64,000 nt of DNA. It comes from Phycisphaeraceae bacterium. GTDB lineage: Bacteria; Planctomycetota; Phycisphaerae; Phycisphaerales; Phycisphaeraceae. A model generated the notes under the pieces. That model was not told the origin of the DNA. It made no database searches and worked only from the letters and a program-made list of their open reading frames with translations. The translations under genes were made by a program, and so were the position numbers. Every line of letters begins with the position of its first letter. Position 1 is the first letter of the stretch. Where the stretch lies: the NCBI GenBank assembly GCA_020851465.1, contig JADZCR010000005.1:1-64000 (forward strand), read 5' to 3'. Below are positions 1 to 64,000 of the stretch, one piece after another.

Positions 1-112
1 CGTTGAATTGTTCATCGAAGAGAACCGCAGCCTGTAATGCAGTCGTGCCTGTTACCACAGCCAAAGCAGCGATCAAGCGAACCAGACCAATGCGATTTGT
101 TGTATGAAACAT
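1..112 (-). CDS. Exported protein, N-terminus only (cut by window edge)
   Basis: The first 37 codons of a gene that runs off the left edge. The N-terminus has a short basic stretch, a hydrophobic core (LVRLIAALAVVTGTTALQA) and a plausible signal peptidase site after LQA, followed by VLFDEQFN. A mature start of the form FDEQF resembles secreted glycosidases and LamG-type carbohydrate-binding proteins, but too little is present to name a family. The ATG is supported by a purine-rich GGGAGCAGAGA just upstream. The signal peptide is seen; the substrate class is only a guess. Confidence 0.6.
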   Translation of the reverse strand, partial: MFHTTNRIGLVRLIAALAVVTGTTALQAAVLFDEQFN

Positions 113-420
113 TCTCTGCTCCCTCTCTTTTTTGACGTCAAACACCTGACAAACAAACCACGAAACTCTATGTCAGCCAATATGCGAACGTGAAACATAC
201 TGTACCACGAAACCCTCAATACCAAAAAATTTAAACGAAATTTGCAATCATCTTTCGTAAGACAGCAAGTTGATCCTTGCAAACTCACGAGAAGTCATCG
301 CGTCTGCCGCTTCAAGCTAAAAATCGACATAATTTCTGTAAGATCAGACCATTATGACGGTTTGTTCGGGTGTTGAGTAGTCATCACATACAGCGATTGT
401 GCGTAGCGGGGGCGTTTCTG
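113..420. other. Intergenic region with a 12-bp palindrome
   Basis: No convincing gene. It holds the ribosome-binding site and presumably the promoter of the leftward exported-protein gene and the region downstream of the leftward transporter gene. Positions 131-142 form the perfect palindrome TTTGACGTCAAA, 18 bp upstream of that gene's start codon. No promoter hexamers stand out clearly enough to call. Confidence 0.5.
131..142. repeat. Perfect 12-bp palindrome upstream of exported-protein gene
   Basis: TTTGACGTCAAA reads identically on both strands and sits about 18 bp upstream of the start codon of the leftward gene at 112. It could be an operator half-site pair, but a 12-bp palindrome can also arise by chance. 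Confidence 0.35.
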
Positions 421-1962
421 TCAGCCAGCCGCCTCGAATGCGTCCGAGGCTGATGGTTTGTGCGTCGCGTACTTGCGTGGCATGACCATCGAAATGAAAA
501 CCTGAATGAACGCCAGCGCCGCCATGGTGATGAAAACCCAGAGCAGTGCGTGACCGATCGCGTGCTGAATCTTGTGCAGGAGTTCCGGAGGAAGGCTCGT
601 GTGCCGTGACGGATCGAGCGCATCACCGGGAGTGAATCCCAGTTCATGAAGATGCTTGATCTCAGGCAGCATGAGGATGTTGATCAGTGCTCCGAGCAGG
701 CCGACTCCCAGTGCGCCGCCCATGGAGCGGAAAAAGGAAGCACTGCCGGTGACGCTGCCGCGCTGCTTGAGGGGCGCAGCATCTTGCGCTGAGAGCAGGT
801 ACGCAAGCGAACAGGGGCCGAATCCCAATCCGACCACCGCCAGGATGCCGGATAAAACCACTTGCGGCGCTTCGACGAGGGTGCAGATGAGCACGCCGGT
901 AAGCCCCGTGAGCACCAGTGTCGCGCCGATGAGGGCGGTCTTACGAAAACCCCAGCTGACAAAAAACGGCGCGATCGCAAAGTTGCTGATCGCCCAGGTC
1001 AGGATGACCGGCGTGACGACCCCCGCAGCCGAGCCCGGCCCGCCGCCCCGCGCACCCTGGACGTAAAGCGGCACGTAGGTGTCCACACTCATGACGCATA
1101 ATCCAAGCAGAAACATCCCCATCAGCGAGGGACCGATCGCGCGGTTGAAGATGATCTCCGGCGGGAGGATCGGTTGACGGGCACGCCGCTCATGCAGCAG
1201 GAAATAGGTAAACGCGATGACCGCCACGACCGCGCACGTCACCAGCAGCGGCACCGGCCACCCGCCAGGCCCCATGCCTGAGAGCACCGCAAGCAGCGCG
1301 GTACACGCGACCGCCAGCGAGATGATTCCGGGGAGGTTCAGGTCCACCGCGTGACGCGGGCTGCGATCCACGTACTTCCACGACAGCACCGCGATACCCA
1401 GCATGGCGAAGGGAAAGTTCACGTAAAAAATCGAACGCCATCCGAGCGTCTTAACCAGAAACGCTCCCAGCGGCGGGCCGGTCAGTGCAGCGATGCCCCA
1501 CACCGCGCTGAAGAAACCCTGCACACGCGCACGCTCCTCCAGCGAGTAGATGTCTGCCAGGATCGTCAGTACGACAGGCATGATTCCGCCCGCGCCCAGC
1601 CCCTGGATGCCGCGGTACAGAATCAGCTCGTGCATGTTCCGGGAGAACGACGCCAGCACCGAACCGGCCGTGAATAACACGATCGTGAACAGGATCACCC
1701 GCTTGCGGCCAAGTTTGTCGGTTAGTCGTCCATAGAGCGGCATGGTGATGATCGACGCCAGCAGATAGATCGACGCTACCCACGCGTAATGCTCCAGCCC
1801 CTGCAGTTCTCCGATGATCGTGGGCATCGCGGTGCTCGTCACCGTTTGCTCAAGTGAAGCGAGCGACATGACCAGCATCAAGGCTGCGAGGATGTAATGC
1901 CGATCCGGATCGGATTCGTGCGCAGATGACGGGGCGGGGGCGGACTCGGTGGCGGGCTTCAT
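421..1962 (-). CDS. MFS drug:H+ antiporter, DHA2 (EmrB/QacA) family
   Basis: A 513-residue inner-membrane exporter of the 14-helix DHA2 branch of the major facilitator superfamily, which extrudes drugs or other amphipathic compounds with proton import. The loop after the second helix carries the MFS signature GRLTDKLGRKR at residues 78-88, and helix 1 has the SLEQTVTSTAMPTI pattern typical of DHA2 members. Hydrophobic segments continue to near residue 490, with a short charged C-tail. The frame stays open for 19 more codons upstream; the ATG at 1962 is preferred because the cytosolic N-tail before helix 1 is then about 20 residues, but it has no good Shine-Dalgarno. No HlyD/EmrA membrane-fusion partner lies next to it, so it probably acts alone. 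Family assignment is firm, substrate unknown. Confidence 0.88.
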   Translation of the reverse strand: MKPATESAPAPSSAHESDPDRHYILAALMLVMSLASLEQTVTSTAMPTIIGELQGLEHYAWVASIYLLASIITMPLYGRLTDKLGRKRVILFTIVLFTAGSVLASFSRNMHELILYRGIQGLGAGGIMPVVLTILADIYSLEERARVQGFFSAVWGIAALTGPPLGAFLVKTLGWRSIFYVNFPFAMLGIAVLSWKYVDRSPRHAVDLNLPGIISLAVACTALLAVLSGMGPGGWPVPLLVTCAVVAVIAFTYFLLHERRARQPILPPEIIFNRAIGPSLMGMFLLGLCVMSVDTYVPLYVQGARGGGPGSAAGVVTPVILTWAISNFAIAPFFVSWGFRKTALIGATLVLTGLTGVLICTLVEAPQVVLSGILAVVGLGFGPCSLAYLLSAQDAAPLKQRGSVTGSASFFRSMGGALGVGLLGALINILMLPEIKHLHELGFTPGDALDPSRHTSLPPELLHKIQHAIGHALLWVFITMAALAFIQVFISMVMPRKYATHKPSASDAFEAAG

Positions 1963-2075
1963 ACGGCAGAGATCATAAAGAGAATGCACAGCAGGACGGC
2001 AGCCGTTCGTTGCTGCCACCGACCGGTATTCAGTGATGGTACATCTCGATCATGACGACGCGGGCGCGGGACAAA

Positions 2076-3302
2076 TCACTTGGCTTCGAGCGCTTTGTTC
2101 ACCGCGCGCAAGAGCTGCTGTGGTGACGAGTTCGGGTTAAAGCCGGTGAACACCTTCACGACTTTCCCATCCTTGCCGATGACGACCGTCTGCGGGATCG
2201 CCTGAAGGTTGTACGGCTCGCTGGTGATGCCTTTTTCATCGAGCAGCACCGTGGTAGTCAGCTTCGTGTCCTTTACAAACTTGCTAACGGTGTCCCCTTC
2301 TTCCTGAGAATTGACCGCAAAGACCTTCACTCCTTTGTCTTTCATCTTTTCGTTCAACTCATCCAGATGCGGCAGCGACTGGCGGCAGGGCGGGCACCAG
2401 GTCGCCCAGAAGTCCAGGACCACCACGCTGCCCTTGAGCGCGGAAAGCTTCACCGGCTGACCGTCGAGCGACGGCAACTCAAAGTCCGGTGCATCCTTGC
2501 CCTCCAGGGCTGAGCGATCGCCGACAGAAATCTCCCGTGCATCGGCAGGCGCGGTCCAGGCAAACTGGTCTGCTTTAAGCGTCGGATCAACCGTGGTGTG
2601 CGGATAGTCGAATACGACGTTGGCCTTCTTTACGTTCGGAGCACCTTTCTCCTCAACGGACTTCTTCAGGTCGAGCGATACGCGGCGGAGCAGGTGGGTC
2701 TTTGAGTCGATCGCCACCTCGGTCAACACGCCGGCGTCGCTGACGCCTTTGAGTGTCGTATAAGCCACGCCGTCGATCACCGCGTCCGGAGCCTTTTCGA
2801 CATTGACCATCGAGTCGAGCAGTTCCGCACCTGCATCCGGCGAAATCGCGAGGACGAGCGATGGATTCTGGCGGGACAACATCGAGCCAAGCGGCTCCGG
2901 CAGATCGTTGCCGGCGGTGCGATCCTTGATGGCGGGAAGTTTTGCGTAAACCTTATCTCCCGCGGCAAACAGGTATAGCTCCTCACCCGTGGAGCCGAGC
3001 GTGATGCCTCCCTCCGCTGTGTGGACGAACTTCTGCGGTGCAGCGAAAAAGGAAGTGAAGTTCATCTTGTCGGCCTGTACCTTGCCCGCTACGTCCATGT
3101 CGATCGTCATCGTTCCTGAGGCTTCGAGTGTATGGAGCTTCAGATACGCATCGCGTACCTGCTCGATGACAGCCTTGGCCTCCGGCGTAATCGTCGGACC
3201 AGCAGCTTCCGCAGCGCGGAGCGTGCCGGCCAGACTCATCACGAGGAACAAGCTGACGATCGCACACACTGCTGCACGGCGCATCCGAAGGAACAGATTC
3301 AT
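2076..3302 (-). CDS. Exported TlpA/ResA-type thioredoxin-fold protein with LolA-like N-domain
   Basis: 408 residues. The N-terminus is a signal peptide (hydrophobic core ending LAGTLRAAEA). Residues ~35-265 resemble the lipoprotein-carrier (LolA/DUF2092-like) fold seen in planctomycete exported proteins: it opens with a helical segment EQVRDAYLKLHTLEASGTMTI, followed by beta-rich sequence. Residues ~275-408 are a redoxin domain with the active-site CPPC at 303-306 inside WATWCPPC and a cis-proline AIPQ. Such proteins reduce disulphides outside the cytoplasmic membrane, for example in cytochrome c maturation. The fusion suggests a periplasmic thiol oxidoreductase linked to a ligand- or lipid-binding module. 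The ATG at 3302 follows AGGAATCCCC. The open frame continues upstream without signal-peptide character, so this start is preferred. Confidence 0.82.
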   Translation of the reverse strand: MNLFLRMRRAAVCAIVSLFLVMSLAGTLRAAEAAGPTITPEAKAVIEQVRDAYLKLHTLEASGTMTIDMDVAGKVQADKMNFTSFFAAPQKFVHTAEGGITLGSTGEELYLFAAGDKVYAKLPAIKDRTAGNDLPEPLGSMLSRQNPSLVLAISPDAGAELLDSMVNVEKAPDAVIDGVAYTTLKGVSDAGVLTEVAIDSKTHLLRRVSLDLKKSVEEKGAPNVKKANVVFDYPHTTVDPTLKADQFAWTAPADAREISVGDRSALEGKDAPDFELPSLDGQPVKLSALKGSVVVLDFWATWCPPCRQSLPHLDELNEKMKDKGVKVFAVNSQEEGDTVSKFVKDTKLTTTVLLDEKGITSEPYNLQAIPQTVVIGKDGKVVKVFTGFNPNSSPQQLLRAVNKALEAK

Positions 3303-3556
3303 GGGGATTCCTGTGTAGGTTGGTGGTTGTAACCGCGGTAATGATAGTCGCCCGGTGTTCGGCACGTATTCACGAAAGGCTGATATTTCCGTCTTGCAAC
3401 TTTCGGCTTCATAACCGAAACCCATCCACGCTGCGAAACCTCTCGATGGTGTTGTTGCGTGGGGGTTGGAGAATTTCGTCTCCAAAATAAGGAAAGAAAA
3501 ACATGATGGATTGGAAACTAGTCCGCCGATGGGTTACGCTTACGCAACCCCGTGCT

Positions 3557-3648
3557 GGAGAGGTGGCCGAGAGGCTGAAGGCGACGGTTTGCTAAACCGT
3601 TTTAGGGGTTATTAACCCTTAACGCGGGTTCGAATCCCGCCCTCTCCG
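3557..3648 (+). tRNA. tRNA-Ser(GCU)
   Basis: A complete class II tRNA of 92 nt. The acceptor GGAGAGG (3557-3563) pairs with CCTCTCC (3641-3647), with discriminator G at 3648. The anticodon stem-loop GGTTTGCTAAACC gives anticodon GCT, reading AGC/AGU serine codons. A long variable arm (around 3601-3621, AGGGGTT/AACCCTT) and the T-arm GCGGGTTCGAATCCCGC are intact. The 3' CCA is not encoded. It stands alone between two leftward genes, on the opposite strand. Confidence 0.97.
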
Positions 3649-3845
3649 TTTTGTTTGACGCTTGAAATGCCTTGTTCTCTGGGCTTTCGAGCAACGCCGA
3701 TCCGTCCTGATGCTGCTCGGGCGGATCGGCGGGTAAACGCACCATCGAATGCGCAGCGCAGCACCCGTGACACCAACCGCGATTTCAAATAACACCGCCA
3801 ACCCGGTCGGGATCGTATTGAGTCAGCGGATCTGACAAAACTGTG

Positions 3846-6029
3846 TCAGGTCTGCGACGGTTCTCGTCTCACGTTGCCCTTAAGCGGGAAAATCCAGCGT
3901 TGGTCCTTGCCGAGCTGGACCGTTACATCAGCGTCCGCCTTACCGGAAACGTGTCCGCCTCTGGGTGTGGCTTGATGAGGATCGAGTCCCCAGATGGAAA
4001 CGAACAACGCCGTCGCCGCGTGACGACGGACGATCACTGCCGTCCGCGCTTGTGGCGGCCTGCTGTCTCCGATGGGAGATCGACCGTCCACTGGCTCATC
4101 CTGTGCAGTGATCAGTTGCGCCTCTGATGCGCCGCCCAGCCAGAGATCGCCATGAACGCGCGTGTCGCCGAGCTGGAACGGCAGCAAGGTCCAGTCGCTG
4201 CCGTTCTGTCGGGGGTGGACACGTGCATCGGTCATGTGGCGGTAGCCGCGATTTTGTCCCAGATCCACCGGCTCACCAGCGCGGGAAAACTCACCATGCA
4301 GGTGGATAGCCCAGTCGAGCAGGCGCGGTCGATCCGCTGTGACGCGGAAGAGGTCCATGACGAATCCGCGGGTGACGACCACCGTTCGGTCGAGCAGGAC
4401 GCCGGCGTACACATTGTCGTTGCTGGCACGAGCGACCTTGAAATCGCCTTCGGGCTGGAACTGCTCAAGTTTGCCGTCAGAGAGAGTGTCGCGCCAGCGG
4501 TCGCACTCCCAGAGCGATTCAGATTCAAAGTCATAGGGAAACATCGGGTACTGATCGACAGTGACGGTGTTGTGTGCGATGGTGGAGCGGTTCCACGTCA
4601 GATGTCGCGGATCGCCGTAGCCGTCCTTGAAAACGTGCGGTGCATTGGAAATGCGCTGATCGAAAGCATGGATTTCCAAGTGCAAGGCGGCGGGTGAACG
4701 GTGCCCCGCCGAATGCGGCCCCCAATAGAGCGAAGCCGATGGTGCTTTGAGATCCAGCACATCGCTACGGAGAATCGTCAGCCCGTATTCGGGTAACAGC
4801 GAGCAACCGGAAACATGGCGCCCGGTGAGCGAGAACTGTCGGTCCTCTGTCAGTGGATATTCACCTTCGGGATAGTCGCGTGCCTCGATGCGGACAAAAT
4901 CCGTCGCTCCTCTGTTTTCCATGAACCAGCGCGGCAGAGGGCCGTTGGCGGTGGCGGCACAGCCACGGTTGATCTGCCGCAACACCCAGGCGTGTCGCGG
5001 CAGACGGAACTTTTCATAAGCCTGATTGAATATCGGCCCCCAGACTCCGGTGCCGCGGATGTTGCCCAGAATCTGATCGTGCAGAAGCGAATAGTCGCCA
5101 TTAGGAAAGGTCATGTACAGCATCGCATCGAAGGCGGCGAGGAGCGGCCGCGCACCTTTGGGTCCCCAGCCGCGATGCTCGTCCTGGCTATCGTTCTGCA
5201 TGAGTGAGGGCCATTGGCGATGCCAGAGATCGACGCCCAGATGCTCCATGATGGTGAAACATTCACAGACCATCATGAGCACGAGCATGTGGTAGCCCGC
5301 CGCACCCTCCCACTGCGTGCCGTCAGCGAGGAAGTCATGGCGCAGGCAGTGGATCAGGCCGTAGCGCCACTGTCCGTTGTGTTGGTGGCCGTAGAGTGTG
5401 TCGTGGATGCTTGGGATATCTTCCAGTGCCACAGCCAGCGGGAGACGGCCGGTCATCTGCATGGAGTTGTGGTTGTTGCACATCCGGTGAGTAGCGCACT
5501 CCATGGCACTCATGAGAGCCCTGAGCATGCTGCGGAAGAGGTTGTCATCCGCCGGAGACAAGCCATCTGATACGAGCAGGTCGTAAGCACGGGCGGCGTT
5601 TCCGGCCTCGTGATGTTCGTCGCCGGACCAGTCGTTTTTCCGCACAGCAGCGTGTGCCGCCAGCCGCATCGCTTCCAGCGCTCGATCACGATGGCGATTT
5701 GCCGCTCCGAGCTTGAACGCCAGCGCGTTGTAAAACGCCAGTTTCAACGGAGGCGTCAGTGTTCCGAGTCCCCATTCGATCGGACCGGTCGCCAGCTTGA
5801 GCGCAGGCAGCGGCTCGTCGATCTTGCAGAGCGAGATCAGTTGTTTGAAACATTCGGTGTCGATGGGGTTACCCGCATCAAGTCTCTGCCTTGCCCGCTG
5901 AAGCTGCGCCGCGGTGGTGAAGATACGCGGTGCCGGCGGAAGATTGCCGGGCATGACCTTGAACGGGTCGTAATCCGGTTTAGCCAGCAGTTCGGGGTAA
6001 GAGCGCGGTGTGATGGGGTCGGGAAACAT
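3846..6029 (-). CDS. Heparinase II/III-like polysaccharide lyase family protein
   Basis: 727 residues. The N-terminal half is helix-rich, consistent with the alpha/alpha-toroid of heparinase II/III and alginate lyases, with conserved-looking CNNHNSMQMTG and later GHRSPAALHLEIHAF. The C-terminal half has the beta-sandwich hallmark RSTIAHNTVTVDQ (about residue 495-510), where this family usually has HNT/V. These enzymes cleave uronic-acid-containing polysaccharides by beta-elimination. No signal peptide is visible at MFPDPITPRSYPELL, so it may act on imported oligosaccharides in the cytoplasm, or the true export signal is missing. No sulfatase or transporter gene adjoins it. There is no clear ribosome-binding site at the ATG. 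Fold family is well supported; substrate is not. Confidence 0.78.
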   Translation of the reverse strand: MFPDPITPRSYPELLAKPDYDPFKVMPGNLPPAPRIFTTAAQLQRARQRLDAGNPIDTECFKQLISLCKIDEPLPALKLATGPIEWGLGTLTPPLKLAFYNALAFKLGAANRHRDRALEAMRLAAHAAVRKNDWSGDEHHEAGNAARAYDLLVSDGLSPADDNLFRSMLRALMSAMECATHRMCNNHNSMQMTGRLPLAVALEDIPSIHDTLYGHQHNGQWRYGLIHCLRHDFLADGTQWEGAAGYHMLVLMMVCECFTIMEHLGVDLWHRQWPSLMQNDSQDEHRGWGPKGARPLLAAFDAMLYMTFPNGDYSLLHDQILGNIRGTGVWGPIFNQAYEKFRLPRHAWVLRQINRGCAATANGPLPRWFMENRGATDFVRIEARDYPEGEYPLTEDRQFSLTGRHVSGCSLLPEYGLTILRSDVLDLKAPSASLYWGPHSAGHRSPAALHLEIHAFDQRISNAPHVFKDGYGDPRHLTWNRSTIAHNTVTVDQYPMFPYDFESESLWECDRWRDTLSDGKLEQFQPEGDFKVARASNDNVYAGVLLDRTVVVTRGFVMDLFRVTADRPRLLDWAIHLHGEFSRAGEPVDLGQNRGYRHMTDARVHPRQNGSDWTLLPFQLGDTRVHGDLWLGGASEAQLITAQDEPVDGRSPIGDSRPPQARTAVIVRRHAATALFVSIWGLDPHQATPRGGHVSGKADADVTVQLGKDQRWIFPLKGNVRREPSQT

Positions 6030-6174
6030 AGAGAGGGCAGTATATCCAAGAGCGAGGATGGTAAAACGTCACAACACCCGCGATGTTACTTCACAGATTG
6101 CCTGCACAACGATGGGATGTTGTCCGGCTCGGAGAGGAGCCGATTGCGACAGGATCGAGGATTAGCGCGGCGGC

Positions 6175-8247
6175 TTACCGCTCTACCTGCACGCTGTTGC
6201 CTACGGTCACGTGGATTTCCGGCATGCGGCCTGGGTGACCGCGGTCGTCGAGTATCTGGCGCACCTTCCGGGCGATACCCGCTCCATCGAGCCCCGTTTC
6301 TTCGAGCTGCTTTCTCCGGCTGGCCTGGTAGATCCATTTTTCCGGCATGCCGTGGCGATAGATCAAATCCGTCGGGATGCTCTGGTCAGCGCACGCTTCG
6401 AGCACGCACGCGCCCAGACCGCCGCGGATCGAGTGATCTTCCACGGTCAGGACCGGGATGCCGCGCTCGATCAGTGCCTTGATGAGTTGAATGTCCACAG
6501 GTTTGGCAAAGCGAGCATCGTAAAGCGCGATATCGTAGCCCTGCGCTTCGAGAAGCTTCATCGCAGCCAGCGCTTCGTACACTTCGGTTCCGTAGGCGAG
6601 AATCGCGATATCCGGCTTTTTGCTGCCGGATGATGTCGCCAGCGGATTGACGGCACCGGCGGTGCGCTTGAGGAACACGCCCTTACCCAGCTCGTATGGT
6701 TCGACGGTTGTCTGGAGCGGTTCGGCTGCGACATTGTCGCGCGGGTAACGGATGACACTGGCACCGGCGTCATACTGCCTCATGAACTCCAGCCCCGCAC
6801 GCAGATTCGGCTCATCGCTTGCCGCGAGCATCGCCACGCCCGGCAGCGGAGCGAACATCGAAATATCCATGAACCCATGATGCACCGCTCCGTCGTCACC
6901 GACGAATCCCGCACGGTCCAGACAGATGCGTACCGGCAGGCCCTGGAGCGAGATTTCCTGGAAAACCTGATCCAGCGCACGCTGGACAAAGGTCGAATAG
7001 ACCGCGAAAAACGGCTTGATCCCCGTCTTGGCAAGCCCGGCGCACATATCCATCGCGTGGCTCTCGCAGATGCCCGTGTCCAGACTGCGATCGGGAAACA
7101 GCGGCATGATCTTGTTCAGGCCGGTGCCATCGGGCATCGCAGCCGTCACCGCGTAGATCTTCTCGTCCTTCTTCATCAGGTCGATCATGGCGTCGGCGTA
7201 GGCCGTGGTGAAGGAGCGGCCGGACTTTTTCATCTCGACGCGGCAACCCTCGACGACAAACGGACTGGGTGAGTGGAACTTGGTCGGATCGCCCGACGAA
7301 TAATCGAAGCCCTTCCCTTTGATCGTCTTGCAATGCAGCAAAACAGGGCGATCAAAGTCCTTCACCTCGTTGAGCATGTCGATGAGAGTGGGGAAGTCGT
7401 GGCCGTCGATGGGTCCGACGCAGAGCAGGCCGAACTGTTCAAACATGTGCCCGGAGGTGATGAGTGCTTTCATCATCTCGCCGGCGCGGTGGTAGAGGTC
7501 TTCGAGCGTGGACCCGCCGGGAATGTGTTTGAGAACTTCGTGGGCGCGTTTTTTGAGGTCGCCGTAGTGGGCATTGACTCGAACGCGGTCGAAATACTGC
7601 GCCATCGCTCCCTGAGGCTTGGCGATGGACATGCCGTTGTCGTTAAGGATGACGAGGAATTGGCGATTGAGCGTGCCTGCGTTGTTGAGTCCTTCGAGCG
7701 CGACGCCGTTGACGATCGAAGCGTCACCGATGAGGGAGACGCACTTGCGGGCATTCGGGCCGCTGCCTTCGCCCTTGAGCAGGTCACCGCGCGCCATGCC
7801 GACAGCCGTCGAGATCGCGGTACCTGCGTGGCCGACGGAAAAAAGGTCGTAGGGCGACTCGCGCGGTTCGGGGAACCCCGCCATACCGTCGCGTTGGCGC
7901 AGCTTCGGCAAAAGGCTTTGCCGCCCGGTGATGAGTTTGTGGGGATAACACTGGTGGCCGACGTCGAAAAGCAGCCGGTCGTGAGCGAAATCAAAAACGT
8001 AATGGAGCGCAATGGTCAGCTCGACGACGCCGAGGTTCGGCGCCAGGTGACCGCCGGTTTTGGAAACCTGATCGCAGATCGCTTGACGCATCTCGCCGGC
8101 CAGTTGGGGAAGCTGGTCAATCGCGAGCTTCTTGAGGTCGGCTGGTGAGTTGATCGATGGAAGCAGGGGGGCTTGAACCGAGGTTCCCGTCGTGCCTGAT
8201 GCACCGGCAATGGCGGGAGGAGTCGGAGCCTTTTCGTGCTGATTCAT
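6175..8247 (-). CDS. dxs: 1-deoxy-D-xylulose-5-phosphate synthase
   Basis: 690 residues. It condenses pyruvate and glyceraldehyde 3-phosphate with thiamine diphosphate, the first step of the non-mevalonate isoprenoid pathway. Recognisable blocks are LLFDVGHQCYPHKLITGR, the ThDP/Mg site LIGDASIVNG...LNNAG, the transketolase-central-domain DTGICESHAMDMCAGLA with the catalytic Glu, FFAVYSTFVQRALDQV, and a C-terminal transketolase domain ending in a GMPEKWI region. It is longer than typical Dxs (~620-640) because of a Pro/Thr/Ala-rich N-terminal tail of about 35 residues. The ThDP motif reads GDA rather than GDG. On its strand a perfect TATAAT lies at 8294-8299, about 45 bp before the ATG, but no matching -35 is seen. 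Confident identification. Confidence 0.93.
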   Translation of the reverse strand: MNQHEKAPTPPAIAGASGTTGTSVQAPLLPSINSPADLKKLAIDQLPQLAGEMRQAICDQVSKTGGHLAPNLGVVELTIALHYVFDFAHDRLLFDVGHQCYPHKLITGRQSLLPKLRQRDGMAGFPEPRESPYDLFSVGHAGTAISTAVGMARGDLLKGEGSGPNARKCVSLIGDASIVNGVALEGLNNAGTLNRQFLVILNDNGMSIAKPQGAMAQYFDRVRVNAHYGDLKKRAHEVLKHIPGGSTLEDLYHRAGEMMKALITSGHMFEQFGLLCVGPIDGHDFPTLIDMLNEVKDFDRPVLLHCKTIKGKGFDYSSGDPTKFHSPSPFVVEGCRVEMKKSGRSFTTAYADAMIDLMKKDEKIYAVTAAMPDGTGLNKIMPLFPDRSLDTGICESHAMDMCAGLAKTGIKPFFAVYSTFVQRALDQVFQEISLQGLPVRICLDRAGFVGDDGAVHHGFMDISMFAPLPGVAMLAASDEPNLRAGLEFMRQYDAGASVIRYPRDNVAAEPLQTTVEPYELGKGVFLKRTAGAVNPLATSSGSKKPDIAILAYGTEVYEALAAMKLLEAQGYDIALYDARFAKPVDIQLIKALIERGIPVLTVEDHSIRGGLGACVLEACADQSIPTDLIYRHGMPEKWIYQASRRKQLEETGLDGAGIARKVRQILDDRGHPGRMPEIHVTVGNSVQVER

Positions 8248-8293
8248 GGAGGATTAATCCTGATACCTGATCAACAAACGTAAAACCGTGGGA

Positions 8294-8299
8294 ATTATA
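8294..8299 (-). promoter_or_regulatory. Candidate -10 hexamer for dxs
   Basis: On the minus strand this reads TATAAT, a perfect sigma-70 -10 box, placing a likely transcription start near 8287 and a 5' leader of about 40 nt before dxs. The nearest -35-like TTGAAC is 23 bp away, too far for a standard promoter, so the call rests on the -10 alone. Confidence 0.4.
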
Positions 8300-8416
8300 A
8301 AGATTTCCCAACAAATTTGCTCGTTCAAGCCATTCTAGTCCGCTCGCTGTCGCAAGTGGAACCCAAATGAACAGAGACACCCGATCGCATCCCTTTCGGA
8401 GGAATGGGTATTTGGA

Positions 8417-16577: not shown

Positions 16578-17783
16578 ATGTCACGAACTATCGTCGTCTT
16601 GGCATGGGTTCTGGCCTGTGTTCTGGGGGATTTTGCTTTGGCGGAATCGCGCCCGCTTCAGCGACGACCACCTGTGGTGGTCCGTAACAGCGGTAGCTTG
16701 AAACTGGCCGCCAGCCGCGCTACGCCGGGCACGGTAATCCTCGTCGCTCCCGGAAACTACGAACCGGAAGTCTGGATCAAAGGCGTCACCGGTGCGGAAG
16801 GCGTGCCCGTGATCATCGCGGCGCAGGATCCCGGGCGCAAGCCGGTGTTTGAGGGCGGCCGTGAATGCTTCAAGCTCTCCAACGCATCGCATGTCGAGTT
16901 GCGTAATCTGGTTTTCGTCAATCCACGCGACAACGCGCTGAATATCGACGACGGTGCGAACCACGACAAGCCTTCAGTGGACATCGTGATTACAGGCATC
17001 GAGGTGCGCAGCAATCTGCGTAAAGGCAATCACGATGGAATCAAACTCTCAGGAGTTCACCGGTTTCTGGTTCGAGATTGCACGATCGATGGATGGGGTA
17101 AGGATGGGTCCGCCATCGACATGGTTGGATGCCGGGACGGCCTGATTGAAAACTGCAAGTTCACCGATCCGACCGGGAAAACCGCCACCGGGCCGCAAGC
17201 CAAGGGAGGGAGTCAGAACATCACCTTTCGCCGTTGCCGGTTTGAAACGGCGGGACTGCGGGCGTTGAACCTCGGTGGACGCACTTCGGATTCCGCTTTT
17301 CGTATGCCGCCCAACGAGGAGAAGATGTTTGAAGCCAGGAACATGACGGTCGAAGGCTGCACGTTCATCGGCTCCGAAGCGCCGCTGGCGTTCGTGGGCG
17401 TTGACGGCGCGGAGGTGCGGTACAACACGTTCTATCACCCCGGCAGGTGGGTGATGCGAATCCTCCAGGAATCTCGCGGCGAAGATTTCATCACCTGTCG
17501 TAACGGCAATTTCCATCACAATCTGGTGGTAACCTCGGACAGCCTCAACTCGACAGTCAACGTCGGCAAGCTCACTGCACCAGAGACGTTCAAGTTTTCT
17601 GATAACTGGTGGTACTGCGATACCGCGCCGGGGATGAGCGCACCGACCTTGCCGACGACGGAGACCAACGGCGTCATCGGCAAAGACCCGCTGTTTGTCA
17701 ATGCGAAAAGCGGTGACCTGAATGTGTCAGCAGAAAGCCCGGCCAAAAGTGTCGGTGCGCACGCGCTGCCGCCGGATAAGTAA
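16578..17783 (+). CDS. Secreted right-handed parallel beta-helix protein
   Basis: 401 residues with a signal peptide (hydrophobic core VVLAWVLACVLGDFALA). The remainder has the short repeating strand-turn pattern of pectate-lyase/PL6-like beta-helices, for example RNLVFVNPRDNALNIDDG, RFLVRDCTIDGWG, DGLIENCKFTDP, NITFRRCRFETAG, NMTVEGCTFIG and EVRYNTFYHPG. Proteins of this kind bind or cleave polysaccharides outside the cytoplasm, and together with the heparinase-like gene at 3846 this fits a polysaccharide-degrading lifestyle. I cannot assign catalytic residues. The ATG at 16578 follows AGGA with a 7-8 bp gap; a nearer-upstream ATG at 16571 is in another frame. Confidence 0.75.
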   Translation: MSRTIVVLAWVLACVLGDFALAESRPLQRRPPVVVRNSGSLKLAASRATPGTVILVAPGNYEPEVWIKGVTGAEGVPVIIAAQDPGRKPVFEGGRECFKLSNASHVELRNLVFVNPRDNALNIDDGANHDKPSVDIVITGIEVRSNLRKGNHDGIKLSGVHRFLVRDCTIDGWGKDGSAIDMVGCRDGLIENCKFTDPTGKTATGPQAKGGSQNITFRRCRFETAGLRALNLGGRTSDSAFRMPPNEEKMFEARNMTVEGCTFIGSEAPLAFVGVDGAEVRYNTFYHPGRWVMRILQESRGEDFITCRNGNFHHNLVVTSDSLNSTVNVGKLTAPETFKFSDNWWYCDTAPGMSAPTLPTTETNGVIGKDPLFVNAKSGDLNVSAESPAKSVGAHALPPDK

Positions 17784-17825
17784 CTCGCTGTCATTTCACA
17801 GGCGGGTACTCCAATCGGAGCGAGA

Positions 17826-18707
17826 TCAGATTCCTTTGGCGATTTCGTAGATCGCTTCGGCGTCGAGAACCTGATCGTTGGACTCGAACAGCCTGGCGAT
17901 AGAGGCGCGGTGGATTTTCATTTTGGTTCCACCCACGCCTAACGCCCCAAATGCGAAGACGCCATTGCGATCTTTGGCTTTGTCCGTCATGTCGATGCCT
18001 TCAAGCCCCAGCGGCGGAACGGCATTGAGATCAATGGCGAGCCGGAGTTTCTTCATGCCGGTCTGCGTGGCTTTGTCCATCATCCGCACCCCAGCTGGTC
18101 CCGCTGCAATGAGCAACTCCGCCGCTGCGAGAGCCTGGGCAAATGAATCCGGCTGTTCAGGCGAGCAGGCGATAAGATTCGCCCCGCCGACCTGTTGATG
18201 GATCGCGTCTGCTGCCTGCCGCGCCCGTTGGATGTTGCGGCTGCTTAGATACACCGTGGATTTCTCACGAGCCAGTAGCCTTGCAGCACGGATGCCGACC
18301 GGGCCGGTGCCCAGTACCAGGGCGGAGGTATTGGAAAGGTCGAGGTGTTTCCGCGCGGAGATGACAGCACCTGCAGCCGTCGTGTTGGAACCGTTGGCGT
18401 CCATCATCACGGAAACGCGCAGCGGGCCGAAGAAGGTCTCCACCGTCCGCGCGAGCAGTTGTTCACCTGTCTCGACGCTCGCCCCGCCGATAAAGATGGC
18501 GGTTCGTTTCAGGTCGGGTACGCCGCGTGTGAAGATAGCACCGTGGACAAGGCCGGGGAGTTGCGCCAGGGTGACGCCGCCATAGGAAAAAACCTCATCC
18601 GCTCCGGCATCAATCGCAACCACACGGTCGAACACGCTGGCGTGCCGATCGCTGTCGAACTGGATGAGGATTTTGCGTTTGTCCGTTGGAGGTTTGTTAT
18701 CACTCAT
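17826..18707 (-). CDS. mtdA: Methylene-tetrahydromethanopterin/tetrahydrofolate dehydrogenase, MtdA/MtdC type
   Basis: 293 residues, close to the 288 of methylotroph MtdA. It aligns by eye with MtdA along its whole length: ILIQFDSDRHASVFDRVVAID near the N-terminus, GAIFTRGVPDLKRTAIFIGG, FFGPLRVSVMMDANGSNTTAAG, the Rossmann NADP site ALVLGTGPVGIRAARLLA, and the C-terminal FGALGVGGTKMKIHRASIARLFES. It oxidises methylene-H4MPT (or H4F) with NAD(P) in C1 transfer between formaldehyde and formate levels. Planctomycetes are known to carry H4MPT-linked C1 genes, including a separate MtdC class; which class this is needs a tree. The start at 18707 matches the family N-terminus; in-frame ATGs at 18731 and 18767 exist. 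It lies 104 bp downstream of dnaA, same strand. A formylmethanofuran dehydrogenase subunit is at the far end of the window. Confidence 0.85.
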   Translation of the reverse strand: MSDNKPPTDKRKILIQFDSDRHASVFDRVVAIDAGADEVFSYGGVTLAQLPGLVHGAIFTRGVPDLKRTAIFIGGASVETGEQLLARTVETFFGPLRVSVMMDANGSNTTAAGAVISARKHLDLSNTSALVLGTGPVGIRAARLLAREKSTVYLSSRNIQRARQAADAIHQQVGGANLIACSPEQPDSFAQALAAAELLIAAGPAGVRMMDKATQTGMKKLRLAIDLNAVPPLGLEGIDMTDKAKDRNGVFAFGALGVGGTKMKIHRASIARLFESNDQVLDAEAIYEIAKGI

Positions 18708-18811
18708 GCGCGAAAGAATATCGCAAGCCATCCTCGCGGGATACTCGACCGTATTTTCGTTCGTCATCAGACGGTGCGCGGAGGATTCGTACCACGGCGA
18801 GGCGTCTGCTG

Positions 18812-20305
18812 TTACGCCCGCATCACCGCGTGACGGAGACGTTGCACCAAGTCGGACAGTTCTGCCTGCTCCATGGTTGCCGGCACCGTGACACGCACGC
18901 CCTCGGATACCTGTTTTTCCACGCGCTGCGCAGCGGTGATGACCGTGGAGTGATTTTTTCGGCCCATGGCAGAAGCGATTTCCGGGTAGCTCATGGTCGT
19001 CATCTGACGGGTGAGATAGATCACCAGTGATCGCGCAAGGACCGCGGAAGCCTGTCGCCCGTTGGCCAGAATCTGTGCCTTGCTGACTCCTGTTTCCTGC
19101 GCGACGACACCCAGGACGTTATCAAAGCGAATGATTCGTCGCGGCGTCTGGAGATCAGCGTCAAAGAGGTGATTCACGATGGTGTGACCGATAGGCTCCG
19201 CTACTCCGCCCTCACGCTGCTGGGCGAGGCTCGCCAGGGCGTGGAGTTTGGCGAGAGTGCCCTCGATCTCGCGCACGGAGCCTACGCATCGGCTGGCGAG
19301 CACATCAATGACGGTTTCGAGGAGGCACAGCCCCCGTCGCTGCACCAGCGCCCGGACGATGCGGGCACGGGTTGTCGTGTCAGGAGGCTTGATCTCCACC
19401 ACCATGCCGCGAACGCACCGGTTGACGAGGGCATCGCTGAACTGGCGGATCAACTTGGGATGGCTGTCGCTGGCGAGCATGACCCGCGCCCCGCCCATCT
19501 CGATGGCGTCGAAGCTGTGCAGAAACTCCTGCTGTGTTGCAGCTTTGTTGGCGAGGAAATGGACATCATCCACCGCCAGCAGATCGAGCTGGCGTATTTT
19601 CCTGCGGAACGCTTCGAGCTTGTTGGCACGCATGGCGGCAAGAAACTCGTTGGTGAACTGTTCCCCAGTGGTGTAAAGCACCTTGGCCTGCGGGTTGCGA
19701 TCGAGCAGGCGGCAGCAGACCCCCTGAAGCAGATGGGTCTTACCCAGACCGCAACCGCCGTGAAGAAAGAGCGGGTGCGAGGAGTGATCGTCATCGAGCA
19801 GACGCTGGGCGGCGGCGAAGGCCAGCTCATTGCTCGGACCGACGATGAAAGTTTCGAGGCGGTGGCGGAAGGCGGCATTGGGTGTAGGCAGGGGCGCAGC
19901 CGTGGTGAACGGCGGACGCACACGTGTGGGCTGGGTGATTTCCGTCAGTGCAGCCGTATCGGGCGGTGTGGCAGCCGCAGGCTGACGAAAATCGGCAAAA
20001 AGTGCGGGCATGACCTCGATGCGAACGTCGATATCGCGTCCAAGCTCCTGATGAGCGGCGTGGCGAAGGTCGCCTTCGAAGTTTCGCCCGATCCAGTCGG
20101 CGACAAACTTGTTGGGCACCGCGACCTCGAGGCGGTGCTCATCATCGCTCAGGCCGATCCTGGCGGTGCGGTCGAACCACATGCTGTAACGTCGTTGGCC
20201 GATCGCACTGGAAAGGCGTTGAGCGATGCGCTCACAGAGGTGTTCTGTGGTGTTGCGGATGGCCGAAGGCGGGCAGAGGGATACATCTGAAGAGGTCGTA
20301 GTCAC
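18812..20305 (-). CDS. dnaA: Chromosomal replication initiator protein DnaA
   Basis: 497 residues, four-domain DnaA. Domain I (residues ~22-100) has QRRYSMWFDR; domain II is a Pro/Ala-rich linker; domain III is the AAA+ core starting NAAFRHRLETFIVGPSNELAFAAA, with Walker A GGCGLGKT at 183-190 and Walker B LLAVDDVHF near 242-250; domain IV ends with the DNA-binding SYPEIASAMGRKNHSTVITA signature. DnaA binds DnaA boxes and melts oriC. The start is GTG at 20305, preceded by a strong AGGAGGAG at 6-13 bp. Domain II and the box-binding signature differ slightly from proteobacterial proteins (KNHST for RDHTT). dnaN, recF and gyrB are not adjacent. The upstream region holds DnaA boxes. Confidence 0.96.
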   Translation of the reverse strand: MTTTSSDVSLCPPSAIRNTTEHLCERIAQRLSSAIGQRRYSMWFDRTARIGLSDDEHRLEVAVPNKFVADWIGRNFEGDLRHAAHQELGRDIDVRIEVMPALFADFRQPAAATPPDTAALTEITQPTRVRPPFTTAAPLPTPNAAFRHRLETFIVGPSNELAFAAAQRLLDDDHSSHPLFLHGGCGLGKTHLLQGVCCRLLDRNPQAKVLYTTGEQFTNEFLAAMRANKLEAFRRKIRQLDLLAVDDVHFLANKAATQQEFLHSFDAIEMGGARVMLASDSHPKLIRQFSDALVNRCVRGMVVEIKPPDTTTRARIVRALVQRRGLCLLETVIDVLASRCVGSVREIEGTLAKLHALASLAQQREGGVAEPIGHTIVNHLFDADLQTPRRIIRFDNVLGVVAQETGVSKAQILANGRQASAVLARSLVIYLTRQMTTMSYPEIASAMGRKNHSTVITAAQRVEKQVSEGVRVTVPATMEQAELSDLVQRLRHAVMRA

Positions 20306-20630
20306 GATCTCTCCTCCTCTGGGAAGGTACCGGCGGAAGACGGACCTGATCGATCAGTAACCGCCAGATTGGTTTTACAGCGCTCGCCGCGCTCTGATGG
20401 AAATGGTTCCGTCCCCAGTCCCGCCCTTGCCTCCGAACGCCAGCCAAGCTCCGACACGAGTTTCAGGTGTCGTCCTCGGCTCGCGGCCGGTGCCCGCGAG
20501 GCGACCGTCCATGATCACGAAGGCAAAGATAAAGACGTTCGAGCGCCGCGGCAATGGGAGAAAATCATCAAAACACCTCCTTCGCACAGAAGTGGATGGA
20601 AAAATCAGAAGTTGAAGACGAAAGATTTTT

Positions 20631-20639
20631 TTATCCACC
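20631..20639 (+). promoter_or_regulatory. DnaA box (8/9 match)
   Basis: TTATCCACC differs from TTATCCACA at the last base. It follows a T-rich stretch and lies 26 bp from a perfect box of opposite orientation. Confidence 0.55.
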
Positions 20640-20665
20640 TCACTCTGCGCGATGTTGGGAAAATT

Positions 20666-20674
20666 TGTGGATAA
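20666..20674 (-). promoter_or_regulatory. DnaA box (perfect consensus)
   Basis: TGTGGATAA on the plus strand, i.e. TTATCCACA on the minus strand, the consensus high-affinity DnaA box, about 360 bp upstream of the dnaA start codon. Confidence 0.72.
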
Positions 20675-20692
20675 GCGCCGATAACTTTTTGA

Positions 20693-20710
20693 TGCTGTTG
20701 CGCAACAGCA
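20693..20710. repeat. 18-bp perfect palindrome near DnaA boxes
   Basis: TGCTGTTGC followed directly by its reverse complement GCAACAGCA. It begins 19 bp after the perfect DnaA box. An 18-bp perfect palindrome is unlikely by chance in a region this size and suggests a dimeric protein binding site. Confidence 0.65.
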
Positions 20711-20814
20711 TATTTCACGTAAGAAAACTGAAGCTGCGACGCTCGACGATCAAAAAAAATCGCGTCGAACGTGAAAAGTTTTGTCAGCGATGACATTGGA
20801 GTGATTGGAGCGGA

Positions 20815-21762
20815 TCACGGAATCGGAAAGATCATCGCGTGTTTGCGAGCATACGCATGGAAACGCATCGATTGGTAGAGCTTGAGTGCCGGCGTGTTTT
20901 GATCGTCCACTGCGAGCGTGAGGCTCGACGCCCCGTGTCGGTGCGCCAGCGATAAGCCATATTCCAGCAGCTTTCGCGCTAATCCCTTGTTTCTCGCTTC
21001 AGGGCTGAGACCCAGATAAACCAGTTCCGCACCTTGGTGCGTCGCAGCGAGGTTGATGAGCATGACACCAGCCGGTTTTCCGTCTCGATGGATCACGGAC
21101 CATAAATCAGGCGTAAATCGTCCGCTGGACATGTGGCCGTCCAGGACATCGCTGATCTGACGCAAACCCAGTAGTCCGGGGCAGTCGAGCGTGTTTTCGT
21201 AGCTTCGCTCGATGGCGTGCTCAAACAGGGCGCGATTCGTGCCGGACCAGGTACAAAGCTCAAATGCCGGAGCGAAATTTGGCTTGATCTCACTACGTTC
21301 CGTCACCCGCTGCATGTAGATGAGAGTTGCGAGATTTCGGAAACCGGCTGCCCGTAAGGCTTTGGATTCGGCGTCCTGTCCCGGATCGAGAATCGCCTGC
21401 ACGAGTCGCACTCGCTGGGGATTCTGTGATTGGCAGATCGTCTGGGCGAGGCGTGACTCCACCATGCCGTCGGTGACGATGGTCGGCGAAATGAAAAGGA
21501 TGGCTGTCCGCCCCGGCGAGGGAACGAGCAGGCCGGCAGCAACGGGTTGGTCGTGTTCCAAAGCGAGCCAGAGGTCTTCGAGTGACATCCGCTGCTTCTG
21601 GGTGTAGTCGAGGAATTGATCGACGGCGGCGTGACTCGGCCGGGCCATTCCCAGGATCAACAGCGACAGCGCGACGCGGCGTTGTTCGAGGCTGGCACGT
21701 CGGACCACAACCGATGGGTCGTCCATACCAGCGGGGGGAAACTTGTCCTGAATCGTGGACAT
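20815..21762 (-). CDS. GNAT-family N-acetyltransferase
   Basis: 315 residues. The C-terminal half (about 165-310) is a GNAT domain with the acetyl-CoA loop LGLSPEARNKGLARKLLEYGL and the late VDDQNTPALKLYQSMRFHAY strand-helix. The N-terminal half (about 18-155) looks like a second, degenerate GNAT-like fold (ILFISPTIV...SKALRAAGFRNLATLIYM), a tandem layout reminiscent of mycothiol synthase and related proteins. It transfers acetyl groups from acetyl-CoA to an unknown amine. It is transcribed away from the promoter-bearing region shared with the divergent gene at 21895. Family is well supported, substrate unknown. Confidence 0.82.
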   Translation of the reverse strand: MSTIQDKFPPAGMDDPSVVVRRASLEQRRVALSLLILGMARPSHAAVDQFLDYTQKQRMSLEDLWLALEHDQPVAAGLLVPSPGRTAILFISPTIVTDGMVESRLAQTICQSQNPQRVRLVQAILDPGQDAESKALRAAGFRNLATLIYMQRVTERSEIKPNFAPAFELCTWSGTNRALFEHAIERSYENTLDCPGLLGLRQISDVLDGHMSSGRFTPDLWSVIHRDGKPAGVMLINLAATHQGAELVYLGLSPEARNKGLARKLLEYGLSLAHRHGASSLTLAVDDQNTPALKLYQSMRFHAYARKHAMIFPIP

Positions 21763-21800
21763 GGGTGGGGTGTTGGCGAGGCGGGGCTTGAAACGGCGTT

Positions 21801-21828
21801 TTGACCGTCCTCATGCCGCGCGTACAAT
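21801..21828 (+). promoter_or_regulatory. Candidate sigma-70 promoter of the exported protein gene at 21895
   Basis: TTGACC (21801-21806), a 16-bp spacer and TACAAT (21823-21828). Both hexamers match the consensus at 5/6. The expected transcript would have a leader of about 60 nt. Confidence 0.6.
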
Positions 21829-21894
21829 GGCTCACGATAGCCGCAAGATCTCGCTTGGCAAAGTATTACACCTGCCTGCCCCGGAAAACTTTCC

Positions 21895-22527
21895 ATGCCT
21901 AAGAAAACTTTGCTGATGATGTCCGTTGTGCTTGCCCTGACGGTCGCAGCCGTGATGACGCTGCCGATGACACCGAGGGCGTATGGTTTTCCTGAGCCAT
22001 CATCCGCACCGGAGTCGTGGCAGTTCGACTTTACTTACAGCAAGCCCGCCGTGATCGCGGTCAAGACCATCGATGGCGTCAAGTGGTTCTGGTACATCAC
22101 CTACAAGGTCGAGAACAACACCGGCGAGGATCGGCTGTTCATCCCTGAGATCGTCATGTCCACCGATCAAGGCGATATCGCTGTCGCGGGAAAGAATGTC
22201 CCTGCCGGCGTGTTTGACGCAATCAAGCAGAGTTTGGGTAACAAGCTCCTCGAGAGTCCGGTGCGCGTCGTCGGTCGTCTCCTTCAGGGTGAGGACAACG
22301 CCCGTGAGAGCGTCGCGATCTGGCCAGCTTTCGATCATGACATTGATGAAATGAGCATTTTCATCTCCGGCATCGATGGTGAGACGGAAGTTATCAAACA
22401 CCCGCTCACCGGCGATAACGTTACCGTCGTCAAGACCCTGATGGCCAGCTACAACCTGCCCGGTACAGGCGGTCGGTTGCAGGAACAGGCGGTAGTGCCT
22501 CACGGCGAAACGTGGGTTATGCGTTAA
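21895..22527 (+). CDS. Exported hypothetical protein
   Basis: 210 residues with a signal peptide (MPKKTLLMMSVVLALTVAAV, cleavage probably near YGFPEP). The mature part starts SWQFDFTYSKPAVIAVKTID and contains YITYKVENNTGEDRLFIPEI, a strand pattern like immunoglobulin-like or DUF exported domains. A candidate sigma-70 promoter lies 66 bp upstream. I do not recognise the family and assign no function. It ends convergent to prmC with a 70-bp gap in which no terminator is visible. Confidence 0.75.
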   Translation: MPKKTLLMMSVVLALTVAAVMTLPMTPRAYGFPEPSSAPESWQFDFTYSKPAVIAVKTIDGVKWFWYITYKVENNTGEDRLFIPEIVMSTDQGDIAVAGKNVPAGVFDAIKQSLGNKLLESPVRVVGRLLQGEDNARESVAIWPAFDHDIDEMSIFISGIDGETEVIKHPLTGDNVTVVKTLMASYNLPGTGGRLQEQAVVPHGETWVMR

Positions 22528-22597
22528 TCGCCTCACCTTTCGATTTTTAACTCGCGGTTCAGGCAGTCCGTAGCGTTGATCGCTGCGCAATTTTGCG

Positions 22598-23476
22598 TTA
22601 CACAGCGTCTGCGACCAGTACTCTGGGCAACCCCTCGTGATCCGCGAGCACTTGCGGATTAGACAGTCGCGGCGAGACTCGCGCCAGTTCCAAGGCGGCA
22701 TTTTTCTGTGAAGCGGCGATTTCGATGGCGATCTGGGCAGGCGTATCCATGACGCGATGAGCTTGTTCGAGGATAGCACGGATGAATTGCAGCCCGTCCG
22801 TGCCGCCACGCAACGCGGTCACCGGCTCGTAGTCCTTCACATTCGGCAGGACTTCCTCCCACTCGGCATCGCTGATGTAGGGCGGATTGCTCACGAGATA
22901 CCGCACGCGCTGACTGGTGAGCGGCTCCAGCAGATTTCCAGAGTGAAAGTCGATTCGAACCGCCACTCCCTGCGACCGGGCATTTTCCTTTGCGATCGCC
23001 AGTGCGTCTTCTGAAATGTCGATGGCGATCACTCGGCTGTTGGGAATGTGTTTCGCCAGTGCGATGGCGATGGCTCCCGATCCGGTGCCGATGTCAGCGA
23101 TGAGCGGCGCGTGAAACCCCGGAGTGCGGCGGCAATGTTGAATCACGTGTTCAACGAGAGTTTCCGTGCTGGGTCGGGGGATGAGCACCGCGGGGCTGAC
23201 TTTGAGCATCATCGAAAAAAAGGGGGCGTTACCGACGAGGTAATCGACCGGCTCGTGCTTCGCAGCCCGCTCGACCAAATCGCGGTACGCGGCCCGTTCC
23301 AGTTCACTGGCGGGCCGGTCGGCATCCATGTAGAGCTTGATCCTCGCGACCCCCAGCACGTGAGCCAGCAGCATCTCCGCGGAAAGACGCGGTGAATCCA
23401 CGCCTTTTTTTTCGAGATGCTCAGCCGTCCAGGCGAGCAATCGCCGCGTTGTCCACCGGGCTGCGTTTACGGTCAT
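22598..23476 (-). CDS. prmC: Release factor glutamine N5-methyltransferase
   Basis: 292 residues. PrmC methylates the Gln of the GGQ motif in release factors RF1 and RF2. The N-terminal helical domain (residues 1-80) is followed by a Rossmann methyltransferase domain with the SAM site IADIGTGSGAIAIALAKH and the catalytic NPPY motif in LVSNPPYISDAEWEEV. Length matches the family (~280). prfA, often adjacent in other bacteria, is not here. It is divergent from panC, whose start is 107 bp away. Confidence 0.92.
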   Translation of the reverse strand: MTVNAARWTTRRLLAWTAEHLEKKGVDSPRLSAEMLLAHVLGVARIKLYMDADRPASELERAAYRDLVERAAKHEPVDYLVGNAPFFSMMLKVSPAVLIPRPSTETLVEHVIQHCRRTPGFHAPLIADIGTGSGAIAIALAKHIPNSRVIAIDISEDALAIAKENARSQGVAVRIDFHSGNLLEPLTSQRVRYLVSNPPYISDAEWEEVLPNVKDYEPVTALRGGTDGLQFIRAILEQAHRVMDTPAQIAIEIAASQKNAALELARVSPRLSNPQVLADHEGLPRVLVADAV

Positions 23477-23583
23477 GCGTGGATTTTAGATCGTGTCTTG
23501 ACGGATGCGAACGGGCAGCAAAGCGACCACGCGGGTCGGTGCCGCATTTCCGAGCCTGTATCAATCGCGTACACTCCCGCAGC

Positions 23584-24444
23584 ATGTGGGTCGCCCGTAC
23601 CGTTCTTGATGCGCGAAAGCTCCGCCGTGATCTTGCGGGACGTGTTGCGTTTGTGCCAACGATGGGTGCGCTTCACCGCGGACATGTGTCGCTGATGGAG
23701 TCGGCCCGCAGGCTCGCGGATCATGTGGTTGTGAGCATTTTTGTAAATCCGACGCAGTTTGCGCCGCATGAGGACTTTGCGAAATACCCCCGGCCTATCG
23801 AAGCGGACCTCGCCGCATGTGAAACCGCAGGGGTTTCGGGTGTCTTCCACCCCGATCCTCTGGAAATGTACCCGGCCAATCAACTCACCAGCGAAGTGAA
23901 CATTCCGCAGTTGGCGTCGATCCTCGAAGGCGCGGTCAGGCCGACTCACTTTGCCGGCGTCTGCCGGGTGGTCGCCAAATTGTTCAACATCATCCAACCG
24001 GATGTCGCGTGTTTCGGGCAGAAGGATTACCAGCAGGTTCGCGTGATTCAGGCGATGGTTGATGACCTGAACATGCCGGTGACGATCGCGGAACTCGCCA
24101 CGGTGCGTGAAAGCGACGGCCTGGCTCTGTCGAGCCGGAATGTGTACCTCGATCCCGAGCAGCGACGACACGCGGGGGCACTTTACAAGGCCCTCCAGGC
24201 AGCGCGGTTGCTTATCGAATCAGACGGTGAGACGGAACCAGCCAACATCGAGTCAGCCATGAAACAAATCATCGAGTCGCATCAGGTCACGCCTGATTAC
24301 GCGGTGGTGCGCCACCCGCAGACTCTGGCGCCGCTTGACTCGATCAATCCCGCGCTGACCGGCGGTGTGGTGGTACTGGTCGCGGGCAGACTCGGCTCCG
24401 TGCGACTCATCGACAACATGGTGGTAGGGCGAAACGCTGGATAG
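23584..24444 (+). CDS. panC: Pantothenate synthetase (pantoate--beta-alanine ligase)
   Basis: 286 residues. It joins pantoate and beta-alanine with ATP, giving pantothenate for coenzyme A. Diagnostic blocks: VPTMGALHRGHVSLMESAR (HxGH), SIFVNPTQFAPHEDFAKYPR, HFAGVCRVVAKLFNIIQPDVACFGQKDYQQ and DGLALSSRNVYLDPEQR. Length is that of the family. The open frame extends 64 codons upstream to 23392 over the prmC start region, but homology begins at MWVARTV, so ATG 23584 is used; it lacks a clear ribosome-binding site. It ends 6 bp from the convergent gene at 24451. panB/panD are not in the window. Confidence 0.94.
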   Translation: MWVARTVLDARKLRRDLAGRVAFVPTMGALHRGHVSLMESARRLADHVVVSIFVNPTQFAPHEDFAKYPRPIEADLAACETAGVSGVFHPDPLEMYPANQLTSEVNIPQLASILEGAVRPTHFAGVCRVVAKLFNIIQPDVACFGQKDYQQVRVIQAMVDDLNMPVTIAELATVRESDGLALSSRNVYLDPEQRRHAGALYKALQAARLLIESDGETEPANIESAMKQIIESHQVTPDYAVVRHPQTLAPLDSINPALTGGVVVLVAGRLGSVRLIDNMVVGRNAG

Positions 24445-24450
24445 CAGCGA

Positions 24451-24972
24451 TCATTGGCTGATGCGGTTGTCGAGTCTGCGCAGCTCGACGCGGCGAGGCT
24501 CGATCCGGGCGTTGATTCGGGCATCGTAGAGCTGCGGCGCAGGCGCAGGGTTGGTCTGGAGCGGCTGAAGCTCAAAGACCGTGTTGGGGCCGATCATCTC
24601 GATGTATTGCCCGTCCTCGCGTGGCGTGACATTCATCGACAGCTCACCATCGCGAGCGTACATCAGGTAGTTGATGCGGTCCACGCGGGCGATGAAACCC
24701 TTGCCGATCCGGTAATACTGTTGTTTCACCGGCGTACCCAGCGCGCCGCTCATGGCAAAGGCACTGTATTGATCGCCTGAGATGGTCGTGTACAGGCGGC
24801 TGTTGTGTTCACCTTCGTAGCGTAATCCCGCTTCCATCTGTCGGTAACTTCGCGCCAGCGGATCAAGGTCAGCCACAGTCTGATCGACAGGCTTTAATCC
24901 TTCGCGCGGCCCCGCCATTACAGATGGCGTCATGGCTATGAGGATCAGCAGGGGCAGGAGCTTCATGTTCAC
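24451..24972 (-). CDS. Exported hypothetical protein
   Basis: 173 residues with a signal peptide (MKLLPLLILIAMTPSVMAG). The mature protein has no motif I recognise; it contains YYRIGKGFIARVDRINYLMY and a basic C-terminal tail (RINARIEPRRVELRRLDNR). The GTG at 24972 overlaps the TGA of the upstream lipoprotein gene by 4 bp (GTGA), indicating translational coupling; an ATG two codons later (24966) is an alternative start. The tight link to the lipoprotein gene suggests a shared envelope role, which is inference. Confidence 0.7.
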   Translation of the reverse strand: MNMKLLPLLILIAMTPSVMAGPREGLKPVDQTVADLDPLARSYRQMEAGLRYEGEHNSRLYTTISGDQYSAFAMSGALGTPVKQQYYRIGKGFIARVDRINYLMYARDGELSMNVTPREDGQYIEMIGPNTVFELQPLQTNPAPAPQLYDARINARIEPRRVELRRLDNRISQ

Positions 24973-25712
24973 AGGTCCAGTTTCGGATCGGCTGGCGGCG
25001 CGGGTTGGGCCGGCTCTGGTGCAGCAGGCGCCACCGTATCAGCGGGCGGAGGCGTCGTGGTTGAGGGGGTAGTCTCAATGACGCCCGGAGTTGTCTCCGT
25101 CGCAGACGTCGGTTTTTCGGCGGCAGGAGTAGCGGCATTGTCAGTGGGTTCCGCCACTGGCGCTGCTTCACCAGTCGCGGCGGTCGTTGGTACGTCAGCG
25201 ACAGCGGGGGAGATGTTTTCTCCCTGCTGGTTGGGATTCAGCGTGTCATGCTTGGGAATCTCGGCTTTGGCCGGCGGGGTCGTGTCCTGCGTCACGCTGG
25301 CGATCTCTGACTCCGGCACGCCTGCCACCTTGTAGCCCGGCGGGTATTCCGGGGTGGGGCGGTAACTCACCTTCATCACCACGCGCGAGTTCAGGTCGAT
25401 CTCGCCTGTCTTGTAGGGGTGACTCTGCCAGCCGGTAGCGATGTGGTAGAGCTTCCATTTCATCAGAGAAGGCGGCTCGTGTGCGTTCTTGATGAACTCG
25501 ACATCATTGGGTCGGTCAAAGTCCACCGTGAGCCGGTCACCCACGGGAATGTTCATCGCCCAGATCACGTTCCCGCTGAGGGCGTCGGTGAGTTGGAGCG
25601 TCGTCGGCAGGTGCGGTTCGCTCTTGAACGAGTGTTCGTTTCGACTGGCACTACAACCCGTCAGCCCCACAAAGGCCGCCAGCACAATCATTCCCAGGGT
25701 CATTCGTCGCAT
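24969..25712 (-). CDS. Lipoprotein with Pro/Ala/Thr-rich C-terminal region
   Basis: 247 residues. Signal II: hydrophobic core LGMIVLAAFVGLTGC with lipobox LTGC (Cys at residue 20). Residues ~30-125 are a compact domain (LQLTDALSGNVIWAMNIPVGDRLTVDF...). From about residue 135 the protein becomes low-complexity Pro/Ala/Thr, probably an extended periplasmic spacer. A good ribosome-binding site AGGAAGGA precedes ATG 25712. It heads a two-gene unit with the 4-bp overlapping gene at 24972. Family not recognised. Confidence 0.75.
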   Translation of the reverse strand: MRRMTLGMIVLAAFVGLTGCSASRNEHSFKSEPHLPTTLQLTDALSGNVIWAMNIPVGDRLTVDFDRPNDVEFIKNAHEPPSLMKWKLYHIATGWQSHPYKTGEIDLNSRVVMKVSYRPTPEYPPGYKVAGVPESEIASVTQDTTPPAKAEIPKHDTLNPNQQGENISPAVADVPTTAATGEAAPVAEPTDNAATPAAEKPTSATETTPGVIETTPSTTTPPPADTVAPAAPEPAQPAPPADPKLDL

Positions 25713-25756
25713 CGATCAATCCTTCCTGCTGATCTTTCGTAAATGTTCTTTATCGG

Positions 25757-26491
25757 ATGGTCCGAACCGGCCCGTCAAAGCATACGATAAGGATGTTCCG
25801 TCTGTGGAGACAAGCTGTGGCTGCCGATCCCAACAATGTCCCCCCTAGATCATCGACCGATCGGCGGTCTTTTTTTCGTCAAATCTTCCTGCGTGGCTTT
25901 GATGCAGCCGAAGACCGGACACGCGGTATCCGGGAAGCCATTCAGCGAGCGGTCTCACCCCCGCCTCCCGCGCCAAAGCAGTCGGAACCATCCCAGGCGG
26001 CATCGGCGCACGCGCCGCCCGTGCAGCACATCCGCTTTCTCCGTCCGCCGGGAGCCTTGCCGGAGGAGGCATTCGCCCAGACATGCAGCCGTTGCGGAGA
26101 TTGCGTCCGAGTTTGCCCCGCGCAGTGTATCGATCTGGTGCCGGCGCGTGCCGGCGGCTTGCCGCACATCATCGCTCGCGAGTCGCCCTGCGTGATCTGC
26201 TCGGACTTGAGCTGCATGAAGGCCTGCCCGACCGGTGCCCTGAAACTGGTGGAGTCCGTCTCTCAGATTGAAATGGGTGTGGCGGTGGTCGATATGACCC
26301 GATGCCTGCGCGGAGAATCCGGTCAGCGCGAGGACTGCCGACTGTGTGTGACATCCTGCCCGGTGGGCGAGTCGGCCCTGAGCCTGACATCACAAGGCAT
26401 TGTGGAAGTGCGCGAGGGTTGCGTCGGTTGCGGTGTCTGCGAACGTTCCTGCCCGACGGAGCCAGCGAGCATCTGGGTCGAACCGCGATAG
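25757..26491 (+). CDS. Four-cluster [4Fe-4S] ferredoxin-type protein (NapG/NapF-like)
   Basis: 244 residues. After a 90-residue N-terminal tail containing DRRSFFRQIFLRGFD (Tat-like twin Arg, but with no strong hydrophobic stretch following), four cysteine-rich sets occur: CSRCGDCVRVCP, CVICSDLSCMKACP, a C-x8-DCRLCVTSCP set, and CVGCGVCERSCP. This spacing is that of NapG/NapF/MauN-type electron-transfer proteins carrying up to four [4Fe-4S] clusters. No nitrate reductase, quinol oxidase or other partner is adjacent, so its redox partners are unknown. ATG 25757 is used; ATG 25793 is an alternative. It is convergent with the AraC gene. Confidence 0.82.
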   Translation: MVRTGPSKHTIRMFRLWRQAVAADPNNVPPRSSTDRRSFFRQIFLRGFDAAEDRTRGIREAIQRAVSPPPPAPKQSEPSQAASAHAPPVQHIRFLRPPGALPEEAFAQTCSRCGDCVRVCPAQCIDLVPARAGGLPHIIARESPCVICSDLSCMKACPTGALKLVESVSQIEMGVAVVDMTRCLRGESGQREDCRLCVTSCPVGESALSLTSQGIVEVREGCVGCGVCERSCPTEPASIWVEPR

Positions 26492-26587
26492 CTCAGACAC
26501 CTCGAGACGAATGACGCGGATCAGGGAAGCCCGGAGCGCGATTGTCTGACAGAACACCCTTAACGGATGTCCCGACAACCCGGCATC

Positions 26588-27679
26588 TCAAGTGTGTTTA
26601 TCCCGATATTGCGTCGGGCTCATCCCCACGACTTTCTGGAATGTCGAGGAAAAGTGGCCGTGGCTGGCGAAGCCGGCTTTAGCGGCGATGGAGCTTACCG
26701 GCTCGCGTGAGCCGCGCAACAGCCACTTGGCGTATTGAAGCTGTTTTGCCTGAAGGTAGTGCTTGGGGCTGATCCCCACGCTGCGGCTGAACAACCGGTG
26801 GAAATGGAACGGGCTTACCTGCACCGCCTCGGCGATGGTTGACAGGTCCGGCGCATGGTTGAAGTTCTGGTGGATGTATCCCAATGCCCGCGCGATGCGC
26901 ACGTCATCCACGTTGTTGATCAACGGCAACTCGCCTTTTTCGAGTGGATGCAATTCGAGGAACCAATGCTGACTCAACGGAATATTCGTCGTGCTGTCGC
27001 GGTGGAAGCGCACCCAGAACGGACGAGCTGCCAGTTCGACCGCAAAGTCATAGATCAGGTGATCAGTGATTTTTTCCCATCGCTGTTCCACGACCTTGTG
27101 AAGCGTGTCGGTCAACTGACCCAATACCTCAGGGTGCTCCAGCAGCATGAGCTGGGTCCACGGGTCCGCGTGGATGAGACGGTTGTCGTGACCAATGAGC
27201 AATCGACCGGTTAACGGCTTCTGCACCTGGTTGAAACCCACCTGCCAGTGACGCAGCAGCAAGCTGGCGATTCGCTGTTCGAGCAGCGTAAACGGCCGGT
27301 GATTGTTCGTCAGCAGCAGAAACCACCAGCTTTGATCCACCAATGACTCCGGCAATACGTGGAGCATCACGTCGCCATCGGCTGAGATGCCCATGTCGGC
27401 AGCACCCTGAGCTTCCGACGCGAGGGCGATTCCACTTCTGCACGCCTGGCGGAATAATCCCAGCGACTCCAGCCCGGCGCGGCACCACTGGTTGACGATT
27501 TCATGCGAGATCCCGGAATGCGCAAGCACTTCGTCCGGCTGAGGATTTCTGCCGCTGAAAACTGCAAGTACCAATCCATCAAAAGGTACTTGTTCGCGGG
27601 CGGAAGCGATGAAACGGTGAGGGTCAGGATCCCAAGGCGATGCGACGCCAAGAATCCTCGAAGCGAGGTCTCCGAACAT
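26588..27679 (-). CDS. AraC-family transcriptional regulator
   Basis: 363 residues. The C-terminal ~100 residues are an AraC DNA-binding domain with two helix-turn-helix units: LSTIAEAVQVSPFHFHRLFSRSVGISPKHYL and SSIAAKAGFASHGHFSSTFQKVVGMSPTQYR. Residues 1-240 are a probable sensory domain with no family I can name; it contains HRFIASAREQVPFDGLVLAVFSG and LLIGHDNRLIHADPWTQLMLL, the latter PAS-like. It may bind a small ligand. An AT-rich near-palindrome at 27785-27809, about 105 bp upstream, is a candidate operator. The regulated genes are not evident. Confidence 0.87.
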   Translation of the reverse strand: MFGDLASRILGVASPWDPDPHRFIASAREQVPFDGLVLAVFSGRNPQPDEVLAHSGISHEIVNQWCRAGLESLGLFRQACRSGIALASEAQGAADMGISADGDVMLHVLPESLVDQSWWFLLLTNNHRPFTLLEQRIASLLLRHWQVGFNQVQKPLTGRLLIGHDNRLIHADPWTQLMLLEHPEVLGQLTDTLHKVVEQRWEKITDHLIYDFAVELAARPFWVRFHRDSTTNIPLSQHWFLELHPLEKGELPLINNVDDVRIARALGYIHQNFNHAPDLSTIAEAVQVSPFHFHRLFSRSVGISPKHYLQAKQLQYAKWLLRGSREPVSSIAAKAGFASHGHFSSTFQKVVGMSPTQYRDKHT

Positions 27680-27784
27680 GATGTTTCTTGAACTCTTTCG
27701 TTGAGACAGAACCGGGGTGAAAATACACGTTGAAACGATTTACATCCGAGATAACTCTAGTCATGGACCGGCATAAATCAACCT

Positions 27785-27809
27785 TGAAATCACAAAATTT
27801 TGTATTTCA
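27785..27809. promoter_or_regulatory. 25-bp AT-rich near-palindrome, candidate operator upstream of AraC gene
   Basis: TGAAAT, one C, the perfect 12-bp palindrome ACAAAATTTTGT, then ATTTCA. Apart from the single extra C the whole element is self-complementary. It stands out as AT-rich in a GC-rich context and lies about 105 bp upstream of the AraC-family start codon. Confidence 0.5.
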
Positions 27810-27984
27810 ATTCGAGAATAATGTGGCGGCATCAAGTCCCGGCTGACGGCACGCTGATTATTGCGAGCCGCGGCGTCATCATCCCCCAACCCCAGCCGCC
27901 GAGGTGCTATGAATTTGCTTGGCTAGTACTGCTGTCAGCCATGATCTCTCATCGAGCAGAGTGCGTGACCCATCCAACGCTATG

Positions 27985-28005
27985 CTGCGACTGTCATAGT
28001 CGCAG
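27985..28005. other. Isolated stem-loop downstream of Nudix gene
   Basis: CTGCGACT, a 5-nt loop and AGTCGCAG form a perfect 8-bp stem about 87 bp beyond the stop codon of the leftward Nudix gene. There is no T-run on either side, so it is not a standard intrinsic terminator; it might protect the 3' end of the mRNA. Confidence 0.35.
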
Positions 28006-28091
28006 ATTGGCATGCTAAGTCTGGTATTCCCCTCTCCGCCAACGGGTGACCATCTGGGTCATCAGCTCAGTTGTGGTTCAGCGGGAAGGCT

Positions 28092-28676
28092 CTAAACCAG
28101 CGGGAGATTTGTTGCCAAGGTGCCGGCATCAAGGACGGGTTGTTCCAGCCGCCAGCGAAGCTCACCTCCATCGCAGTGGATGTGGACGGCAAAAAACCGT
28201 CCGCGGTAGCGCCAGAAGAGCGGCCAGATGACCGAGCGATCCGTGGGTGGTATGGGGAGTGTCCCTATGGCTGCGGGTGAGTGCCATTCGAGGCGACCTT
28301 CATCGAAGGTGGTGCGTTCGACGTGTACTGGTCGGTTGACCTCGTAAAGAAACATCAGCCAGTGCGTTTGATCGTAGCCTGACTCGGAGACGATACCGGT
28401 CAGGTGAAGATCGGCTGGCTGGACCTCGACGCCGGTCTCCTCAGCGATTTCTCTAGCAGCGCAGGCGGTGGGACTTTCACCCACAGCTTGATCCAGTTTG
28501 CCGCCGATCGGGGAATAAAGATCACGATTAGGTGGTTTGCGTCGGTGAAGCAGCAAGACGCGGCCTTGGTGGTCGAAGAGATAACAGAGCACTGCGATTT
28601 TGTAAGGCGGGGATCCCTGCATCAACGCAGTGTCGTGCCCGAACGGTCGGAGGTCAACGACCGGAGTACGTACCAA
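28092..28676 (-). CDS. Nudix hydrolase
   Basis: 194 residues. The Nudix box is present as GGKLDQAVGESPTACAAREI...AEETGV: the RExxEExG core is intact, but the spacing from the first conserved Gly to the Glu is two residues longer than the GX5E consensus. Upstream sequence KIAVLCYLFDHQGRVLLLHRRKPP is typical of the fold. Nudix enzymes hydrolyse nucleoside diphosphates linked to another group; substrate unknown. The TTG at 28676 is preferred because GAGGG lies 5 bp upstream; ATG 28622 (MQGSPPYKIAVL) would give a shorter but still complete domain. It follows the small-protein pair at 28788-29531 on the same strand. Confidence 0.85.
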   Translation of the reverse strand: MVRTPVVDLRPFGHDTALMQGSPPYKIAVLCYLFDHQGRVLLLHRRKPPNRDLYSPIGGKLDQAVGESPTACAAREIAEETGVEVQPADLHLTGIVSESGYDQTHWLMFLYEVNRPVHVERTTFDEGRLEWHSPAAIGTLPIPPTDRSVIWPLFWRYRGRFFAVHIHCDGGELRWRLEQPVLDAGTLATNLPLV

Positions 28677-28787
28677 CAGACCCTCAAAAAATGACAGTGT
28701 CCCTCGGTTCCATGTGCGGGGGCTTTGGAGCCGCGGGTGCTGGCGTAAAAGGGATGGAATGCGACTCAGGCAAGTGGAGGCTGAGCG

Positions 28788-29210
28788 TTACTCGTCGCGG
28801 ATTCCCGCCAGCGATGGGCCGTTGAACTTACTTTTAGGAGCGAAGGCGGGGGCGTCGGCGGCTTCGGTCCAGTCCTCACAGCCCGCCAGATCGAGGCCCA
28901 TCTTCGCCGTCTTGCGGTAGCCGAGCTTGCGGATGACTTCGAGTACTTCCGTCCACGTCGGATAGGGCTTCTGGTTGACGCGCTTGTAGGCATCGATGGC
29001 GCGGACGAACAGAAACTGTTCGTTGGTCATCTCACCCTCTTCAGCTGCTTTCATGAAGTCGGTTCGGCGACGCCCCGGCCCGCGACGGCGCTCCAGCCCT
29101 GTGCCGGGCGGACGCAGATCGACGACCGACTGGCGGCGGTCCGGACCTGGTATGCGGCGCTGCGGATCAGACGTATTGGGCTGGTCGGTCGAAACTTTAG
29201 GCGAATCCAT
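28788..29210 (-). CDS. Conserved-looking small protein with Arg-rich N-terminal tail
   Basis: 140 residues. Residues 18-52 are strongly basic and probably disordered (many Arg, e.g. LERRRGPGRRRTDF). Residues ~53-110 look like a small folded helical domain: EGEMTNEQFLFVRAIDAYKRVN then PTWTEVLEVIRKLGYRKTA. GGGGAGAA lies just before ATG 29210, so the gene is probably real. It starts 42 bp after the stop of a strongly acidic protein gene (29253-29531), and the opposite charge suggests the two products may bind; this is inference. I do not recognise the family. Confidence 0.7.
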   Translation of the reverse strand: MDSPKVSTDQPNTSDPQRRIPGPDRRQSVVDLRPPGTGLERRRGPGRRRTDFMKAAEEGEMTNEQFLFVRAIDAYKRVNQKPYPTWTEVLEVIRKLGYRKTAKMGLDLAGCEDWTEAADAPAFAPKSKFNGPSLAGIRDE

Positions 29211-29252
29211 GTATTTCTCCCCACAGCCAGCGTCCGTGGGGAGCGCGGGCCG

Positions 29253-29425
29253 TTATTCCGTGTCGTCGTCGTCTTCTTCGTCGTCGTCATCGTCGAAGAA
29301 GTCGTCGTCGTCATCTTCCTCGTCGTCTTCGAGGAAATCGTCGTCTTCTTCGTCTTCGAACTCCTCGTCGTCATCTTCATCGTCAAAAAAGTCGTCGTCC
29401 TCAAGGTCTTCGTCCTCAGCCATGA
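29253..29425. repeat. Low-complexity GAC/GAA-type triplet-rich tract inside a coding region
   Basis: On the plus strand a quasi-repeat of gtc, gtcttc and atc triplets (TCGTCGTCGTCATCTTCC-like units) about 170 bp long, encoding the Asp/Glu tail. It is a compositional repeat rather than a perfect microsatellite. Confidence 0.65.
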
Positions 29426-29531
29426 CGAAGTCCCAGGGCCGTTCCCATTCCGACGAGGCCGCAAGGCCAGAGGTATCGGACGTTGGCGTCCCAAGCGTGA
29501 TTTCAACCACCGGATCGATAAGCTCAAACAT
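29253..29531 (-). CDS. Small protein with extreme Asp/Glu-rich C-terminal tail
   Basis: 92 residues. Residues 1-36 are ordinary sequence (MFELIDPVVEITLG...WERPWDFVM). From about residue 37 to the end nearly every residue is Asp or Glu, broken by occasional Phe/Leu (e.g. DDDFFDDEDDDEEFEDEEDDDF). The gene is supported by GGGAGG at 9 bp from ATG 29531 and a TTGACA-containing promoter upstream. The coding DNA is a quasi-triplet repeat of GAC/GAA-type codons and could vary in length by slippage. Acidic tails of this sort mimic nucleic acid or bind basic proteins or Ca2+; here an Arg-rich protein is encoded immediately downstream. Function unknown. Confidence 0.72.
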   Translation of the reverse strand: MFELIDPVVEITLGTPTSDTSGLAASSEWERPWDFVMAEDEDLEDDDFFDDEDDDEEFEDEEDDDFLEDDEEDDDDDFFDDDDDEEDDDDTE

Positions 29532-29622
29532 GACAGAACCTCCCAAAGAAGCACCCCATTGAACATTTGGCGGAGCGATGATGCGTAAGTTCCTCAAGGG
29601 TGACGGCTTTAAACTGGCGGTT

Positions 29623-29650
29623 ACACTATCGACGGATCGGGGTTTGTCAA
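29623..29650 (-). promoter_or_regulatory. Candidate promoter of the acidic/basic protein unit
   Basis: On the minus strand: TTGACA (perfect -35, 29650-29645), a 16-bp spacer, then TAGTGT (weak -10, 29628-29623). The transcript would begin about 85 bp before ATG 29531. The -10 is poor, so confidence is moderate at best. Confidence 0.4.
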
Positions 29651-29726
29651 TGGATTTCGTTTCCATTTTGAAAATCCCGGGGTGCCTTGCGGCCAATGAA
29701 GCCGACAAACTGAACTGGAGATTCAT

Positions 29727-30263
29727 TTGAGTTCCCCGATATCCGGCGTGTCACGCTGGAACTTTACCGCAGCCGTCGCCGCCTGGCTCTTTCCCGGTCT
29801 GGGTCATCTGCTCCTGGGGGAGAAACAGCGAGCGGGCATTCTTGCCGCAACCATCGGCGTACTCTGGATTGCCGGCTTCATCATCGGCGGCATCGGCGTT
29901 TTCGACTGGGTTGAACATCCTGCATGGTCCGTCGGCCAATCGCTGATGGCTCCTTCTGTGGTCGCGGGTGTGGTGGAGGGACGGATGCGGCGTGCGGCTG
30001 ACGCACCGTGGCGCAGTCATTCGCTGCCACGAGTAGAGCCGGTTTATCTTCCCGAACAGGGACGCGGGACTTTGCCTCTCCAGCCGCCGCACCCGAAGCT
30101 CAACCCGTCGTATGAGCCTAGCTACGGTCGTGTGGACGAACAGGGCATTCTTTACACGGCACTTGCGGGACTGCTTAACCTGCTGGCGGTCATTGATGTT
30201 CTCTACCGTGAACCTGGCCGCGTGCGGCACGATGCCTCCGCCATGCCGGGAGGTGCCGCATGA
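29727..30263 (+). CDS. Membrane protein of unknown function
   Basis: 178 residues. Hydrophobic segments at about residues 13-33 (AVAAWLFPGLGHLLLG), 37-60 (AGILAATIGVLWIAGFIIGGIGV) and 140-155 (ILYTALAGLLNLLAVIDVLY), with a Pro-rich soluble region between. The FPGLGHLLLGEKQRA motif resembles the TM2-type PGLGQ/H fold found in small planctomycete membrane proteins. The start is TTG at 29727, with GGAG 8 bp upstream; no ATG fits. Its stop overlaps the start of the next gene (ATGA), so the two are translationally coupled. Confidence 0.72.
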   Translation: MSSPISGVSRWNFTAAVAAWLFPGLGHLLLGEKQRAGILAATIGVLWIAGFIIGGIGVFDWVEHPAWSVGQSLMAPSVVAGVVEGRMRRAADAPWRSHSLPRVEPVYLPEQGRGTLPLQPPHPKLNPSYEPSYGRVDEQGILYTALAGLLNLLAVIDVLYREPGRVRHDASAMPGGAA

Positions 30264-30493
30264 TGGAGTTCATCACGCTGGCGTGGCGTCCGTTCTTTGA
30301 GCCGCTGCCGCTCGACACGTACTGGATGCTGCTGCTTCCCCCGCTCGTGCTGGCGATCTCCGTCGTGTACAAGGCGATCAAGCTCGATGATCTTTCGCAG
30401 CTTCCCCGTCAAGCGTTGTTTCTCACCGGCCAGATCATCGCATTTATGATTCTGGCCGCCGCTGCTCTCTGGCTGGTGACTGAGATGGTGTAA
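30260..30493 (+). CDS. Small two-helix membrane protein
   Basis: 77 residues with two hydrophobic segments, WMLLLPPLVLAISVVYKAI (about 22-40) and LFLTGQIIAFMILAAAALWLV (about 53-73). Its ATG overlaps the TGA of the preceding membrane protein gene by 4 bp, strong evidence that it is translated and that the two proteins work together. No family recognised. trpD follows 83 bp later. Confidence 0.72.
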   Translation: MMEFITLAWRPFFEPLPLDTYWMLLLPPLVLAISVVYKAIKLDDLSQLPRQALFLTGQIIAFMILAAAALWLVTEMV

Positions 30494-30576
30494 ATAACCC
30501 GCGCAGCCGGACGTTTCTGCAAAATCAAACGGGCCTTATTCGAGACTCACATTCCTGAATCCCAGACCTTCTTCGC

Positions 30577-31638
30577 ATGAAAGAACACCTTGCCCAGCTC
30601 GCGTCCGGCCGACCGCTCAGTACGGCTCAGGCTCAGGATGCGTTTGAAAAAATAATGACCGGCCGGGCCACCCCGGTTCAGATCAGTGCGGTGCTCGCGC
30701 TGATCGAAGCACACGGCGGGGCGACGCTCGATGAACTCGTTGGCGCAGCCACCGTCATGCGCTCGAAGGTCACCGAGGTTCAGGTGCCGGAAGGTGTGAA
30801 GGTTATCGACACCTGCGGCGCAGGCGGAACGGAATCAAAGACGTTCAACATTTCAACGGCTGCTGCGTTGGTGGCAGCCGGTGCGGGCCGACCGCATAAC
30901 ATCGTGGTCGCCAAACATGGCAACCGCTCGGTGACCAGCGTGTCCGGTTCCAGTCAGGTGTTGGAGGTGCTGGGTGTGAAGCTTGCGGTATCACCGCAGA
31001 CCCTGACGCGATGTCTCGATGAATCGGGCTTTTGCTTTTGTTTCGCCCCGGCCCATCACCCGGCTATGAAGTTCGCCGGTCCCGTAAGGCAGGAATTGGG
31101 TTTCCGAACCATCTTCAATCTGCTCGGCCCGCTGACCAATCCCGCCCGCGCAACCGCGCAGGTCATGGGCGTGCCCCGTGCTGACCTGACGGAAAAAATT
31201 GCCGGCGTGCTCAATCGCCTCGGTGCCGAGCACGCGATGGTCGTCAACAGCACGCTTCCCGCGGCTGGCGGTCGATCGGGTGGAACAGCCGGTGAGTTGA
31301 TGACCACAGGCCCGACCAGGATCAGCCACCTGCGTGGCGGCGTGATCGAAACCTATGAGATTGAACCGGAACAACTCATGCTTTACCGCGCGGAGTTGTC
31401 GGATTTAATCGTGGACAGCCCGCAGAAAAGTGCGGAGATGCTTCTCCACGTCATCACCGGGCAAGCTGGGCCGGCCCGTGATGTGGTGTTGCTTAACGCC
31501 GCTGCTGCGCTGGTCGTCGCCGATCTGGCGCGCGACCTGGCGTCAGGGATACAACTCGCAGCCGAGGCAATCGATAACGGGAACGCCAATCGTGTGCTGC
31601 AGACCGTGATCGCAATCACGCAGGCAGATCAATCCTGA
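30577..31638 (+). CDS. trpD: Anthranilate phosphoribosyltransferase
   Basis: 353 residues. TrpD joins anthranilate and PRPP in tryptophan synthesis. It has the N-terminal helical domain with FEKIMTGRATPVQISAVLALI, the PRPP loop DTCGAGGTESKTFNISTAAALVAAG, KHGNRSVTSVSGSSQVLEVLG, and the FAPAHHPAMKFAGPVRQELGFRTIFNLLGPLTNPA block diagnostic of TrpD. The PRPP loop has GAGGTE where many have GTGGDG. No other trp genes are nearby and no Trp leader peptide is visible in the 83-bp gap upstream, so it appears to be a dispersed gene. Confidence 0.93.
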   Translation: MKEHLAQLASGRPLSTAQAQDAFEKIMTGRATPVQISAVLALIEAHGGATLDELVGAATVMRSKVTEVQVPEGVKVIDTCGAGGTESKTFNISTAAALVAAGAGRPHNIVVAKHGNRSVTSVSGSSQVLEVLGVKLAVSPQTLTRCLDESGFCFCFAPAHHPAMKFAGPVRQELGFRTIFNLLGPLTNPARATAQVMGVPRADLTEKIAGVLNRLGAEHAMVVNSTLPAAGGRSGGTAGELMTTGPTRISHLRGGVIETYEIEPEQLMLYRAELSDLIVDSPQKSAEMLLHVITGQAGPARDVVLLNAAAALVVADLARDLASGIQLAAEAIDNGNANRVLQTVIAITQADQS

Positions 31639-31714
31639 TTTGCATTGCTGCCTCAGCAGGTCACGGTTTGATGGGCTTCTTTACGACAAGATGCAGCAAA
31701 GATGCGCAGGCTGC

Positions 31715-32281
31715 TCAAAGTTGTGCGTTTGACCGGTACTTCCGCAACCGTTCCGTGATCACGGGACGCATCGATTCAAGCATCTCGCGCTGTTCCGGCC
31801 AGAGCATCTCCGGGAGCCGGCTCAGCGGAAACCATTTCGCTTTGTGGAAATGTTTGATGTCCGTGGGTTGCTGTGCCTGAGCGGTGGTCGTGTAGAGGTA
31901 GTAGTGGACGGTTACCCACTTGCGTTTCGTAAACGTCAGCCGTGATCGCGTGCCGAGTTTGCCCAGACGGGTGAGCTGTGTGAGTCCGGCTTCTTCAGCT
32001 ATCTCACGCTGGGCAGCCTGTTCGATCGTTTCACCTGGATCGACGCCGCCTTTGGGCAAAATGTATTGAGGGAAGTCGCCTTCTCGCGCCAAGGCTACCT
32101 CGATGCAAGTTCCGCGCAGCCGGACGACCACTCCGCCCGCCGACGTTCTCCGCGGCAAGCCGCGCTCGTGACGGTACCAGGTGCGATCAATCACACTGTG
32201 CCCTTTGATCGCCCACCGCATGAGATGCTTTTCCCTGCCAGCACGCGCTGTTTTGGGTTTCGTTTGGCGAGGGCTGCCCAT
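31715..32281 (-). CDS. Nudix hydrolase
   Basis: 188 residues. A complete Nudix box GGVDPGETIEQAAQREIAEEAGL fits GX5EX7REUXEEXGU. The preceding RRTSAGGVVVRLRGTCIEVALARE and ILPKGG follow the pattern of bacterial MutT/diadenosine or inositol-pyrophosphate type enzymes (PKG-box). It probably hydrolyses a nucleotide derivative; substrate unknown. ATG 32281 is used; ATG 32221 (MRWAIKGHS) with AGGGAAAAG upstream is an equally plausible start. Convergent with trpD. Confidence 0.86.
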   Translation of the reverse strand: MGSPRQTKPKTARAGREKHLMRWAIKGHSVIDRTWYRHERGLPRRTSAGGVVVRLRGTCIEVALAREGDFPQYILPKGGVDPGETIEQAAQREIAEEAGLTQLTRLGKLGTRSRLTFTKRKWVTVHYYLYTTTAQAQQPTDIKHFHKAKWFPLSRLPEMLWPEQREMLESMRPVITERLRKYRSNAQL

Positions 32282-32345
32282 GTGGTGATTCCGACCGGAA
32301 GCGAGTGAAGGCTGACAGCGAAATAATCGTTGCAGCGACGGGGCG

Positions 32346-32711
32346 TTACCCGGTAGCTTTGGAAAGTTCCTCGCGAGCTTCGCGCATCACGTCGCGCAAT
32401 GCCTCGGGTAACTCCGAGCCACGCCAGACCGCTTCCAATGTTTTTGTATGTTTTTCGATCAACACCGCTGCGCGGTCCAGCCCCAGTGCGCGCTCGGAGG
32501 CGTCAAGTTCCTGCAGGTTTGCCAGCGCGAACCATACCGCCTGAAGCATGATGATGTCCGGCACACTGCGGCGCAGTCGTTCTCCTGATTCGTCTTCCGG
32601 TAATGCGAGTGACGATCGCGCAAAGTCCACCCAACGGCCCAGCAGAGCCGCCCAGGTCAATCGCTCCGGGTGGAGAGGCGCTGGTTCAGAGGATGACGAG
32701 GGAGAGGTCAC
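32346..32711 (-). CDS. Small hypothetical protein, coupled to upstream oxidoreductase-like gene
   Basis: 121 residues, largely helical, no membrane segment. Contains TWAALLGRWVDFARSSLALP and DIIMLQAVWFALANLQELDASERALGLDRAAVLIEKH. The GTG start at 32711 overlaps the TGA of the Gfo/Idh/MocA-like gene (GTGA), so it is translated with it. Family not recognised. Confidence 0.66.
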   Translation of the reverse strand: MTSPSSSSEPAPLHPERLTWAALLGRWVDFARSSLALPEDESGERLRRSVPDIIMLQAVWFALANLQELDASERALGLDRAAVLIEKHTKTLEAVWRGSELPEALRDVMREAREELSKATG

Positions 32712-33763
32712 AGTGATGCAAGCTTAGCTTCGCGACCGGTTGATGCTGAGACGTGGACAGCTTCGACTTTTTTCATATACGCCAAACCCTCGGAAAAGTC
32801 GGGATTCATCCCGATGCGGGATGTCCCGCCTGATTGTGAGCTGTGGATACTGGCGATGAAATCTTCTTCGACCCGCCAACCGCGTTGGAGCGAGTCGGGC
32901 ACAATCACAGGTTTGAGAGGTTGGCCTGCGGCTGCCCATTCGATGGTCTGGCCGAACGTGTACCTGAGCGTGCCTTGACGCCCCCAGATGGTGAGTGAGT
33001 CACCCAGTGTCGTCCTGTCGGATGCGAGGCCAAGATGATGCTCAACCGCGACCGCGCCATTTTCGAGTTGCCCGCAGATCGTCACGACTTGAGGGACATC
33101 AATGGACACACTCTGGCCGGCGGAGTGTTTGATGGCGACAGGTGTGGCTGTGCAGGCGGTGAGCCGTTCGTATGGCCCCACCCAGGCGTTGAGCGTCTCG
33201 GCGTAGATGCCCACAGCCATGACTTGATTTCCGCTGAATTCGCGGAGTTCCCGCCAATGGACGGCATCGGTCTGGAGATTCGCTCCGCTGTGGCTCAGAA
33301 GCTCAACGGAGTAGATGTCACCCATTTCGCCGCGTGAAAGCAGGTTGCGCACAAACGGCTCGAATGGCATGCGTGACGGCGGCGGGCAAATCTGACTTAC
33401 AAGGGTTGGGTGTGCTTTGGCGGCGGCGAGCATCGCTCTTGCTTCCGCGAGGTTCATAGCCATCCGCGCCTGACAGAAAACGTGCTTGCCTGCTTCTAGT
33501 GCGGCGATGGACATCTCACAATGCGTGTACGGCCAGGTACCGATGAATACGGCATCGAGGTCAGACTGCTTGAGAAGCTCGCGCCAATCATCAATAACCC
33601 TGGGGATACCAAAATCTCTGGCGACAGCCTGAGCGCTGGCGCGACCACGATTGCTGACAGCGACGATTTTCACGCCCGCGAGTTTTTGCAGGTTAGGCAG
33701 GTGACGCGCCCGGGCGATGCTGCCGGCACCGATAAATCCGATACGGATGGTTGGAGTAGTCAT
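32708..33763 (-). CDS. Gfo/Idh/MocA-family protein lacking usual catalytic residues
   Basis: 351 residues. The N-terminal Rossmann fold is intact (IRIGFIGAGSIARARHLPNLQKL, then IVAVSNRG), followed by the alpha/beta C-domain. In active family members a Lys in EKP and a downstream Asp/His act on the substrate; here the EKPMA position reads CQARMAMN and the usual (D)xGSHxxD segment reads AVGIYAETLNAW, so both are replaced. The protein may be a non-redox binder or use a different mechanism; the CQAR variant is one I associate with a subfamily rather than a decayed gene, since the rest of the frame is intact. ATG 33763 begins the homology. It overlaps the small gene downstream by 4 bp. Confidence 0.82.
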   Translation of the reverse strand: MTTPTIRIGFIGAGSIARARHLPNLQKLAGVKIVAVSNRGRASAQAVARDFGIPRVIDDWRELLKQSDLDAVFIGTWPYTHCEMSIAALEAGKHVFCQARMAMNLAEARAMLAAAKAHPTLVSQICPPPSRMPFEPFVRNLLSRGEMGDIYSVELLSHSGANLQTDAVHWRELREFSGNQVMAVGIYAETLNAWVGPYERLTACTATPVAIKHSAGQSVSIDVPQVVTICGQLENGAVAVEHHLGLASDRTTLGDSLTIWGRQGTLRYTFGQTIEWAAAGQPLKPVIVPDSLQRGWRVEEDFIASIHSSQSGGTSRIGMNPDFSEGLAYMKKVEAVHVSASTGREAKLASL

Positions 33764-33891
33764 GCCCGAAAAGTTTATGCTGGAGAAGACGGATGCGTTG
33801 ATCGAGAATGCAGGCAGCATCCAGAGAAACTCATCGAGATTCTAGCAATCACGTGTGCTAAACCCGTCAGACATGATCTAAGATTGAGTCA

Positions 33892-34656
33892 ATGAGAACT
33901 TTGTTTCAAAGCTGGCGTTTCGGTGTTTGTGGCGTTGCCGGCCTGATGGGTTGGTGTGTGCTGTTGTTGTGGGGGCAGTCGCCTGCTGCTCCGCCGCCTG
34001 CCGCGACATCGCCCGCAACGACTCCCGCGACCCTGCCGGCACAGGGCTTACCGCACATCAGCATTGATCGACAGCATCGCACGATAGATCTTGAGGCGAC
34101 GGTCGTGCTTCGCGAGGCGAAATGGCTCGAACTGCTGGCCTGTTCACCCAAATCACGAGAACACGAGTCCATTCTCACGGTGCCAGCCCGTCCCAGCCAC
34201 ATCCATGTTGCGCTGCTGATGCTGGGTCTTGAGGCCGGCTCCCCGATGCGCAGTTGGCTTGAAGGTGATGAGGCCAAGTGGTCTCCGCCGCATGGCCCGA
34301 AAGTTCGTATCACCATTCTTTATGAGGAGAGCGGAAAGCGGGTCGAGGTGCCCGCCAATGAATGGATTATCAATCAGAACACTCATGAGCCGATGAAGGG
34401 CAACATCTGGCTCTTTGCCGGCTCAGCGATCGGCGAGGTCGAAGGCGAAAAAGTTTATTACGCGGACCTTAATGGCACGGTGGTTTCGCTGGTGAATTTT
34501 GGTGACGACCTGCTCTCGCGTGATACGACGATGACCAACGATGATGATAATTCCACCTGGGGCACGCGCACTGAAAAGATTCCGCCGGTCGGAACGAAAG
34601 TCACGCTTCGATTGACGCCGGTGGATGAGCCGACGACGAAGCCGGCTGCTCAGTAG
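33892..34656 (+). CDS. Exported YdjY-domain protein
   Basis: 254 residues. Signal anchor/peptide at residues 8-28 (WRFGVCGVAGLMGWCVLLLWG), a Pro/Ala/Thr linker to about 50, then a YdjY-like domain: IDLEATVVLREAKWLELLACSPKSREHES and PSHIHVALLMLGLEAGSPM, which is the conserved core of that exported family. A predicted insertion NDDDNSTWGTRTEKIPP precedes the end. Function of YdjY domains is not known to me beyond frequent occurrence in planctomycete exported proteins. Confidence 0.72.
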   Translation: MRTLFQSWRFGVCGVAGLMGWCVLLLWGQSPAAPPPAATSPATTPATLPAQGLPHISIDRQHRTIDLEATVVLREAKWLELLACSPKSREHESILTVPARPSHIHVALLMLGLEAGSPMRSWLEGDEAKWSPPHGPKVRITILYEESGKRVEVPANEWIINQNTHEPMKGNIWLFAGSAIGEVEGEKVYYADLNGTVVSLVNFGDDLLSRDTTMTNDDDNSTWGTRTEKIPPVGTKVTLRLTPVDEPTTKPAAQ

Positions 34657-34891
34657 CTCATCATTCATTTCTGTCCGTGTTTGGGAAAGTAACAGGATTG
34701 CGGCTGGATCGGCTGGCGGCATAACCGTTACACACCGGCGAGCCGGAAAAGTTTCGCTCAAGTTCCAAACTTTGCAGGGTTATCTGCATTGCAGAAGTTG
34801 CACACGAATTGAATCCTTTCGCTCGCGTGCCTGTGGCGCGTTCCGGGTCAGGGCCGGAGAGATACCGGTCGAGGGCTGAAAGGGTATTCGC

Positions 34892-36973
34892 GTGAACGAA
34901 TCACTACGAAGCTGGATGAGCTATGAAAATCAATCCCAGTGGCCGCGCGTGGGTGTAATGAAACGGCCATCCACGCGCCGGCTGCTGAATGCGTTCGCGC
35001 CAGTCGCCGGGAGCGAGTTGGAACCGCTTGAGCCGCGCGTAATGATGGCGGCAACGCCGATCGACGCCAATGACCAGATCCGTGAAGCGGTCGTTGCGGG
35101 CGTCATGTCCACCACACGGGTTATTTCAGGCACCATGGATGCCACCACCGATGTGGACATGATTTCATTTGACGTATCCACTGGACAGACGATCTCGATG
35201 GATGTCGATCGCAGGTCCGGCACCATTGATTCGTACTTGCGGCTTTTCAATTCACTGGGTGAACAGATCGCGTTTAATGACAACGCAGCTGCTCCAGGTG
35301 AAGCTGCCGGTAAAGATTCATACCTGACCTATACCTTCTCGACCGGAGGACGGTACTACGTCGCGGTCTCCGCATCAGGTAACACAGGCTATTCAGCCAT
35401 CACCGGTCTGGGTGACGTATCGGGTAAAGGCAAAGGAACCTACAAACTCACGCTCAGCAAGGTTGACGGTCCAACGGATACCGCTGGCAATACCCTTGCT
35501 GACGCCCGCAACCTGGGCACGATCAGCAGCGGCTACACGCTCAGCGAAGCACTCAACACATCGGACCATGACGATTTCTTCAAGTTTTCCGTCACCTCGG
35601 CGATGAACGCCACGATCAACCTTTCGGGTCTAAGCTCCAATGCTGATCTCCAGTTCATCGCTGACGCCAACGGTAACGGCGTGGCCGACCCGGGTGAAGT
35701 TCTGGCATCAAGCGCACTGACGGGTACGGGCACGGAGACGATGCAGAAGTCGCTGACTGCGGGCACCTATTACGTGCGGGTGTACAACAGCGGTTCGAAT
35801 ACCGGTTATGCGCTGAGCCTTTCGCTAACCGCGCCGGCTCCTGCCCCGACACCAGCTCCAGAACCCACGCCGACCCCGACTCCAACTCCGACTCCTGCAC
35901 CTGAGCCTGGCACGGATTGGTTCAGCAGCAATCTCTTTGATAGCGGCATCGTGACGGTCGCCCGCAGCCTGTTTACCGATGGCTCCTTCAATCGCGGCGA
36001 CATGATTAACATCCTCGCCACCGCGGGCAGCGATGACGGCGTCGTGGACGCCAACGAGTTGGCGGACCTGCGCAAGATCGTGGCGAGTGCTTCGACTTTC
36101 GGCATGGCTGACTACGTGAAAGTTCTTGCCGGCAAGATCGTCAATGGCTCGGTCGCGAATGCGACCTACCTCGGCTCGTCTCTGGGAAATCTGGCGTCGG
36201 GGAGCAGCGCGGGGCAGCTCGGCAAACTCGTCGATAAGTGGTTCCTCGGTGCTGATCATCCGGTCGCTAAATCACCCGGCGGTGCGACCTACACCTATCA
36301 GTACGTGGCCGGGTCACTCTTTCAAAATGGCATCGCTTATACCGACATCCGTCAGGGAACCGTCGGAGACTGCTACCTGCTGGCTACGATGGGTTCGATC
36401 GCGCTGAACTCGCCGTCATCGATCCAGAACATGATCATCGACAACGGCGATCAAACCTACACCATTCGCTTTTACAACAACAGCGTGGCGGATTTCGTGA
36501 CGGTGGACCGCTACCTGCCTGTGGATAGCGGCGGTCGCCTCATTTTTGCCAACATGGGGGCGGCTTACACCAACGCGGGTAACGAGCTTTGGGTGCCGCT
36601 CATCGAAAAAGCCTACGCCCAAGCCAACGAGATGAAGTGGCTCGGTCAGGACGGGACCAACTCGTATCAAGGCATTTCCGGCGGCTGGATGGGAACGGTT
36701 TACACCCAGATGCTCAACAGGCCTTCCTCGACTCAGATGTTCAGCACCGAAAGTGCCCTGACTACGATGCTCTCCTCCGGCAAGATGATCACCGCCGGCT
36801 CGAAGTCATCAGGTACAACCAATGGCGTCATCGCCAACCACGCCTACATCATCACCGGCTACGACTCGACCACAAAAACCTTCTCGCTTTACAACCCCTG
36901 GGGAACGAATCAGCCTCCGGCTCTGAACTTCACGCAACTGATGGCTAACTTCAACTACACCGCGGCTGCGTAA
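34892..36973 (+). CDS. Secreted calpain-like (C2) cysteine protease with PPC domains and LEPR N-terminus
   Basis: 693 residues. An unusual N-terminus with LEPLEPRVMM (about residues 43-53) matches the planctomycete LEPR signature of exported proteins. Two bacterial PPC beta-sandwich domains follow (about 70-185 and 195-310), then a Pro/Thr linker (APAPTPAPEPTPTPTPTPTP) and a region DGSFNRGDMINILATAGSDDG...DANEL resembling an EF-hand/dockerin-like segment. The C-terminal ~230 residues are a calpain protease core: RQGTVGDCYLLATMGSIA with Cys 494, NHAYIITGYD with His 650 and LYNPWGTNQ with Asn 668, i.e. a complete Cys-His-Asn triad. GTG 34892 has AAGGG 9 bp upstream; ATG 34916 or 34958 are alternatives. 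Probably a secreted, possibly Ca2+-responsive protease. Confidence 0.85.
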   Translation: MNESLRSWMSYENQSQWPRVGVMKRPSTRRLLNAFAPVAGSELEPLEPRVMMAATPIDANDQIREAVVAGVMSTTRVISGTMDATTDVDMISFDVSTGQTISMDVDRRSGTIDSYLRLFNSLGEQIAFNDNAAAPGEAAGKDSYLTYTFSTGGRYYVAVSASGNTGYSAITGLGDVSGKGKGTYKLTLSKVDGPTDTAGNTLADARNLGTISSGYTLSEALNTSDHDDFFKFSVTSAMNATINLSGLSSNADLQFIADANGNGVADPGEVLASSALTGTGTETMQKSLTAGTYYVRVYNSGSNTGYALSLSLTAPAPAPTPAPEPTPTPTPTPTPAPEPGTDWFSSNLFDSGIVTVARSLFTDGSFNRGDMINILATAGSDDGVVDANELADLRKIVASASTFGMADYVKVLAGKIVNGSVANATYLGSSLGNLASGSSAGQLGKLVDKWFLGADHPVAKSPGGATYTYQYVAGSLFQNGIAYTDIRQGTVGDCYLLATMGSIALNSPSSIQNMIIDNGDQTYTIRFYNNSVADFVTVDRYLPVDSGGRLIFANMGAAYTNAGNELWVPLIEKAYAQANEMKWLGQDGTNSYQGISGGWMGTVYTQMLNRPSSTQMFSTESALTTMLSSGKMITAGSKSSGTTNGVIANHAYIITGYDSTTKTFSLYNPWGTNQPPALNFTQLMANFNYTAAA

Positions 36974-37082
36974 ACCTTGCAGCAGGCGTGCGGATGGGAA
37001 CCTCGTCGCGGTGAGGGTTGCAGTGGACTGATCGTGGAACTGTCCGCCTGTTGTATCATGCGGCCGTCACGGGACGTGCCGC

Positions 37083-37958
37083 ATGGGGTTCGATATCAAC
37101 GGCATCACGTTTCTGCTTGCCGCTCGCGCTGCAGGTGTGCGATTCGCACGCACTGCGATGATCGGCAGGCAGAGCCTGCACATCACAGCCACTCATCTCA
37201 ATGACCGGCTGCGACGTTTTGGTATTACCAAGACCCCGGATGCTAAGACTCTGCTGACTGCGGAACAGGGTTACTCAGAGCCTTTGCTCAAGCTGATCGG
37301 AGCTGAAAGTGTCACCTCGGTTGATGCATCGTCGTATGAGGGGGCCTCTGTTGTTCATGACATGAACCAGCCGATCGCGCACGAACATCACGATCAGTAC
37401 TCCGTGGTGATCGACGGCGGTTCACTGGAACACGTTTTCAACTTCCCGCAGGCGATACGTAATTGCATGACGATGATTGCGCCGGGGGGGCATTTCCTGG
37501 GTATCACGCCGGCGAACAACCTGTTTGGCCACGGTTTTTATCAGTTTAGCCCGGAGCTTTTTTATCGAGTATTCTCCGCGGAAGCTGGCTTTGCAGTGGA
37601 GCGGATGTACGTCGTTGAGTATGCCCCGGATGCGTCGTGGATGGCGGTGCGCGATCCCGCTGTTGTGAAGAAGCGTGTCACGCTGACCAATGCGTTTCCG
37701 ACTTACCTGATGGTACAGGCTCGTCGGGTGGATGTTTCCAGGTCATTGATGCGGACGCCGCAACAGAGCGATTATGTTGCGGAGTGGTCGGGATCTGCCG
37801 CTGTGCCGTCTGATCCCAGGAAGCGCATGGGTGTGCATTGGCGACTGAAAAAGCTGGCACGTCAGGTGACGCCCGGGTCGAGGCGCACGAGATTCAATCC
37901 GGAGTTTTTTCAAGCGGTGACTCTGGATCAACTCGTCAAGGGTAAACCGCTCACATAG
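37083..37958 (+). CDS. Methyltransferase-like protein
   Basis: 291 residues. The middle resembles a class I SAM-dependent methyltransferase without a classic GxGxG loop: VTSVDASSYEGASVVHDMNQPI (nucleotide-site region), HHDQYSVVIDGGSLEHVFNFPQAIRNCMTMIAPGGHFLGITPANNLFGHGFYQFSPEL. Similar sequences occur near polysaccharide and exopolymer genes. The C-terminal 70 residues are basic (KRMGVHWRLKKLARQVTPGSRRTRF). Substrate unknown; the methyltransferase fold is a pattern-based call. It precedes the sugar dehydrogenase gene by 22 bp and may be co-transcribed. Confidence 0.62.
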   Translation: MGFDINGITFLLAARAAGVRFARTAMIGRQSLHITATHLNDRLRRFGITKTPDAKTLLTAEQGYSEPLLKLIGAESVTSVDASSYEGASVVHDMNQPIAHEHHDQYSVVIDGGSLEHVFNFPQAIRNCMTMIAPGGHFLGITPANNLFGHGFYQFSPELFYRVFSAEAGFAVERMYVVEYAPDASWMAVRDPAVVKKRVTLTNAFPTYLMVQARRVDVSRSLMRTPQQSDYVAEWSGSAAVPSDPRKRMGVHWRLKKLARQVTPGSRRTRFNPEFFQAVTLDQLVKGKPLT

Positions 37959-37980
37959 GACCTTGCCCTACAATCCCGTC

Positions 37981-39162
37981 ATGAAATCCAAATCAGTCAC
38001 CGTGGCCGCGATGATGCTGTTGCAGCTTTTGCTAGCTGTTCCGAGTGTCATTGCGGCGAAGTCGCCGGTTCACGTCATCAATGCTTTCCCGAAGCTGCGG
38101 CTTCATGGGCCGCTATTTCTGACCTACCCGCCTGATGGGACGGATCGGATTTTCGTAGTTGAGCAAGGCGGGCGGATTCTCTGGTTTGAAAACAGGCCCG
38201 ATGTGACGGAATCCCATGTCGCCATCGACTTTCGCGACAAGGTACGAGCCGGCGGCGAGGAAGGATTACTGGGCTTCGCATTTCACCCGAAGTTCAAGGA
38301 AAACCATCAGGTGGTGCTGCACTACACGGCCCACGATATGCCGCGGCGTAATGTCATCTCTCGATTCAAAATGGATCCGAAAAATGAAACCATCGATCCC
38401 GCCAGCGAAGAAATTTTGCTGGAGGTCCGGCAGCCCTGGGCTAACCACAACGGCGGAATGACAGCGTTTGGCCCGGATGGATTTCTCTACCTTTCCCTCG
38501 GAGACGGCGGCTCAGGCGGTGATCCTCATAACAACGGACAGAAGCTCGACACGATGCTGGGAAAAATTCTCCGCATCGACATCGATCACCCGTCAAGCGA
38601 TGGTACGAAGAAATACACAATTCCAAAGGACAACCCGTTTCCCGATGGCGCAACCCCGGAAATCTACGCTTACGGTTTGCGCAATGTGTGGCGTTTTTCC
38701 TTTGATCGAAAAAACGGCACGCTTTGGGCCGGCGACGTAGGGCAAAACTTGTGGGAGGAGATAGACATCATCAGGCGCGGCGGCAACTACGGCTGGCGCA
38801 TTCGCGAAGGGATGCACGACTATAACGTGCCGTCGGGAGTAAAACCCGCCGGGTTGAAACTGGTCGAGCCGGTGGTCGAGCATCATCACCGTGAAGCCAT
38901 CAGCATTACTGGCGGATATGTGTATCGAGGCAAAAAGATTCCGGCGCTTTCAGGACAGTACATCTATGGGGATTTCGGATCAGGGCTGATCTGGGCACTT
39001 AATGCTGCGGATGCGGAAGCTGGACGAGAGGTGAGCCCTGCGTATCTCGGTGAGGTGCCTGCGATCGCAAGTTTCGGTGAAGACCGCGACGGCGAGGTTT
39101 ATGTCGTTTCGCTTGGCGGGCGGATTATGAAGTTTGAACCCGTGAGTGACGACGGGGAATAA
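37981..39162 (+). CDS. Exported PQQ-dependent sugar dehydrogenase (Ylii/GdhB-like propeller)
   Basis: 393 residues with a signal peptide (SVTVAAMMLLQLLLAVPSVIAA). Residues ~35-385 form a six-bladed glucose/sorbosone dehydrogenase propeller: IFVVEQGGRILWF, EEGLLGFAFHPKF, WANHNGGMTAFGPDGFLYLSLGDGGSGGDPHNNGQ, LGKILRIDID, YGLRNVWRFSFDRK, WAGDVGQNLWEEID. Soluble members oxidise sugars in the periplasm with PQQ; whether this one binds PQQ cannot be told from sequence alone. Its stop is 10 bp from that of the convergent recJ. Confidence 0.88.
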   Translation: MKSKSVTVAAMMLLQLLLAVPSVIAAKSPVHVINAFPKLRLHGPLFLTYPPDGTDRIFVVEQGGRILWFENRPDVTESHVAIDFRDKVRAGGEEGLLGFAFHPKFKENHQVVLHYTAHDMPRRNVISRFKMDPKNETIDPASEEILLEVRQPWANHNGGMTAFGPDGFLYLSLGDGGSGGDPHNNGQKLDTMLGKILRIDIDHPSSDGTKKYTIPKDNPFPDGATPEIYAYGLRNVWRFSFDRKNGTLWAGDVGQNLWEEIDIIRRGGNYGWRIREGMHDYNVPSGVKPAGLKLVEPVVEHHHREAISITGGYVYRGKKIPALSGQYIYGDFGSGLIWALNAADAEAGREVSPAYLGEVPAIASFGEDRDGEVYVVSLGGRIMKFEPVSDDGE

Positions 39163-39172
39163 GCGACAGCTG

Positions 39173-40966
39173 TCACTGTCTGGGGACAATTCGCAGGTCT
39201 TTGATGTGCAATTCGGATTTGCTGACTCCCTGCCATTGAGAAATTTTCGGCTCGAATGCGATATCGATCTTCACGCCGGCGGGAAGTCGCGGCGCAAGTT
39301 CGCCTTGATTCCACGCGACAGCGCGCACGACTCGGGAATCTTGCCGCAGCATCAGGCTCAGGTGACTGCCGTTAGCCCCCATGCGATAGGCGTTTTGTTC
39401 GAGTATGACGCCACGAGCACAAAGTACCGGGCTGGGATTCGATGCGCCAAACGGTGCCAGTTTGTTTAACTGAGTGACAAGATCGAGGGTGATGTCTTCG
39501 AGTTCGCACTCGGCGTCGATCTCGAGAACGGCGATCAAGTCGCTCGTATCGAGGCGATTGTTGACGTAGGCCACCAGACTTTTACGAAATTCCTCGACGC
39601 GATTGACCGCGAGGCGCAGCCCGGCAGCCATCGCGTGGCCGCCATAGGTCGAAAGATGTGTGGCGCAGTGAGAAAAAGCCTCGTGAATGGAAATACCGTT
39701 GACGCTGCGTGCCGATCCGTGCGCTTCGCCGTCGTCGCCGCCCGGATAGCTCAGGAGCACGACCGGCCTGCTGAAAGTCTCGACAAGCCGGCTGGCAACG
39801 ATACCGACTACACCGGGGTGCCAGCCCTCTTTTCCCAGCACGATGGCGCGGCAATCAGCATGGTCAAATCCCTGCGCGATGACCATCTCCTTTGCTTCCT
39901 GAAAAATCACGCGCTCGGTGGCGCGGCGACGGTCGTTTTCCTGCGTCAGAAACTTGGCAATGGATATCGCCTCGTCCTGGCCTGCCGCGGTCAGCATGTG
40001 GACCGCCTGTCTGGCGTGCCCCATTCGACCGCATGCGTTCAAACGCGGTCCAAGCCCGAAGCCTACGTGATAGGCATCGATTTTTTCCTCCCGCAAACGG
40101 GAGGCGTCGATCAGCGCGTTGAGGCCGACGAAGCGTGTGTGCTTGATCTGTCCCAGACCAAAAGTTGTGATGACGCGATTTTCACCCACGAGTGGCACCA
40201 CGTCGGTGATGGTGCCTAACGCAGCCAGGCTGAGCAGATCAACCAGCAGTTCACGGAGGTGCTCCGGTACTTTTTCGCTGTTGCAGTAAACCTTGCAGAA
40301 CTGCCATGCGAGTTTGAATGCAACCCCCGCGCCGCAGAGGTGGGGGAAGGGATATTCCGAGCCCGGCAGCCGGGGATGCACCAGCGCATAGGCATCGGGC
40401 AGGTGATCAACGTGGAACTCATGATGATCGGTGATGATCAGATCCACACCCAATTCGCGGGCGACTCGTGCCGGCTCAACGGCAGTGATGCCGCAATCCA
40501 CGGAAATGATGAGAGGGCGGGATTCGCTTTCGACGATTTGTCGGATGGCGTCGGCGTGGATCCCGTAGCCTTCTTCAACACGATGCGGCACGTAGGTCGT
40601 GACCGCAGCGCCGACGGTGTGGAGTGTGTGCCAGAGGATCGAGCTGGCGGTAATGCCATCTACGTCATAGTCGCCGTAGATCACGATGCGCTGACCGTCT
40701 CGCACCGCCTGTGCGATACGGCAGGCGGCTCGATCCAGGCCGGGAATCTGGGCGGGGTCGTGGAGTTGCGTCAGTTTCGGAGCAAGGAATGGAACAGCTT
40801 GTTCAGCGGTTTTGATCCCTCGAAGAAGCAGCAGTTGGACGATCAGCGGATGTACACGCAGGGATTGGGCGAGGTTCCGCACGGCATCATTTTTTTGACC
40901 TGTCTCGATACTCGCCGCAGGGTTCGGACTCTCCGCCCCCGTTCGCATCCGCCAGCGTTTGAGCAT
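39173..40966 (-). CDS. recJ: Single-stranded-DNA-specific exonuclease RecJ
   Basis: 597 residues, DHH-family 5'-3' exonuclease used in recombination and repair. Motifs with two-metal ligands: IYGDYDVDGITA (DYDVD at 99-103), SVDCGITA, IITDHHEFH (DHH at 180-182), HPRLPGSEYPFPHLCGAG, and in the DHHA1 domain GKEGWHPGVVGIVASRL, GSARSVNGISIHEAFSHC and YGGHAMAAGLRL. ATG 40966 (MLKRWRM) is favoured because RecJ proteins usually start close to a KRW motif; the frame is open for a further 58 codons (in-frame ATG at 40981). Divergent from the pilin-like gene. Confidence 0.93.
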   Translation of the reverse strand: MLKRWRMRTGAESPNPAASIETGQKNDAVRNLAQSLRVHPLIVQLLLLRGIKTAEQAVPFLAPKLTQLHDPAQIPGLDRAACRIAQAVRDGQRIVIYGDYDVDGITASSILWHTLHTVGAAVTTYVPHRVEEGYGIHADAIRQIVESESRPLIISVDCGITAVEPARVARELGVDLIITDHHEFHVDHLPDAYALVHPRLPGSEYPFPHLCGAGVAFKLAWQFCKVYCNSEKVPEHLRELLVDLLSLAALGTITDVVPLVGENRVITTFGLGQIKHTRFVGLNALIDASRLREEKIDAYHVGFGLGPRLNACGRMGHARQAVHMLTAAGQDEAISIAKFLTQENDRRRATERVIFQEAKEMVIAQGFDHADCRAIVLGKEGWHPGVVGIVASRLVETFSRPVVLLSYPGGDDGEAHGSARSVNGISIHEAFSHCATHLSTYGGHAMAAGLRLAVNRVEEFRKSLVAYVNNRLDTSDLIAVLEIDAECELEDITLDLVTQLNKLAPFGASNPSPVLCARGVILEQNAYRMGANGSHLSLMLRQDSRVVRAVAWNQGELAPRLPAGVKIDIAFEPKISQWQGVSKSELHIKDLRIVPRQ

Positions 40967-41274
40967 CCCTGCTTCAAGCATGGCAGCATGATAACCCCCG
41001 TTATTGAAGGTGGCTCTCCCCGGTTCGCTCCTAGCAATTGTTGATGGAAAGAGACTTGAAGTCGGATCAGTTCCGAGAATGATTACCCAGTCGTCATAAA
41101 CAGCCACAGCCCACTGCAACCACTGCATTTTTCGCGGCAAAACGACTTGAAAGAGAACATGGAGCGTGTTCTTGCCAAGGTTACCTCAAGTTGCGCCGTC
41201 GATTGCCGATAAAAGCCAGACGGACAGCCCGCATGTTGTCTGCTGGATCATGTTTCTCGTGAGAGGGGAACTCA
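40967..41274. other. Divergent intergenic region, recJ / pilin-like gene
   Basis: About 308 bp. It must hold promoters for both genes but no hexamer pair is convincing. The recJ frame stays open through part of it without homology. GAGAGGGG at 41261-41268 is the ribosome-binding site of the pilin-like gene. Confidence 0.45.
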
Positions 41275-41715
41275 ATGGCACATACCAAGTCTTCCAAACG
41301 CGGCTTCACACTCATTGAGATTTTGATTGTTGTTGTGATTCTCGGTGTGCTTGCTTCGATCGTCATTCCTCAGTTCACCAGCGCGACTGACAGCAGCCGC
41401 GAAAACACGCTCAAAATGGACCTGCATCGTATCCGCACGCAGTTGATTCTTTACCAGCAGCAGCACAACGGGAATTACCCGACAGTGGCGGATTTTGTGG
41501 CCCAGATGACGCAGGCGTCTAATACCGCAGGCGATACCGCTGCTCCGGGAACCGCAGGGTACCCGCACGGCCCGTACATTCAGCAGATGCCGTTGAATCC
41601 CTGGACCTCAACCCGCGATATAGGAAACGGTGCTGCGGGTTCCAGTGCGTGGTACTTCGACCCGTCCATCGGGGACTTCCGCGCCAACGACTCCGCGCAG
41701 TCCCGAACCTACTGA
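41275..41715 (+). CDS. Type IV pilin / type II pseudopilin-like protein
   Basis: 146 residues. A short basic leader MAHTKSSKRG is followed directly by FTLIEILIVVVILGVLASIVIPQF, the prepilin peptidase site (cleavage after Gly 10, Glu at +5) and the hydrophobic helix. The rest is a small GspG/PilE-like globular domain with ENTLKMDLHRIRTQLILYQQQHNGNYPT and PYIQQMPLNPW, resembling the major pseudopilin GspG or planctomycete pilin-like proteins. GAGAGGGG precedes ATG 41275, and a strong terminator follows, so it is a single-gene unit. No secretion ATPase or prepilin peptidase is adjacent. Confidence 0.9.
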   Translation: MAHTKSSKRGFTLIEILIVVVILGVLASIVIPQFTSATDSSRENTLKMDLHRIRTQLILYQQQHNGNYPTVADFVAQMTQASNTAGDTAAPGTAGYPHGPYIQQMPLNPWTSTRDIGNGAAGSSAWYFDPSIGDFRANDSAQSRTY

Positions 41716-41739
41716 CCGACACTCGACCGCTACGACATC

Positions 41740-41772
41740 AAACACCCAGCTATTTATGGATGGGTGTTTTTT
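41740..41772 (+). terminator. Rho-independent terminator of the pilin-like gene
   Basis: Perfect 9-bp stem AAACACCCA (41740-41748) / TGGGTGTTT (41761-41769), 12-nt loop, then a T-run to 41772. It lies 24 bp after the stop codon. Confidence 0.9.
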
Positions 41773-41813
41773 ATCAGCATCGCTCCGCCTAAGATGTTTC
41801 GACGGAGTGACTC

Positions 41814-42041
41814 ATGGCCTTATACAACTTTCACCGCGTGTTGATCCTGGCCTTTGTCGCCTTCGCCATAGGCTTTGGATATTTTGCAATTCATCGCTTG
41901 AAGATTGAGACCGATGGCGCTCGCGGTCCGTACTACATCATGCTCGTGGTGTCAGTGATCGTCGGAGCAGCGATGCTCGGCTACTTTTTTTACTTCAACC
42001 GCCGCCTTTGCCAACGTCAGAAAAATCAGAAGATTTCGTAA
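41814..42041 (+). CDS. Small two-helix membrane protein
   Basis: 75 residues. Hydrophobic segments at about 8-26 (RVLILAFVAFAIGFGYFAI) and 42-60 (YYIMLVVSVIVGAAMLGYFFYF), with a basic C-terminal tail (RRLCQRQKNQ). GGAG lies 7 bp before ATG 41814. It starts 41 bp beyond the pilin-gene terminator, so it has its own promoter. Function unknown. Confidence 0.68.
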   Translation: MALYNFHRVLILAFVAFAIGFGYFAIHRLKIETDGARGPYYIMLVVSVIVGAAMLGYFFYFNRRLCQRQKNQKIS

Positions 42042-42239
42042 ATAAAGCGAATCGGACGACGGTGTTTGGAGTCGCGCATGACATGCCGTCAAGATCGCTC
42101 GTACACGACACATGATTGTGATAAAGAAAAATGCTGAATGATCTCAACACCCGATTTGGCCTGTTGAGTTAATCTTGATTTACGTTCAATGGTAGTCTCG
42201 CTCCGATCAAGCGGCGCGGATAAAGGAAGAAAAGCAACG

Positions 42240-42548
42240 ATGTCTCGTCTCGATCAACTCCAGAAGCTCCATCACGCTGATCCCAAGGACGCTTTTCTCA
42301 CTTATGGCATTGCACTTGAGCACGCCAAGGTGCAGCGTTTTGCCGACGCGATCACGTGGCTGGATAAGACGCTCGAAATCGACCCGCACTATTGCTACGC
42401 CTTTTTCCAAAAGGCAAAGATGCTTTCGGAAAAGGGTGACGATGACGCAGCCTGTCAGATCCTGCGCGTCGGTATGGAAGTCGCGACCAAGGTAGGTGAT
42501 AGCCACGCCCGCGAGGAGATGGCGACTTTGTTGGAATCGATGAGTTGA
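42240..42548 (+). CDS. Small TPR protein
   Basis: 102 residues, soluble. Two to three tetratricopeptide repeats: AFLTYGIALEHAKVQRFADAITWLDKTLEIDPHYCYAFFQKAKMLSEKG and DDAACQILRVGMEVATKVG. TPRs mediate protein-protein contacts; partner unknown. ATG 42240 has AGGAAG about 12 bp upstream; the frame is open 17 codons further. Its stop is 13 bp from that of the convergent pit gene. Confidence 0.8.
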   Translation: MSRLDQLQKLHHADPKDAFLTYGIALEHAKVQRFADAITWLDKTLEIDPHYCYAFFQKAKMLSEKGDDDAACQILRVGMEVATKVGDSHAREEMATLLESMS

Positions 42549-42561
42549 AGTGTGCGGACGG

Positions 42562-43701
42562 CTATTGGAAGAACGGTTGGACCAGTCCGTGTATTAACAA
42601 GTACGCCACCGCAGCGATGAAGGCGGAGCAGGGAAGCGTCAGGATCCACGCCACGACGATGCGCTGCCCCCAGATCCAGCGGACGCTGCGAACGCCCTTG
42701 GTGGTGCCGACGCCAAGGATGGCACCGGTGATCGCATGTGTGGTTGAGATCGGTACGTGACTGACGGTGGCCCCGATGATCGTCACCGCCGCAGCCGTTT
42801 CGGCACAGAAGCCGCCGACGGGTTGTAGCCGTGTGATTCCTGAACCCATCGTTTTAACGATGCGCCATCCGCCGAACATTGTGCCCAGCGCGATCGCGGC
42901 ATGACAAGCGAGGATGATCGGCAGGCCGTACTCATGGCTGGGCATAAATCCGAGGTTTACATGCCAGCTTCCAACATGGAAGCCGACATGCTCCCAATGA
43001 ACGTGCCCCCAGCGGGTCCATGATTCGCGTCCGCCGGCAACGAGCAAGGCGACGATGATGCCCATGGTTTTCTGGGCGTCGTTGGTTCCGTGCGCGAGGC
43101 TGTAAATACCTGCCGAACACAACTGAAGTCTGCGGAAGAGGCTGTCCACTCCGTTGGGAGTGGATCGACGGAAAATCCATGAAACCGCCACCATCATCAC
43201 AACGCCCAGCAGGAAGCCGATTGTCGGTGAGAGGATGATGTAGAGCAGTACCGGAACCCACCCGCTGGGTATGATCGCCGAGACACCCGCCTTGGCGATG
43301 GCGGCCCCGGCGTAACCGCTGATTAAAGCATGTGAGGAACTCGTTGGCAGTGCGAGCAGCCAGGTGATGATGTTCCAGATGATCGCGCCCAGCAGGCCTG
43401 CGAAGATGACGTAGATATCGACTTGACTGATATCAACCAGACCCTTGCCGATTGTCTTGGCTACGCCGGTGCCGAAGGCGAATGCCGCGACGAAATTAAA
43501 GAAAGCCGCCCATGTGACCGCCTGTGTAGGCGTCAGGACGCGCGTTGAGACTACGGTCGCGATGGAGTTTGCCGCATCGTGAAATCCATTAAGGAAGTCG
43601 AAAACCAGCGCGATAAAGATGATAAAAAAAATCAGGTAGAGCGTAGCGCCGACCGCGACGGGGGCGGCTGGAGCGGAAGTTTGAGCAAGTAGAGAAAGCA
43701 T
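42562..43701 (-). CDS. pit: Inorganic phosphate transporter, PiT family
   Basis: 379 residues, about ten transmembrane segments. The duplicated PiT signatures are present: FDFLNGFHDAANSIATVVSTRVLTP in the first half and SAGIYSLAHGTNDAQKTMGIIVALL plus GATVSHVPISTTHAITGAILGVG in the second. PiT proteins co-transport phosphate-metal complexes with H+ or Na+ across the inner membrane. The gene follows a PhoU-like (DUF47) gene on the same strand, 142 bp apart, the usual pit partner. No low-phosphate regulatory box was recognised. Confidence 0.93.
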   Translation of the reverse strand: MLSLLAQTSAPAAPVAVGATLYLIFFIIFIALVFDFLNGFHDAANSIATVVSTRVLTPTQAVTWAAFFNFVAAFAFGTGVAKTIGKGLVDISQVDIYVIFAGLLGAIIWNIITWLLALPTSSSHALISGYAGAAIAKAGVSAIIPSGWVPVLLYIILSPTIGFLLGVVMMVAVSWIFRRSTPNGVDSLFRRLQLCSAGIYSLAHGTNDAQKTMGIIVALLVAGGRESWTRWGHVHWEHVGFHVGSWHVNLGFMPSHEYGLPIILACHAAIALGTMFGGWRIVKTMGSGITRLQPVGGFCAETAAAVTIIGATVSHVPISTTHAITGAILGVGTTKGVRSVRWIWGQRIVVAWILTLPCSAFIAAVAYLLIHGLVQPFFQ

Positions 43702-43843
43702 GGGGTGAGTGTTCGGGACTCAGCGGTTAGGGTGCAGACTTTTAATGAGGGTCACAGGTCTGGGAAGTCGTGGTGAGGACGGCGCAGGTGCGGATTTCAA
43801 GTAGTCATTCGATCCATGAATCCCCGCCATTGGTGGTTCTGGC

Positions 43844-44467
43844 TCATCCATTCTTTAGAACGATCCGTTCCAGTGTGTTTCCCACGTCCTCGCATTTATC
43901 GATGGCTTTTTCGATGCGGTCGTAAAACTCCTTCCACTTCATGACTTCAAGTGGCGGCGTGTTACCCTCGTAAAGCCGTGAAACTGCTGCGTGATTGTTG
44001 TCGTCACCTACGCTCTCGAGTCGGTGGATTTCGATGAGCTTGAGTTTGAGGTCGGAGAATTTTCTGCTTTTGCGAAGCAGGAGAACCGCTTCGTGCAGGT
44101 TGACCGTTGACTGCACGAGGATGTCGATCTGTCGGATAAACTCAACCTCGATGGACTTGACGTGGTAGAGCTTGATCCGTTTCGCCAGAGCATCGATCTC
44201 GTCGATGATGTCGTCGAGTCCGCCGACCAGTTCGTGAATATCCTCACGATCAAAGGGTGTGATGAACGTGCGATCCAGCCGATCGAGTGCCTGATGTGAC
44301 AGCTCATCCGCGGCGTGTTCTTCGTTGCGGATGACCTGAAGCGGACCGTCAATGGCGGGAAATTCCTTCACAAGGCGTTGGAGGTAATTCGATGCGGATA
44401 CGCCGTGTGCAGCAATCTTCTCAAATAAATCAAAAAAAATAGTGTCCTTGGGCAGTAAGTTGAACAT
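43844..44467 (-). CDS. PhoU-like DUF47 protein, probable regulator of the PiT transporter
   Basis: 207 residues, all-helical, about two PhoU-like three-helix units: FFDLFEKIAAHGVSASNYLQRLV, EEHAADELSHQALDRLDRTFITPFDREDIHELVGGLDDIIDEIDALAKRIK, and EFYDRIEKAIDKCEDVGNTLERIVLKNG at the end. DUF47 proteins are cytosolic, often bind metal, and are typically encoded with pit genes; the pit gene lies directly downstream. Role inferred from family and context. Confidence 0.9.
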   Translation of the reverse strand: MFNLLPKDTIFFDLFEKIAAHGVSASNYLQRLVKEFPAIDGPLQVIRNEEHAADELSHQALDRLDRTFITPFDREDIHELVGGLDDIIDEIDALAKRIKLYHVKSIEVEFIRQIDILVQSTVNLHEAVLLLRKSRKFSDLKLKLIEIHRLESVGDDNNHAAVSRLYEGNTPPLEVMKWKEFYDRIEKAIDKCEDVGNTLERIVLKNG

Positions 44468-44630
44468 GCAGGATTCCGTGGTCGTGAGGTCGTCGTCTAT
44501 TTAAGTGGAGGAATTGTAACGTAGTTCAGAGATGGCGATATCGCACGCCGAAATAAATTTACGGTCTGCGGAGAGGCCACCGATTTGTTTCGGGCGACGG
44601 AGGAATGCAGCCTTGACGGATGAGGCGTTA

Positions 44631-45635
44631 TTACCTTCCAGGAGAGACGGGCTTACCGCCTGCTTGAGCTGATTCAAAGGCCCACAGTGTCGCCCGCGAG
44701 GCACGCCAGATTTCATCCTGAGGGATCAAGCCCGTACCGCCGCCAGCCATATTTTCGATCAGCTGCGTCGTCCATTGATCGACATTTGGCAGGCCGGCTT
44801 GGTCAAGTGCCGCACCGGATACTTTGTCGTTCCAATACAACGCACTTGGCTCATCACCGTGACGGATCTCGATTTTACCTTTGGTGCCCTGGAGCCAGAT
44901 TCGGCTGTCGCCGAAGGTTTTCATTGAGGTTGGATTGAGCCAATCCACTTCAAAGTGTCCGAATGTGCCGCTGGGGAAGCGGAACTGTGCCTGCGCAAAG
45001 TCCTGAAACTCTTTGTGTGTCGGTTGGTCAAAATTGCCATGAATGGCGGAAACCCATGACGGAGACTCGCCGGCAAAAAAGCAGCAGAGATCGGCGTGGT
45101 GTGATCCGATGTCGAGGATCGCGCCGCCGTTACCCGCCGCGGTCCAGTGCCAGGCTGGTCGTATTGAGGGATTAAGCTTGTGCGGCCCGCAAGCCATTAC
45201 ACGGACGAGTTTGCCAATGGCACCGCTGTCAAGCAGAGTTTTGGCGGCGCGTACATCCGGATAGCCCCGGTATGGGTAATAGGTGATCACAGGTTTTTTG
45301 TGTTGTCGGACTGCAGCAATGATGCGCTCAAGGCCGGCGTGTGAGAACACCAGAGGCTTATCCACGAGCACAGCCACTCCGGCGGCGAGACACTGTTCGG
45401 TCAGTGCGGCACGTTCGCCGGGAACGGCGGCAGTGATCACCAGCGATGGCTTGAGTGCCAAGGCGCTTTTGAGCGACTCCAATTCGGGAATTCCCATTTG
45501 TTTGGCCGCTTCCTTGCGCAACGCAGGGTCGGTGTCGAACACGCCGACAACCTCGTGACTTTTGGCCTGCTTGGCGGATTCGGTCATACCGAAAATGTGT
45601 GGATGTGCGACGCCGGCGATAACGATCTTGGCCAT
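44631..45635 (-). CDS. Gfo/Idh/MocA-family oxidoreductase
   Basis: 334 residues. N-terminal Rossmann domain MAKIVIAGVAHPHIFGMTESAK with HEVVGVFDTDPALRKEAAKQMG, catalytic Lys in VAVLVDKPLVFSHAGLERI, and the C-domain GGAILDIGSHHADLCCFFAGES carrying the expected Asp/His residues. It is therefore a probable NAD(P)-dependent sugar or cyclitol dehydrogenase. The glycine loop (GVAHPH) lacks the usual GxGxxG, so cofactor binding may be altered. Substrate unknown. Divergent from glnS. Confidence 0.84.
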   Translation of the reverse strand: MAKIVIAGVAHPHIFGMTESAKQAKSHEVVGVFDTDPALRKEAAKQMGIPELESLKSALALKPSLVITAAVPGERAALTEQCLAAGVAVLVDKPLVFSHAGLERIIAAVRQHKKPVITYYPYRGYPDVRAAKTLLDSGAIGKLVRVMACGPHKLNPSIRPAWHWTAAGNGGAILDIGSHHADLCCFFAGESPSWVSAIHGNFDQPTHKEFQDFAQAQFRFPSGTFGHFEVDWLNPTSMKTFGDSRIWLQGTKGKIEIRHGDEPSALYWNDKVSGAALDQAGLPNVDQWTTQLIENMAGGGTGLIPQDEIWRASRATLWAFESAQAGGKPVSPGR

Positions 45636-45873
45636 GAGTGGATTCCGGGATAAGAGGTAGGACTGATGTCTCAGCGATTATTGCAGCTGGATATCTTCAG
45701 GATATCCGTGAGCGATGCAAATGATTGTGAATGAGTGGCGGTTCAGCGCGAATCCGGGTTAATCATCGGATTCTGCAACCGGGGAAATTCTCCGATGTGT
45801 ATCGCGCATTGATGGTTCCGCGCGCCGTGGAATTTCGCGGCTACAATCTCCGTTTTGACAGGGATTGCTTGGC

Positions 45874-47625
45874 ATGACGACGCTTAAATCCAATCCTCCG
45901 CCATCTCCCGCACCTCAGGCTGCGGGTAATTTCATCCATGAAGTGATCGAAGCGGACATTCAGGCAGGCCGTGTCAAACCCGGTCACATCATCACTCGTT
46001 TTCCTCCGGAACCCAACGGCTACCTGCATATCGGGCACGCCAAGGCTCTGTGCCTCGACTTTGGCACAGCATTGAAATATGGCGGTCGCTGCCATCTCCG
46101 AATGGATGACACCAACCCGGCGAAGGAGGAGCAGGAATACATCGACGGCATCAAGAACGATGTGCGCTGGTTAGGTTTTTCCTGGGGTGATCATGAGTAT
46201 CACGCATCGGACTACTTCGATCAGCTATACGACTGGGCGGTGCTGTTGATCAAAAACGGAAAGGCGTACATCTGCGATCTGTCTCCTGAAGACATGACGC
46301 GAACACGCGGCACGCTGACTCAGCCCGGACAGAACGGCCCATTCCGTGATCGCAGCGTGGAAGAAAACCTTGATCTTTTCGCTCGCATGAAAGTGGGGGA
46401 GTTCCCCGAAGGTACGCGCACGCTGAGGGCGAAGATCGATATGGCCTCGCCCAATATCACCATGCGTGATCCAGTGATGTATCGCATCCTGAGAGCGGAG
46501 CACCCCCGCACTGGCCGCAAGTGGTCGATCTATCCCATGTACGACTGGGCTCACGGCCAATCCGACTGGATTGAAGGTGTCACACACTCACTTTGTGATA
46601 CCGGTTACGAAGAACATCGACCGCTCTACGACTGGTTTCTCGACACCCTGATCGCCCTGGGTGCCAAGTCCCCCAACGCGACTTACAGGCCGCGACAATA
46701 TGAGTTCGCCCGACTCAACATCCAGTACATGATGATGAGCAAGCGCAATCTGCTCACTCTGGTGCAGAATGGCGTGGTTAGCGGCTGGGACGATCCCCGT
46801 ATGCCGACGCTGGGTGGTCTGAGGAGGCGCGGCTTTACAGCCGATGCGCTGAAGGAATTCTGTCAGAGGATTGGTGTCGCCAAGCGTGAAAATATGGTGG
46901 AGATCGCGCTTCTGGAGCACTGCCTGCGCGATGATCTCAACAAGCACGCTCTTCGTGCCATGGCCGTGATGAAGCCCTTGAAGGTCGTGATCGATAATTA
47001 CCCTCAAGGTCAGGATGAGGAGTTGGAAGCGGTCAATAACCCGGAGGATGTATCTGCCGGTACCCGGAAGGTTCCGTTTGGCCGGGAGATCTACATTGAA
47101 CGAGAAGACTTCGAGGAGGTTCCTCCGCCGAAGTTTTATCGTTTATTTCCCGGCAATGAGATTCGCCTTCGCTACGCGTACCTGATCCGGTGCGTGAGCG
47201 TGGTGAAGGATGCCTCCGGCCAGGTGACGGAGGTGCATTGCACTTACGATCCTGCGACTCGAGGCGGCAACGCTCCTGACGGACGAAAAGTGAAATCCAC
47301 GATCCACTGGGTCAGTGCCAGGCATGCGGTAGATGTAGAGGCACGGCTATACGAACAGCTCTTTGTCCGAGAAGACCCCAACGATTTGACGGGCCTGCCC
47401 GCCGGTGCGGATTGGCGCTCAAATGTCAACGCCAAATCTCTTGAAATTGTTACAGCCAAGGGCGAGCGCAGCCTGGCGGATGCCAAACCCGGTGAGCGGT
47501 ATCAATTCGAGAGGATCGCCTATTTCTGTGTGGATACACAGGATTCAAGCCCCGGAAAGCCCGTATTCAATCGCACGGTGACACTTCGCGATTCGTGGGC
47601 GAAGGAACAGAAAAAAGGCGGATAA
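45874..47625 (+). CDS. glnS: Glutaminyl-tRNA synthetase
   Basis: 583 residues. Class I synthetase charging tRNA-Gln. The HIGH motif is in [24 protein letters not shown], followed by [29 protein letters not shown]; the KMSKS equivalent is [12 protein letters not shown]-terminal anticodon-binding beta-barrels ([27 protein letters not shown]) are present. Direct GlnRS charging means an amidotransferase route to Gln-tRNA is not required here. A TTG nine bases upstream is possible but ATG 45874 (MTTLKS) is preferred. A TACAAT at 45842-45847 is a possible -10 without a -35. Confidence 0.95.
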
Positions 47626-47781
47626 CAGCTCGTTGATGACGTGAGCTGGTATCGACTTTACAGCCACGGGTCCAGTGCGCAATCCTGCACTTACTGGCGG
47701 GAAATCCATCTCATTTGTTTTGCATGAAAACCTGACGAAGATTTGCTGGCAAATCGACGAATGTTTGGTTAATGTTTGGTA

Positions 47782-48936
47782 ATGGCGAAGAAGTGGTACG
47801 ACAATCCGGAGGGCAGGCAAGAGGTCGGCGAATATCGTGACGCATTACCCACTGGACCGGTCCGCGGCCGCGGTGCCGCTCTCAATCCCGGCAATCGGTT
47901 CGAGACGGTGCGCCTGCATGTGCTTGGTGAGCATCTGGACGAGATCGTCACGCAAGATCCGCATCATGCTGGACAGCAGTTGGTCACACAAGTTCTGTAC
48001 GACACGACCAAATCAATCATCAATCACGTAGATCCCAAAGTCAGCCCGGACGTGGGATTTGAGTGGACGGTTAATCCGTATCGCGGTTGCGAGCACGGAT
48101 GTATTTATTGTTTTGCACGGCCGTACCATGAGTACCTGGGGTTTTCCGTTGGTATTGATTTCGAAACCCGGATTCTCTGCAAGCCCGATGCGCCGGAAAT
48201 ACTGGAGAAGGAATTGGCGGATCGAAAATGGAAGGGCGACCCGCTTGTGATGTCAGTCGTAACCGATGCGTATCAGCCGGTCGAAGCCAAATTGCGAATC
48301 ACTCGACGATGTCTGGAAGTGATGACCAGGTGTCGACAGCCGGTATCGACAGTAACGAAAAGCCGGCTCATCCTTCGTGATCTTGATTTGATCGAAGAGC
48401 TGGCCGGTTTCAATGCGTATCGAGCAGCGGTCAGCATTACGACACTGGACTCGAAACTCGCGGCGAAGATGGAGCCACGGGCCAGCTCTCCTGCTGATCG
48501 GTTGCATGCGGTGCGCGAACTCTCCCGGATCGGTGTGCCGGTGACGGTGATGGTCGCACCGATCATTCCCGCGTTGACGGATCGTGAGATACCCAACATT
48601 CTCGAAGCGGCGAAGGACGCCGGCGCGACCCATGCGGGTTATACATTGCTCCGACTGCCATGGCAGGTCAAGGCCCTTTTTATCGAGTGGCTTCATCGCT
48701 GCTTTCCCGACCGGGCGGGACACGTCGAAGGTCTGATTCGTGGTGCTCGCCGCGGCAAACTTTACGATGCGACTCCCGGTGTGCGCATGAAAGGTGAAGG
48801 ACCAATCGCGGACCAGATCGGGAGCATGTTCCGGATGTTTCGCAAGCGATACGGTCTCGATCAACCACATCAGCCCTTGAACCATGCTGCATTTCGGCGG
48901 CCAAACCCGGGCGGGCAGATGGAACTTTTTAGCTGA
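47782..48936 (+). CDS. Radical SAM protein, SPL family (PA0069-like)
   Basis: 384 residues. The [4Fe-4S]-SAM motif CEHGCIYCFARPYHEY has Cys at 103, 107 and 110. The barrel continues with VMSVVTDAYQPVEAKLRITRRCLEVM and VTVMVAPIIPALTDREIPNILEAA. The PA0069-type subfamily is related to spore photoproduct lyase but lacks its role outside spore formers; the reaction is unknown. A short tandem repeat, AATGTTTGGTT then AATGTTTGGTA, sits at 47760-47781, directly before the start codon. ATG 47782 is used; TTG 47776 is possible. Confidence 0.88.
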   Translation: MAKKWYDNPEGRQEVGEYRDALPTGPVRGRGAALNPGNRFETVRLHVLGEHLDEIVTQDPHHAGQQLVTQVLYDTTKSIINHVDPKVSPDVGFEWTVNPYRGCEHGCIYCFARPYHEYLGFSVGIDFETRILCKPDAPEILEKELADRKWKGDPLVMSVVTDAYQPVEAKLRITRRCLEVMTRCRQPVSTVTKSRLILRDLDLIEELAGFNAYRAAVSITTLDSKLAAKMEPRASSPADRLHAVRELSRIGVPVTVMVAPIIPALTDREIPNILEAAKDAGATHAGYTLLRLPWQVKALFIEWLHRCFPDRAGHVEGLIRGARRGKLYDATPGVRMKGEGPIADQIGSMFRMFRKRYGLDQPHQPLNHAAFRRPNPGGQMELFS

Positions 48937-49342
48937 GATGGATCTTGGTTCACCGTGGATGCCGCTGTCGATTGGGGCTGATGAAACTAAATTTGTGAAA
49001 ATTTCAATGTAACTCTTGCGACTTCACGTATTGATGACGACGCCAACCTCTGATCTCTATTAGAAATCCTGATATCGGCGGTTGACCAGCGACGGAGAGT
49101 TATGCGATGCGCCGTTTCGGCAGTTCGAGTGTTCAGATGTAACTTTTGACAGCTTGATTCCGTCAAATAACAGCCAGATGCCAAACCAACCGATATAGAG
49201 TTGGCTTGCGGTTTGCATTGGTTGGGTTTTATCGGCTGCGTCATTTGACGGCGGCGCTACAATGTGGTGTCGTTCACTGGGACAGCAGAGACCGATTCTC
49301 CGGTTTACTGTGCCCGGCAGCGGGAAAGAAAGAGGCAATACC
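48937..49342. other. Intergenic region upstream of clpC with inverted repeats
   Basis: About 406 bp. Two inverted repeats using the same core occur: TTTGAC (49145-49150) / GTCAAA (49162-49167) and CGTCA-TT-TGACG (49239-49250). TACAAT at 49258-49263 may be a -10 box for clpC but no -35 fits. AGAGG just before 49343 is the ribosome-binding site. No gene is supported. Confidence 0.45.
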
Positions 49343-51874
49343 ATGTTTGAGCGGTTTACAGATCGCGCCCGAAAAGTGATGGCCTTGGCCAATCAGGAAG
49401 CCCAACGCTTCAACCATGAGTACATCGGTACCGAACACATCCTGCTCGGTCTCGTTAAAGAAGGCTCCGGTGTTGGTGCTAATGTTCTCAAGAACCTCGA
49501 AGTGGACCTCCGCAAAGTTCGCCTTGAAGTTGAGAAACTCGTCAAGAGCGGTCCCGACATGGTCACCATGGGCAAGCTCCCGCAGACCCCGCGCGCTAAG
49601 AAGGTCATTGAGTACGCCATCGAAGAAGCGCGTAATCTCAACCATAACTATGTCGGTACGGAACACCTGTTGTTAGGTTTGCTGCGCGAACATGAAGGTG
49701 TGGCGGCCCAGGTGCTCATGAATCTGGGATTGAAGCTCGAAGAGGTCCGCGAGGAAGTGCTCAACCTCCTCGGAGCCGGGGCGGATTCGGAAGAGTCTGC
49801 CGCCAAAGGCGGGACGCCCGCTTCTCCCGGCGAAGGTGGAAATCCCAAAGCCTCCAAGAGCAAGACTCCGGCCCTCGACAGCTTTGGCCGTGACCTGACG
49901 CAATTGGCGGAGGAAGGTACGCTCGACCCGGTGATCGGCCGCGCGAATGAAATCGAACGGCTGATTCAGATCCTTTGCCGTCGTACCAAGAACAATCCCG
50001 TGTTGCTGGGTGAAGCCGGTGTCGGCAAGACGGCCATTGTCGAGGGGCTGGCTCAGAAAATCGTCAGCAAGGATGTACCGGAGATCCTCGCGGATCGTCG
50101 CATCGTCGTGCTTGACCTGGCGATGATGGTTGCGGGAACTAAATATCGCGGCCAGTTTGAGGAGCGCATCAAGGCGGTCATGAACGAAGTCCGCCGCGCC
50201 AAGAACGTATTGCTTTTCATCGATGAACTGCACACGCTTGTCGGTGCTGGTGGGGCTGAGGGTGCGATCGACGCATCCAATGTTCTCAAGCCCGCTCTTT
50301 CCCGCGGTGAAATCCAGTGCATCGGCGCGACGACCCTTGACGAGTATCGCAAGTACATTGAAAAGGACGGCGCGCTGGAACGCCGGTTCCAGACCATCGT
50401 GGTCGAACCGCCGAACAAGGAAGACACGATCGCCATTCTCAAGGGTTTGCGCGATCGTTACGAAGCTCACCATCGCGTGCAGATCACAGACGGTGCGATC
50501 CGCTCCGCGGTCGAGTTGTCGGAGCGGTACATCTCCTCGCGCGTGCAGCCGGACAAGTCGATTGACGTGATCGACGAAGGCGGTGCCCGCATCCGGCTCA
50601 AGAGCATGAGCAAGCCGCCGAATATGGCTGAGCTTGAGGAGCAGATCGAGCGGTTGTCGATCGAAAAAGACGAAGCGGTCAGAGCTGCCGACTACGAACG
50701 GGCCGCCCAGCTCCGCGATGAAGCGGAAAACCTTCGTCGTAAAAAAGAACAGATCCAATTGGATTGGCGCAACCGGGCGAAGGAAGTGGACGGCGTGGTT
50801 GACGAGGAAGTCGTCGCGGAAGTTGTCAGCAAGATGACCGGTATTCCGCTCACCCGGCTGGAAAAGAAGGAGACCGAGCGTCTGCTCAAGCTCGAAGATG
50901 AGCTGCATAAGCGCGTGGTCAGCCAGGAAGAGGCGGTCAAGTCGATCTCCAAGGCGATTCGCCGGGCGCGTTCGGGTTTGAAGGATCCAAGGCGGCCGAT
51001 GGGATCGTTCATTTTCATCGGGCCTTCCGGTGTGGGTAAGACGTTGCTCTCCAAGAGTCTTGCGGAGTTCATGTTCGGTGACGAGGAAGCCCTGATTCGC
51101 ATCGACATGAGCGAATACATGGAGAAGCACAACGTCAGCCGTCTCATCGGTGCGCCTCCCGGCTACGTCGGTTACGAAGAGGGCGGACAACTCACCGAGC
51201 GGATCCGTCGTCGGCCATACAGCGTGGTGCTCCTCGATGAGATTGAAAAAGCACACCCTGATGTGTTCAACATGCTGCTTCAGATCATGGAAGAGGGGCA
51301 GCTCACCGATTCGTTCGGCAGGCATGTGGACTTCCGTAACGTCGTGCTCATTATGACCAGCAATATCGGTGCGGACCTCATCAAAAACAAAGGCGGCTTC
51401 GGTTTCACCAAGCCTTCCGAAGAGGCGGATTATCAGAAGATGAAGAAGACGCTCAATAGCGAAATTGAGCGTTACTTCCGTCCGGAGTTCATCAACCGTC
51501 TGGATGACGTGATCGTATTCCGACCGCTGAATCGCAACGACCTTGTGGGTATTGTCGAGTACGAGCTTAAGAAAGTTCGCGGCCGTCTGAAGGACCGCGG
51601 CATGACGCTGGAGCTTGATGAGAAAGCCAAGGACTTCCTGATTGAGAAGGGCTACAACCCTGACTTTGGTGCTCGACCGCTGCGTCGCGCGATTGAGCAG
51701 CACGTGGAAGATCCGTTGAGCGAATCGATCCTGCGTGGTGAGTTCCGCGAGGGCCAGGCCATTCACGTCACCCGTGAAGACGGTGCTGAAGCTCTCAAGC
51801 TCTCCGCAACGGGTGGAGAACCCGGCAAGGATAAGGATGCCGAGCCGGTGAAGGCTGCCGCGGAGAGTACGTAA
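49343..51874 (+). CDS. clpC: ATP-dependent Clp protease ATP-binding subunit ClpC
   Basis: 843 residues, Hsp100 unfoldase that feeds ClpP. Two Clp-N repeats (residues 1-145: [36 protein letters not shown] and again [17 protein letters not shown]), first AAA+ with Walker [18 protein letters not shown], an UVR motif in the middle domain ([22 protein letters not shown]), second AAA+ with [17 protein letters not shown] and [14 protein letters not shown], and the VGF-type FGFTK loop region used to dock ClpP. The UVR middle domain separates ClpC from ClpA/ClpB. ATG 49343 follows AGAGG; a terminator follows the stop. No CtsR or McsAB genes are adjacent. Confidence 0.95.
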
Positions 51875-52208
51875 TTCGCCAACACTTTTTTCGAGATTTC
51901 AAGGAACCTCACCGGAAACGGTGGGGTTCTTTTATCACCGGGATCGCAGCAGTTTCAAGGCAGGATGCCTCCTATCCGTGACACTTCAACGATTCCACCC
52001 GCGACAGACTATAAAGACCGCAGATTTTCTCGGACGGAAGACGTCCTGATTTCTGGAATCGGTCAAAAAATCAACGTGTTGAAGGTTCAAGTGCTGTAGG
52101 GTCCGAGTCGATGAAACACTAGCGTCAATTTCAAACGGCACATCGTTCCGCCTGATGATGGATGTCGTTTCAGAGTAAGCCGGTGGATTTCGGAAGGGGT
52201 GTTCGTCG
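51875..52208. other. Intergenic region after clpC
   Basis: About 334 bp. It opens with the clpC terminator (51904-51933). The remainder, up to the GGAAGGGG about 15 bp ahead of the HDOD-GGDEF gene, has no gene, repeat or convincing promoter. Confidence 0.5.
51904..51933 (+). terminator. Rho-independent terminator of clpC
   Basis: 10-bp stem GAACCTCACC (51904-51913) / GGTGGGGTTC (51920-51929, one T-G pair), 6-nt loop GGAAAC, then TTTT. It lies about 30 bp after the clpC stop codon. Confidence 0.88.
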
Positions 52209-53726
52209 ATGAATCAGGCTTTGCTGGAACGTGTACTCAAGTCCCCCAGGCTTCCGAGCCTTCCAACGATCGCCATTGAGGTGATCGATCTGGTTCAACA
52301 AAAAGACGTGAATATCAAGCAGATCGCGCACACGATCTCACACGATCCTGCCCTTTCTTCGAAGATTCTGAAAACAGTCAACTCATCCTTTTACGGTCAG
52401 GCTCATTCGATCAGCACCATCAGTCATGCGCTGGTCATTCTGGGACTCAATAGTGTCAAGACGCTGGCACTGGGTTTCAGCCTGGTCCCAAACCTCCGCG
52501 AGTCCGGCGGAGATGAGTTTGATCACGTGGACTTCTGGAAGCGCAGTCTCTACTCCGCAGTTGCTGCCCGTTCCCTGGCGAAACATATCAACCTCGTTCA
52601 GCAGGAGGAGGCATTCCTCGGCGGGTTGCTTCAGGATCTGGGCATGCTCGCCATGAACCAGACCCTGGGCAGTGACTACGCCGCCATCTTGAAGCAGGTT
52701 GGTCTGGAGCACCGAAAACTTCGTGAAGCTGAGCAACTCAAGCTCCAGACTGATCACGCGGAGATTGGCGCTGCCTTGGCGGAGACATGGAATCTTCCGC
52801 CGCTGCTGGTTCAGCCGATTCGTTATCACGAGGATCCGACTGGTGCGCCGGAAGAACTTCTGCCGCTGATCCGTTGCGTTGTGTTAGGCGGTCGCCTGGC
52901 GGATGTTTTCACCAGTTCCAACCCCGGCCCCGCTCTTGAGGGCTACCACCAGTTGGCGCAGCAGTGGTTCAATCTCAACAAAGAGATGGCAGAGTCACTG
53001 CTCAAGGGTATCCATGAAAACACAGTCGAGATGCGTCGGCTGTTTGATCTGCCTACGGGTGAGCTGGTCAATCCCGACCAGATTTTAGCCCGTGCGACGG
53101 AAGCCCTGTTGCAGATCAGCCTCCAGACAGCGCAGCAGACCTCGCAGTTGGAGCAGCAGAATAAGCAACTGGTGGAGCAGGCCACAACCGATTCGCTCAC
53201 AGGCGCCGCCAATCGCCGTCTGTTTGCGGACTTCATGGCTGATCGTTTTGCTGAGGTCCGCACCGGCGCGGGGCCGCTGAGCGTGCTCTTCCTCGATACG
53301 GATCATTTCAAGAAGTTCAACGACACCTATGGGCATCAGACCGGAGACCGTGTGCTCATTGAGCTTGCAGGTGTCCTCAAGAAGTCTGCGCCCAAGACGG
53401 CACTGGTGGCCCGGTATGGCGGCGAGGAGTTCGCTGTTGTCTTGCCCAAGACCGATCGACTTACCGCTGCCAAGTTCGCCGAAACGGTTCGCAAGCTCAT
53501 CCAATCTCAAACGGTCCAGTCTGACGACGGACAAACTCTCTCCATCACCGCAAGCATCGGCGTGGCGACCTACGATGGCTCGTTCTTCACCCGTGCAGAG
53601 CAACTCGTGAAAGCTGCGGATCAGGGGGTGTACGCTGCTAAAAAGTCCGGTCGTAATTGCGTCCGCGTTTTTACCCCAAAGTCGGATAAACCACACGCGC
53701 CTACCCCGGCACAAAAAGTCGCCTGA
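52209..53726 (+). CDS. HDOD-GGDEF signalling protein (probable diguanylate cyclase)
   Basis: 505 residues, soluble. N-terminal HDOD domain (about 12-215): PSLPTIAIEVIDLVQQKDVNIKQIAHTISHDPALSSKILKTVNSSFYGQ and FLGGLLQDLGMLAMNQ. A coiled-coil rich in Gln (residues ~300-330, QISLQTAQQTSQLEQQNKQLVEQ) joins it to a GGDEF domain (about 335-490) with LFLDTDHFKKFNDTYGHQTGD and the active-site GGEEF at 404-408. GGEEF is the catalytically competent form, so it probably makes cyclic di-GMP. No RxxD-type I-site is obvious. It stands alone after clpC. Confidence 0.92.
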   Translation: MNQALLERVLKSPRLPSLPTIAIEVIDLVQQKDVNIKQIAHTISHDPALSSKILKTVNSSFYGQAHSISTISHALVILGLNSVKTLALGFSLVPNLRESGGDEFDHVDFWKRSLYSAVAARSLAKHINLVQQEEAFLGGLLQDLGMLAMNQTLGSDYAAILKQVGLEHRKLREAEQLKLQTDHAEIGAALAETWNLPPLLVQPIRYHEDPTGAPEELLPLIRCVVLGGRLADVFTSSNPGPALEGYHQLAQQWFNLNKEMAESLLKGIHENTVEMRRLFDLPTGELVNPDQILARATEALLQISLQTAQQTSQLEQQNKQLVEQATTDSLTGAANRRLFADFMADRFAEVRTGAGPLSVLFLDTDHFKKFNDTYGHQTGDRVLIELAGVLKKSAPKTALVARYGGEEFAVVLPKTDRLTAAKFAETVRKLIQSQTVQSDDGQTLSITASIGVATYDGSFFTRAEQLVKAADQGVYAAKKSGRNCVRVFTPKSDKPHAPTPAQKVA

Positions 53727-53822
53727 TCCATGCTTCAGATGGCTTGCCCGCGATGCCTCTGACTGGGTCAAGTGCTCAGTGACACGTTAAGTAGCATTTC
53801 ACGCAACAGATTTGTCCCTCGT

Positions 53823-56800
53823 TCATTTTTTCTGTTCGCCGGAAAAGATTATCACTGCGGTTCGTGTGCCGAGTATCAAGGCATTGTCCAGGAAAACGGA
53901 GCGCGCTGGATCCAAAGCGTCTCGTAACGGTCCAAGGGTCTGTTCGTGAGTGATAATTCCTGTCTGCCGGTTGAGAAAATACAGCTTGTATGTCCAACCC
54001 TTCTGGCCATTAGCTTCTCCGGCTGGTTGAACGGGTCCGCCATTCGCCGGATTCTGTTGTTCGATCAGGACCGGTCCGTTATTTCCCACTTGAATAAAGC
54101 GGCGACCCTGCGGTGCAGCCGCCAGCGCTCCGGCCGGTCCATCGACCAGGCTGACCAGCACCACTTGATTCTGGCCGACCAATTGCCGCAGGAACTGCTT
54201 CTGCGGTTGCGCCACAGCGTCGCGCCATTGTGTCTTTCCATTTTTGTCCAGCGTTAAGGCGGCCCCGCGCGTCATCAGATGCCACAGTGATCCGTCGCTC
54301 CAGATGCGCATATCACCATTGGCTCTGCGGGCTGAGATCGAAATCTGTGCCATGCTCAACCTCGCGATGACAGCGCCCGTGGCAGTTTGGATCGCCGAAA
54401 CCCCGCCGCTGGGCTCAGCCATAAAAAGAACCGTCGTTCCGCTGCGAGGTACGACGATCCCCATTGGTTCAGGGCTTTTGAGTCGCCACGCGACGTTGGC
54501 ATCTTTGACGTTGTTTGCCACGACCTCGCCAATCGTTACTCGCAATACCAGACCTTCCGCGCTCATTCCCGCCCACATGGCGGGGAGTTTGTCATCCAGC
54601 GTTGGTCCGCGCTGCTCCCCGGTTAACGCATCGAGAACGATCACCGAGCCGCCCGCAGCATCAGTGCCTGATGCGGTGATGCCTGAAACCACGAGCGAGT
54701 CTTCACTGATCTCCAGACTTTCGAGTTGATTCATGGGGCAGAGCAGTTTCCACAGAACACGGCCGGTAGCTCGTTCAATTCCTACAAGCCTGCCGGCACG
54801 GTCACCGAGGCATATCACCGAATCATTGACGCGCAGGAAAAAAGTGTCATCCGCCGGCTGTGGTACGTTTCGTCCGGGAATAATCAGCGGGCCGTTGTTA
54901 GCCAACTCGATAATGCGGCGTTCCTCGACGCTGGCTTGCGCGAGTCGTTGTGCATCCGTGCCGACCTCGTCGAGCAACGGTCGAGCGAGCCTTTCCGGCC
55001 AGAGCGGTTTACCGGCAGCGAGATCAATTACGGTGAGTCGGCCGTCTCCACCGTTCCAGAGGATGGCTTGACCATCGCTCATCGAGATCAGCGTGAGCGG
55101 AGCGATGGGTACATCGGTTTCCCACTTGACCGCTAAATGAGGGCCGGCCAAAAGCGCAAGTTTGCCTCCGGTCTGGATGAGCATTTGATCGCGAGGCCAG
55201 GTTTCTTCGAGTTGTGCGGTGGGAATGAGCAATCGTCCGGTGAGGACACGAGGTTGAGCAAGCGGGGTCGTAATGACGGGCAGGGGAGATTCGAGGGATG
55301 GTTTTGCAGCCAGTTCCTCCAGCCACGTTGCGGTGTCGATCGGTGTGCCAGCACGAATGGGCTGGAGTTTCGGATTCAGGCGGCGGGTCTGCTCAAGCCA
55401 GAAACGTGCCTCCCGCGTGCGGCCGGTTGATTCGTAAATTTCAACGAGCCTTCCAATCGCCTGCGCATAGACATTGGTTTCCGGGCCATAGTTGTACACC
55501 CGACGCAACTGCACAATCGCACTATTCGTGTCACCAGCGGCGGCAAGGACGTTGGCCGCCGCGAGCAACGCGGACGGTGCTGATCCGGAGAGCGGGTATT
55601 GCCGCGCCACTTCAAGAAGTTGTATGGCGTCGGCGGTGTTCTGAAGTTCGTGCAGCCGATCGGCGGCTTGTGCTTCGTACTTGGCGTAAACCTTGATGCC
55701 GTTGGCTTGGATGAGATCAGCAATACGAAGACGCGCTTCCATGCCGGCTTCGCGCGTCACCGATCCGCGATGGTAAAGCTGTGACGAGAGGGTGGTGTCG
55801 GCGAGAACCGCCTGGTAGTGATCGACCGCTGCTTCAGGTTTACTCGAATCGGCGAGGAAACCGGCAACGCCGATCTGATAAGCGACCTCCTGTTGCGGCG
55901 TCGAGGCGATACTGCCAACGCGGTCGTACATCGCCTGCCGCAGCGCAGCATCGGTCGGCATCATGGCGAAGGTGAGCAGTTGATCAAACGCATGTTGAAA
56001 TCGTGCATCGGAGAGTTGGGGGGCATCGCCATCCACGCCGGAATGGTGGCGTCGCAATGCTGCCAGTGCCGCGTCCGCGCCCTCCGTTGCGGCTTCCGCT
56101 TGCTTATTGGTGATCGCCACTGCTGCGAGTGACAGTCCCGGTTCAGGATCACTGAGGTTGTTTTTTATCTCTCGTCGCAGCCGGTCCAGCGCGATGGTCC
56201 AATCGAGATGGTTTTGCAGAGAATCGCTGTCGGAGACAACGATCTGGCCATCAATGGCCAGCAGGCTGCCAGGTGAATCAGTGGGGAATTGTGCGATGGT
56301 TTTCCCGTCATTGAGATTCAGGACGACGATTCGGTCTCGCTGCGGAAGCAGTATGCGGTCGGTGGTCACAGCAGCGCGGCCGCGAAAGCTCTCACTCCGC
56401 TCGGCACCGGTAACGCGGTTATTCCATTTTTCTTCAAGGGTCCTGTCATCGAGTAGATAGACCGTCGTACCCACACAGAGAATTCCCTGTTTCACGCGGA
56501 AAAAAGCGTTGGCCCCAAGCCACGCATCGCCGTCAAGCTCTCGAATGAGTTCGCCGGTATTTGGATTGAGTAATTGAGCAGGCCGGTTAACGTCGAGACT
56601 CGCTACGATCAATCCGGCTTCGACCAGGAGCGGTGCAGGCGTGTTCCATGCGGAGCCTCGTCGAGGGCGACCAAACGCCATATCCAGTTCGGTCGCCTGC
56701 GCAGGCATGACGTGGAGCCAGACCACCGCGCCGTTTCGACTTTCGAGACAACTGACCGAGCCGAGATTATCTGAGATGTAGAGCCTGCCGCTTGAGAGCA

Positions 56801-58193
56801 CCATCTGTGACAGGGGACTGGACGAATTTCGACTGGTTGCGATCGCGCTGGAGAGGTAGCGGGTCCAGATAGGTCGCCCTGTCTGTGAGTCGAGCGCGAC
56901 GACATAGGCGTCTTGAAACCCTGATCCCTGGTTTCGCCTCGCCATTACAAGGACGCGATTGTGGTCGGCAAGAGGCGTTCCATGGAAATAGGCGTTAGTG
57001 AGTGCCGGATCAGCGTCGCCGGGCTCAACCCGCCAGAGCGGTTGACCGTCAGACTCCCGCAGGCAGACCAGTGACGTGCCGCTGCTGCGGACCTGCCAGT
57101 TCATATTCACCGGAACCGCAAACCCCATGACGGTAACGACACGATCGTCATCAATGAGGACGGATCGCTGATCGGCCAACGGCCCAGTCATTTGTATCAG
57201 CGGGTTGAGTTGCGCCCCGGACGTATCCGGTCGGGTGTATGACCAGAGCAGCCGGCCGGAGTTTTGATCGAGCGCCAGCACAGCTGCACCGTTATTGATG
57301 AGAATTCGCTCGCCATGAACGACAGGTACAGGGTGCATCGCCGGCGAGGCATTAGGATCGTTGATGCCGTTGTTACGGATGATCGCCTCACGAACTCCTT
57401 CACCGAAGGGATCGGGAAGCTTGATGGTCCACAAGGCGGTGGGGAGGTTTTCAGGGACGATCGCATCCACCTGTTGCAACGCAGGATTGATCGCATGATC
57501 TCGATCGGGACGGTGTACGGATTTCGACCAGCGTTCAACCGCAGCGATCGCTACGGTGTCATTTAGTTTGCGAAGTGAGGCGAGGTGCTTCTCATACCGA
57601 GCTTGATCGCCGGAAAAAATGCCGACGGCAGCCTGGAGCATTTCCCACCGGGACTGCTGCGATTTGAGGTCGGGGTGCGAGGCCAGTTCATCAAGCACAC
57701 CGGCAGCGTCGTCAGGGTTGGCTGCCTCAAGGTAGAGTGCGGCCAGGCGAAGTCCTGCTTCCAGACCGCTTGGACAGGGGAGATACCTGCCAATGACGGC
57801 CTCTAACGCAGCACGATTGGGTGCAGGCAGCGAGGCAGCGGCAAGGGCGCGCTGCGCACCGGGTTCTTCAAGCCTGCGATAGGCTTCGAGTAACTCAGGG
57901 TTACCGACAACGTCCGTCAACACCCGCCGTCGAACATCCGCGTACATTTTCTCACTCGTCCGTGCGAGCTTGGTCGGATACTCCTCCATGACTTTGCGAT
58001 ATACAGCAGCAGCCTCGCTGATACGCTTTTGCTCAATGAGTGATTTAGCTTGGTCGAGCAGATCCTGAGCTGCCTGTGAGTCTTCCACGTACACCGCGAG
58101 CTGCGGCATCTTGACCTGCGCATCTGCAACCGCAGCAGAGAGCAGAACGCAAAAGACCACGCTTAAGAAAGCCAGGGGGCAAAGTGTCCGCAT
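53823..58193 (-). CDS. Very large exported TPR / PQQ-propeller protein
   Basis: 1456 residues with a signal peptide (LCPLAFLSVVFCVLLSAAVADA). Layout by eye: TPR-like helices (about 40-230, e.g. QAAQDLLDQAKSLIEQKRISEAAAVYRKVMEEYP); a first PQQ/BamB-like propeller (about 260-690: ILINNGAAVLALDQNSGRLLWSYTRPD, SLVCLRESDGQPLWRVEPG, AYVVALDSQTGRPIWTRYL, VSCLESRNGAVVWLH); a second TPR block (about 760-985); a second propeller (about 1040-1410: DSVICLGDRAGRLVGIERATGRVLWKLL, SVIVLDALTGEQRGP, GGVSAIQTATGAVIARL). The repeated xxVxALDxxTGxxxW unit is diagnostic. Probably a periplasmic scaffold; function unknown. It has no clear ribosome-binding site at ATG 58193. Confidence 0.85.
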   Translation of the reverse strand: MRTLCPLAFLSVVFCVLLSAAVADAQVKMPQLAVYVEDSQAAQDLLDQAKSLIEQKRISEAAAVYRKVMEEYPTKLARTSEKMYADVRRRVLTDVVGNPELLEAYRRLEEPGAQRALAAASLPAPNRAALEAVIGRYLPCPSGLEAGLRLAALYLEAANPDDAAGVLDELASHPDLKSQQSRWEMLQAAVGIFSGDQARYEKHLASLRKLNDTVAIAAVERWSKSVHRPDRDHAINPALQQVDAIVPENLPTALWTIKLPDPFGEGVREAIIRNNGINDPNASPAMHPVPVVHGERILINNGAAVLALDQNSGRLLWSYTRPDTSGAQLNPLIQMTGPLADQRSVLIDDDRVVTVMGFAVPVNMNWQVRSSGTSLVCLRESDGQPLWRVEPGDADPALTNAYFHGTPLADHNRVLVMARRNQGSGFQDAYVVALDSQTGRPIWTRYLSSAIATSRNSSSPLSQMVLSSGRLYISDNLGSVSCLESRNGAVVWLHVMPAQATELDMAFGRPRRGSAWNTPAPLLVEAGLIVASLDVNRPAQLLNPNTGELIRELDGDAWLGANAFFRVKQGILCVGTTVYLLDDRTLEEKWNNRVTGAERSESFRGRAAVTTDRILLPQRDRIVVLNLNDGKTIAQFPTDSPGSLLAIDGQIVVSDSDSLQNHLDWTIALDRLRREIKNNLSDPEPGLSLAAVAITNKQAEAATEGADAALAALRRHHSGVDGDAPQLSDARFQHAFDQLLTFAMMPTDAALRQAMYDRVGSIASTPQQEVAYQIGVAGFLADSSKPEAAVDHYQAVLADTTLSSQLYHRGSVTREAGMEARLRIADLIQANGIKVYAKYEAQAADRLHELQNTADAIQLLEVARQYPLSGSAPSALLAAANVLAAAGDTNSAIVQLRRVYNYGPETNVYAQAIGRLVEIYESTGRTREARFWLEQTRRLNPKLQPIRAGTPIDTATWLEELAAKPSLESPLPVITTPLAQPRVLTGRLLIPTAQLEETWPRDQMLIQTGGKLALLAGPHLAVKWETDVPIAPLTLISMSDGQAILWNGGDGRLTVIDLAAGKPLWPERLARPLLDEVGTDAQRLAQASVEERRIIELANNGPLIIPGRNVPQPADDTFFLRVNDSVICLGDRAGRLVGIERATGRVLWKLLCPMNQLESLEISEDSLVVSGITASGTDAAGGSVIVLDALTGEQRGPTLDDKLPAMWAGMSAEGLVLRVTIGEVVANNVKDANVAWRLKSPEPMGIVVPRSGTTVLFMAEPSGGVSAIQTATGAVIARLSMAQISISARRANGDMRIWSDGSLWHLMTRGAALTLDKNGKTQWRDAVAQPQKQFLRQLVGQNQVVLVSLVDGPAGALAAAPQGRRFIQVGNNGPVLIEQQNPANGGPVQPAGEANGQKGWTYKLYFLNRQTGIITHEQTLGPLRDALDPARSVFLDNALILGTRTAVIIFSGEQKK

Positions 58194-58319
58194 GTGAAGG
58201 ATTTTAGGCGATAGAGGGCTGCTTCCGTGAGCGTGAGGGATCTGTATTGAAAATCGAGGTTCGGATCCCGAAACCGATTCACTGGCATCCGATTCGTTAC
58301 GCGCTTACCTTAGCAGTCC

Positions 58320-59243
58320 ATGGCTAGCCGTTTTTCCATAGTCGGCATTGGTGAAGCACTCTTCGATATCTTCCCTGACAAGCAGGTGCTCGGAGGAGCA
58401 CCGCTGAATGTCGCAGTCCACGCACACCAACTGACCGCTCAGCGCGGCGGCGAAGGTGTCGTGGTCAGCCGGGTTGGACAGGATGAGCTTGGTCAGGAAG
58501 TGGTGAAACAGCTTGCCAGCCGTGGAGTGAACACATCATTTCTGCAATTCGACCCTGATCGTGATACCGGCCGAGTTTATGTAGGTCTCGACAATCAAGG
58601 CCAGCCGGAATACGAAATCGTACGCGAGGTGGCGTGGGATTGGTTGAACTTCGACCCTGATACCGAGGACTTGGCGCAGAAGTGCGATGCTGTCTGCTTT
58701 GGCACACTTGCGCAGCGTAACGGTCAGGCACGACACGCGATTTACCGGTTTCTCGATACTGCTCGGCGGGCGGTACGGATCTTCGACGTGAACCTGCGAC
58801 AGAACTTTTATGATCGGCAAATACTTCATCGAAGCTGTGAAGCAGCTTCGGTGGTGAAGCTCAACACGGATGAGTTGCCGGTGGTCGCGCGTGAGCTGGG
58901 ACTGGTTGGTGCTGAGGGTTCTGATCACACCATCGGTCTGCTTTTCAAGCGATATCCAATGCTGAAACTGGTCGCGCTGACCCGCGGGAAACTCGGCACG
59001 GTTCTCTACACACCCTCTGGTCAGCGTCTTGAGGGCGAAAAGGTCAGCTATCAACCCGCCAACGATGCGGACGCGGTTGGCGCAGGTGATGCGTGCAGTG
59101 CGGGGTTGCTCGTAGGAATGATCCTTCGTTGGCCGCTGGAGCGCACGCTTGCATTAGCAAATCATGTCGGTGCCTACGTCGCGAGCCAGAGCGGAGCGAC
59201 ACCGAAGTTACCCGAGAGCATTCTGGAAATGGTCAAAAGATAA
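58320..59243 (+). CDS. PfkB-family carbohydrate kinase
   Basis: 307 residues. Ribokinase fold: N-terminal FSIVGIGEALFDIFPDKQVLGGAPLNVAVHAHQL, lid strands DRDTGRVYVGLDNQGQPEYEI, and the C-terminal catalytic loop DAVGAGDACSAGLL with the anion hole GAGD and catalytic Asp 257. The N-terminal glycine pair and the spacing resemble fructokinases, but substrate specificity in PfkB cannot be read reliably. Divergent from the giant propeller gene. Confidence 0.9.
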   Translation: MASRFSIVGIGEALFDIFPDKQVLGGAPLNVAVHAHQLTAQRGGEGVVVSRVGQDELGQEVVKQLASRGVNTSFLQFDPDRDTGRVYVGLDNQGQPEYEIVREVAWDWLNFDPDTEDLAQKCDAVCFGTLAQRNGQARHAIYRFLDTARRAVRIFDVNLRQNFYDRQILHRSCEAASVVKLNTDELPVVARELGLVGAEGSDHTIGLLFKRYPMLKLVALTRGKLGTVLYTPSGQRLEGEKVSYQPANDADAVGAGDACSAGLLVGMILRWPLERTLALANHVGAYVASQSGATPKLPESILEMVKR

Positions 59244-59336
59244 AAGGCTGCCCGCGGAACAAAGACAGATCGTTGCGTAGTGTCTGGTGAAAGGGTAACT
59301 CCACGGGTACGTCGGACGGACGCATCATCTCGTTCA

Positions 59337-60707
59337 TCAACGACTGCCGAATGCCGTCGCAAATAAATCTTCATCAAGATCCGCAGGCATTGATCGTCCT
59401 GTTGCGTAGTTGTACAGAAGTGCCCGGAACACGCCGGAGGCAGCACTGTCAGCCGCTGCATGAATGAGAAACACCAAAAGGGCCACACCGATGATCGCGA
59501 CAGCCACCACAGTGTTACCACTGCTTGCACTCAGGTAGATACCCAGGAACAGGAGCAGGTAGATCGGCAGAGCAAACAGGAAGCTCAGCAGACCAAGAGC
59601 GAAATTACCGCTCAACCCCTCGCCCCAGGTCTCTTTGAGCGTGGTCATCGACAACTTCAGTGCCTTGAAGGGGCCTACGCCTTCCACCGCCAATACGGGC
59701 ACGACGAAATAGGTCAAGATCGTCCAGGCTGAACCCAGCAGGGCAGCGACGATCTTTCCAATTTTTTCATGCGTGTTCTCGATGATCTTTAGGACCACGC
59801 CAACAATCGCAGACAGCAGCGCCCATGCAGCTATCTGGGGCAGTCGTTTTACCGCGACAGACAGGCCATACTTCACCGTAGGGACTTCACCTTGCGTTAC
59901 CTTCATCGCGCAAGCTGTCAGCGCGGTATTGAAAAAGACAATGATGAAAAAATTGACGTAGTAAAACGCAAACGCGGTGAGATAAACCACGGGGTCATGG
60001 TTATTTCCCGCATTGTCCAGAAACTCGGTGAACCGATGATAGGAGCCGGTTGCCCAGAGCGGTAGCACGAAGCTGAGAATGATCAAGATCGCGGAAAGAG
60101 TTGACAAAATCGGAAAAACGATGAGTTGCTTGAAGTCCCAGATGATGCCATAGCTGATTTTGGCAAACTCCCAGCCGCGCGATAGACGAAAGAAAAATCC
60201 ACCACGCGGTGCGGTATCGACCGATCGACGTTTTCCGCTGGGAGCGGATATTTCGCGGACGACTCCGCCTGTTTCAGTTGAGAGTTTTCTGCCTTCCTTG
60301 AGGTTGTAGCCGCAGGCAATACAGATGACAGCCCCAGTTCCGACTTTTGCATTGCATGACGGACATTTGGTAGGCGACCCCGCCCCAGCCGTTACGCCGG
60401 GCGAGGTTTTATTGACCGGCGTCGCAGGTTCTGAGCCAGCCAGATCGTATGCGCTGTCGATTTCGCTGGTTCCGGAAGTTGGATCAACATTCGCTTTTTT
60501 CTCTGACTCCATTACGGAGGAGAGATCGAGTTTGAGATCCATATCGTCGAGAGCTAAATCCGTTGCGGTGGATTTGGCGGCAGGGTCAGAGCTGGGCATT
60601 ACAAACATCGCGTTGCATTTGCAGCGGACCTTCTTACCCGCAAGATTGGGTTGCCAGCGGTACGTTCGCCCACACCCTTGGCAGGAGACTTTGCTTGTGG
60701 TTGACAT
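59337..60707 (-). CDS. Membrane protein with two N-terminal zinc ribbons
   Basis: 456 residues. The N-terminus has CQGCGRTYRWQPNLAGKKVRCKC, a zinc-finger of the MJ0042/PF13717 kind, and a second CPSCNAKVGTGAVICIACG ribbon at about residues 110-130, separated by a disordered Ser/Asp-rich stretch. From about residue 165 onward there are six or so hydrophobic segments, e.g. QLIVFPILSTLSAILIILSFVLPLWA and NFALGLLSFLFALPIYLLLFLGIYL, of the DUF6159-like type. Zinc-ribbon plus polytopic membrane domain is common in planctomycetes; function unknown. ATG 60707 has AAGGA 9-13 bp upstream; the frame extends 27 codons further. Confidence 0.8.
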   Translation of the reverse strand: MSTTSKVSCQGCGRTYRWQPNLAGKKVRCKCNAMFVMPSSDPAAKSTATDLALDDMDLKLDLSSVMESEKKANVDPTSGTSEIDSAYDLAGSEPATPVNKTSPGVTAGAGSPTKCPSCNAKVGTGAVICIACGYNLKEGRKLSTETGGVVREISAPSGKRRSVDTAPRGGFFFRLSRGWEFAKISYGIIWDFKQLIVFPILSTLSAILIILSFVLPLWATGSYHRFTEFLDNAGNNHDPVVYLTAFAFYYVNFFIIVFFNTALTACAMKVTQGEVPTVKYGLSVAVKRLPQIAAWALLSAIVGVVLKIIENTHEKIGKIVAALLGSAWTILTYFVVPVLAVEGVGPFKALKLSMTTLKETWGEGLSGNFALGLLSFLFALPIYLLLFLGIYLSASSGNTVVAVAIIGVALLVFLIHAAADSAASGVFRALLYNYATGRSMPADLDEDLFATAFGSR

Positions 60708-60878
60708 CAAAGAGTCCTTTTTCAAAAGAAGGTGCAGAAATTCCAGCAAAATGCAGGCAACGCAGAAATCATTGTAACGGAGAGCCAACCTAATACGTAT
60801 GTGTAAGAATCGCGGAACGGAAGCCTGCTTGACTCGACGACCCGGTGCCAGGGACTTCGCGAGGGTGAAAGATTACGG

Positions 60879-60884
60879 TATAAT
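60879..60884 (+). promoter_or_regulatory. Candidate -10 hexamer for asd
   Basis: A perfect TATAAT, about 60 bp before the asd start. No good -35 lies 16-18 bp upstream (TTCGCG at 17), so only the -10 is supported. Confidence 0.45.
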
Positions 60885-60894
60885 ATCGCGCTGC

Positions 60895-60916
60895 GCCCCA
60901 CCCGGTCTGGTGGGGC
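60895..60916 (+). promoter_or_regulatory. Stem-loop in the asd 5' leader
   Basis: A perfect 8-bp GC-rich stem, GCCCCACC (60895-60902) / GGTGGGGC (60909-60916), loop CGGTCT. It is followed 9 nt later by CTCTTTTT (60924-60931). It starts just after the expected transcription start, so it will form at the mRNA 5' end; the T-run is too far away for a typical terminator. Confidence 0.5.
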
Positions 60917-60943
60917 GGTTCGCCTCTTTTTCAAGGTTTTACC

Positions 60944-61978
60944 GTGAGCACGCCCCGTAGCAGCGCCCCGTCCGTCGCCGTTGTTGGCGCCACCGGCGCG
61001 GTGGGTCAGGAGTTCCTTGCCGTCCTGGCTCAACGCAACTTCCCCATGAGTAATCTCAAACTCCTCGCCAGTGCCCGCAGTGCCGGCAAGCCGATGGAGT
61101 TCAAAGGTAAAACCTACAAGGTTGAGGAACTCACGGAAGAGAGCTTCAAGGGTGTGGATCTCGCCCTCTTTTCCGCGGGTGGATCGATCAGCAAAAAGTT
61201 CGGCCCGATCTCTTCACAGGCCGGGGCGACCGTCGTGGACAATTCTTCAGCTTTTCGCATGACGGACAACGTCCCGCTGTGCGTCCCTGAGGTGAATCCC
61301 GAATCGGTCAAGGGTATTTCGCTGGGTAAGGGCGGAATCATCGCCAACCCGAACTGCTCAACGATCATCATGCTCGTACCTGTTACGCCGCTCCACCGGG
61401 CCGCAAAAGTAAAGCGGATGGTTGTGAGTACCTATCAGGCTGCCAGCGGCGCGGGCTATCAGGGCATGACTGAGCTTGAGGAACAGACCCGTGATGTGCT
61501 TGCCGGCAAGCCTGCGGTGCCGAAGTTCTTCAAGCAGCCGTACGCATTCAATCTCTTCTCCCATAACTCGGATATGTATGAGAATGGGTACAACCAGGAA
61601 GAGATGAAGATGGTCAACGAGACCAGAAAGATCTGGGGACAAAGCGTTCCGATTTGTGCAACCTGTGTGCGCGTGCCCGTGATGCGTGCCCATGCCGAGA
61701 GTATCAACCTTACCTTTGAAAAGCCGCTTTCAGAAAAAGATGCGGAGGAAATCCTGCGGTCATCGAAGGGTGTTTCGATCATCAACGATCGTGCGAATAA
61801 TCGCTTCCCTACGCCGCTTGATGCGTCGCACAAAGATGACGTGTATGTCGGCCGTATCCGTCAGGACATCAGCCTGAATGGTCACGGTGATCATGGTCTG
61901 GCGATTTTCGTGTGCGGCGACCAGTTGCGCAAGGGTGCAGCACTCAACGCGGTGCAGATCGCAGAACTATTGCTTTGA
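60944..61978 (+). CDS. asd: Aspartate-semialdehyde dehydrogenase
   Basis: 344 residues. It reduces aspartyl phosphate to aspartate semialdehyde with NADPH, the branch point to lysine/diaminopimelate, threonine and methionine. Evidence: PSVAVVGATGAVGQEFLAVLAQRNF (NADP site), GGIIANPNCSTIIMLVPVTPLHRAA with the catalytic Cys in NCST, STYQAASGAGYQGMTELEEQ, and the C-terminal VRVPVMRAHAESINLTFEKPL carrying the catalytic His. The sequence follows the archaeal/Gram-positive type in length. Start GTG 60944, with AAGG 8-11 bp upstream. A leader hairpin and -10 box lie just upstream. Provides DAP precursor for peptidoglycan. Confidence 0.95.
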   Translation: MSTPRSSAPSVAVVGATGAVGQEFLAVLAQRNFPMSNLKLLASARSAGKPMEFKGKTYKVEELTEESFKGVDLALFSAGGSISKKFGPISSQAGATVVDNSSAFRMTDNVPLCVPEVNPESVKGISLGKGGIIANPNCSTIIMLVPVTPLHRAAKVKRMVVSTYQAASGAGYQGMTELEEQTRDVLAGKPAVPKFFKQPYAFNLFSHNSDMYENGYNQEEMKMVNETRKIWGQSVPICATCVRVPVMRAHAESINLTFEKPLSEKDAEEILRSSKGVSIINDRANNRFPTPLDASHKDDVYVGRIRQDISLNGHGDHGLAIFVCGDQLRKGAALNAVQIAELLL

Positions 61979-62042
61979 CAAACCACGGGTCAGGCGGCAG
62001 AACAGGCTGATTGGTGTGGCTTTTCATAAGTGAGACGCAACC

Positions 62043-62420
62043 ATGAGCCGTATGTTTTCCAGCATCATCACTGGCGGACTCAAAGACATCGCCCGCGCGG
62101 ATGCGACCGCCAGCCGCCCTGTGATGCAGGCTTCGCAGGCGTCCGCCACCGCAGTGGCATTGCTTGAAGAACGGCTGGAAAGACTCGCCCTCGTCAACAT
62201 GGCGATGTGGGAAATCCTGCGCGAAAAGACCAAGCTCACCGAGGAGGAGCTGTTACTCAAAGTCCTCGAAATAGATCTCCGCGACGGCAACGAAGACGGC
62301 AAGGTTACACGCACCGTCGTCAAGTGCCAGTCGTGTAACCGCGCCATGTCCCCTCGGCACACCAAGTGCATCTATTGCGGTGCGGAAAAACTGGCGCAAA
62401 GCGCGTTTGATCGAGTGTAA
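62043..62420 (+). CDS. Small protein with C-terminal zinc ribbon
   Basis: 125 residues. Residues ~25-90 are helical (ATAVALLEERLERLALVNMAMWEILREKTKLTEEELLLKV), possibly a coiled coil. The C-terminus is a CQSCNRAMSPRHTKCIYCG zinc ribbon (CxxC...CxxC). No family recognised. It starts 64 bp after asd on the same strand and may be cotranscribed. Confidence 0.7.
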   Translation: MSRMFSSIITGGLKDIARADATASRPVMQASQASATAVALLEERLERLALVNMAMWEILREKTKLTEEELLLKVLEIDLRDGNEDGKVTRTVVKCQSCNRAMSPRHTKCIYCGAEKLAQSAFDRV

Positions 62421-62515
62421 AAAAGCAGCCTTCAGCCGTATTGGTCAATCATATTTTCAGAAAAGCCATCGCAGTGCGGAACGGATGTGGTGAATTAAAG
62501 CTATCTGATCAGGCG

Positions 62516-63301
62516 TCACGTATCTCCAAACCGACGTCGTTTCATTTTACGGATCACTGACATCGGCCAGCGCGGCATGCCTTGGAGTGCGGGCCATGCA
62601 GGAGGAGGTTCTGTTACGCCGAGTTTTTGTCGTAGCGTGGCGGCGACCCAGTCGAGCTGCGCCTTGTCCCGGCCATCCAGTACGGTTCGGCGCACCGTCA
62701 TCGGCGGGGAAATCGGTGCGTCGAGGCGTGATGGCTCGGAGGGTTGCCGCAGCAGAAAAACCAGATCAAAGACCGTTGCTTCATCTGTCGTCGCCAGCCC
62801 GCTGATGACGGTGTGTACCGAAATGATGGTCCTTCGCTCGTAACGGGCGGATTGGACACCGCCGAGTCCGTGCCGTGTGACGGTGACGAATCGTTCATCC
62901 ACGGCAATCAGTGCGGTTGAGCGCAGCAGGATGAGTTGATGAAGTGCAATGGCGAAACCAAACCAGCCCAGGACGGCTGCAAAGGCGATCCATACCGATC
63001 CTCGAAATACCGTGGCTGTGGCGATCGTGGCGGACAGTGCCGCGACGGCGAGTGCGGCTACCAGAGCAGCCGTGATCAAGTGTGAAGGGTGCATGGGGCC
63101 GGGATGAATACGGATAACGGGAAATCCCGTTTCATCACCCGAAGCGGCGCAGAGTTCGACACCCGGCGGGGGTTGCTGAGCAGCAATGGCATCAACATTT
63201 GCCTCGGACTCACGTGAAGTGGCGACTGCGTTTCGTACCAATTCCGCGAAATCACGGGCTTCCGAAGGCTGTGAAGCCAGTGGTTCGTTTCGCGGTTCCA
63301 T
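62516..63301 (-). CDS. Membrane-anchored hypothetical protein
   Basis: 261 residues. An N-terminal soluble stretch of about 70 residues is followed by two hydrophobic segments, about 74-95 (HLITAALVAALAVAALSATIATATVF) and 100-125 (VWIAFAAVLGWFGFAIALHQLILL), then a C-terminal domain of about 130 residues with LIAVDERFVTVTRHGLGGVQSARYERRTI, which resembles a PH-like (bPH/YdbS) arrangement. No function assigned. Confidence 0.7.
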   Translation of the reverse strand: MEPRNEPLASQPSEARDFAELVRNAVATSRESEANVDAIAAQQPPPGVELCAASGDETGFPVIRIHPGPMHPSHLITAALVAALAVAALSATIATATVFRGSVWIAFAAVLGWFGFAIALHQLILLRSTALIAVDERFVTVTRHGLGGVQSARYERRTIISVHTVISGLATTDEATVFDLVFLLRQPSEPSRLDAPISPPMTVRRTVLDGRDKAQLDWVAATLRQKLGVTEPPPAWPALQGMPRWPMSVIRKMKRRRFGDT

Positions 63302-63382
63302 TCCTCAATCATAAATCAGCCGGCTTTGTCAGCAGAAACATCTGACCGCAGATGCCGCGGTTTTGGTTACGCGGAGTGTTTT

Positions 63383-64000
63383 TTACACTTGGCGTATCGC
63401 GTTCCGCTCGTGGTCATGCAGGCCGAATTGGTTGACGCTGTAACTTCCGTGGTGGTCAAACCAGCGACCTAATTCTGCAGCGCCGCGCTCATCAGGTTGC
63501 AGAGCAGCACAGAACTTTCCGCCTGGGACGCTCGCTCGCAACTCACCGTCTTCGACGAGTACACGACCAGCTTTGATGACGTAGCGAGGTGATTCAAACA
63601 TCGTCTGTGCGTTATCAGGTCTGTCGTGATAGAGGGTCAGGTCTGCATCCGCGCCGGGTGCGAGATGGCCTTTGTGTTTGAGGCCAAGCACTCGCGCCGG
63701 GCCGGCACGGGTGATGATCGCGATTTCATTTAGCGAATACTCACGGGTCAGATCGCGGAGTTTGCTGTTTCGCATCGCGCGTGGGTGCGCTCTGGCGATG
63801 AGTTCATCGCGGCGGGCCTTGCTCATCAATGCAGCGATGATCGTGGGATAGGTGAGAAAGCTCCCGCCGTTGGGATGGTCGGTGGACAGAAGCATCCGCC
63901 ACGGGTCGCCGGCCATGAGCATCAGTTCCAGGCCGATTGCCCACTGGAGGCTGTGAAGGTAATGCTTATCGTCATAGCGGATCGGCATGAGTCCGCAGCC
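63383..64000 (-). CDS. fwdA: Formylmethanofuran dehydrogenase subunit A (partial, cut by window edge)
   Basis: C-terminal 205 residues of a longer protein; codons run to the right edge (the last in-window residues before the ATG-like codon read GCGL). The sequence YDDKHYLHSLQWAIGLELMLMAGDPWRMLLSTDHPNGGSFLTYP, then REYSLNEIAIITRAGPARVLGLKHKGHLAPGADADLTLYHDRP, is diagnostic of the amidohydrolase-type A subunit of Fwd/Fmd and of bacterial Fhc. In bacteria this complex hydrolyses/transfers the formyl group between methanofuran analogue and H4MPT. The expected upstream part and the B/C/D subunits lie outside the window. With mtdA at 17826 it marks H4MPT-linked C1 metabolism; alternative name fhcA. 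Confidence 0.88.
   Translation of the reverse strand, partial: GCGLMPIRYDDKHYLHSLQWAIGLELMLMAGDPWRMLLSTDHPNGGSFLTYPTIIAALMSKARRDELIARAHPRAMRNSKLRDLTREYSLNEIAIITRAGPARVLGLKHKGHLAPGADADLTLYHDRPDNAQTMFESPRYVIKAGRVLVEDGELRASVPGGKFCAALQPDERGAAELGRWFDHHGSYSVNQFGLHDHERNAIRQV

Follow-up and report, generated by a model that had tools for sequence, protein, structure and literature searches.

A putative exported calpain of the cyanobacterial type encoded on a planctomycete chromosome

Does a single planctomycete gene encode a functional calpain destined for the cell exterior, and what would control such an enzyme there? The question was raised by one open reading frame in the window, the 64,000-nucleotide stretch of Phycisphaeraceae DNA analysed here, which an earlier note had read as a secreted calpain-type protease and had set against the view of calpains as eukaryotic, intracellular enzymes. 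The novelty implied by that view is out of date. Rawlings 2015 (PMC4631099) describes bacterial calpains in seven phyla, one planctomycete among them, with PPC domains N-terminal to the calpain core in cyanobacteria, and Veselenyiova 2022 (PMC9380684) describes 13 cyanobacterial calpains, most of them with PPC domains. Taken as a whole, the analysis makes it very probable that the product of this gene is a bacterial calpain of the cyanobacterial type, both exported and catalytically competent. The protein is mostly a solid addition to the described bacterial calpain family; a segment ahead of its catalytic core, referred to here as the helper domain, is the one unexplained part.

Gene and domain organization

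The gene occupies positions 34892-36973 of the forward strand as a single open reading frame of 693 amino acids that begins with GTG; translation from an ATG in the same frame at 34958 would give 671 amino acids. A promoter scan at the gene returned no promoter-like site. By Peptidase_C2 profile search, it is the sole C2 gene of its genome (87.9 bits). The following features were assigned, the coordinates being those of the window.

34892..36973 (+), whole gene for a calpain-type protease, export predicted (open reading frame and Pfam)
35018..35074 (+), LEPR-XLL / planctomycete cell-surface export motif, residues 43-61, ...LEPLEPRVMMA (NF012209)
35150..35374 (+), PPC domain 1, residues 87-161 (PF04151)
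35573..35785 (+), PPC domain 2, residues ~228-298 (PF04151, E 1.5e-8 when scanned alone)
35822..35911 (+), Pro/Thr-rich linker, residues ~311-340 (visible in the sequence)
35912..36271 (+), helper domain, unnamed, helical, residues 341-460 (alignments A1/A4, profile matches, AF2 pLDDT 95)
36314..36910 (+), calpain catalytic core, Peptidase_C2, residues 475-673 (PF00648, E 3.3e-24)
36353..36355 (+), Gln488, oxyanion hole (conserved 30/30)
36371..36373 (+), Cys494, nucleophile (conserved 30/30)
36839..36841 (+), His650, general base (conserved 30/30)
36893..36895 (+), Asn668, third triad residue (conserved 30/30)

Both PPC domains claimed in the earlier note were thus recovered by PF04151, and the PT-repeat linker that it described corresponds to the Pro/Thr-rich stretch between the second of them and the helper domain.

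The catalytic core

Family assignment of the core was based on profile, sequence, and structure comparisons. PF00648 matched residues 475-673 with 85.9 bits (cut-off 23.8), which exceeds chance by far. A phmmer search of PDB sequences returned human calpain-8, -2, -1, and -9 (best E 8e-12), and a PDB search with the family profile returned m-calpain at E 9e-24. Gln488, Cys494, His650, and Asn668 are identical in all 30 aligned bacterial calpains, so that a match above the curated cut-off is accompanied by a Cys-His-Asn triad preceded by the oxyanion Gln, as in family C2.

An AF2 model of residues 337-693 (pLDDT 94, pTM 0.92) contained the calpain core fold, PC1 plus PC2, and when it was submitted to Foldseek, all 40 matches at E<=0.001 were calpains. 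With VIA, the best match was the calpain-3 core with E-64 (Z 21.8, rmsd 2.6 Å, 223 aligned). Z values of 20.9-21.8 were obtained against inhibitor-bound or Ca2+-bound calpains, among them full-length Ca2+-bound m-calpain 3bow (21.2), compared with 13.7-15.4 against Ca2+-free, inactive full-length m-calpain (1kfu, 1kfx, 1df0, and 1u5i); papain-like proteases came next at Z ~10. Because the model scores higher against active than against Ca2+-free calpains, its two half-domains are read as assembled in the active-like arrangement, a state towards which AF2 models lean. The superposition, taken with the alignment, suggests that Cys494, His650, and Asn668 lie together in the model. The calpain fold and complete triad proposed earlier, including the residue positions, were therefore borne out, and where another fold or a scattered triad would have counted against the proposal, the whole modelled core superposes on active calpain cores (Z 21-22, rmsd ~2.6 Å). 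Residues and fold together point to a catalytically competent calpain, for which peptidase activity is predicted. Classical eukaryotic calpains (calpain-1, -2, -3, and -9) share with this protein the core fold, the triad, the oxyanion Gln, and the residues of Ca2+ site 1.

Predicted export

The planctomycete LEPR N-terminus claimed in the earlier note was confirmed by the LEPR-8K profile NF012209, which matched residues 43-61 above its curated cut-off (21.2 bits against 17; 25.5 bits in the genome scan), although the related Pfam profile PF07595 stayed below its own (13.9 against 25.5). The N-terminal sequence, ELEPLEPRVMMA, agrees with the planctomycete consensus RRLxxExLExRxLLA, which is "thought to represent" an export signal of surface proteins (PMC8567305). 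N-termini with an LE(A)R motif were also found in two planctomycete relatives, LENLEARKMLSA in L074 and VEQLEARMLCA in L003. The cyanobacterial open reading frames showed no LExLExR at their N-termini, though a number of them are cut short by the end of a contig or locus. Two indirect indications, the LExLExR motif and the presence of PPC domains, suggest that the calpain is exported. For the cyanobacterial relatives, the authors of PMC9380684 favour a cytosolic location because transmembrane helices are absent. Elsewhere in the same genome, outside the window, a sub-threshold LEPR-8K match lies in an 11,895-amino acid open frame (G000:C8, 72096-72131 (-)).

The helper domain

In cyanobacteria and a few planctomycetes, residues 341-460 are conserved alongside the core, and three residues of the helper domain, Asp363, Arg368, and Glu389, are invariant (19/19). 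No Pfam or NCBIfam family covers this segment, nor is it mentioned in the main text of PMC4631099 or PMC9380684, as far as that text was available. The domain was modelled with high confidence (pLDDT 94.8); its model alone matched nothing significantly in the PDB (best Foldseek E 3.2, best VIA Z 3.4), a result compatible with a known as well as a new fold. Since the module overlays the start of calpain PC1 from about residue 407 in the VIA comparison, the unit that is extra to the calpain is probably ~342-406; on a wider definition, this mobile part covers ~342-418.

The distribution of the domain was examined in Cyanobacteria and Planctomycetota. Its profile was found in 14 of 194 cyanobacterial genomes, always within a calpain open reading frame, and among 392 planctomycete genomes only in the gene under study and in G371. 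The helper-like stretch of G371 (67 residues, hhalign 94.9%) lies N-terminal to a different domain that has no Pfam family and is possibly, judged from its sequence alone, a papain-like hydrolase. The G371 gene itself is planctomycete (L085:459-1484 (+)); relatives of its second domain occur as hypothetical proteins on enterobacterial plasmids.

A position immediately N-terminal to the core and the confinement to calpain open reading frames in those 14 of 194 cyanobacterial genomes would suit an inhibitory pro-domain that is removed or displaced after export, making the protein a zymogen in the manner of secreted papain-type proteases and not an ion-controlled enzyme. The similar 67-residue stretch that G371 carries ahead of an unrelated domain, possibly a cysteine hydrolase, fits the same idea. 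On the other hand, at least the part of 341-460 that overlays PC1 from ~407 belongs to the enzyme, and no cleavage site was identified, so that we regard this explanation as rather unlikely, if the best of the alternatives. The preferred reading is of a calpain whose helper domain probably aids folding of the core or holds it inactive until export.

Calcium sites and the EF-hand question

The Ca2+ sites were placed by the rat calpain-2 definition given in PMC4631099, together with an alignment to calpain-2. The counterpart of peptidase site 1 comprises Gly480, Asp485, and Glu565, all of which are retained; counting this protein, 13 of the 19 helper-calpains have the complete set (G/D/E). Site 2 has no counterpart of its acidic loop, because the protein stops 25 residues past Asn668. 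It is site 2 that makes a classical calpain a cooperative Ca2+ switch. Unlike the classical eukaryotic calpains, the protein also lacks a penta-EF-hand domain (no EF-hand profile at E<1 in Pfam), a CBSW domain, and a small subunit, and it carries a predicted export signal and the extra helper domain.

The EF-hand/dockerin-like segment of the earlier note corresponds to residues 376-389, ATAGSDDGVVDANE, inside a helix-loop-helix predicted by AF2 at 368-398. Position 1 of the loop is Ala378 and positions 3/5/9/12 are S/D/D/E, the acidic residues being Asp382, Asp386, and Glu389 (position 12); AF2 predicts a bridge within the loop. Glu389 is the same in all 19 helper domains; position 1 varies among relatives. 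No EF-hand or dockerin profile from Pfam or NCBIfam matched the protein or the helper domain at E<1, and a search of the helper against PDB sequences yielded nothing beyond centrin and troponin C at E ~1. The predicted helix-loop-helix and its acidic residues stand; the identification of the helper as a dockerin or EF-hand was judged weak, for want of a profile match and of a ligand at position 1.

These observations bear on the suggestion that the enzyme is "perhaps Ca2+-switched", according to which the helix-loop-helix and site 1 would bind Ca2+ after export and turn the enzyme on, with copies still in the cytoplasm remaining inactive. The retained site 1 residues, the invariant Glu389 in its predicted, bridged helix-loop-helix, and a very faint profile resemblance to centrin and troponin C are what such a switch would predict. 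Against it stand Ala378 at a loop position that varies in relatives, the absent EF-hand and dockerin profiles, the missing site 2 at a C-terminus so close to Asn668, and the poor suitability of extracellular Ca2+ as a switch; the helper fold search likewise listed no EF-hand, which is not decisive. Given the alanine, the absent profiles, and the missing site, the data lend no support to a Ca2+ switch of the calpain type, and we consider the proposal unlikely. Binding of one structural Ca2+ at the predicted site 1 is plausible.

Proposed mode of action

In the preferred reading, an exported and active calpain, the LExLExR N-terminus would act as the export and surface signal, and the two β-sandwich PPC domains on their Pro/Thr linker would serve to display or anchor the enzyme outside the cytoplasm. 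The compact, helical helper is predicted with high confidence to pack beside the PC1 half. Peptide bonds would be cleaved by attack of Cys494, with His650 as the base oriented by Asn668 and Gln488 forming the oxyanion hole, and one Ca2+ on Gly480/Asp485/Glu565, the equivalent of calpain site 1, may serve as a structural or alignment ion. That the protein is instead a catalytically silent homologue serving in surface binding is very improbable: inactive calpain homologues occur in eukaryotes (PMC4631099) and PPC domains suggest surface use, but the catalytic and oxyanion residues are intact here and invariant over 30 relatives.

According to Rawlings 2015 (PMC4631099), possibly no bacterial calpain has been characterized, the sole biochemical report perhaps concerning a mixture of peptidases. 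With its intact triad, confident active-like model, and defined domain borders, the exported calpain described here is a clean candidate for characterization; it could be used to test the Ca2+ requirement of the ancestral calpain and the extracellular action of bacterial calpains.

Distribution and origin

Few planctomycete genomes have C2 genes. They were found in 2 of 61 genomes comprising the source genome and its close relatives, and of 392 planctomycete genomes, 13 gave a match to the helper-calpain module. Other planctomycete calpains (G189, G204, G244, and others) resemble the protein in having a C2 core with the triad; no helper was detected in them, they are 22-36% identical to it, and they form a separate branch of the tree. 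Identity over helper and core to the closest cyanobacterial proteins is 47-52%, and the A4 profile, of which the sequence is itself part, matched it at E 1.2e-51. In the tree, the gene groups with G021 (91/76), and both group with six cyanobacterial sequences (94/91), apart from the main planctomycete calpain groups. A helper fused to the C2 core and this grouping place the gene in the helper-calpain clade.

Cyanobacterial PPC-calpains (e.g. Nostoc Alr0369) likewise have N-terminal PPC domains, a C-terminal CysPc core, and the full C/H/N triad, and the closest of them have the helper domain as well; unlike them, the present protein has a planctomycete LExLExR N-terminus and is encoded on a planctomycete chromosome. 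Exchange with cyanobacteria, in either direction, of the whole gene or of its helper-calpain module is the likeliest reading, and the planctomycete export N-terminus would have been fitted to it; the forks behind this reading are of moderate support (87/79 and 94/91). The grouping with cyanobacterial calpains has no counterpart in the main text of PMC4631099 or PMC9380684, as available. Recent foreign DNA was rejected on composition, the GC (57.5%) and GC3 (69.5%) of the gene matching those of its neighbours. A phage or viral origin was rejected as well: viral contigs contained no relative, and one distant calpain was found in an unannotated phage record.

Gene neighbourhood and a cyanobacterial downstream gene

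The chromosomal stretch around the gene is ordinary, with NUDIX, thymidine-phosphorylase-type, RecJ, PHO4, and Glu/Gln-tRNA synthetase genes. Directly upstream lies a gene for a YdjY-domain protein with a hydrophobic N-terminus (33892-34656 (+)), and downstream are methyltransferase and glucose/sorbosone dehydrogenase genes. None of these three has a counterpart beside the G021 calpain, and an operon partner within the window was rejected.

In five cyanobacteria, a same-strand gene directly 3' of the helper-calpain encodes a β-rich product of 165-191 amino acids with a hydrophobic N-terminal stretch. The five proteins are related, with identity down to ~33%, and the only Pfam match was to ASH (E 1.3e-3). 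Its locations downstream of the helper-calpain are as follows.

L076:6235-6744 (+), small β-rich gene
L077:3985-4479 (-), small β-rich gene
L004:2781-3353 (+), small β-rich gene
L030 and L037, homologues

Unlike these five calpain genes, the gene in the window has no such small downstream neighbour; the β-rich gene was not found in the window or in three planctomycete genomes, in a genome search run without a positive control. It is not mentioned in the available main text of PMC4631099 or PMC9380684. As a guess, its product could be a dedicated inhibitor or partner of the calpain. The helper domain and this gene suggest a control mechanism unlike the eukaryotic one. It is doubtful, though conceivable, that residues 342-418 form a regulatory domain, so far undescribed, of exported thiol proteases in bacteria and, with the cyanobacterial β-rich protein, a dedicated control system; if so, a pro-domain and a secreted inhibitor would control bacterial calpains in place of the eukaryotic Ca2+ switch.

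Rawlings 2015 (PMC4631099) reported bacterial calpains on chromosomes only. One gene of the PPC-helper-calpain type, L024:2305-3786 (+), was found on a mobilizable Calothrix plasmid, AP025019.1.
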